Source: an uncultured Lachnospiraceae bacterium
GTDB taxonomy: Bacteria > Bacillota > Clostridia > Lachnospirales > Lachnospiraceae
NCBI GenBank assembly: GCA_946491665.1
Contig: CAMLYL010000030.1
Coordinates: forward strand, 1-33,197
Length of the DNA stretch: 33,197 nucleotides
Direction of reading: 5' to 3'
The notes under the pieces are model-generated. The model saw only the letters and a program-made list of their open reading frames with translations. It was not told where the DNA came from and did not search any database. Below are positions 1 to 33,197 of this stretch, in pieces. The position numbers and the translations under genes were made by a program. Positions within the stretch are counted from its first letter, which is position 1. Each line of letters opens with the position of its first letter.

Positions 1-284
1 AAGGGATAGCGAAATCGTAGCCTGACGAACAGAAACCTGATATAAGGCGTACATGCCGGATAAGCTGACTACAGACAGCGAAGTCCAAAAGGCAACCGTA
101 ACCCATGTGCGTAAATCAGGCAGGTAGACGAGGAAAGACTGGCAGGCTTATCCCGTGAGGTCTCACAGGCGGTGAAACTCACCGTAGTAACAACGAACTG
201 TGAGAAGTCAGCAGAGGCCATAGTAGGCAAAGCCCTGAAATGGGAGTTGCTGAAGGGCCGAACAATGTAACCGTGTAATCAAAT
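1..284 (+). mobile_element. Group II intron fragment (domain I region, truncated)
   Basis: This stretch is non-coding and has the look of the domain I part of a bacterial group II intron. It has the run GATATAAGGCG, several GNRA-like GAAA turns, and the phrase GAAGGGCCGAACAATGTAAC near 253-270, which in such introns precedes the intron-encoded reverse transcriptase. Neither the reverse transcriptase gene nor a domain V/VI hairpin follows. From about 279-284 the sequence runs straight into an open coding frame (the AlbA_2-like pseudogene). It is therefore a 5' portion whose own 5' end lies outside the window and whose 3' part is missing. Recognition is from memory of the family, not from an alignment; the exact junction is uncertain by tens of bases. 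Confidence 0.7.
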
Positions 285-1359
285 GTATGCTCCATTGCGG
301 ATATTCTTGCAGCCATGGTATTATCGCCTATTCCACCTTCAAATGTGAGTGTATTAGACGAATATTATGGATTTAAAATTGTAGATTCAGAAACAAGAAG
401 TAAAAAAATTGAGGATGCTATTTCTGCAATTACTCCGGAAGTATTAGAAAGTCAATTTTTATATGTGTTTGATGAAATAAAAAGAATTTTTCATGATAGA
501 AATAAAACTATTATTGGACAGATGGTGGGGGCCAAGGCTTTACAGAGGACCGCGATATTTCCAGATATTATTTTTAGCTTTGTATAATTTGTTAGTTAAA
601 GAAGAAAAGAAAATAGAAGATTACGATTTAGTATATAATAAATTATCAAATATTAGTAGCGTGACAATGAATATTGCTGGTGGTGGTGGCTGGTGGGCAA
701 GTAAAGAAAAAAATGAATTAATGCAAGCTGCCTCAGCTGTCCTTGCACCTTGTTTTGTGGATAGAAATATGGATGATCCAATGTACTATTCATATACCAC
801 AGAATTAGAAACTTTATTAAAACAATCGAAAACAGAGAACAGTCAATATGATTTTAAACAAGGATTATTTGATTTAAAAGCAGAGAGTTTGAATGATGAC
901 CTAGTAAGTAAAATTTTTAAAACATTAACAGCAATGGCTAATACAGATAATAGAGCTGTCGGATATGTTATTATTGGAGTTGCTGATAAGTTTGAAGACG
1001 CAGAGAAGATAAAAAATAAATATGGTGAAGATTATATAAGAGTAGGCACGTTTTATATTACTGGTATTGATGGGGAGGTAAAGAAGTATTATGGAGGAAA
1101 TCATGACAAATATTTTTCAATGATAAAGGATAAATTACAAAATGCACCAATTACAGAACATTATCGAAGGCAATTAGGTAGTAAGATTAGAATGGTTAAT
1201 TATTATAATAAGTCTGTTATTATTTTAAAACTGATATCCGATAATGGTGCTGTAATGTATGATAATGCATATTATACACGTATAGGTGCTAATAATGATC
1301 CTGTTGCTGTATCAGCGGAAGAAATGCCAGCTTTCTTTGCAAAATTTTATACAAAGTAA
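279..1359 (+). pseudogene. AlbA_2 (Schlafen-like) domain protein, 5'-truncated and frameshifted
   Basis: Frame 0 is open from 279, with no start of its own, to a stop at 585. The same protein continues in the next frame to 1359. Deleting one T from the T5 run at 571-575 joins the two frames as FPDIILALYNLLVKEEKK, so I read one damaged gene rather than two. The C-terminal half resembles AlbA_2/Schlafen-like putative nucleic-acid-binding domains: DFKQGLFDL, then an alpha/beta segment TAMANTDNRAVGYVIIGVAD, and a closing YYTRIGANNDPVAV. The first ~190 residues I do not recognise; their helical pattern before AlbA_2 recalls DUF262-type proteins, which is a guess. The N-terminus was apparently lost where the intron fragment now abuts. 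Such genes usually sit in defence or mobile regions. Probably non-functional unless the frameshift is an error or is bypassed. Confidence 0.6.
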
Positions 1360-1434
1360 TTTTTGCACAAAGATATCTTTTTACAGATATTTGTAATTAT
1401 GTATAATCAGTTACTTCTTGCATAAAATTTTAAT

Positions 1435-1462
1435 GGGAGGTTCTATTGACTTCCCTTTTTTT
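1435..1462 (+). terminator. Intrinsic terminator after AlbA_2-like gene
   Basis: A 6-bp stem, GGGAGG (1435-1440) with CTTCCC (1450-1455, one G-U pair), encloses a 9-nt loop and is followed directly by seven T residues (1456-1462). It lies 76 nt beyond the stop at 1359. Confidence 0.65.
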
Positions 1463-1592
1463 CGCTTGCTAGGATGTAGGTACAAAGAAAGTTTACCACT
1501 GACCGATAGGTGGTATATAAATGGTCGGGTTAATATAATTTTCATTAATATAAAATAATTGATTTTAATTCTTTATAAGAAATTATGTAAGT

Positions 1593-1630
1593 ATAGCAGA
1601 TAGTCTTAATGAGTATCTGCTATTTTATTG
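1593..1630 (+). terminator. 10-bp inverted repeat, possible terminator
   Basis: ATAGCAGATA (1593-1602) and TATCTGCTAT (1614-1623) form a perfect 10-bp stem with an 11-nt loop, followed by a short T-rich tail (ATTTTATT). It sits between the end of the AlbA_2-like gene and the promoter of the AbiE-like pair. It may stop read-through; the tail is weak, so an operator role is also possible. The rest of the 1360-1694 gap holds nothing else I recognise apart from the two terminator-like stems and the promoter listed next. Confidence 0.4.
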
Positions 1631-1638
1631 CATTAAAT

Positions 1639-1667
1639 TTGACTTGTAACATAAAATAGATTACAAT
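1639..1667 (+). promoter_or_regulatory. Promoter of the AbiE-like cassette
   Basis: TTGACT (1639-1644), a 17-bp spacer and TACAAT (1662-1667) match the housekeeping consensus closely. The start codon of the next gene is at 1695, giving a leader of about 20 nt with the ribosome site AGGTGATG just before ATG. Confidence 0.6.
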
Positions 1668-1694
1668 TAAAATATTAAAATTTCAGGTGATGAT

Positions 1695-2639
1695 ATGAAA
1701 GATTTTATTGAGAAAACTTTACATCAAAAAGTAGAAATTACCCCATATAAAGAGATAAAAAAGTTTCCGCTGGTGCTGCGGACGAATTATGAGTTTTATC
1801 AGATGGAACTCATGGATCAGGTATGTGTTTTAGCCAGCCCCAAAGAAAAATCCGGTCTGACAGTATTACGCAGGCAGCAAAAGCAAATAGAACGTCTGAC
1901 AGGTGCGTATTGTGTGCTTTATTTAAACCACTTGAATTATTATTCCAGGGATAAAATGCTGGAAGAAGGTATTCCTTTTGTCTGGGAAAATCATCAGATT
2001 TATATTCCGTTCCTGGGTCTGTTGCTTAAGCAGAATGAGGCGAGGCAGATAAAGCCCTGTTTCAAAATTTCGTTTCTTGCGCAGAAATTTCTGTTGACAG
2101 CTCTTTATGAAGAATGGGACGATTTTACGGTGACTGCGGCTGCAGAACAAATGAAGGTTTCTAAAATGTCTGTTACAAGAATTTTTGACGAAATGGAGAG
2201 TTTGGAAATTCCTGTTTTAGCAAAAAGAGGAAGAAGCCGAAGGTATATAAAAACAGGCGGTAAGAAAGAAATATGGGATACCATCAAGCCATTCTTGCGG
2301 ACTCCGTTGGTGAGAGAATATTATCTGGAACGAGATCTTTCTAATATATCTATGAAGAGTGGAATATCGGGACTGGCAGAATTGTCAATGTTGGAGGATA
2401 ATTCATATCCCACATATGCGGTTACAAAATATGAAATTAGAGAAAAAGGAATTAATCAGGAAAGACAGATTCCTCGTGATGAAATACCGGGATGTGTGGT
2501 TCAGGAAATAGGATATTGCATTCCTTTTCATCAGGGCAATATCATCGATCCGCTGTCTATTTACTTGTTGTTAAAGGATGTGGATGATCCCAGAGTGGAA
2601 ACTGCCTTAGAGAAAATGCTGGAGGAGTACGTATGGTAA
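1695..2639 (+). CDS. Winged-helix antitoxin-like regulator (AbiEi-like)
   Basis: A 314-residue protein with a strong promoter and ribosome site. Residues about 135-195 form a winged-helix DNA-binding unit (LTALYEEWDDFTVTAAAEQM, KMSVTRIFDEMESL, then a basic wing KRGRSRRYI), the part I can recognise. The flanking N- and C-terminal regions look alpha/beta and have no motif I can name. Its stop codon TAA (2637-2639) overlaps the start ATG (2633) of the nucleotidyltransferase gene, so the two are translationally coupled. That arrangement, a wHTH regulator followed by an AbiEii-type nucleotidyltransferase, is the layout of type IV (AbiE) toxin-antitoxin systems. By family it would repress its own promoter and counter the toxin. 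The role is inferred mainly from the neighbour; sequence similarity to classical AbiEi is not obvious by eye. Confidence 0.6.
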   Translation: MKDFIEKTLHQKVEITPYKEIKKFPLVLRTNYEFYQMELMDQVCVLASPKEKSGLTVLRRQQKQIERLTGAYCVLYLNHLNYYSRDKMLEEGIPFVWENHQIYIPFLGLLLKQNEARQIKPCFKISFLAQKFLLTALYEEWDDFTVTAAAEQMKVSKMSVTRIFDEMESLEIPVLAKRGRSRRYIKTGGKKEIWDTIKPFLRTPLVREYYLERDLSNISMKSGISGLAELSMLEDNSYPTYAVTKYEIREKGINQERQIPRDEIPGCVVQEIGYCIPFHQGNIIDPLSIYLLLKDVDDPRVETALEKMLEEYVW

Positions 2640-3386
2640 AAGGATTGGATATATTTTATAATTACTTTTCAGAATTTACGGATCAGTATGTTTTGATCGG
2701 CGGTGCGGCCTGCGATCTTTTTTTTTCATAATAATGACTTGGATTTTAGAGCTACAAAAGATTTGGATATGGTACTCGTAATTGAGGCGCAGACAAAAGA
2801 ATTTGCACAGAAATTTTGGGAATTTGTGCAAAAAGGAAAGTATCGAAATCGTGCCAAAAGCAATGGGAAACCGCAGTTTTACAGATTTGATAAGCCGGAA
2901 GAAAATGGATATCCTGCAATGATAGAGCTGTTTTCCAGAGCAAACTGGGAATTAGATCCGGGAACAGTGTTGACGCCGATCCATATTGATGATTCTGTTT
3001 CCAGTCTTTCGGCTATTTTATTGGATGATTCTTATTATGAACTGCTCTTGAGGGAGAGGAATATTATAGATGGAATAACGGTATTAAAACCAAGCGGGTT
3101 AATTGTCTTTAAAGCAAAGGCATGGCTTGACCTGAATCAAAAACTGGGGCAGGGAGAACATGTGGATTCCAGAGATATAAAAAAGCACAGAAATGATATT
3201 TTAAGAATTGTATCGGAAATGCCATTAGAGTTTTGTGAATTGCCGGAAAAAGCCAGAAAAGATATGGAAAGTTTTACCCGGACATTGAAAGTTACAAAAG
3301 AGGAATTAAAAAATTTAAAGATTACCGGAGTGCAGGAAGCAGATATCATTAATACTCTGCGGGATACCTTTGGTTTATCAGAATAA
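2633..3386 (+). pseudogene. AbiEii-like nucleotidyltransferase, frameshifted at a T9 tract
   Basis: Translation from ATG 2633 gives MVKGLDIFYNYFSEF and then the nucleotidyltransferase opening YVLIGGAACDLFF, but ends at TAA 2729. The rest of the protein is in the neighbouring frame to 3386: NNDLDFRATKDLDMVL with the metal-binding D-x-D pair, later a KAKAWLDL/DIKKHRNDI segment usual in this family. The break is a run of nine T (2718-2726); eight T would restore one ~250-residue protein reading CDLFFHNNDLDF. The family transfers nucleotides and acts as the toxin of type IV systems. The lesion separates the GG signature from the catalytic aspartates, so the enzyme is inactive as written unless transcriptional slippage on the T-run rescues it. 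A downstream ATG-initiated piece (2703 onward) would lack the GG motif. Sequencing error in the homopolymer is the main alternative. Confidence 0.65.
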
Positions 3387-3494
3387 TCTTTACTAGGAGA
3401 TCTGGGTAGGCATTTTGAACGCATATCGGAGGGAGAATTAACTGTATGCAAGGTTACTTTTGGGACGGAATCGAAAGATTATTCGCAAGTGTGA
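3387..3494 (+). pseudogene. Possible gene remnant, 35 open codons
   Basis: Directly after the stop of the nucleotidyltransferase the same frame stays open for 35 codons, reading LLGDLGRHFERISEGELTVC and on to TGA at 3492-3494. It has no start codon of its own and no ribosome site. The amino-acid composition looks protein-like rather than random, so I note it as a possible 3' remnant of another gene. I do not recognise the family, and chance is a real alternative. Confidence 0.2.
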
Positions 3495-3506
3495 TTGGAG
3501 GACGAT

Positions 3507-3860
3507 ATGTATTATTCTTATGTAATGGGAATTGGAAATGAAATTGAAGAATTAAAAGATAAGGGATTTGCCATCGAACAGTTTGGTCAGAATTATGGAG
3601 TATCCTTCTCTAAAGAAAAGGCAGATGAATGGGAACATTTTATTGAGCAATATTTGGAAATTGGGTATTGGAATGAGTATTTGACAGAGGACGGGGTAGT
3701 TTTTTTGTTTCGCCTGGATAACGGAATTAAACGCTATTATGTAGAAAATTATTTCAATGATGAGGTTCTGACATTATGTGAAAAACTATGCGAATGCAAG
3801 TTTACATCCATAAAGGATATGTTAAAAGAAAATCATTTTTATAGTGATAAGATAATCTGA
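3507..3860 (+). CDS. Hypothetical protein, 117 residues
   Basis: I do not recognise this protein. I choose ATG 3507 because GGAGG (3497-3501) lies five bases before it; an upstream in-frame TTG at 3495 overlaps that ribosome site and is unlikely. The product begins MYYSYVMGIGNEIEELKDKG and is small, acidic and rich in aromatic residues (many Tyr, Phe and Trp), with alternating helix and strand character, no signal peptide and no membrane segment. It is intact, unlike its neighbours on both sides, which are damaged. It stands alone between the AbiE-like cassette and the aadE remnant, so context says only that it is accessory DNA. Confidence 0.6.
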   Translation: MYYSYVMGIGNEIEELKDKGFAIEQFGQNYGVSFSKEKADEWEHFIEQYLEIGYWNEYLTEDGVVFLFRLDNGIKRYYVENYFNDEVLTLCEKLCECKFTSIKDMLKENHFYSDKII

Positions 3861-3919
3861 TAGTGTTCTTTTTTGGAATCCGGGTATTTTTCGGTTTGTA
3901 TGGAGTATATATAAAGCAG

Positions 3920-4122
3920 AAAGGGGCTTTGGCGGAACGAACTCCTATACGCTATGAATGTGATGAATTTGCTTTCAAGACCTCAGTTGATGCGGCTTTT
4001 AGAGAGGAAAATAGGATTAAAAAATAATTTTACTGTTAGTGTGGGAAAGTCAGGAAAATATCTGAGAAAGTATTTGTCTGAAAAAGAATATGAAAAATTT
4101 CTTGAAACATATTCTATAGCAG
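3920..4122 (+). pseudogene. Remnant of ANT(6)/AadE streptomycin adenylyltransferase
   Basis: Residues read from 3966 (RPQLMRLLERKIGLKNNF, then TVSVGKSGKYLRKYLSEKEY and EKFLETY) match the C-terminal region of aminoglycoside 6-adenylyltransferases, where an R-x-E-L-L-R-M helix is followed by a G-x-x-x-x-F-x-x-S-x-GK-x-x-K block. In another frame just upstream (about 3926-3960) ERTPIRYECDEF recalls the segment ending in the family's CCNEFW. The N-terminal catalytic half, the middle and the C-terminal end are absent, and after about 4122 the similarity stops although the frame stays open to 4433. This is a dead fragment of a resistance gene, left by deletion. The match is by eye and from memory of the family. 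Confidence 0.5.
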
Positions 4123-4237
4123 TTGAGACATGTACGAAAATTACCTTTGGATGCAAAGGAAATATATTAATAATTCTTTGTCCATCCGATAAGAACCTTG
4201 AAATTACATCATCAGTGAAAAAACATAGCGTGGCAGA

Positions 4238-4293
4238 AACAGGCAGCAAGCCGGTTGTCCTTTTAATCAGGAGCAATCGGCCTGCTGCCTGTT
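4238..4293. repeat. Large imperfect hairpin (20-bp arms)
   Basis: Arms 4238-4257 and 4274-4293 are complementary over 20 bases with one mismatch and one G-U pair, around a 16-nt loop. No T-tract follows on either strand, so it is not a normal intrinsic terminator. It is GC-rich inside otherwise AT-rich DNA, just beyond the aadE remnant. It could be an end or recombination structure of a lost mobile element. The remaining gap to 4440 has no gene I can support; the open frame that covers it is the run-on of the aadE fragment. Confidence 0.5.
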
Positions 4294-4369
4294 GGTATAT
4301 GTCCGACCGCTGTCTTGAGATAGAGACAAAACAATATGTCAAGCTGTTCAATTTGGGGGAGTTGCACAA

Positions 4370-4396
4370 AATTGCGCAAATTTCTTGTGAAATTTG
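4370..4396. promoter_or_regulatory. Candidate operator sites upstream of lacI-type gene
   Basis: TTGCGCAA (4372-4379) is a CG-centred palindrome of the kind bound by LacI/GalR proteins. It overlaps a perfect 8-bp inverted repeat, CAAATTTC (4377-4384) and GAAATTTG (4389-4396). They lie about 45-70 bp upstream of the lacI -35 box, so autoregulation is possible but unproven. Confidence 0.3.
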
Positions 4397-4441
4397 TAAA
4401 ATATTAATAAAAAAGTTGCATTTAATTGTTTAGTTGGCAAG

Positions 4442-4470
4442 TTAAACAAAAACTTTTTCTGTGATATAAT
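4442..4470 (+). promoter_or_regulatory. Promoter of the LacI regulator / galactanase unit
   Basis: TTAAAC (4442-4447), a 17-bp spacer and a perfect TATAAT (4465-4470). The leader to the regulator's start is about 90 nt and contains a short open frame (4510-4554, 14 codons, MENLNDEWGVKGNR) that may be chance. Confidence 0.55.
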
Positions 4471-4564
4471 AAAAAATATAAAATGCAGGAACGAGATCTG
4501 AATGCGGTTATGGAAAATTTGAATGATGAATGGGGGGTGAAGGGTAATAGGTGAAAAGGTTACA

Positions 4565-5545
4565 TTGGATATGGTAGCAAGGGCGTGCGGATGTTCAAAG
4601 TCTACTGTATCCAGGGCAATTTCCGGAAAAGGGCGGATCAGTGAAGAATTGAAAACGCGGATTCTGCAGTATTGCGAGAAAAGTGGTTATCGGACTGATG
4701 TGGCAAAGCGTTTTTTGCAGACATTGCGTACAAAAAATCTGCTTGTGCTTCTGCCGCCGGATCAGGAATTGTCAGAAATTCCCTTTTTTTTCAACTGTAT
4801 CATGGGGATATGTGAAGGCGCTCAAAAGGCAGGATACAGCATTTTGCTGATGACCGGAGGGAGCAGTGAGGTTCAGGAACTCCGGACGATTCTGGAACAG
4901 AAGAAGGCGGACGGCGTGATTTTGCTGAGAGTCAGAGTGCATGATCTGGTGATAGAATATCTGCAGGATCAGGAACTGCCTTTTCTGGTTATTGGAAATT
5001 CACAGAAATATTCGGTACAGTATGTTGATAATGATACAGAGCGGGCCTGTGAGGCGCTGACAATCTATCTGCTTCAGAAAAATCTGTCAAATATGGCGCT
5101 GATTGGCGGAAACAGAGAGCATATCGTGACATGGAAACGATTGAAAGGGTTTCAGGTGGGACATGCGATTTGTAATAAGAAGGTCAATCAGAATCAAATT
5201 TATCTGGATTGTAATACCAAAGATGTTGTGTATGAGGTAACAGAAAATATCCTGCGCGGTTCCGCAGATTGTATAGTGTGCATGGATGACAGAATCTGCT
5301 ACCAGGTGTTGGAAAAACTGCATAAGATGAATGTTGTTGTCGGAAGGGATATTGAGGTGGCATCATTCTATGACAGCCGTTTTTTAAGAGGATACTCGGA
5401 TTCTATCACCACTCTCCAGTTTGACGAAAAATCATTGGGACTGATGGTATGTGAGAAGCTGATCAGCCGGATTGAAAAGGGAATTTATGAATCGAAGATG
5501 TTTACGGGATATCGCATTATCCCCAAAAATCAGGCAAAAAGGTAA
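4565..5545 (+). CDS. LacI/GalR family transcriptional regulator
   Basis: This is a 326-residue repressor of usual family length. The N-terminal helix-turn-helix is clear (LDMVARACGCSKSTVSRAIS, hinge GYRTDVAKRFLQ), followed by a periplasmic-binding-protein-like sensor domain (LLVLLPPDQEL, ADGVILLRV, IPFLVIGN-type strands) ending about residue 320. The start is unusual: the conserved VTL lead-in of the helix-turn-helix lies upstream of TTG 4565, and the frame is open only to 4541, with no ATG/GTG there. TTG 4565 (AAGG five bases before) or a rare ATA at 4547 behind GGGGGGTGAAGGG are the options. The galactanase gene follows 61 bp after the stop with no terminator, so this regulator probably responds to galactan-derived sugars and controls both. 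Ligand is inferred from context only. Confidence 0.85.
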   Translation: MDMVARACGCSKSTVSRAISGKGRISEELKTRILQYCEKSGYRTDVAKRFLQTLRTKNLLVLLPPDQELSEIPFFFNCIMGICEGAQKAGYSILLMTGGSSEVQELRTILEQKKADGVILLRVRVHDLVIEYLQDQELPFLVIGNSQKYSVQYVDNDTERACEALTIYLLQKNLSNMALIGGNREHIVTWKRLKGFQVGHAICNKKVNQNQIYLDCNTKDVVYEVTENILRGSADCIVCMDDRICYQVLEKLHKMNVVVGRDIEVASFYDSRFLRGYSDSITTLQFDEKSLGLMVCEKLISRIEKGIYESKMFTGYRIIPKNQAKR

Positions 5546-5606
5546 TGGAGGAAATTTTCAGGGGATACTTGTGCAGTATAAAGTATTCCGGAAGGAGGAA
5601 ATGGAT

Positions 5607-7973
5607 ATGAAAAAGTATCTGAAATGTGCGGCGGCGCTGGTGTTATCGCTTTTTATGGCCTTTACACTGCTTGCACCGGGATTAACCGGGGAAGCGGCGG
5701 CGGCAGAAAACAGTGAAATGGCTCTGGGATCAGATATATCAGCAGCGGCCACCAACAATACATATTACAATAATAAGGATGGAGAATCCAAACCATTGTA
5801 TGATATATGCAGGACAGATTATGAGATGAATACTGTTCGGCTGAGAACCTGGGTAAATCACAGCCGCGGACAGTGCAGCGAAGAGGCGATTATCAGCTAT
5901 GCAAAGAAATGTCAGGACGCGGGACTTCGGGTAATGATAGACTTCCATTATGCAGATAATTGGGCGGATCCGGGAAAACAGCCGCCGCCGGAAGACTGGA
6001 ATGTAACAGATGATACGTCATTTGCGGAGGCAGAGCGTGTAGGGCAGCTCTTATATGATTATACTTATAATTTCCTGATTCATATGAAGGAAGCCGGGGT
6101 GACTCCGGAATGGGTTCAGGTAGGTAATGAGATTACAAACGGGATGTTATGGCCGCTCTGTAATATTTCCAATTTTGACAATTTTGTTTATGTACTGCAA
6201 AAGGGAATAGACGCAGTCAGGGATGCATCCCCGGAAACCAAAGTAGTGCTTCACATTGATAACGGCGCTGATACAGAAGCTGTGACAGAATGGTATGAAA
6301 ATATTGTAAATGCAGGCGTTACTGATTTTGACGTAATGGGACTTTCTTTTTATCCGAGAGATAATGATCCTACGGTCAGCATTGAGTCTCTGGCGAACAC
6401 CTTTGATTCTCTGTACAATGAATTTTGCGTTGGTACAGACCGGGAGATCATGGTGGTGGAAATCGGAGCCAATTATATGGAAAATGCCACTGAAAATCAG
6501 CGATATAATATGCTGGTTAATGTGATCAACGAGTTAAAGGCAGTTCCGGACGGCCGGGGTGCCGGCTGTATTTACTGGGAAATTGAAAATTATGAGATGA
6601 CGGGCTCCTGGGGAGACAGACGGCCCAACAGGGTCTGGGAAGCTTTCTCGCCCGGTGCGCAGCTGATTAATGAGAATCCTGTAACCGGCATATCTCTTGC
6701 GGAGGGCGATGCTCTTACTCTGCAGCAGAATGATATTTATCAGATGACTCTGAATGTGACTCCGGAAAGTCCGGATATTACCAGAATGGTATGGAGCAGT
6801 TCCAACCCGGAAGTATGCACCGTGACGAATAAAGGACAGGTGAATGCTGTGGGGCTGGGAGAATCGACAATTACTGTCACAAATTATGCCGGCAGCGATG
6901 GAAGTTATGAGACATATACCTGTTCCTGTACAATTACTGTTACTCCGGAACAGCCGGGATTGAAAAACGGAGGATTTGAGCTGGGAGATGACGGACGCTG
7001 GAAATATGCAGAGGGCAATAAGGGCACACCGACTCTGGGAGCAAGCTCCAACGCTATGAGCGGTACCTGTTCCCTGCATTTCACAGGAGGTACAGAGGAT
7101 CTTGATTTTACATTCTATCAGGATATCGAACAGCTTCCTCCCGGAAAATATCGTCTGACCGGTTATGTAATGGGAGATTCCGGTGTGACAAGTCTGAATC
7201 TGTTTGCTGACACAGCAGAGAGTACATATATTTCTGACATTTATAAAACCATTGGATGGGGCGGCAGCGGAAACTTTGTACAGATGGTATTGGATGATAT
7301 CGAAGTGCTGGACGGCAGTCTGCGTGTAGGCGCTCATGCGGAAGCGGTTTATAGCGGCAGTGAGGCATGGGGAGATTTTGATAATTTTACCCTGGAACTG
7401 GTGGAAGCATATGATAAAGAATATGTGCCGGTTATTTACGATGATGTGAACGATGCTCTTGTTCCGGATGAAAATTACAGTCTGAGCGATTATCAGGAAT
7501 TTCTGAATAATGTAACAACTGTAACAGTCAATGGGGCAGAGTGTACATTGTCTGATATTATTGATGAAAACGGTTTTATAGTGACAGATTCTGAACTTTT
7601 GGCAGAACCGGGAAGTTATGAAATTGTAATTACTTCCGAGGGCTATACAAATCCTCTTACTTTTACCTATGTGAAGGAGGAGACCGAAGAACCGGAAGAC
7701 CCTGACGAGCCGGACGTTCCGCAGAATCCTGATGACACGGGAAATCCGGATCAGCCCCAGAATCCGGACCCGGATGATAATTCAGGACAGGTTCAGCAGC
7801 CGGGTGATCAGAGCACAGAGGGAACAGATACTTCTTCTGCAGGGAAGACGGCAGTAAACCGGAAGGATTCACCTGAAACTGGTGATCCGTCGGCAGTATT
7901 TGCATTGATGGCGCTGGCGGCAGGATCTGCCGGTGTTGGCGGAGTTTCCTGGAAATTTAGAAGAAAAAGATAA
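5607..7973 (+). CDS. Cell-wall GH53 endo-beta-1,4-galactanase
   Basis: A 788-residue secreted enzyme that cleaves beta-1,4-galactan (pectic arabinogalactan I). ATG 5607 is chosen because GGAGG (5594-5598) is eight bases away; ATG 5601 is too close. A signal peptide spans about 1-33 (KK, then ALVLSLFMAFTLL, AAAA cleavage area). The GH53 barrel covers about 40-345, with VRLRTW, MIDFHYADNWADPGKQ, the acid/base Glu175 in GNEI and the nucleophile Glu285 in VVEIGANY. A BIG2-type Ig domain (about 355-445), a CBM61-like galactan-binding domain (about 450-598), a further Ig-like segment, and a Pro/Asp-rich linker (about 692-752) follow. The end is a sortase-like signal: SPETG at 755, a hydrophobic stretch, then RRKR. 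It should be anchored to the wall and process galactan outside the cell. No terminator follows directly. Confidence 0.9.
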   Translation: MKKYLKCAAALVLSLFMAFTLLAPGLTGEAAAAENSEMALGSDISAAATNNTYYNNKDGESKPLYDICRTDYEMNTVRLRTWVNHSRGQCSEEAIISYAKKCQDAGLRVMIDFHYADNWADPGKQPPPEDWNVTDDTSFAEAERVGQLLYDYTYNFLIHMKEAGVTPEWVQVGNEITNGMLWPLCNISNFDNFVYVLQKGIDAVRDASPETKVVLHIDNGADTEAVTEWYENIVNAGVTDFDVMGLSFYPRDNDPTVSIESLANTFDSLYNEFCVGTDREIMVVEIGANYMENATENQRYNMLVNVINELKAVPDGRGAGCIYWEIENYEMTGSWGDRRPNRVWEAFSPGAQLINENPVTGISLAEGDALTLQQNDIYQMTLNVTPESPDITRMVWSSSNPEVCTVTNKGQVNAVGLGESTITVTNYAGSDGSYETYTCSCTITVTPEQPGLKNGGFELGDDGRWKYAEGNKGTPTLGASSNAMSGTCSLHFTGGTEDLDFTFYQDIEQLPPGKYRLTGYVMGDSGVTSLNLFADTAESTYISDIYKTIGWGGSGNFVQMVLDDIEVLDGSLRVGAHAEAVYSGSEAWGDFDNFTLELVEAYDKEYVPVIYDDVNDALVPDENYSLSDYQEFLNNVTTVTVNGAECTLSDIIDENGFIVTDSELLAEPGSYEIVITSEGYTNPLTFTYVKEETEEPEDPDEPDVPQNPDDTGNPDQPQNPDPDDNSGQVQQPGDQSTEGTDTSSAGKTAVNRKDSPETGDPSAVFALMALAAGSAGVGGVSWKFRRKR

Positions 7974-7980
7974 AAAGTGG

Positions 7981-8009
7981 TTGACAAATGGTAATTAACT
8001 TACTATAAT
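7981..8009 (+). promoter_or_regulatory. Perfect consensus promoter before the ABC exporter operon
   Basis: TTGACA (7981-7986), 17-bp spacer and TATAAT (8004-8009) are an exact consensus match. Predicted start of transcription is near 8016, about 290 nt before the first ABC gene, so a long leader is made. Confidence 0.75.
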
Positions 8010-8015
8010 ACCTCC

Positions 8016-8170
8016 TGTTCGATACATTACAGCAGGTTTTGAATGTAATTGAAAGTTCGATCACAGACAATTGAATCATTCATCAGAGGACTTGCAATCG
8101 CAATTGCAACGGTCGAGAAGATGTCGAGTGCGCTCGGTTTATGGAAATAAACCGGGGGCGCTCTTTTTTT
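8016..8170 (+). ncRNA. Structured leader RNA or small RNA ending at a terminator
   Basis: The transcript from the consensus promoter runs about 110 nt before a strong terminator. In it I see a stem TACATT/AATGTA around 8030-8055 and a TTGCAA-TCGCAA-TTGCAA hairpin near 8093-8110. A TTG-initiated open frame from 8071 passes through the terminator with five Arg codons in nine (about 8110-8136) and stops at 8310, overlapping the ABC start; it has no good ribosome site. The layout fits an attenuation leader (drug- or ribosome-sensing) or a stand-alone small RNA. It matches no riboswitch consensus I know. Function is inferred from architecture only. Confidence 0.45.
8126..8170 (+). terminator. Strong intrinsic terminator in the ABC operon leader
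   Basis: A 16-position stem with one mismatch (left arm 8126-8141, right arm 8148-8163, loop TGGAAA) is followed by seven T (8164-8170). It would end most transcripts before the ABC genes. A second small hairpin, GGGAAA-TGTG-TTTCCC, lies about 20 nt downstream (about 8178-8193). Confidence 0.8.
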
Positions 8171-8306
8171 GTTTTACGGGAAATGTGTTTCCCATGAAAC
8201 AAAACGCTCCGCTTGAGATGCGCGCTACAATGAGCTGTTTTGCCGATTTGCTGAATTGTTATCGGATATTTATGCGGAATAAAAACAGGAAGGAGGATAT
8301 TTTAGC

Positions 8307-10037
8307 ATGAAACTTATTCTGCAATTTATGAAACCTTACCGAAAGTTATTTCTGCTGACGCCGGCGCTGATTATTCTGGATGTGGTCGGAGCGCTTTATA
8401 TCCCCACGCTGGTAGCAGAAATTATGAACGAAGGCGTTTCCTCGGGGAGTACCGTCAATGACCTGTACAGGATTGGCGTCCAGATTGTGATTGCATCCTG
8501 TATATCGGGTGCAGGCGCGATTGTCGGAGGATATACCTGCTCTCAGCTGGCATCAAGAGTCTGCAAGGATATCAGGGATGCTCTGTATCGGAAAACACTG
8601 AAATTATCTGTTTATGATTTTAAACAGTTTGGCACAGCCTCTGTGACAACCAGAACGATATCTGATGTTACGAATATACAGACGGCTATTCTGAATGTGA
8701 TGCAGATGGTGCTGCCGGTTCCGATTATTTTCGTGGTTGCATTATTTCTGACCTTCCATCTGGACCGGATGGCCGGGGTGATACTGCTGATTGTTCTGGC
8801 TGCCGTTATTGTGATTGCCCTTGGCATTATGAAAGCGGCTTCCCCGCTGTTCAAGCGGCTGCAGAAGCTGCTGGACCGTATGGGAACTGTATTGCTGGAG
8901 AATCTTACCGGTGTCCGCGTTATCCGGGCTTTCAACAAGCAGAATGACGAGCAGAGGCGTCTGGATAAAACGTTTGAGGATTATGCCTATACTTCCATTA
9001 GGGCAAACCGGATGTTTGCCAGCCTGGACGGACTTTCTTTCCTGGCAGTCAATTTATTCGTTGTGCTTGTTTACTGGATCAGCGGTCCGAGGGTAACGGC
9101 GGGATATTTTCAGATGGGTGACATTACGGCTCTGATTGAGTACGCTCTGCTTGCCCTGTTCTACATTATGATGGCGCAGATTATTATTCTGACGCTTCCC
9201 AGATCCCTGGAGTGCTGCCGGCGTGTGCAGGAGGTTCTGGATTACTCGCCGGAAATCGTTGATCTGGTGAAAAAAGACAGTGCAGACCAGGAAAAGGACG
9301 ATGTCCTGGTGTTTGACCATGTGAATTTCCGGTTTGCGGACGCAGAGGAAAATACACTGGAAGATCTGGATTTTACCTGTAAGCGCGGTGAGACAACGGC
9401 CGTAATCGGAGGAACGGGAAGCGGAAAATCAACAGTAGCTTCACTGATCCTGCGCTTCCATGATGTGACGGAGGGAGAACTGCGCCTGAACGGGAAAAAT
9501 ATCCGTGATATGACACAGCATCATCTCCGGGACAGACTGGCCTATGTTCAGCAGAAGGCATGGCTGTTCTCCGGGACGATTGCGGAAAATCTGCGTTATG
9601 GAAATCCGGATGCCACAGACGCGGAACTGGAGCACGCGCTGGAGGTTGCTCAGGCCAGCGACTTTGTACATTCTCTGCCGGACGGTCTGGATTCTTATGT
9701 GGCCCAGGGCGGAACGAACTTTTCCGGCGGACAGAAGCAGCGTTTATCTATTGCCAGGGCGCTGGTAAAGAAACCGGAATTATATATTTTTGACGACAGC
9801 TTTTCTGCTCTGGACTTTAAGACAGACGCAGCGCTTCGGAAGGCTCTGGAAAAGGAGACGGAGGATGTGGCGGTCCTGATTATCGCCCAGCGGGTCAGCA
9901 CCATTCGTCATGCTCATCAGATCATCGTTTTAAATGAAGGGAAAATGGTGGGTAAGGGAACCCATGAGGAACTGATGAAAACCTGTGATGTGTACCAGGA
10001 AATTGTAAATTCCCAGACAAAGGAGGACGGTGAGTGA
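8307..10037 (+). CDS. ABC exporter half-transporter with degenerate ATP site
   Basis: A 576-residue exporter half: six membrane helices in residues about 15-300, then an ATPase domain. Walker A is GGTGSGKS (Lys374), the signature FSGGQKQR, and the Walker B region reads IFDDSFSALD with Asp497 where the catalytic glutamate is expected. The switch histidine is replaced by Gln528 (IAQRVSTI). This pattern marks the non-hydrolysing side of heterodimeric exporters such as BmrC/BmrD or TM287/288, so it should work only with the next gene. A strong ribosome site (GGAAGGAGG) precedes ATG. The two genes overlap at the stop/start. Likely substrates are drugs, lipids or peptides; the sequence does not tell which. 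Expression is probably controlled by the leader and terminator upstream. Confidence 0.9.
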   Translation: MKLILQFMKPYRKLFLLTPALIILDVVGALYIPTLVAEIMNEGVSSGSTVNDLYRIGVQIVIASCISGAGAIVGGYTCSQLASRVCKDIRDALYRKTLKLSVYDFKQFGTASVTTRTISDVTNIQTAILNVMQMVLPVPIIFVVALFLTFHLDRMAGVILLIVLAAVIVIALGIMKAASPLFKRLQKLLDRMGTVLLENLTGVRVIRAFNKQNDEQRRLDKTFEDYAYTSIRANRMFASLDGLSFLAVNLFVVLVYWISGPRVTAGYFQMGDITALIEYALLALFYIMMAQIIILTLPRSLECCRRVQEVLDYSPEIVDLVKKDSADQEKDDVLVFDHVNFRFADAEENTLEDLDFTCKRGETTAVIGGTGSGKSTVASLILRFHDVTEGELRLNGKNIRDMTQHHLRDRLAYVQQKAWLFSGTIAENLRYGNPDATDAELEHALEVAQASDFVHSLPDGLDSYVAQGGTNFSGGQKQRLSIARALVKKPELYIFDDSFSALDFKTDAALRKALEKETEDVAVLIIAQRVSTIRHAHQIIVLNEGKMVGKGTHEELMKTCDVYQEIVNSQTKEDGE

Positions 10038-11833
10038 TGAGTGGCAAGCGAATGAAATATGATGCGCCGGAAAATACAAAGGCTACGGTTGTCCGTCTGA
10101 TCCGGCTGCTGAAGCCGCAGCGGGTGAGGCTTTCCGCTGTGGGAGTTTCCATTGTGCTGTATGTAATTCTGGCGATTTATACACCTTTTAAAAGCGCTCT
10201 GGTGGTAGATGCTATCTGGCGTGGAGTGCAGACGGCCAGACAGAACGGAACAGCGTTTTCCGCAGCTCTGGACGGCGTGGGGAGCAGCATTATCGCCCTG
10301 TCTGTGCTGTATCTGATTATGTGTGTATTTTATTATATGCAGGCATTTTTAATGGCCAGTGTTGCTGATAATCTGACTATGAGCCTGAGAAAAATGGTTG
10401 CCGCAAAATTAAATGTACTGCCCTTAAAGTTTTTTGACCAGAATAAATCCGGAGAAATTCTCAGCAGGGTGACAAATGATCTGGATAAAATTACAGAGAC
10501 CCTTCAGACAGGACTGCTGAAATTGCTGGTAGCTGTCGGCACCGTTATCGGATCTCTGGCAGTGATGTTTTACTATAATGTTCTGCTGACAGTCATTTTC
10601 CTGGCGTTTATGGCGGTCTGCATTATAATTACCAGGATCGTTGTCAGCAAAAATCTGAAGTGCGCGGCGCTTCGCCAGGAAACGCTGGGAACTCTGACCG
10701 GAATTGTGGAGGAATACTATACGGGCAGAAATGTTATCAGGGCCTATAATCATGAGAAGGAGAGTATGGAGCAGGTATATGCCGCCACGGAGCTGAATCG
10801 GAAAGCGACACAGAAGGCGGACTTTCTTCTGCTCAGTATGAATCCGCTGATCCGGCTGATTACGAGATTATCCCAGGCGTCAATCGCGGTGATTGCAGGT
10901 GTTTCCATGCTGAATGGAACCATGACTGTCGGTGTGGTGCAGGCGTTTTTCCAGTATGTGAATCAGACGGCGGAGCCGCTGACAGAGGCTTCTTATATGA
11001 TTAACACTCTGCAGTCGGCGCTTGCCTCGGCGGAGAGAACATTTGAACTGCTGGATACGGAAGAGGAGATGCCGGATACAAAGCAGCCGGTAAATCTGGA
11101 GAGGGCGGAAGGAAAGATTTCCTTTGAACATGTGAGTTTCGGATATGATTCCTCAAAGCTGCTGATGAAGGATATCAGCTTTACCGTAAGACCCGGTCAG
11201 AAGATTGCCGTTGTGGGAAGCACCGGAGCGGGAAAGACCACGCTGATCAATCTGCTGATGCGTTTTTATGAGGTAAATGGAGGCAGGATTCTGGTGGACG
11301 GCGTGTCTTCTGTAGATATGACCCGGAAGGGCCTGCGCCGGAATTTCGGCATGGTGCTGCAGGATACATGGCTGTTCGGGGGAACCATCGCCGAAAATAT
11401 TGCTTATGGAAAGCCGGATGCTTCCAGAGAAGAGATTATTGCGGCTGCAAAGGCAGCCAAGGTGGATTACTTTATCCGGACCATGCCTCAGGGGTATGAT
11501 ACGGTGCTGGATAATGAGGGCTCCAATCTGTCCGTGGGTCAGAGACAGCTTCTGACCATTGCCAGAGTGTTCCTCTGCAACCCGCCGATCCTGATTCTGG
11601 ATGAGGCTACGTCCAGCGTGGACACCCGGACAGAAACGGAGATTAATAAAGCCATGCAGGAGCTGATGAAGGGACGTACCAGTTTCGTGATCGCCCACCG
11701 TCTTTCTACTATCCGGGATGCGGATATTATCCTGTATATGGAGCATGGAAACATTATTGAGCAGGGAAATCATCAGGAACTTCTGAAGAAGAAGGGGGCC
11801 TATGCGGCCCTGTATTACAGCCAGTTTTCGTAA
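10037..11833 (+). CDS. ABC exporter half-transporter, catalytically competent partner
   Basis: A 598-residue partner of the preceding half-transporter. Six membrane helices occupy about 30-320; the ATPase domain has Walker A GSTGAGKTT (Lys400), signature LSVGQRQ, Walker B LILDEATSSVD with the catalytic Glu523, and the switch His554 (IAHRLSTI). All hydrolysis residues are present, so this subunit completes one consensus site while its partner supplies the degenerate one. The start is ATG 10037, overlapping the TGA of the first gene (TGATG), with AGGAGG ten bases before; GTG 10034 is an alternative. Coupled translation fits a 1:1 heterodimer. By family it is a multidrug or lipid exporter in the cytoplasmic membrane. 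Confidence 0.92.
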   Translation: MSGKRMKYDAPENTKATVVRLIRLLKPQRVRLSAVGVSIVLYVILAIYTPFKSALVVDAIWRGVQTARQNGTAFSAALDGVGSSIIALSVLYLIMCVFYYMQAFLMASVADNLTMSLRKMVAAKLNVLPLKFFDQNKSGEILSRVTNDLDKITETLQTGLLKLLVAVGTVIGSLAVMFYYNVLLTVIFLAFMAVCIIITRIVVSKNLKCAALRQETLGTLTGIVEEYYTGRNVIRAYNHEKESMEQVYAATELNRKATQKADFLLLSMNPLIRLITRLSQASIAVIAGVSMLNGTMTVGVVQAFFQYVNQTAEPLTEASYMINTLQSALASAERTFELLDTEEEMPDTKQPVNLERAEGKISFEHVSFGYDSSKLLMKDISFTVRPGQKIAVVGSTGAGKTTLINLLMRFYEVNGGRILVDGVSSVDMTRKGLRRNFGMVLQDTWLFGGTIAENIAYGKPDASREEIIAAAKAAKVDYFIRTMPQGYDTVLDNEGSNLSVGQRQLLTIARVFLCNPPILILDEATSSVDTRTETEINKAMQELMKGRTSFVIAHRLSTIRDADIILYMEHGNIIEQGNHQELLKKKGAYAALYYSQFS

Positions 11834-11858
11834 AACAGAGAAAACGGACAACACTCAA

Positions 11859-11904
11859 AAGGCCGGAGTCTGCTTCTGCATTAGCAGAGGAAGATTCTGG
11901 CCTT
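11859..11904. terminator. Hairpin between convergent ABC and ZIP genes
   Basis: Arms 11859-11879 and 11884-11904 pair over 21 positions with a few wobbles and one mismatch around a 4-nt loop. A four-T tail follows only on the minus strand, fitting termination of the ZIP gene; it may also block the ABC transcript. Confidence 0.55.
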
Positions 11905-11917
11905 CTGACTGTACAAA

Positions 11918-12709
11918 TTACATAAAGAGGAGCAGGCTGACGGCCATGACCGCCATACCCGATATCAGACCGCAGATGGAAAGCTGATGTTTTCCGTATT
12001 CCTGCGCCGCGGGAAGCAGCTCATCAAAGGAGATAAATACCATGATGCCCGCGACGGCGGCAAACAGCAGTCCAAAGACCAGATCACCCATAAAAGGCAT
12101 CAGGATCAGCCATCCCAGAAGCGCTCCGGCAGGCTCTGCAAGGCCCGATAAAAAGGAGTATAGAAATGCCCGCTTTCTGGATCCGGTGGCCTGGTAGATG
12201 GGGACGGAGACCGCGATGCCCTCCGGGATATTGTGAATGGCAATAGCGGCCACAACCGGGATGGCGATTTTCGGATCCTGCAGGGAAGACACGAAGGTGG
12301 CAAGACCTTCCGGAAAATTATGTACGGCAATGGCCAGAGCGGTAAACATGCCCATGCGCATTAGACGGGTATTGTTGTGGGCGGATTCCATCCCGGAAAG
12401 CCCGGGTTCATGGAGTTTTTCTTCTGAAGGCATCAGTCTGTCTATGACCGCAATGATAAGCATGCCGCCAAAAAATGCGGCTGTTGTCATACAGCTTCCC
12501 GGCTTTTGTCCCGATTCTGCAGTCAATATCTGCTGGGCTTTGGGAAAAATCTCTGCCATAGATACATAAATCATAACACCTGCTGAAAAGCCAAGGCTGA
12601 CAGAGAGAAATTTCCGATTGGTATGCCTGGTAAAAAAAGCAATGCAGCTGCCGATTCCCGTGCATAATCCGGCAATGAGAGTAAATAAAAAAGCATAGAA
12701 AACGTTCAA
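11918..12709 (-). CDS. zupT: ZIP family divalent metal transporter (ZupT-like)
   Basis: The chosen start is TTG 12709, giving 263 residues beginning (M)NVFYAFLFTLIAGLCTGIGS, close to the ~257-residue ZupT length; GGAG-rich sequence (AGGAGAGGAG) sits just before it. An ATG at 12766 would add 19 hydrophilic residues and lacks such a site. About eight membrane helices are visible. The two metal-site helices carry HNFPEG and HNIPEG, the hallmark ZIP motifs. A charged loop with His (LMPSEEKLHEPG...) lies between helices three and four. ZIP proteins bring zinc, iron or manganese into the cytoplasm; the exact metal cannot be read. It is a single-gene unit, convergent with the ABC operon. Confidence 0.9.
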   Translation of the reverse strand: MNVFYAFLFTLIAGLCTGIGSCIAFFTRHTNRKFLSVSLGFSAGVMIYVSMAEIFPKAQQILTAESGQKPGSCMTTAAFFGGMLIIAVIDRLMPSEEKLHEPGLSGMESAHNNTRLMRMGMFTALAIAVHNFPEGLATFVSSLQDPKIAIPVVAAIAIHNIPEGIAVSVPIYQATGSRKRAFLYSFLSGLAEPAGALLGWLILMPFMGDLVFGLLFAAVAGIMVFISFDELLPAAQEYGKHQLSICGLISGMAVMAVSLLLFM

Positions 12710-12862
12710 TGAATACTCCTCTCCTGTTTTTGCTGTCAAGAGGGCGTCTGCCCGGGGTTTTGCCAATTTATACTATTTTATGCACTCTTCCGGAAAATGT
12801 TATACCATTTCATATAAAAGAAGAGGATTTATATTTCAGGACAGAAGGTAAAGAAAACAGAC

Positions 12863-12911
12863 AAAGCGCCGGATTGACGGTTATCATACCGGCCTGTCCG
12901 ACGCTTTTTCA
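12863..12911. terminator. Terminator between CoA-transferase and ZIP genes
   Basis: AAAGCGCCGGA (12863-12873) and TCCGACGCTTT (12897-12907) form an 11-position stem with one mismatch, with an extra inner stem. The T-tract is best on the plus strand (12905-12909); on the minus strand, where the CoA-transferase operon ends at 12940, the tail is weaker (CTTTGTCTGTTTTC). Probably the end of that operon. Confidence 0.6.
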
Positions 12912-12939
12912 TTATTGATTATTGAATTTTAAATTCGCA

Positions 12940-13596
12940 TTAAACCATGGGCTTCAGATCAGGGGAAATGATCAGCTGTGCCTCTGTGGCAGCCTGAATC
13001 TCCTCTACAGTGAACTCAGGGTTATACTCGGTAAGCACGATGCCTTCCGGTGTAATCTCCATAACGCCCATTTCTGTAACGATCATATTTACCTGTCCCT
13101 TTGCAGTCAGCGGTAATGTACACTCTTTTAAGATCTTCGGAGAGCCCTTCTGAGTGTGCTCCATAGCAACGATTACCTTTCTGGCGCCTACGACAAGATC
13201 CATTGCTCCGCCCATACCGGGAACCATTTTGCCCGGAATGATCCAGTTTGCAATGTCACCCTTCTCATCTACCTGGAGGGAACCAAGTACGGTAGCGTCA
13301 ACATGTCCGCCGCGGATAATGCCGAAAGAAGTGCAGGAATCAAAGAACATACCGTCTTTCTCGATACCGGCCGGCTGTCCGCCTGCGTTTACGATATAGG
13401 GAGCGTCCGGTGAATCGGGATCAGCAGCTGCAAGACCGATGAATCCGTTCTCAGACTGTAAGGTAATCTTGATGCTGGGATCAACGTAATCGGGAACCAT
13501 AGTAGGAAGACCGATACCTAAATTTACAACGTCGCCGTCATGAATCTCTTTTGCAACACGTTTTGCGATAAAAGGCTTGATTTCACTTCTTTCCAT
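12940..13596 (-). CDS. 3-oxoacid-type CoA-transferase, subunit B
   Basis: A 218-residue protein of the usual subunit B length. The catalytic glutamate is in QSENG (Glu49), followed by the glycine-rich GFIGL. Also typical are [14 protein letters not shown], the [23 protein letters not shown] stretch, and [12 protein letters not shown]. Class I CoA-transferases move CoA between acetyl-, butyryl-, acetoacetyl- or similar acyl-CoA and a free acid through a glutamyl-CoA intermediate. Substrate (butyrate/acetoacetate or a hydroxy acid) is not decided by sequence. The start lies one base after the stop of subunit A, so the subunits are co-translated. A terminator follows. Confidence 0.92.
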
Positions 13597-13597
13597 C

Positions 13598-14275
13598 TTA
13601 TGCTTCCTCCTTTAATACTAAGTAATCAACGAAGATATGAGGGGTCTCCACGTAATCCGGGCCGATCTCGCCTGCCGGTACGATCTTCTCTACCTCAACG
13701 ATAACAGTGTCGGCAGCAGAAGCCATGGGGATGTTGAAGTTCCGTGTAGAACCTTTGTACCGCACATTACCGGACTCATCAGCGATATATCCCTGAATGA
13801 TAGCTACATCGCCGCGAATTGCTTTCTCAAGCAGATATTCTTTGCCGTCCAGCTCGATAACCTGTTTGCCCTCCAGTGTTGTCGGGGAGCTGCTGTCAGC
13901 TACGATGGTACCGATACCGGTGGGAGTAAGGAATCCGCCAAGACCGGCTCCGCCAGCGCGGATCTGCTCTGCCAGCGTACCCTGGGGCTGAAGCTTCAGG
14001 TCGAGTTCTCCGGCATTGAATTTTGCGGCAACTTCTTTATTCAGACCAACGTGTGTTGCAATCAGTCTCTTGATACATCCGTTGTGAAGCAGTCTGCCGG
14101 TGCCTTCGTTCTCAAAACCACCGTCGTTGCATACAACAGTCAGATCTTTTGCAGTTACTTCGTTACAGATAGATTTTGCTGTTCCGTTTGTCATGAAGCC
14201 GCCGACTAACACGGTATCGCCGTCTTTGATCAGTGCGGCTGCTTCCTTTGCAGAAATAACTTTTGTTTTAGCCAT
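13598..14275 (-). CDS. 3-oxoacid-type CoA-transferase, subunit A
   Basis: The product has 225 residues from ATG 14275, which has GGAGGGA just before it; a longer frame to 14338 has no ribosome site. It shows the subunit A signature: [14 protein letters not shown] near the N-terminus, and the [16 protein letters not shown] loop that contacts CoA. It forms a heteromer with subunit B. The operon is minus-strand, read from an extended -10 promoter at 14347-14354. It might feed acyl-CoA pools used by the HgdC/HgdB-like genes 1-4 kb away on the same strand, but a terminator and an opposing gene separate them, so any link is inferred. Confidence 0.92.
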
Positions 14276-14346
14276 TTCTTTCCCTCCTAAATGAATGATG
14301 TAATTATATACAGATATGGAAAACAGGATTTCCCACAACTATTTCT

Positions 14347-14354
14347 ATTATAGC
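14347..14354 (-). promoter_or_regulatory. Extended -10 promoter of the CoA-transferase operon
   Basis: On the minus strand TGCTATAAT gives a perfect -10 (14352-14347) with the TGn extension; no good -35 is seen. The leader to ATG 14275 is about 65 nt. Confidence 0.45.
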
Positions 14355-14474
14355 ATCTTGAATCATAAAATCCAGCAAATTTGTGCAAAAAGTTAAAAAA
14401 AACCATGTGAAAAATATTATTCCGTAAAAATATACTATAATGAATAGGAAGTAACCGAAAGGTTATTGTGTATA

Positions 14475-14526
14475 TTTGACCGGAAATTGACAAAATAGTT
14501 TGAAAATCAAAATATTTGAAGTTGAC
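14475..14526. promoter_or_regulatory. Tandem TTTGA/TCAAA palindromes, candidate operator
   Basis: Half-sites TTTGA (14499-14503), TCAAA (14507-14511) and TTTGA (14515-14519), each separated by three bases, form two overlapping perfect palindromes. More TTGAC copies lie at 14476-14480 and 14487-14491. The array ends right before the -35 of the DUF6465 gene and faces the divergent CoA-transferase promoter. The TTTGA-N3-TCAAA shape recalls MarR/FabT-type sites; the regulator is unknown. Confidence 0.4.
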
Positions 14527-14550
14527 AAGAGAAGTTACTTGCGGTAAAAT
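14522..14550 (+). promoter_or_regulatory. Promoter of the DUF6465-type gene
   Basis: TTGACA (14522-14527), 17-bp spacer, TAAAAT (14545-14550). The leader to the start at 14720 is about 165 nt; I see no riboswitch-like fold in it. Confidence 0.65.
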
Positions 14551-14719
14551 GCATGAGGTTGAAAAACTAAGGAAATAAGCGGGTTCCCCCGGATTTTTCC
14601 AGGAAATCGTTTTCTCTGGAGATCGGGTACTGCCGGGAGGATTTTTGTGATTTTGAAATGCCCGCAACGAGAGTTAGTGTGTTTAAGATAAGTGTATTTA
14701 TGAAAAGGAGGAACTTATC

Positions 14720-15226
14720 ATGGCAACAAAGAAAACTACCGGTGCTGCTGTAGACGCAACGATCATCAGTGAAGAGACAGTAACGACAGATGATAAAGTT
14801 GCGGCAGCGAAAAAAGCGAATGCAAAAGTGAAAGAAGCAGGAAAAGCGGCTGCGAAGAAAAATGCTGAGGCAACCGCAGCGGTTGTAAAGGATACTGCAG
14901 AGAAAGCTGTAGAGAAGACAAAAGACGTAGCTGAGAAAACAAAAGCGGCTGCGAAGAAGACAGCGGCAAAGACAAGAAAGGCCGTAAAAGAAGCTGCTGA
15001 GGCTGCTCCCAAGCGTAAATATACCAGAAAGCCCGTAAAGAATGTTGTTCTCCAGTACATGGGTCAGGAGATCAGCGAGGAAGAGCTGACAGAGAGAGCT
15101 CTTGCACAGTTTGCGGCAACTGAGGAAACAGTAGCTGTGAAGTCCATTACGCTGTACATTAAGCCGGAGGACAATGCAGCTTACTATGTAATCAATGAAC
15201 AGTATACCGGCTGTGTGAAGTTTTAA
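14720..15226 (+). CDS. Lys/Ala-rich DUF6465-type protein
   Basis: A 168-residue protein with a strong ribosome site (AAGGAGG before ATG). Residues about 25-105 are a low-complexity Ala/Lys/Glu region with AAAKK and KTKAAAKKTAAKTRKA blocks, like histone H1 or phasin tails and probably one long amphipathic helix. Residues about 107-168 form a small folded domain (VVLQYMGQEISEEEL ... SITLYIKPEDNAAYYVIN) that I recognise as the DUF6465 family of Lachnospiraceae and relatives. Function is unknown; the basic tail suggests nucleic-acid or polymer binding in the cytoplasm. It is a single-gene unit with its own promoter and a perfect bidirectional terminator. Confidence 0.8.
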   Translation: MATKKTTGAAVDATIISEETVTTDDKVAAAKKANAKVKEAGKAAAKKNAEATAAVVKDTAEKAVEKTKDVAEKTKAAAKKTAAKTRKAVKEAAEAAPKRKYTRKPVKNVVLQYMGQEISEEELTERALAQFAATEETVAVKSITLYIKPEDNAAYYVINEQYTGCVKF

Positions 15227-15259
15227 GAGAACGTGTGCCGGAATGGTGATGCAGATCAT

Positions 15260-15308
15260 ACATGAAAAGATCCCGCAGGGCTGAAAGACCGGCGGGATCT
15301 TTTCATGT
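15260..15308. terminator. Perfect bidirectional terminator
   Basis: A 17-bp perfect stem (15260-15276 with 15292-15308) around a 15-nt loop, with AAAA on the left arm and TTTT on the right arm. It serves both the DUF6465 gene (plus) and the activase operon (minus, ending at 15348). Confidence 0.9.
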
Positions 15309-15347
15309 CTTCAGTTTTTGTGGGATCGGAGAAGCGGAACTGCCGTT

Positions 15348-16307
15348 TCAGATCTCGCCCTGCCGTACTTCTCCGCGCTCGCAGCGATTTCCCCAGGAAT
15401 CAATCAGTTCGCCCTCGCGGTAAACGCAGATAATCTCGCAGTGATTGGGACAGTTGGGGCAGACCACCTCACGGGTGAGGAAGTCCATATCCGCCACATC
15501 AAAGGAGAAGGGACGTTCTACGCCGCAGCCCTGAGCCAGAATGGCGGCGCCGTAGCAGCCCATGAGGTGACCGTTCTCATCTACAATAATCTCTTCGCCC
15601 AGGGCGTCGGCAAAAGCTTTTACCACGCCCTCGTTCTTGCTGACGCCGCCCTGGAAAACAACGGGAGCGGCGATTTTTTTGCCTTTTCCGATATTATTTA
15701 AATAGTTATTGGCAACCGCATGACAGAGACCTGCGATAATGTCCTCCTTTTTATGGCCCATCTGAATCTTGTGTACCAGATCGGATTCAGCGAAAACGGT
15801 ACAGCGGGCTGCGATGGGAGTGGGATTTTTGCTGCTTAATGCAATTTTTCCGAACTCTTCCACTTCCACGCCGAGACGTCTGGCCTGGCTGGACAGGAAG
15901 GAACCTGTTCCGGCGGCGCAGAGAGTGTTCATGGCGTAATCCACGGCAACGCCGTTTTCCACGCAGATGATCTTGGAATCCTGTCCTCCGATCTCCAGAA
16001 TGGTGCGGACATCCGGGTGCAGTGTGGTGGTTCCCACGGCGTGCGCGGTAATCTCATTCTTTACGATGCTGGCATTGCACATGGCTCCTACCAGCTTCCT
16101 GGCGCTGCCGGTTGTTCCGGCGGCCACTACCTGATATTCGTTCTGATCCAGCTGGTCTCCCAGGGAAGCAATAACTTTCTTTGCCGCGCCCATGGGGTTC
16201 CCCTCTGTCCAGAGGTAAATACTGGCCAGAATGTTTTTCTCTTCGTCAATAATGACGCCTTTGGTTGAAATCGAACCAATGTCAATTCCCATATATGCTT
16301 TTTTCAA
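15348..16307 (-). CDS. HgdC/BcrAD-type ATPase activase with Cys-rich tail
   Basis: A 319-residue member of the acetate-kinase-fold ATPases that drive single electrons into 2-hydroxyacyl-CoA dehydratases and benzoyl-CoA reductases. Visible are the phosphate loop GIDIGSISTKG, the helix-cluster-helix cysteines in NTLCAAGTGSF and AARCTVFAESD that hold one [4Fe-4S] between two subunits, and the adenosine site GGVSKNEGV. The last ~40 residues are an added Cys-rich tail (CPNCPNHCEIICVYREGE), an extension beyond the plain HgdC core (about 260 residues) that may hold another metal centre. The start is TTG 16307 behind GGAAG; six bases separate it from the preceding gene. Last gene of the four-gene operon; it should energise the two HgdB-like subunits. 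Oxygen-sensitive by family. Confidence 0.88.
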   Translation of the reverse strand: MKKAYMGIDIGSISTKGVIIDEEKNILASIYLWTEGNPMGAAKKVIASLGDQLDQNEYQVVAAGTTGSARKLVGAMCNASIVKNEITAHAVGTTTLHPDVRTILEIGGQDSKIICVENGVAVDYAMNTLCAAGTGSFLSSQARRLGVEVEEFGKIALSSKNPTPIAARCTVFAESDLVHKIQMGHKKEDIIAGLCHAVANNYLNNIGKGKKIAAPVVFQGGVSKNEGVVKAFADALGEEIIVDENGHLMGCYGAAILAQGCGVERPFSFDVADMDFLTREVVCPNCPNHCEIICVYREGELIDSWGNRCERGEVRQGEI

Positions 16308-16313
16308 GTTCTG

Positions 16314-17480
16314 TTACTTCCTTTCTTTCTGATCATTCGGGGCCTGTGCCCGTTTCATGGAGAGCATATCGTAAAAGGCCTCCAGCCGGGTCTCAATACC
16401 GGTGTCGCTGGTCTGAGTATCGTAGCTCATATACAGGATGGGAATCTTGTAGTCGGCGCTGATATTGTGCAGCACCGGAATACAGTCCATCTCCGGAGTA
16501 CACCCGAAGGATTTGATATGTACCAGGCCGTCAAATCCCTTTTTCGCGTAATATTCCGCCAGGGTGACGGTGGAGACCGCAGAGCTTCCCATATCGTATT
16601 TTACATATTTGGAGCTTTGTTTTTTCTGGATGTCCACCCAGATGGAGGAAGGGAATTTGTGCAGGTCATAGTGGATATAATGCCGCAGCTTTTTCAGTGT
16701 AGATTCCTCCGGGCAGATAAACAGGCTGTGGGAAAGGTTCATCCACCGATGGACCTCCGCCCCCATTTCCGCAAGCTTTTTTTCTACTTCGTGATTGGAA
16801 AAGGGATCCATAATGGTGAAATATTCACCCACAACGCCGATCCGCAGCGGGCGTTCCGGTTTATCAAGGGGGATCGCCTTAAAATCAGCCATGGCGCGTT
16901 TGAAAATGCGGTTTACGTCCCGCAGTTTTTCTGCCTTTCGCATTTCGGCCAGAAAACGGTTGTAAACTTTGTCAAAAGATCCTTTTTCTTTCTCAAAGCC
17001 CATATTCCGGCGGTAATAGTCCTCCACCTTGTCGATGTTCAGAACCATTTTAAAGGTAGCCGGAATGGACGCCGCAATCTGAAGCAGCGTGGCATGGGGA
17101 GCGTATTTCTTCATGCCCTTAATCATACCGAAGATATTTTTGTAACGGAACAGAGTCAGATTGAAAATTTCGAAATCATAGCCCATATCCTTTAAAATCT
17201 GTTCGTGAAGTTCTCCGTAATATCCCAGCCGGCAGGTACCTCCGGTCTGGATCAGGACATTGGCGCCCTGTTCCAGGGCTTCCAGGTAATTTCCCATATG
17301 GCATTTAAAAGGGGCACAGACAAAATCGGGACTGTATTTGGCGCCCAGCTCAATGGTGCGCTTGGTCATGGCCGGAGGGCTCATGTAGTCCAGATGAAGT
17401 CCGTGATTTACAAAATATTTGATGGCGATGTCGTAATTGCCAAGCTGCGGGTAGCACAGCTTATATTGCTTTTCCGGCAT
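16314..17480 (-). CDS. HgdB/DUF2229-type dehydratase-like subunit (large)
   Basis: A 388-residue protein from ATG 17480, which has AAAGGAGG before it; the longer frame to 17543 lies inside the upstream gene. It overlaps that gene by 20 bases, a sign of coupled translation. It belongs to the 2-hydroxyacyl-CoA dehydratase-related (CoA protein activase) group. Cysteines likely to ligate an iron-sulfur cluster sit in FVCAPFKCHMGNY, GGTCRLGY and SFGCTPEMD. The C-terminal block DTGIETRLEAFYDML is shared with the neighbouring protein (SAGVETRLESFIDII), so the two are paralogous subunits and may form a heterodimer, as HgdA/HgdB do. Substrate unknown. Related domains occur in the anaerobic plasmalogen synthases (Pls). 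Confidence 0.75.
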   Translation of the reverse strand: MPEKQYKLCYPQLGNYDIAIKYFVNHGLHLDYMSPPAMTKRTIELGAKYSPDFVCAPFKCHMGNYLEALEQGANVLIQTGGTCRLGYYGELHEQILKDMGYDFEIFNLTLFRYKNIFGMIKGMKKYAPHATLLQIAASIPATFKMVLNIDKVEDYYRRNMGFEKEKGSFDKVYNRFLAEMRKAEKLRDVNRIFKRAMADFKAIPLDKPERPLRIGVVGEYFTIMDPFSNHEVEKKLAEMGAEVHRWMNLSHSLFICPEESTLKKLRHYIHYDLHKFPSSIWVDIQKKQSSKYVKYDMGSSAVSTVTLAEYYAKKGFDGLVHIKSFGCTPEMDCIPVLHNISADYKIPILYMSYDTQTSDTGIETRLEAFYDMLSMKRAQAPNDQKERK

Positions 17481-18396
17481 TTGCAGTCGCCTCCTTTCGG
17501 AAACGGATAATATCAATGAAGCTTTCCAGGCGGGTTTCCACACCGGCGCTTCCGTCCTGGCTGTCCAGCAGCAGATTCAAAATGGGACGGTCCTTGATAC
17601 GCCGGATGATCATTTCATTGATCATGGAATCCGGACCGCAGGGGAAGGCGGTAATCAGGATAATGCCGTCGATTTTGTCGTGGTATTTCCAGATGGCGCC
17701 CAACAGCTCCCGGCTCATAATCCAGGGAACGTTATCGCAGATATGACGGGAATCCTCCTGTGCCTGTGTCAGATCAACAGCATCGGAACAGACCGGGAGC
17801 GCATCCAGCCGCTCAATTCCTCTTAAAATCGGCTTTCCGATATATTCATCATAGAGGTTGTAGCTGTGACCTACCACCAGAACCCTGATCTTATCGGCGG
17901 CGAGAGCCGCCTCCTGATTCCGGATTCTCTTCTGCTGATCCTGGATCCAGGCCGTCCTTGCCTTCTGCCAGGCTGCATCAGCTTCTGACCTGGAGGCGCC
18001 CAGTTCCATTCCGAGACGGATATAGGCCTCATTCTCAGGCTTTTTCTGCTGAATATCAACATCACAGGAAATAAAACAGATGTCCTTTGACCGGAAGGTG
18101 TTGGTGCACATATCGTATATGGCTTCAAACCGGGTGCAGAGGATACCGTCCTTTCCGTAATTGGCGACGCGGGGGACAAACACTTTGTCGCATTTCCCTT
18201 CCAGGGCAGCTACATGACCAAGATAGAGCTTGCTGGACAGGCAGTTCTCATCGATGGCATAATAGTTGCCGGCGTCTAACAGGTTTTTATTTGTGTGCGG
18301 ACTCAGTACCGTTTCGATACCCAGTTCCCGGAAGAAAGTGTCCCAGAGAACGGCGTAACGGTAGTAAAGCAGCGCGCGTGGAATTCCTATTTTCAT
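17461..18396 (-). CDS. DUF2229/HgdB-type dehydratase-like subunit (small)
   Basis: A 311-residue protein beginning MKIGIPRALLYYRYAVLWDT, the usual DUF2229 opening (IGIPRAL..Y...W..FF..LG). Possible cluster-binding cysteines lie in ENCLSSKLYLGHV, GILCTRFEA and AFPCGPDS; all three line up with cysteine positions in the following gene's product. The C-terminal GVETRLESFIDII block is likewise shared. I read it as the second subunit of an iron-sulfur reductase or dehydratase powered by the activase two genes on. The ribosome site is CAGGAG before ATG 18396, 14 bases after the adenylation-reductase gene. In many Firmicutes these domains are fused in one large protein; here they are split. Confidence 0.75.
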   Translation of the reverse strand: MKIGIPRALLYYRYAVLWDTFFRELGIETVLSPHTNKNLLDAGNYYAIDENCLSSKLYLGHVAALEGKCDKVFVPRVANYGKDGILCTRFEAIYDMCTNTFRSKDICFISCDVDIQQKKPENEAYIRLGMELGASRSEADAAWQKARTAWIQDQQKRIRNQEAALAADKIRVLVVGHSYNLYDEYIGKPILRGIERLDALPVCSDAVDLTQAQEDSRHICDNVPWIMSRELLGAIWKYHDKIDGIILITAFPCGPDSMINEMIIRRIKDRPILNLLLDSQDGSAGVETRLESFIDIIRFRKEATANAGKAI

Positions 18397-18410
18397 TTTT
18401 TACTCCTGAA

Positions 18411-21400
18411 CTAATCAATATATCCTTTTTTCTTAAAGTATTTCAAATATGCGGCAATCATTTTCTGGTTTACCGGCGGGCAGGAAATGCCGGACTGTCC
18501 CAGAAGAAGCCGGGTATTGCTGGTGTCGTACACCGGATCTTTGCCGACGAAATGCCGCAGTACATTGGGGTTCCTGTCGGTTCCGCCCTCAAAGAGACAC
18601 TCCAGCAGCACCATGGCATTTTCAGACGCATCTGATTTTTTGATCCGCCGCTTCCAGAGGGGGAAGGGGATATGATGCACAGTATAGCCGCATTTTTTAA
18701 TGGCGGCAATGACTCCCTTCAGGGTCTGGGGCTTCGGATTTACCAGATTAAACGCATGGCCCAGAGCATCTTCCTTGCGGGAAATATAAATCAGAGCCTC
18801 CGCTACATAATCTACCGGAGTCATATGGAAGGTATAATTTGCATGGGGGACAGCCTTCATCTGAATTGTGCTCACAAGAATGCGGCTGACCATATCATCC
18901 ATTTCCCAGATTCCGTTTGCTGCTCCTGTGATATCGCCGGGGCGGTAGACCACTGCTTTTACGCCCCGCTGCCGGGCAATATTGACCAGTTTTTCTGACA
19001 CCCATTTTGTCTCGGAATAAGACAGGGTAAAACCGTGCCAGCTGCTCAGGGCATCGTCTTCCATCACATGTTTTCCGCGGTTTGAAGGTGTGTCATAGAC
19101 ACTGTAGGAAGAAACATAGTGGTAGTATTTCGGCTGTCCGCTGCAGGCCAGGCGCAGTGTTTCCACAGTGCCGTTTACATTGGTTGTCTTCAGGAAATCA
19201 TAAGGGAACACGAAATTTAAAATAGCTCCGTTATGATAAATGACTTCTGTGCGTTCCGCCAGTTCCTGCCATGCAGAGTCATCCAGTCCCAGCATGGGAG
19301 CGGACAGGTCGCCGGGGACAGGACGGAGATACTTTTCCATTTCCTCCTGCCAGCAGTTGTAGTGTTTCATATTATCCTTAAGACGGGTCAGTCCTGCTTC
19401 TTTGGAATCTGCGCGGACCAGACAATGGATTTCCAGTCCGTCATGAGGATAATACTTAAAAATAGAACGGATCAGCTGGGCGCCGAGGAAGCCGGTGGCG
19501 CCGGTCAGGAAAATCCTGCGGCATTCCGCCGGGGACTTTCTGTATTCGCCGGAGAGCTGAATCGTCTCATCCAGCCGGCATTCATTCGAAAGATTTACGG
19601 CTTTTGAAGTGTTCCGGCTTCCGGACAGAACCGAGTGGATATATTCGGTGATACCCATGACGGAAGCGTCCCTCAGAAGCTCACGAAGATCCAGCTTGAT
19701 GTGGAATTTCTTCTCTATGTTATTTACCAGTTCAAATCCCATGAGAGAATCTCCTCCCAGAGCCAGGAAAGAGTCGTTAAGATTGAAATGGTCTATTTTT
19801 AACACTCTCTGGAATGCTGCCCGGACCTGAACAAAGATCTCGTCTGCTTTGTCGATCAGATCCTCCGGCCATTCCTGGGAACGATCCGGATTTTCGCTGC
19901 CGGTCTCGCAGAGCAGATTTTTCTCAGGATGCGCAACCTGATCCTCGTGACTGCTGTAGAGAATCGGAAGCTTTCCTTCCTGGTACAGCGTGCGCGCCTT
20001 CAGCATCTGAAGCTTGCGGTTGTCTGTCCGGGGAATTGTATCCTGGGGAACAAAAACCACATCATAAAAGGAAAAGGCAAACCGGTCAGAGACTGCTTTG
20101 TTAATCTGCTGCGTCCGGCGGACAAAATCTTCTGTGGGTTTTGATTCCACCACTGCGATAATCTGTTCTTTTGTATCGGAAGTGCAGGCAAAAAAGCCGT
20201 AGGCGCTTCCGGCAAGCGCCGGGACACAGCGTCCGATGGTTACCTGCAGATCGCTGGGATAAATATTGTGGCCGTTTACGATCAGCATTTCCTTAATGCG
20301 CCCGGTAATATAGAGATGACCCTGATAGAGAAATCCCAGATCTCCGGTTTTATAGAAATTGCAGTCGTATCCTTCCAGCTTTACGTAGAAATTCTTATTA
20401 TCCCGGTGATTGCCCCAGTAGCCGTCCGCTACACTGTCGCCGGCGAGAAATATCTCGCCGATGCGTAGTTCCGGGTAAACCTTTTTGGTTTTGGGATTGC
20501 CGATCACAATGGTCAGATCCTTGACGGGCGCTCCTACGCTGACAATTTCTTTTACGTTTTCGCCGTCTTCTACAATGACGGCGCGGTTTTTCTGATAAGC
20601 CTCGTAGTCCAGCTTCAGCGTACGGTAGTCATGGCTGGCAAAAGTAGCCAGGCAGACGTTTTCGGATACGCCGTAGCCCGGAGCCATGGCGTTGAGATCA
20701 CAGTGAAACATTTTTATAAAGCGATCCACCGTTTTTGCGCTGATAAACTCAGAGCCGTTTATAAAATGAGTTACCTGGGACAGGGAATACTGAGCCGTTT
20801 CTTCCTCGGAGAAAATCCGGGTACAGGCATCGTAAGCGGATCCCGGGCCTACTGTCAGCGTAATTTTAAAATCCGAGATCAGGCGGAGCCACAGCTTCGG
20901 ATTCTCCAGAAACCGAAGGGTCTGCAGAAAATATCCCTGAGACCAGGTGGCAAGCAGGGGCATGCAGATCGTTACTACCAGACCGAGATTATGGAAGAAC
21001 GGAACCCAGGTCGCCAGCGATACATGATCAAAGGTGTAGCAGTGGAAGCACTGTTCCAGGTTTTTCATCAGATTCTTCCATGTAACGCGGACGCCCTTGG
21101 GGGCGCTGGTGGAGCCGGATGTATACTGCAGATAGACAAGCTGATTCTCTTTTGCAGGAACGATCACATCCCTGCGGCGGTAGGGAAGCAGTTTGTCTGT
21201 GTAAATACGTTTCAGGCGGATCGTATCCCGGAAGGCCTCCTTTAAAAGACGCCCGGTGATACTGACGCCGGAACCCTGCTCCAGAGCATAGTTGGAAATC
21301 AGAGCTCTGGGGCGGCAGGATTTTAAAACAGAAATAAAGCGTTCTATCTTATCCTCATCCAGCGGGGGAGGAATAATGGTGAAAACGACTCCTGCCATCA

Positions 21401-21656
21401 TACAGCCATACACGGCATAGACAGTTCCGAAATCCTGCATGGAAAAGATGACGGCCCGGTCGCCGGGGCGCAGTCCCTTTTTCCGGAGCATATAGGCGAT
21501 TTCCAGAGCCTTCTGATACAGCTCGCCGATCGTATGATCTTCAAGAATCCACTTTTCCGTTTCGTCATCAAAATCCACAAAACGGTACAGCGCCCAGTCG
21601 CCCTCCGTTTTTACCTTTTCCTGTAAAAAGTCGATAAGTGTTTTGATCTGATTCAT
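18411..21656 (-). CDS. Adenylation-carrier protein-thioester reductase (A-T-R) enzyme
   Basis: A 1081-residue, three-domain protein. Residues about 1-560 are an adenylate-forming domain of fatty acyl-AMP ligase/NRPS type: YTSGSTSAPKG (178-188), GYGVSEN (328-333), YKTGDL (435-440) and a late Lys548. Residues about 600-680 are a carrier protein with the phosphopantetheine Ser637 in LGGDSL. Residues about 712-1080 are a thioester-reductase domain: TGATGFLG (718-725) for NAD(P)H and the catalytic Tyr880/Lys884 (YSETK). It should activate a carboxylic acid with ATP, load it on the carrier and release it by reduction as an aldehyde or alcohol, like carboxylic acid reductases. No condensation domain is present, so a single acid is handled. 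First gene of an operon with the HgdB/HgdC-like trio; a fatty acid substrate is inferred from the FAAL-like start. Confidence 0.85.
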   Translation of the reverse strand: MNQIKTLIDFLQEKVKTEGDWALYRFVDFDDETEKWILEDHTIGELYQKALEIAYMLRKKGLRPGDRAVIFSMQDFGTVYAVYGCMMAGVVFTIIPPPLDEDKIERFISVLKSCRPRALISNYALEQGSGVSITGRLLKEAFRDTIRLKRIYTDKLLPYRRRDVIVPAKENQLVYLQYTSGSTSAPKGVRVTWKNLMKNLEQCFHCYTFDHVSLATWVPFFHNLGLVVTICMPLLATWSQGYFLQTLRFLENPKLWLRLISDFKITLTVGPGSAYDACTRIFSEEETAQYSLSQVTHFINGSEFISAKTVDRFIKMFHCDLNAMAPGYGVSENVCLATFASHDYRTLKLDYEAYQKNRAVIVEDGENVKEIVSVGAPVKDLTIVIGNPKTKKVYPELRIGEIFLAGDSVADGYWGNHRDNKNFYVKLEGYDCNFYKTGDLGFLYQGHLYITGRIKEMLIVNGHNIYPSDLQVTIGRCVPALAGSAYGFFACTSDTKEQIIAVVESKPTEDFVRRTQQINKAVSDRFAFSFYDVVFVPQDTIPRTDNRKLQMLKARTLYQEGKLPILYSSHEDQVAHPEKNLLCETGSENPDRSQEWPEDLIDKADEIFVQVRAAFQRVLKIDHFNLNDSFLALGGDSLMGFELVNNIEKKFHIKLDLRELLRDASVMGITEYIHSVLSGSRNTSKAVNLSNECRLDETIQLSGEYRKSPAECRRIFLTGATGFLGAQLIRSIFKYYPHDGLEIHCLVRADSKEAGLTRLKDNMKHYNCWQEEMEKYLRPVPGDLSAPMLGLDDSAWQELAERTEVIYHNGAILNFVFPYDFLKTTNVNGTVETLRLACSGQPKYYHYVSSYSVYDTPSNRGKHVMEDDALSSWHGFTLSYSETKWVSEKLVNIARQRGVKAVVYRPGDITGAANGIWEMDDMVSRILVSTIQMKAVPHANYTFHMTPVDYVAEALIYISRKEDALGHAFNLVNPKPQTLKGVIAAIKKCGYTVHHIPFPLWKRRIKKSDASENAMVLLECLFEGGTDRNPNVLRHFVGKDPVYDTSNTRLLLGQSGISCPPVNQKMIAAYLKYFKKKGYID

Positions 21657-21673
21657 GTCTGTTTCCTTTTATG

Positions 21674-21700
21674 AATATTTGTGAATTGTTGTCAAATATT
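21674..21700. promoter_or_regulatory. 8-bp inverted repeat, candidate operator of the A-T-R operon
   Basis: AATATTTG (21674-21681) and CAAATATT (21693-21700) are perfect inverted repeats 11 bp apart, between the -10 box and the ribosome site of the minus-strand operon. AT-only stems fold weakly as RNA, so a protein-binding site is more likely. Confidence 0.35.
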
Positions 21701-21728
21701 TAAAATTTTATTAAAAAAACTCTTTCTT

Positions 21729-21757
21729 ATAATATATCGAATCCGGCATTCCCGCAA
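21729..21757 (-). promoter_or_regulatory. Promoter of the A-T-R / activase operon
   Basis: On the minus strand TTGCGG (21757-21752), 17-bp spacer, TATTAT (21734-21729); leader about 66 nt to ATG 21656, with AAAGGAAAC as ribosome site. Confidence 0.45.
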
Positions 21758-21782
21758 GTGAAATAAATATAAACTTTGCGGA

Positions 21783-21811
21783 TTGATTTTTTGTTTGAGA
21801 AGGGGTAAGAT
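21783..21811 (+). promoter_or_regulatory. Promoter of the MATE exporter gene
   Basis: TTGATT (21783-21788), 17-bp spacer and TAAGAT (21806-21811), divergent from the A-T-R promoter about 25 bp away. Moderate match only. Confidence 0.35.
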
Positions 21812-21849
21812 ATCTGATGCATTTTGAGTTATAGAAGTACGAACAGGGG

Positions 21850-23223
21850 ATGAGGTTGATGAAGAAGTCAGGTGCGGTTGGAATGGATATGCTTCACGGT
21901 TCCATGCTTGACAAAATGCTGCTGTTTGCGCTGCCTCTGGCAGCAGGAAGTATTCTTCAGCAGCTTTTTAATTCAGTAGATGTAGCTGTAGTGGGACGTT
22001 TCTCCAGCAGTCAGGCTCTCGCGGCGGTGGGAGCCAATTCGTCTGTGATTTCGCTGCTGGTGAATCTGTTTGTCGGGATCTCTGTCGGTGCCAATGTAGT
22101 GATTGCCAATCTGATCGGAAGAGGCGAGCAGAAGCGTGTCAGGAGAGCGGTACATACTTCACTGTCGCTGGCTCTGATCAGCGGGGTGCTGATGATGACT
22201 GTGGGACTGATTATTGCGAGACCGCTGCTGGAACTGATGTCTACGCCGGAGAATGTGATTGATATGGCAGTTTTATATCTACGGATTTACTGTCTGTCTA
22301 TGCCATTCAGTATGTTTTACGATTTCGGAGCGTCCATTCTGCGAAGTGTGGGAGATACGAAGCGGCCGCTGATCTGCCTGGTGGCAGCCGGACTGCTGAA
22401 TGCGGCGCTGAATCTGTTTTTTGTTATCGTATGCAATCTGAGTGTGTCGGGAGTGGCCATTGCCACGGTGATATCAAATGTTCTCAGCGCCGGGCTCATG
22501 CTGTATTTTCTGCAGAGAACAGATGAAAAGGTACGGGTAAATATAAAGGCTTTGTGCCTGGACAGAAGAGAATTGCTGCAGATCCTGAGAATCGGTATTC
22601 CGGCAGGAATCCAGGGTGTGGTTTTTTCCGTGGCAAATGTCTGTATTCAGTCTTCGGTAAACAGCTTTGGATCTGATGCAGTGGCCGGATCATCGGTGGC
22701 GGTAAATTTTGAGATGTTTTCCTATTATGCTGTCAACGGCTTTAATTCGGCGGTGATGACCTTTGTCAGCCAGAATCTGGGAGCCGGAAATCTGAACCGC
22801 TGTAAGAGGGCGTATGGAATCGGAATGACCTGTGCGGTGGTTACCGTATTGATTCTGAATACCTGTGTGTTTCTGGCCAGAAATCCTCTGATACGCATTT
22901 TCACAGTGGATTCTGCGGTGGCAGATTTCGCAGTCCAGAGGATGAGCATCGTATTGCTGACACATTTTCTGATCTGTTCCTATGAGATTACCGGATCGGC
23001 GCTCCGGGGGCTGGGAAGGTCGCTGGTTCCGGCCGCGCTGACTGTGTTCGGAACCTGTGTGCTGCGAATTGTTTATGTGAATACTGTGGTGGCTGTGCAT
23101 CACAGTTACCATATTCTGATGCTGGTTTATCCGGTTTCCTGGATTATGACAGGTCTGATGGTTGTGATTGCCTTCTTCATTGTCTGGAGAAAACTGCGAA
23201 AGCCGGAGAAGTTGTCAAATTAA
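21850..23223 (+). CDS. MATE family efflux transporter
   Basis: A 457-residue membrane protein with twelve predicted helices in two related halves, the normal MATE length. The N-terminal helix LLFALPLAAGSILQQLFNSVDVAVVGRF carries the P-L...Q-Q-L-F-N-x-V-D-x-x-V-V-G-R-F pattern typical of the family, and the second half repeats it (RIGIPAGIQGVVFSVANVCIQ). By family it exports drugs or metabolites against a sodium or proton gradient. The start is ATG 21850 or 21859; AGGGG and GAGG upstream serve either. It is divergent from the A-T-R operon and shares the 193-bp gap, so it could export that operon's product, but this is speculation. A terminator follows. Confidence 0.93.
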   Translation: MRLMKKSGAVGMDMLHGSMLDKMLLFALPLAAGSILQQLFNSVDVAVVGRFSSSQALAAVGANSSVISLLVNLFVGISVGANVVIANLIGRGEQKRVRRAVHTSLSLALISGVLMMTVGLIIARPLLELMSTPENVIDMAVLYLRIYCLSMPFSMFYDFGASILRSVGDTKRPLICLVAAGLLNAALNLFFVIVCNLSVSGVAIATVISNVLSAGLMLYFLQRTDEKVRVNIKALCLDRRELLQILRIGIPAGIQGVVFSVANVCIQSSVNSFGSDAVAGSSVAVNFEMFSYYAVNGFNSAVMTFVSQNLGAGNLNRCKRAYGIGMTCAVVTVLILNTCVFLARNPLIRIFTVDSAVADFAVQRMSIVLLTHFLICSYEITGSALRGLGRSLVPAALTVFGTCVLRIVYVNTVVAVHHSYHILMLVYPVSWIMTGLMVVIAFFIVWRKLRKPEKLSN

Positions 23224-23257
23224 CTCGTATTATAGTGCAAAACATATAAAAAAGGAG

Positions 23258-23291
23258 ACTCGGAATTGTGAAAAATTCCGGGTTTACTTTT
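23258..23291 (+). terminator. Terminator after the MATE gene
   Basis: Ten-base arms 23258-23267 and 23274-23283 (core CGGAATT/AATTCCG) with a 6-nt loop, followed by TTACTTTTTG. Confidence 0.7.
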
Positions 23292-23396
23292 TGCTCATTT
23301 TATGGTAAAAAATCGTCAGAAAATGAATAGCAACGGCAAAAAAGGGAATAAATCAGAATAGTATTATTTGTTTGGATTTAGAAGGAGATGATTCTT

Positions 23397-23630
23397 ATGC
23401 ATCAGACAGAAGTTCGGTTCTGTACGGTGGAGCAGATTCAAAGCTTTGTAAACGCAATCAATCATTTTGAGACAGATTTTCACTTTTGCTCAGAAAAACA
23501 GGTAGTGAACGCGAAGTCCATTCTGGGCGTGTGTTCTATGGATTTTTCAAAGCCGCTGTGTCTGCAGTACGATTCGGATGATCAGAGGATCCAGAGCGTG
23601 ATCGGATCCTATCAGTTTCACAGAGGATAA
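23397..23630 (+). CDS. HPr-like protein lacking the active-site histidine
   Basis: The product has 77 residues from ATG 23397; AAGGAG ends at 23387, nine bases before it, and the earlier ATG 23388 touches that site. Length and pattern fit the HPr fold: a first strand, a helix (VEQIQSFVNAINHF), then VNAKSILGVCSMDFSKPLCL, which matches the HPr segment around the regulatory serine (KSI-G). The usual active loop with a phosphorylatable His (x-x-H-A-R-P) is replaced by RFCTVEQ, so it cannot relay phosphate like PTS HPr. The serine (KSI) is kept. Such proteins are common in clostridia; a regulatory role, as for Crh, is a guess. It is a single gene; a hairpin around 23646-23666 lies after the stop. 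Confidence 0.65.
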   Translation: MHQTEVRFCTVEQIQSFVNAINHFETDFHFCSEKQVVNAKSILGVCSMDFSKPLCLQYDSDDQRIQSVIGSYQFHRG

Positions 23631-23645
23631 CTGATGTCCTCATAT

Positions 23646-23666
23646 GCCGGTGTATCTGATACCGGC
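23646..23666 (+). terminator. Small GC hairpin after the HPr-like gene
   Basis: GCCGGT (23646-23651) and ACCGGC (23661-23666) pair around a 9-nt loop; the following tail (CGGAGTATTTTA) is only weakly T-rich. Possible terminator. Confidence 0.35.
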
Positions 23667-23700
23667 CGGAGTATTTTATAAAATTTCAGGAACTATGGGA

Positions 23701-23742
23701 AAGGATGTTGTAATTCAGTATTTGCTGGGTTACAATATCCTT
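23701..23742 (+). promoter_or_regulatory. Promoter overlapping a 13-bp inverted repeat, before the GH13 gene
   Basis: TTGTAA (23708-23713), 17-bp spacer, TACAAT (23731-23736) form a fair promoter. The same bases are the core of an inverted repeat (23701-23713 with 23730-23742, one mismatch), so a dimeric repressor could cover both boxes. A stem-loop in RNA is the alternative reading. Confidence 0.45.
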
Positions 23743-23817
23743 ATTTAATATATGAAAGTTCAGAGCTGCTGTGCAGACAGCGGACGTTCATGAGCGGAGT
23801 AATCGGGAGGGCAGGGA

Positions 23818-25698
23818 ATGGCAGAAAAGGCGAAGAAAAATACTGCGAAAAAGAATGTGGAACGCAAAGGACAGGAAGTTTACCGGAAACGGCTGGAAAA
23901 GCATATGGATGAGCTTCGCTGGCTTTATATGGAGCTTTATAATAACGGTTCCATGTTTGCGGAGCTGTGCAGCCGGATGGAGCAGTTTTACCAGGAGCGG
24001 AACGCCGGGCTGAAACGGCTGGATGAGTCCCGGGAAGCGCATCCTGACTGGTATAAACAGAACGATATGCTGGGGATGATGTTCTATATTGATAATTTTG
24101 CCGGTAATCTGAAAGGCGTGAAAGGCAGAATTGATTATCTGGAGCGGGCGAATGTGAATTATATTCATCTGATGCCGTTTCTGGATACTGTAGAAGGCCG
24201 TTCGGACGGCGGATATGCGGTTGCGGATTTCAGAAAGGTGAGAGAAGATCTTGGAACTATGGAGGATCTGGAGAGTCTGACCGCGGCGCTGCACAGAAAG
24301 GGAATCAGTGTCTGCATGGACTTTGTGATGAACCATACATCGGAGGATCATGAGTGGGCAAAAAGGGCGCGCCGGGGAGAAGGAGAGTACATGAGCCGCT
24401 ACTTTTTCTATGACAGCTATGATATTCCGGCTGAATATGAAAAGACGGTTCCGCAGGTATTCCCGACCACCGCGCCGGGGAATTTTACGTGGCTTCCTGA
24501 TATCGGTCATTTTGTAATGACTACCTTTTATCCCTATCAGTGGGATCTGAACTATTCGAATCCGCGGGTGTTCAATGAGATGATGTATAATTTTCTGTTC
24601 CTGGTGAACCGGGGGATTGATATTATGCGGATTGATGCGGTTCCCTACATCTGGAAGGAGCTGCATACGCCCTGCCGGAATCTGCCCCAGGTGCACACAA
24701 TTGTCCGCATGATGCGTATGATCTGTGAGATTGTGTGCCCGGGCGTACTGCTTCTGGGGGAAGTGGTAATGGAGCCGGAAAAGGTGGTTCCCTATTTCGG
24801 AACAGTGGAGAAGCCGGAATGCCATATGCTCTACAATGTAACTACAATGGCGACCACCTGGCATACAGTGGCGACCCGCAGTGTCCGTCTGCTGAAGAAG
24901 CAGCTGGATATTGTAAACGGTCTGCCCAAAGAGTATGTGTTCCTGAATTATCTCAGATGCCATGACGATATTGGCTGGGGACTGGATTACGCTTCTCTGC
25001 GGGAAGAGGGAATTCAGGAGGTGTCTCACAAAAAGTATCTGAATGATTATTTTCAGGGGTATGCGGGAGACAGCTGCAGCCGGGGAGAACTCTATAATGC
25101 GGATCCGGTAACGGGGGATGCGCGCTTCTGTGCGACAACAGCATCCATGTGTGGTATAGAAAAGGCCGGGTTTGAACAGGATCCGGCAGCCATGGAGCGG
25201 GCGATCCAGATGGATGTAATGCTTCATGCCTGCATGTTCATGCAGTCCGGGATTCCGGTGCTCTACAGCGGCGATGAAGTCGGTCAGGTCAATGATTATA
25301 CTTATAAGGAAGATCCGAAGAAAAAGGAGGATTCCAGATATATTCACAGGGGAGCTTTTCGCTGGGATCTGGCGGAGCGTATTGACGATCCGGATACGGT
25401 GGAAGGAAAGATATTTGCCCGGCTGGGACAGCTGGAGGAGATCCGCAGGAGTCACAGAGCCTTTGTCTCGGAGGCGGACACCTGGACTATTGAGACCTGG
25501 GATCCTTCGGTGCTGTGTATCGGAAGATATTATGAGGGGGAAAGGATTCTGGGGCTGTTCAATTTCAGTGAGCAGCCTAGAACAGCATGGATCAAAGAGG
25601 ATGACGGGGTGTATGAGGAGCTGGTTTCCGGAGAGGAGCGGAGGGCTTCTGATGTGGAGCTGCCGCCTTATGGATTCTGTTATCTGAAAATAGAATAA
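23818..25698 (+). CDS. Amylosucrase-like GH13 glucosyltransferase
   Basis: A 626-residue GH13 protein that looks like the amylosucrase group (GH13_4): an N-terminal helical domain (about 20-85), then the barrel with LGMMFYIDNFAGNLKG, YIHLMPFLDTVEGRSDGGYAV and MDFVMNHTSEDHEWA. The catalytic nucleophile is Asp273 (RIDAVPYIWK), the acid/base Glu315 (LLGEVV) and the third carboxylate lies in CHDDIGW (His382-Asp383). The family transfers glucose from sucrose onto alpha-glucan and releases fructose; some members hydrolyse or act on other glucosides. There is no signal peptide; a basic Lys-rich start (MAEKAKKNTAKK) suggests a cytoplasmic enzyme. The GH112 gene follows 26 bp later, so both are co-transcribed. 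The precise donor is not proven by sequence. Confidence 0.85.
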   Translation: MAEKAKKNTAKKNVERKGQEVYRKRLEKHMDELRWLYMELYNNGSMFAELCSRMEQFYQERNAGLKRLDESREAHPDWYKQNDMLGMMFYIDNFAGNLKGVKGRIDYLERANVNYIHLMPFLDTVEGRSDGGYAVADFRKVREDLGTMEDLESLTAALHRKGISVCMDFVMNHTSEDHEWAKRARRGEGEYMSRYFFYDSYDIPAEYEKTVPQVFPTTAPGNFTWLPDIGHFVMTTFYPYQWDLNYSNPRVFNEMMYNFLFLVNRGIDIMRIDAVPYIWKELHTPCRNLPQVHTIVRMMRMICEIVCPGVLLLGEVVMEPEKVVPYFGTVEKPECHMLYNVTTMATTWHTVATRSVRLLKKQLDIVNGLPKEYVFLNYLRCHDDIGWGLDYASLREEGIQEVSHKKYLNDYFQGYAGDSCSRGELYNADPVTGDARFCATTASMCGIEKAGFEQDPAAMERAIQMDVMLHACMFMQSGIPVLYSGDEVGQVNDYTYKEDPKKKEDSRYIHRGAFRWDLAERIDDPDTVEGKIFARLGQLEEIRRSHRAFVSEADTWTIETWDPSVLCIGRYYEGERILGLFNFSEQPRTAWIKEDDGVYEELVSGEERRASDVELPPYGFCYLKIE

Positions 25699-25724
25699 TT
25701 ATAAGGTATGGAGGTATTTGGACT

Positions 25725-27890
25725 ATGGAGAAAAAATTAACGGGGCGTGTTACAATTCCTACCGATATGGACGTAGTGCCGGAGACTCTGGAGCTGTTAA
25801 AGCGCTGGGGAGCGGATGCAATCCGGGATTGTGACGGGACGGATTTTCCGGGGGAGCTGAAACAGGCAGGAGCGAAAGTTTATTCCACTTATTACACTAC
25901 CCGGAAGGATAATGAATGGGCGAAGGCCAATCCCGATGAAATCCAGCAGTGCTATATCATGACAAAGTTTTATACTGCCTCGGAAGAAAAGCTGTCCATT
26001 CATCTGATGAGCGGTATCTATCCCGAGATGCTGGCCGTCAACAGCAGGGACGACATCCGCCGCTGGTGGGAAGTGATCGACCGGACGACGGGAGAGGTGG
26101 TTCCGGTGGAACAGTGGTCTTATGACGAGGCGTCGGGGGATGTGACCATTGATCCTGCAAAACCGTTTCATGATTATACGGTCAGCTTCCTGGCTTATAT
26201 TATGTGGGATCCGGTACATATGTATAATGCGGTAGTCAACGACTGGAAGGACGTGGAACACCAGATTACTTTCGATGTGAGGCAGCCGAAAACACATGCT
26301 TTTTCCCTGGAGCGTCTGCGGAAGTTCTGCCGCAGCAACCCTCATGTGAATGTAATCCGTTACACAACATTTTTCCATCAGTTCACGCTGGTATTTGATG
26401 AGCTGGCACGGGAAAAATATGTGGACTGGTATGGATATTCCGCTTCTGTCAGTCCGTATATTCTGGAGCAGTTTGAAAAGGAAGTTGGTTATCCTTTCCG
26501 GCCGGAATATATTATTGACCAGGGATACCATAACAATCAGTACAGGATTCCGTCAAAAGAGTACAGGGATTTTCAGGCCTTCCAGCGCCGGGAGGTTGCG
26601 AAGCTGGCAAAGGAGCTGGTAGATATTACCCATGAAGAAGGAAAGGAAGCCATGATGTTCCTGGGCGATCACTGGATCGGTACCGAGCCTTTTAGGGATG
26701 AGTTTAAGGAGATCGGTCTGGACGCCCTGGTGGGAAGTGTGGGAAATGGTTCCACTCTGCGTCTGATCAGCGATGTGGAAGGCGTGAAGTACAGAGAGGG
26801 ACGGTTTCTTCCCTACTTTTTCCCGGATACCTTCCATGAGGGCGGAGATCCGGTGAAGGAGGCAAAAGTGAACTGGGTGACAGCCCGGCGGGCGATTCTG
26901 CGGAAACCCATTGACCGCATCGGCTACGGCGGTTATCTGAAGCTGGCCTGTAAGTTCCCGGAGTTCCTGGATTATATTGAGAGTGTCTGCGACGAGTTCC
27001 GTCTGCTTTATGAAAATGCCAAGGGAACTACGCCTTACTGCGTAAAGACCGTGGCCGTGCTCAACTGCTGGGGAAAGATGCGCTCCTGGGGCTGCCATAT
27101 GGTGCATCATGCGCTGTATCAGAAGCAGAACTACAGTTATGCGGGGGTAATTGAAGCCCTCAGCGGAGCGCCTTTTGATGTGAAGTTTATCAGCTTTGAT
27201 GATATCCGTGAGAATCCGGGAATCCTGGACGATATAGATGTGATCATTAATGTGGGAGACGGGGATACCGCCCATACCGGCGGCGCGGAGTGGACAGATC
27301 CGGTTATTGTGGAGGCAGTACAGGGATTTGTTTACCGGGGCGGCGGTTTCATCGGCGTGGGAGAACCGGCAGGGCATCAGTATCAGGGCCGTTATATTCA
27401 GCTCCGCAATGTTCTCGGAGTGGAGAAGGAGACGGGCTTTACCCTGAATTATGACAAGTATAACTGGGAAAATCATGAGGATCATTTCATTCTGGCAGAC
27501 TGCACCCATGAAGTGGATTTCGGGGAAGGCAAAAAATCCATGTACGCCATGGAGGATACTCAGATTCTGATCCAGCGGGACAGAGAAGTCCAGATGGCGG
27601 TGAATGAATTCGGCAAAGGCCGGTCCGTTTATATCAGCGGACTTCCCTATTCATTCGAAAATACCAGGATCCTGTACCGCAGTATTCTCTGGAGCTGTCA
27701 TGATGAGGACAATCTGAAAAAGTGGTTTTCAGAGAATCTCAATGTGGATGTCCATGCTTATGTGAAGAACGGAAAGTATTGTGTGGTAAATAATACTTAT
27801 GAGCCCCAGGATACCGTGATCTACCGTGGGGATGGAAGCAGCTTCCCGGTTCATCTGGACGCAAATGAAATTATCTGGTACGAGATATAA
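25725..27890 (+). CDS. GH112 beta-galactoside phosphorylase (GNB/LNB type)
   Basis: A 721-residue protein matching GH112 along its length: start LTGRVTIPTDMDVVPET, WGADAIRDCDGTDFP, the MFLGDHWIGTEPF block with Asp315 (the family's general-acid position by my recollection, Asp313 in the bifidobacterial enzyme), VGSVGNGSTLRLISD, and the C-terminal beta-sandwich. It splits beta-1,3-galactosyl-N-acetylhexosamines (from mucin or milk glycans), or Gal-beta-1,4-rhamnose in some clostridial members, with phosphate to give galactose 1-phosphate. No signal peptide, hence cytoplasmic; it needs an importer not present here. GGAGG lies ten bases before ATG. Second gene after the amylosucrase-like enzyme, followed by a good terminator. 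Acceptor specificity is uncertain. Confidence 0.9.
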   Translation: MEKKLTGRVTIPTDMDVVPETLELLKRWGADAIRDCDGTDFPGELKQAGAKVYSTYYTTRKDNEWAKANPDEIQQCYIMTKFYTASEEKLSIHLMSGIYPEMLAVNSRDDIRRWWEVIDRTTGEVVPVEQWSYDEASGDVTIDPAKPFHDYTVSFLAYIMWDPVHMYNAVVNDWKDVEHQITFDVRQPKTHAFSLERLRKFCRSNPHVNVIRYTTFFHQFTLVFDELAREKYVDWYGYSASVSPYILEQFEKEVGYPFRPEYIIDQGYHNNQYRIPSKEYRDFQAFQRREVAKLAKELVDITHEEGKEAMMFLGDHWIGTEPFRDEFKEIGLDALVGSVGNGSTLRLISDVEGVKYREGRFLPYFFPDTFHEGGDPVKEAKVNWVTARRAILRKPIDRIGYGGYLKLACKFPEFLDYIESVCDEFRLLYENAKGTTPYCVKTVAVLNCWGKMRSWGCHMVHHALYQKQNYSYAGVIEALSGAPFDVKFISFDDIRENPGILDDIDVIINVGDGDTAHTGGAEWTDPVIVEAVQGFVYRGGGFIGVGEPAGHQYQGRYIQLRNVLGVEKETGFTLNYDKYNWENHEDHFILADCTHEVDFGEGKKSMYAMEDTQILIQRDREVQMAVNEFGKGRSVYISGLPYSFENTRILYRSILWSCHDEDNLKKWFSENLNVDVHAYVKNGKYCVVNNTYEPQDTVIYRGDGSSFPVHLDANEIIWYEI

Positions 27891-27963
27891 GGGTATGGGG
27901 TACAGAAGATGGATACGAATCAGCTGAAGAATTTTCTTATGGCTGAACATGAAATATGGAAAT

Positions 27964-27990
27964 GGAATCGCTGTTGCGGCGGTTCCTTTT
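27964..27990 (+). terminator. Terminator of the GH13-GH112 operon
   Basis: GGAATCGCTG (27964-27973) and CGGCGGTTCC (27977-27986) pair over ten positions (two G-U) around a three-base loop, then TTTT. Confidence 0.75.
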
Positions 27991-28008
27991 CATTTTCAGA
28001 ATGGGGGA

Positions 28009-28037
28009 TTGCACAGTCCGGGAGAACACCGTATAAT
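28009..28037 (+). promoter_or_regulatory. Promoter of feoB
   Basis: TTGCAC (28009-28014), 17-bp spacer, TATAAT (28032-28037). Just downstream TGAGAAAAATTATCA is a weak inverted sequence; it could be an iron-regulator site, but no clear Fur box is seen. Confidence 0.65.
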
Positions 28038-28091
28038 GTAATTTGTTGAGAAAAATTATCAGAGTTTTGGAATACACAGGAGGAGATATTC

Positions 28092-30455
28092 TTGACGATT
28101 AAGGATATGGATATAGGAACGTCAGCGGTTGTTGAAGCTGTGGGCGGAGAGGGCGCGCTGCGCCAGCATCTGCTGGATATGGGTGTGATTCCCGGTGTGG
28201 AGGTAACACTGGTGAAATTTGCGCCCATGGGCGATCCCCTGGAGCTGCGGCTGCACGGCTATGAGCTGACTCTGCGGCTGGCGGACGCTGAGAAGGTGCA
28301 GGTAAAGCCGGTCTCGGAAAAAGAAAAAGATAGCCGGGAATATCCTGCCAGGGATCATATAAAGAAACTGGAACATCCGGGACTTGGCGAAGAAGGACGT
28401 TTTCACAGCAAGGCGGAGGAACACCCGCTTCCGGAGGGGACCACGCTGACTTTTGCGCTGGCGGGAAATCAGAACTGTGGAAAGACGACGCTGTTTAATC
28501 AGCTGACCGGATCAAACCAGCATGTGGGAAACTTTCCCGGAGTAACGGTGGATCGCAAAACCGGCGCGATCCGTGGATATGAGAATACAGAGATCACAGA
28601 TCTGCCGGGAATATATTCCATGTCTCCCTACAGCCAGGAGGAGATTGTTACCAGACAGTTTATTATCGGAGAGAAGCCCACTGCTATCATTAATATTGTG
28701 GATGCTACGAATATAGAGAGAAATCTTTATCTGACCATGCAGCTGATGGAGCTGGATGTACCCATGGTGCTGGCTCTCAATATGATGGATGAGATGCGGG
28801 GAAACGGCGGCTCTGTCCGGATCAATGAGATGGAAGAGCTGCTCGGAATTCCGGTTGTGCCGATCTCTGCAATTAAGAACGAGGGTATTGATGAGCTGAC
28901 CCGCCATGCAGTACATATTGCGAAGTATCAGGAGACGCCGAAACGGAAGGATTTCTGTGATGAAAGCGACCATGGCGGAGCTGTTCACCGCTGCCTTCAC
29001 GGCATTATGCACCTGATTGGAGACCACGCAGAGGCGGCGCAGATTCCCCTGCGGTTTGCAGCCACAAAGCTGGTAGAGGGCGATGAGAGGGTGCTGGACG
29101 CGCTGAATCTCAGCACAAACGAAAAGGAAATGCTGGAGCATATTATCTGTCAGATGGAGGAGGAACGTCAGCTTGACCGGGCGGCGGCCATTGCGGATAT
29201 GCGGTATACTTTTATTCGGAATCTGGTGGAGGAAGCGGTTGTCAAGCCTGCGGAAAGCAGAGAACATGCCAGAAGCCGGAAGATGGACCGGCTTCTTACC
29301 GGAAAATATACGGCGATTCCCATGTTCATCGGGATTATGGCTCTGATTTTCTGGCTGACCTTTAATGTGATCGGGGCCTTTTTGCAGGGACTTCTGGAAA
29401 CCGGTATTGGCTGGCTGACACAGGCGGCGGATGCGGCTTTTACTGCATGGGGGATGAACGATGCGATTCATTCTCTGATTATTGACGGAATATTTGTGGG
29501 CGTGGGAAGCGTTCTGAGCTTCCTGCCGATTATTGTTGTATTATTCTTCTTCCTGTCCCTTCTGGAGGATACGGGATATATGGCCAGGGTGGCTTTTGTT
29601 ATGGACAAGCTGCTTCGGAAAATCGGTCTGTCCGGCCGCAGTATTGTTCCTATGCTGATCGGCTTCGGATGTACGGTGCCCGGCGTCATGGCCAGCCGTA
29701 CCCTGCCTTCGGACCGTGACCGGAAAATGACGATTATGATGACGCCCTTTATGAGCTGTTCCGCAAAGCTTCCGATTTACGGATTTTTTACGGCGGCATT
29801 TTTCCCGGACTACAGCGGATTGATTATGGTCTGTCTGTATTTCCTGGGGATTGCAGTAGGCGTTCTGGTTGCCCTGATTTCGAAAAACAGCGTGTTTAAG
29901 GGGGAGGCGGTTCCCTTTGTAATGGAGCTTCCTAATTACCGGATGCCGAGCCCGAAAAATGTGCTGCAGCTTCTGTGGGAGAAAGCCAGAGATTTTCTGC
30001 AGAGAGCGTTTACTGTGATTTTTATTGCCAGCATTGTCATCTGGTTTTTACAGACCTTTGATCCCCATCTGAATATGGTGGCGGATTCTCAGGACAGCAT
30101 TCTGGCTCTTGTTGCCGGCGTTATTGCACCGGCCTTTGCACCTCTGGGATTTGGTGACTGGAGAGTGTCTACCGCACTGATTACCGGATTTATGGCGAAG
30201 GAAAGCGTTGTTTCCACGCTCACGGTACTGTTTTCCGGAACCATGGGAATCGGTACAGTACTGACGCCGCTGGCTGCGGCATCGCTTCTGGTCTTTTGTC
30301 TGCTGTATACGCCCTGTGTGGCGGCCATTGCTTCCATCAAAAGGGAGCTGGGCGGACGATGGGCTTTTGGCGTTGTGGTATTTCAGTGTGTGATTGCCTG
30401 GGTGTGCGCCCTGATTGTGAGACTGATCGGACTTCTGATCGGAGGAATTTTCTGA
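28092..30455 (+). CDS. feoB: FeoA-FeoB fusion ferrous iron transporter
   Basis: A 787-residue fusion. Residues about 1-75 are a FeoA (SH3-like) domain (GEGALRQHLLDMGVIPG); after a charged linker the FeoB GTPase has G1 GNQNCGKT (125-132), the G2 loop NFPGVTVD, G3 DLPG and G4 NMMD. The helical GDI-like segment follows, then from about residue 415 the membrane part with two Gate motifs (GFGCTVPGVMASRTL with the pore cysteine, and LLYTPCVAAIASIKRE). It imports Fe(II) across the cytoplasmic membrane under anaerobic conditions. The start is TTG 28092 with AGGAGGAG upstream. Fusion of FeoA to FeoB is a known clostridial/Bacteroidetes variant. It is a single-gene unit with its own promoter and terminator; no feoC is visible. 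Confidence 0.93.
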   Translation: MTIKDMDIGTSAVVEAVGGEGALRQHLLDMGVIPGVEVTLVKFAPMGDPLELRLHGYELTLRLADAEKVQVKPVSEKEKDSREYPARDHIKKLEHPGLGEEGRFHSKAEEHPLPEGTTLTFALAGNQNCGKTTLFNQLTGSNQHVGNFPGVTVDRKTGAIRGYENTEITDLPGIYSMSPYSQEEIVTRQFIIGEKPTAIINIVDATNIERNLYLTMQLMELDVPMVLALNMMDEMRGNGGSVRINEMEELLGIPVVPISAIKNEGIDELTRHAVHIAKYQETPKRKDFCDESDHGGAVHRCLHGIMHLIGDHAEAAQIPLRFAATKLVEGDERVLDALNLSTNEKEMLEHIICQMEEERQLDRAAAIADMRYTFIRNLVEEAVVKPAESREHARSRKMDRLLTGKYTAIPMFIGIMALIFWLTFNVIGAFLQGLLETGIGWLTQAADAAFTAWGMNDAIHSLIIDGIFVGVGSVLSFLPIIVVLFFFLSLLEDTGYMARVAFVMDKLLRKIGLSGRSIVPMLIGFGCTVPGVMASRTLPSDRDRKMTIMMTPFMSCSAKLPIYGFFTAAFFPDYSGLIMVCLYFLGIAVGVLVALISKNSVFKGEAVPFVMELPNYRMPSPKNVLQLLWEKARDFLQRAFTVIFIASIVIWFLQTFDPHLNMVADSQDSILALVAGVIAPAFAPLGFGDWRVSTALITGFMAKESVVSTLTVLFSGTMGIGTVLTPLAAASLLVFCLLYTPCVAAIASIKRELGGRWAFGVVVFQCVIAWVCALIVRLIGLLIGGIF

Positions 30456-30464
30456 TAAAGTGTA

Positions 30465-30503
30465 AAGACCGTCCGTCCTGAGGATACAGGCGGGCGGTCT
30501 TTT
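30465..30503 (+). terminator. Terminator after feoB
   Basis: AAGACCGTCCG (30465-30475) and CGGGCGGTCTT (30491-30501) pair over 11 positions with one G-U, then TTTTG. Confidence 0.8.
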
Positions 30504-30545
30504 GCAGAAAGCGTATGGAAAAAGATAGAAAAGCGGCGGTTCCTG

Positions 30546-30554
30546 TGTTATGAT
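30546..30554 (+). promoter_or_regulatory. Extended -10 promoter of the LysR gene
   Basis: TGTTATGAT includes a TGn extension and -10 TATGAT (30549-30554); no clear -35. It lies 30 bases before ATG 30585. Confidence 0.35.
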
Positions 30555-30584
30555 ATAGAAGATTATTTATGCGGAGAGTATGTT

Positions 30585-31451
30585 ATGGATATTCGGAGGA
30601 TAGAGTATTTTATCAGTGTTGCGGAGACACTGAATTTCAGTGAAGCAGCCAAAAAACTGCATATTTCCCATCAGGCATTGTCCAGGCAGATTCAGATTCT
30701 GGAACAGGAAACCGGGGTCCGCCTGCTGGAACGCACCACTACCAGAGTAGCGCTGACAGAGGTGGGACAGAAGGTTTATGATCTGTATGTTCCGGTGCTT
30801 GAAAGTATGCATAAGGCGCAGATGGAACTGAGAGAGTTTATACGTTATAAGAAAAATACTCTGAGGGTGGGATATTTCGATACCCTGTCTTATCCCAGAA
30901 TTGTGGCGCCTCTCCTGCGGTACATCAGGTCTGTTGTGCCGGATATTACGATAACGGTCCGCGCGATGTTTATCGATACGGAGAGAGCTGCTCTGATGGC
31001 GGATGAACTGGACATGGTGGTTTCGATTATTACAAATCCGGAAGAGTGGGAAAAGATGGAATACCTGACGCTGACCAGGGAAGAGGCAGTAATTCTGGTC
31101 AGTGAGAATCATCCCTGGAGCAAAAAAACAACAGTTACAGCGCAGGACATGATGAAGGAGACCATGATTGAGTACGACAGGGCAAATCCGGAGTTTTCTG
31201 TTTTCATGCCTCAGATTAAGGCGGGGATGCGGATGCGTGTGCCGAATCTTGAGACCTACATGGCGCGGGTAGATCAGGGAGACGTTTTCGGAGTAGTGGG
31301 CCTGGGTTACAGCCGCCGGGAAGGCGGTTATCGGACGATTCCTCTGCCGGAAGAATATCGCTGCAAAATACCGGTGATCTGTGCTTTTAAAAAGCTCCAT
31401 CCCATGGCCGATATTCTGAGAAATTTGAAAAATGTAACGATTCAAATGTAA
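30585..31451 (+). CDS. LysR family transcriptional regulator
   Basis: A 288-residue regulator of normal LysR length. The N-terminal winged helix is typical (MDIRRIEYFISVAETLNFSE, AAKKLHISHQALSRQIQILE, RTTTRVALTEVGQ), followed by the two-lobed co-inducer domain from about residue 90. It should bind T-N11-A type palindromes and activate in response to a small organic ligand. The MFS gene is the next gene on the same strand, 189 bp away, and that gap contains a TTGCAA palindrome and direct repeats, so this regulator most likely controls the transporter. Ligand is unknown. LysR genes are more often divergent from their target; here both point the same way. Confidence 0.92.
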   Translation: MDIRRIEYFISVAETLNFSEAAKKLHISHQALSRQIQILEQETGVRLLERTTTRVALTEVGQKVYDLYVPVLESMHKAQMELREFIRYKKNTLRVGYFDTLSYPRIVAPLLRYIRSVVPDITITVRAMFIDTERAALMADELDMVVSIITNPEEWEKMEYLTLTREEAVILVSENHPWSKKTTVTAQDMMKETMIEYDRANPEFSVFMPQIKAGMRMRVPNLETYMARVDQGDVFGVVGLGYSRREGGYRTIPLPEEYRCKIPVICAFKKLHPMADILRNLKNVTIQM

Positions 31452-31494
31452 AAAAGCCATGCTTTCTTATGCAAAAAGTGGATAAGTGAGTCAG

Positions 31495-31515
31495 CTTGCA
31501 ACAAAAAATTGCAAG
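31495..31515. promoter_or_regulatory. Candidate LysR binding palindrome
   Basis: CTTGCAA (31495-31501) and TTGCAAG (31509-31515) are perfect inverted repeats around seven bases, a T-N11-A-like architecture as used by LysR proteins, upstream of the MFS gene. Confidence 0.45.
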
Positions 31516-31556
31516 TGTGCATGTACAATGTGCTTCCCTTTTGGAAACTGCTATTT

Positions 31557-31609
31557 TATAATTAATTTATGTTCAACTGTTGTGGCTGTATGGCAGATGC
31601 ACAACTGTT
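31557..31609 (+). promoter_or_regulatory. MFS promoter region with direct repeats
   Basis: TATAAT (31557-31562) is a likely -10; the -35 region is poor, as expected for an activated promoter. Two copies of CAACTGTT follow (31574-31581 and 31602-31609), and GTTGTG/CACAAC can pair between them. The roles of the repeats are unknown. Confidence 0.35.
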
Positions 31610-31640
31610 ATTTTAATCTATTTATAGGAGGGATTTTGGT

Positions 31641-32990
31641 ATGGAACAAAAAAAAGTGAAAGGATATGGTGCAAGAGGCTGGCTCCTGATCATCTGGATT
31701 GCCACAGCATTTCTGGCGTACACCGCGATTGGTAACTATCCTCTGAACGTTCTTTCGGATCTGTACGGCGGACAGCAGACGTTATCCAGTATTTATACGG
31801 TGGCGTCCGTAATCGGTGTTGTGATTCAGCTGGTTGCGTCCAGTTTTATCGGAAGGCTGAAGAGCATTAAGAAAATGGGATCCATTTTCGGCGTTTTATC
31901 TATTGTAGCTCTTCTGGGGATTATGTTTATTCCGGGTTATATTCCGGGTACTCCGCAGATGATCTGGCGTGTTGTTTACGGACTTGGTACAGTTCTTTCT
32001 GTTATGTATGGTACATTTGCACTGTCCATTCTGATCGGACAGTGGTTCCCTACAAGAAAGGGAAGCGTTATGGGTATTGCTACAATTGCATTCCCCATTG
32101 GTAATGGTGTACTTGGCCCCTTCGCGGCAGCGGCATTTAAGGATGGCACTCCCCATATTGCCCTGGCGTTTGCTCCATTCCTGATTATCTTTATTATCGG
32201 ACTGGTGATTGGTCTTATCTTTATTCCGGATTATCCGGAACAGTGCGGTGCATATCGTGATAATGACGCTAATATGACTCCGGAAGTGGCAAAAGCCATG
32301 ATGGAACAGGAGATTGAGGATAAGAAGACGAGTGTATGGAAGCTGAACCATACATTAACTACAAGAGATTTCTGGTTTATTACGATTCCGGCTGGTTTCC
32401 TTCTTTTCTGGTCTGTAGGTACGATGACTCAGACAAGCTCTATTATTGGAGCTATGGGCGATGGAGTTGCAAAGTTCGGCGGGTTCTCCGGCATTATGAT
32501 GATGATCTGTATTTTCGGTATTATCGGAAGTGTTGTGCTGGGATTCGTGGATTCTGCTTTGGGAACCAAGAAGGCGATGATCATTGCCTGTGTGATTATG
32601 ATACTGGCAGGTATCTTCGGTGCAGTTGCCACTCCTGAGAGAGCTGGTCTTCTGGTAGCTGCTCTGATCTGTCTGGCAATTTTTATGGGAGCATCTTCCA
32701 ACTTTACCGTATCTCTGGCGGCTCAGTATTGGCGCCGTGAGGATTTCGGTACCGTATTTGCAGCAGTAAACCCGATCGCCAATATTATCAATGCTATCGG
32801 ACCGGTAGTCGTAGCATTCCTGCTTCTGGGATTTGGCTATAAAACCTTATTCGGTGTAACTGCAGTCTGTGGCGTGGTATGTGTTGTACTGATGCTTCTT
32901 TTCAGTGCTAAGCATGTAAAAGAGAAAGATGACAAGTATCGTCAGGCAGCAGGCAAGTCGTTGGATGACGCTCTGGTTGGAAGAAAGTAG
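31641..32990 (+). CDS. Major facilitator superfamily transporter
   Basis: A 449-residue membrane protein with twelve predicted helices and a central charged loop (about 205-235, VAKAMMEQEIEDKKTS). Typical MFS features are the short loop between helices two and three (FIGRLKSIKKMG) and the equivalent between eight and nine (GFVDSALGTKKA). It resembles the oxalate/formate-type or organic-anion group, but I cannot name the substrate. A good ribosome site (TAGGAGGG) precedes ATG. It is probably regulated by the LysR protein just upstream, and a strong terminator follows at 33101-33140. No enzyme gene shares the operon, so the imported or exported acid stays unknown. Confidence 0.9.
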   Translation: MEQKKVKGYGARGWLLIIWIATAFLAYTAIGNYPLNVLSDLYGGQQTLSSIYTVASVIGVVIQLVASSFIGRLKSIKKMGSIFGVLSIVALLGIMFIPGYIPGTPQMIWRVVYGLGTVLSVMYGTFALSILIGQWFPTRKGSVMGIATIAFPIGNGVLGPFAAAAFKDGTPHIALAFAPFLIIFIIGLVIGLIFIPDYPEQCGAYRDNDANMTPEVAKAMMEQEIEDKKTSVWKLNHTLTTRDFWFITIPAGFLLFWSVGTMTQTSSIIGAMGDGVAKFGGFSGIMMMICIFGIIGSVVLGFVDSALGTKKAMIIACVIMILAGIFGAVATPERAGLLVAALICLAIFMGASSNFTVSLAAQYWRREDFGTVFAAVNPIANIINAIGPVVVAFLLLGFGYKTLFGVTAVCGVVCVVLMLLFSAKHVKEKDDKYRQAAGKSLDDALVGRK

Positions 32991-33100
32991 TCCAAGGCTG
33001 GTTCTGGCGTAGATATTATGTCATTCAGAAATATCTGCTTTACATAAAGCTTGCATGCCGTTTACGGTGATAGTTGAACAGAATAGTTGTAAAATTTTAA

Positions 33101-33140
33101 GGCTGTTATTTGCGGGATACCTGCAAATAACAGCCGTTTT
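33101..33140 (+). terminator. Terminator after the MFS gene
   Basis: A perfect 13-bp stem (33101-33113 with 33123-33135) around a 9-nt loop, then GTTTT. The group II intron 5' end starts 16 bases after the stem. Confidence 0.9.
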
Positions 33141-33151
33141 AATCTTATAGG

Positions 33152-33197
33152 GTGCGCCCAGCTAAGGGCTTGAAATTCGGTGGGTGAAAGTCCCGCT
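33152..33197 (+). mobile_element. Group II intron, 5' end (runs off the window)
   Basis: GTGCGCCCAGC (33152-33162) is the conserved 5' end of bacterial group II introns (Ll.LtrB begins GTGCGCCCAG); the bases that follow, GTGGGTGAAAGTCCCGCT (33180-33197), fit the start of domain I. Only 46 bases are present, so class and completeness cannot be judged. It sits just after a terminator in non-coding DNA and has the same orientation as the intron fragment at the left edge; both may be copies of one repeated element. Confidence 0.75.

Follow-up and report, generated by a model that had tools for sequence, protein, structure and literature searches.

An operon joining an ATR enzyme to a split plasmalogen synthase-like trio in a genus of Lachnospiraceae, and its possible role in making a reduced lipid

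Introduction

The plasmalogen synthase PlsA/PlsR and the glycerol ester reductase Ger are composed of the parts Act1, Act2, Red1 and Red2, which are encoded by one fused gene or by two genes. The derivation of anaerobic plasmalogens from finished diacyl lipids is stressed in one review, which also cites a report that long-chain aldehydes, but no alcohols, are taken up into plasmalogens by bacteria (PMC9702350). Expression of plsA genes in E. coli BL21 is reported to lead to Schiff staining and plasmalogens (PMC12838417). According to a further report, Bacillota genomes contain additional PlsA homologues without an activation domain, the role of which is unclear (PMC13274423); these homologues may be the stand-alone trios of Clostridia described below. 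In Myxococcus, ether lipids depend on the enzyme ElbD, and mutants in this enzyme were found to lack an aldehyde observed in the wild type; the reductase activity of ElbD was not demonstrated in vitro (PMC9131029).

A gene cluster containing four genes was identified in the window, i.e., the whole stretch of 33,197 nucleotides that was analysed. The cluster encodes an enzyme with adenylation, carrier and thioester reductase domains (ATR), two related, putative iron-sulfur subunits and an activase; the last three proteins are referred to as the trio. The pairing of these known kinds of enzyme is real and genus-wide, and it was found described nowhere in the literature searched, which covered few subscription journals, so that the ATR-trio operon may already be published. 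Clostridia frequently contain Pls-like trios that stand alone (the HgdB-like subunit is in 208/299 phylum genomes sampled), and no described role was found for them; the tie of this trio to an acid-reducing enzyme hints at the type of molecule that is handled and offers a route to an assay. The function of the operon is open to direct test, since it is carried by the culturable Eubacterium ramulus ATCC 29099.

Organization of the gene cluster

The operon is located on the minus strand (21656-15348) and contains the genes encoding the ATR, the DUF2229 subunit, the HgdB-like subunit and the activase, in that order (Table 1). The four co-directional genes of the sequence-only reading were all found in place, with junctions of 14 bp, a 20-bp overlap (if the HgdB-like gene starts at the ATG at 17480) and 6 bp. 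Ribosome-binding-like sequences precede the starts of the operon genes, and the activase gene starts with TTG. In E. ramulus ATCC 29099, the overlap is 1 bp between the DUF2229 and HgdB-like genes and 4 bp between the HgdB-like and activase genes.

A MATE transporter gene, divergent from the operon, lies at 21850. A promoter and terminator scan detected no clear terminator after the activase gene, with 10 terminator-like sites against 8.8 expected. The activase gene is followed by a gene for a Lys/Ala-rich protein on the opposite strand and then, about 1 kb beyond the activase, by a CoA-transferase pair. Such a pair is close by in 7/21 linked stretches as fetched (the window, L051, L053, L054, L065, L067 and L068), some stretches ending early at contig ends, and in L065 and L067 its orientation is convergent with that of the operon; the pair was therefore set aside as a fixed part of the system. 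Homologues of the CoA-transferases (50-64%) were also detected about 3 kb from an unlinked trio in L124 and L136, which represent two genomes of another genus. Elsewhere in the window, two group II intron domain matches lie at the very start of the contig, and genes for a GH53 glycoside hydrolase and a 1,3-beta-galactosyl-N-acetylhexosamine phosphorylase point to the use of plant and host glycans.

Table 1. Positions of the operon genes and of other features in the window
Feature	Position	Strand	Description
ATR	18411..21656	(-)	1081 aa; FAAL-like adenylation domain, carrier protein, thioester reductase domain
DUF2229 subunit	17461..18396	(-)	311 aa; Red1 equivalent; invariant C52, C87, C253
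HgdB-like second subunit	16314..17480	(-)	388 aa from ATG 17480; Red2 equivalent
Invariant cysteines of HgdB-like subunit			C60, C88, C332; residue numbering from 17495
Insert-bearing stretch of HgdB-like subunit	16587..16748	(-)	codons of residues 250-303, numbered from 17495
Activase (ASKHA ATPase, HgdC-like)	15348..16307	(-)	319 aa; Act2 equivalent
Activase cysteines			C130/C169 and four-Cys tail C283/C286/C290/C309
Lys/Ala-rich protein	14720-15226	opposite to operon	
CoA-transferase pair	12940-14338		
Group II intron domain matches	9-258		two matches
GH53 glycoside hydrolase	5472-7973		
1,3-beta-galactosyl-N-acetylhexosamine phosphorylase	25725-27890		

The ATR enzyme

The ATR contains the Pfam domains PF00501 (AMP-binding), PF00550 (PP-binding) and PF07993 (NAD_binding_4), all far above their cut-offs, in the order ligase, carrier, reductase; an acyltransferase domain is absent (Pfam, E <= 0.001). 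The thioester reductase model TIGR01746 matches with 293.7 bits (cut-off 213.35), and the solved chains closest to the enzyme are 4u7w (the MxaA reductase) and several FAALs, e.g., 3kxw. The fatty acyl-AMP ligase model PRK05850 scores 290 bits against a cut-off of 775, and the best solved relatives of the adenylation domain are FAALs. The name carboxylic acid reductase was rejected for the ATR, as model NF041592 gives 140.6 bits against a cut-off of 1300. The motifs GGDSL of the carrier, TGxTGFLG of the nucleotide-binding site and YxxxK of the reductase are kept in 16/16 full-length homologues aligned, the last as YSETK or YSQTK. The ATR probably turns fatty acids into aldehydes.

In the ATRs of four genomes (L056, L057, L058 and L060), the adenylation domain is interrupted after residue ~365 by long inserts of low complexity, which vary in length, contain some repeats and are missing from the ATR of the window. 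The ATR reading frame is broken in four draft assemblies (L061, L066, L067 and L069), by draft error or decay.

The trio and its kinship with fused Pls-like proteins

The DUF2229 subunit matches the Pfam DUF2229 family with 147 bits. The activase scores 165 bits with BcrAD_BadFG and 200.9 bits with TIGR00241 (cut-off 125), and its structure matches are 4eht, 9gai and 1hux. The HgdB-like subunit falls just below the curated cut-offs (HGD-D, 27.4 vs 28.4 bits; DUF2229, 26.8 vs 29.4 bits). A family profile of the HgdB-like subunit finds the dehydratase structures 3o3m_B and DCCP via its C-terminal part (26 bits). When the DUF2229 alignment and profile were compared with the sequences of solved structures, no match was obtained at E <= 0.01. 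Its structural matches, from the one good model of five, belong to the BCR/dehydratase fold family at 10-16% identity; the AlphaFold2 model of the HgdB-like subunit, built from six close sequences, has a pLDDT of 38.7.

The cysteines were compared in alignments of 49 DUF2229, 52 HgdB-like and 52 activase proteins within length limits, plus those of the window. Three cysteines are invariant in the DUF2229 subunit (50/50) and three in the HgdB-like subunit (53/53), whereas the activase keeps six (53/53), four of them in its C-terminal tail. C130 and C169 of the activase are presumably the ligands of the bridging iron-sulfur cluster. An ASKHA activase with these two cysteines is thus accompanied by two related, Cys-conserved subunits, as in the BCR/HAD family. 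The two subunits that had been proposed at the outset as iron-sulfur proteins are both there, with the correction that they are related to each other and have three invariant cysteines each. In L056 (2850-5042), the HgdB-like subunit and the activase are encoded in one open frame of 730 aa, which may reflect either a gene fusion or an artefact of the draft assembly.

Two fused Pls-like proteins are encoded in the same genome as the trio, and their Act2-Red1-Red2 part is collinear with it. Twelve of twelve cysteines are common to the trio and three fused Pls-like proteins, two of them from the same genome; fused Pls-like proteins, not the experimentally proven PlsA, were used in this comparison. 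The six cysteines of the activase are also present in Act2 of the three fused proteins, and the Red2 cysteines of the trio are shared by 18/18 fused Pls-like proteins, 15 of which were hand-picked. The similarity of the subunits to Red1 and Red2 of the fused proteins of their own genome amounts to 105-107 and 49-50 bits, respectively. The operon contains no Act1 equivalent; the equivalents of Act2, Red1 and Red2 are present as three genes. The sequence-only reading had related the trio to the DUF2229/HgdB/activase domains of Pls, and this relationship, to Pls-like proteins, is supported by the collinearity and the shared cysteines.

Distribution and linkage of the ATR and the trio

Twenty genomes of the genus of the window, 116 genomes of relatives, 392 order draws and 299 phylum draws were sampled. 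The ATR was found in 20/20 genus genomes, two of them from E. ramulus, and so was the split DUF2229 gene. The ATR gene directly precedes the trio in 19/20 linked loci fetched, including that of G040, which belongs to another genus of the family. In the remaining locus (G013), the DUF2229 gene is cut off by the end of the contig; an ATR beside a DUF2229 match is present on another contig. The genes flanking the four-gene unit vary between species subgroups. The ATR-trio arrangement is thus more than chance, given its constancy while the flanks differ.

Five of the 392 order draws match the ATR at E <= 1e-60, and full-length matches are confined to the genome of the window and G258. The ATR homologue of G258 shows 44-45% identity and is without a trio on its 11.8-kb contig; when this homologue was used as the query, 196 genomes yielded no further one at E <= 1e-120. 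At the level of the phylum, the ATR was found at E <= 1e-90 in 1/299 genomes, which is the window's own, and not in the 298 others, whereas the HgdB-like subunit was found at E <= 1e-40 in 208/299 genomes, that of the window included, many with two or more copies; the two counts come from different queries and thresholds (a single protein and a profile, respectively). A close activase occurs in 34/392 order genomes at E <= 1e-90, and no ATR-like protein was detected at E <= 1e-10 in the 35 phylum trio loci examined. When the search for the DUF2229 family was controlled on 14 named genomes, 4 of them gave a signal. From these counts, the trio is older than its link to the ATR, and the basic chemistry of the HgdB-like subunit is independent of the ATR, since that subunit alone is widespread. 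The co-occurrence survey that had been suggested thus gave a divided answer: the partnership is lasting within the genus, but the HgdB-like subunit occurs mostly without an ATR.

A separate fused DUF2229 protein, i.e., a Pls-like one, is encoded in 19/20 genus genomes, that of G003 being seen only as a 793-aa fragment; E. ramulus ATCC 29099 has one such fused gene besides the operon. In G007, the closest genus member, the split trio is present and no fused DUF2229 protein was found in the 95%-complete draft. Ordinary plasmalogens consequently do not need the operon, and a requirement of the operon for them was set aside. The earlier alternative that a separate fused gene explains the plasmalogens holds to this extent, and the operon is an addition to the fused genes, not a substitute for them.

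The linked clade and its insert

A FastTree tree was constructed from 43 trios with all three genes within length limits, among them 15 of the 21 linked ones, with three distant fused proteins as the outgroup. The linked trios form one clade (15/15, local support 0.999) nested among unlinked trios. The same grouping is seen in the HgdB-like subunit, in which G220 and C332 are separated by a distance of 113 in 19/19 linked subunits measured (19 of 21, owing to the alignment length limits) and 89-100 in 71 unlinked subunits (34 from the order and 37 from the phylum). The difference resides in the stretch of residues 250-303, which has 54 residues in 19/19 linked subunits vs 30-40 in 34/34 unlinked subunits of the order; an insert is thus carried by all linked subunits and missing from 71/71 unlinked ones. 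In the window, this stretch is rich in Lys, Arg and His and has a moderate helical moment of up to 0.48. A natural guess is that the insert is a candidate docking site for the carrier domain or a lipid. As all linked trios fall in a single clade, the insert and the link to the ATR can be regarded as one evolutionary event.

Proposed function and alternatives

Gene order, domains, catalytic and cysteine motifs, the Act2-Red1-Red2 homology and the co-conservation in one clade form the observed basis for a proposed function. The operon is tentatively viewed as a two-stage acyl-reduction module that gives an ether-type or other reduced lipid. From what is known of such enzyme families, the ATR would adenylate a carboxylic acid, load it onto its own carrier domain and use NAD(P)H to reduce the carrier thioester; the product would be an aldehyde or possibly, after further reduction, an alcohol. 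In the second stage, the iron-sulfur cluster of the ATP-driven activase would supply low-potential electrons one at a time to the heterodimer of the two Red-type subunits, which could then catalyze a radical reduction or dehydration. Context alone suggests a long-chain fatty acid as the substrate, the same chain (or a glycerolipid made from it) as the target of the two stages, and possibly an ether-type or other reduced lipid as the outcome. A lipid product is the best single guess, put forward with reserve on the analogy with ElbD, which is tied to ether lipids, and with the reported bacterial use of aldehydes for plasmalogens. Several points count against a lipid module: the operon contains no acyltransferase or glycerol-phosphate enzyme, the ATR of G258 is without a trio on its contig, fused Pls-like genes are present in the genus, anaerobic plasmalogens are reported to derive from finished diacyl lipids (PMC9702350) and the reductase activity of ElbD was not demonstrated in vitro (PMC9131029).

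A narrower form of this proposal, an aldehyde-first anaerobic route to ether lipids by the ATR and the split Pls-type trio, is doubtful. The free long-chain aldehyde released by the ATR would form a hemiacetal with a lysolipid by adding to a hydroxyl group of its glycerol, and the trio, docked to the ATR via its private basic insert, would form a vinyl ether by radical removal of water or an alkyl ether by reduction. The route fits the old report of bacterial use of long-chain aldehydes rather than alcohols (PMC9702350). If true, it would be a second pathway beside the known synthesis on a finished diacyl lipid, and gut bacteria making an ether-type lipid in this way would possess another anaerobic route to these lipids, one based on aldehydes. 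If the product is not an ether-type lipid, the operon would add a new one to those of the radical dehydratase family.

The two parts of the operon might instead serve independent functions in one transcript, the trio keeping an ancestral clostridial role, perhaps in the spore or envelope, and the ATR making an unrelated NRPS-like product. This is rather unlikely, but it agrees with the phylum-wide occurrence of the HgdB-like subunit and with the solitary ATR of G258. It also agrees with the surroundings of unlinked trios, which in the phylum loci (L192-L222, e.g., L207, L221 and L222) are often located just after spoVA-type genes. Such genes lie within six genes upstream in 15/35 loci and a lysA-cluster gene lies downstream in 8/35, some trios being placed both after spoVA-type genes and before lysA. 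The figure of 15/35 is no random estimate, because the loci were hand-chosen from the best hits, mostly on long contigs, and it takes in a GerA-like gene at the place of spoVAF (L194 and L199 have that gene and sigF only). One member each of eight neighbour clusters was checked with NCBIfam, and two (SpoVAEA and GerXA models) were below the cut-off. This neighbourhood suggests a forespore or spore role for the unlinked trios. No link between the trio and sporulation was found in the literature searched, and the main text of PMC4433262 and PMC3533761 contains none of the trio terms looked for. For the linked trios, however, the gene order is constant within the genus and recurs in a second genus of the family while the flanks differ, and the insert is confined to the linked clade; the fixed order and the private insert disfavour the ATR as a mere neighbour.

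In another scheme, modelled on HgdAB, which removes water from a CoA-bound chain, the trio would dehydrate a hydroxyacyl chain on the carrier of the ATR and the reductase would release an unsaturated aldehyde or alcohol metabolite. The subunits appear to belong to the 2-hydroxyacyl-CoA dehydratase fold family, and a FabG-like short-chain reductase gene before or overlapping four unlinked trios (L043 8005-8826, L131 11900-12649, L132 9035-9775 and L134 11996-12919; Pfam was run on L043 and L131 only), which is a second case of a reductase paired with the trio, would suit hydroxyacyl chemistry. A carrier-bound dehydratase is nevertheless unlikely: the subunits are nearer to Red1 and Red2 than to the solved dehydratases (26 bits in the C-terminal part), the DUF2229 profile finds no solved dehydratase, and no hydroxylating gene or CoA-transferase is present within the operon. 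In three genomes belonging to a single genus, the unlinked trio is followed by a nitroreductase-family gene (L113 7691-8221, L114 1238-1768 and L116 4393-4923; Pfam was run on L114 only). Reduction of a non-lipid acid, e.g., a phenylpropanoid acid from flavonoid breakdown that would be activated by the ATR and reduced by the trio somewhat as by a benzoyl-CoA reductase, is very improbable, since the adenylation domain is FAAL-like and the trio resembles fused Pls-like proteins, even though E. ramulus is known for flavonoid degradation and the fold matches include subunits of benzoyl-CoA reductase.

Comparison with known systems

The ATR shares the A-T-R layout with thioester-reductase NRPS-like enzymes and carboxylic acid reductases; it differs from both in its FAAL-like adenylation domain and fails the carboxylic acid reductase model by the margin given above. 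ElbD of Myxococcus resembles the ATR in that a single polypeptide contains an acyl ligase, a carrier and a reductase-like domain. Unlike the ATR, it has an N-terminal reductase-like domain and an acyltransferase-like domain and comes from an aerobe, and an iron-sulfur trio is not among the genes named for its operon in the available part of the report (PMC9131029).

The activase family and, apparently, the fold of the DUF2229 subunit are common to the operon, the 2-hydroxyacyl-CoA dehydratases, DCCP/DCCP-R and the benzoyl-CoA reductases, whereas the identity in the structural rows is 10-16%, the partner enzyme of the operon is different and so, probably, is its substrate carrier. The HgdABC-type system includes a CoA-transferase in its operon; here, the CoA-transferase pair is located outside, with an opposite-strand gene in between. 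The stand-alone DUF2229-HgdB-activase trios of Clostridia, among which the linked trio is nested, are unlike it in having neither an ATR nor the insert in the 71 subunits measured.

The closest relatives are PlsA/PlsR and Ger, in which the fused Act2, Red1 and Red2 are homologous to and collinear with the trio and contain the same 12/12 cysteines, as taken from fused Pls-like proteins. The distance equivalent to G220-C332 in the Red2 loop is 136-140 residues in these fused proteins (n=18) as against 113 in the trio. In contrast to the fused or two-gene Act1-Act2-Red1-Red2 systems, the operon dispenses with Act1, encodes the remaining parts as three separate genes and joins them to an ATR.
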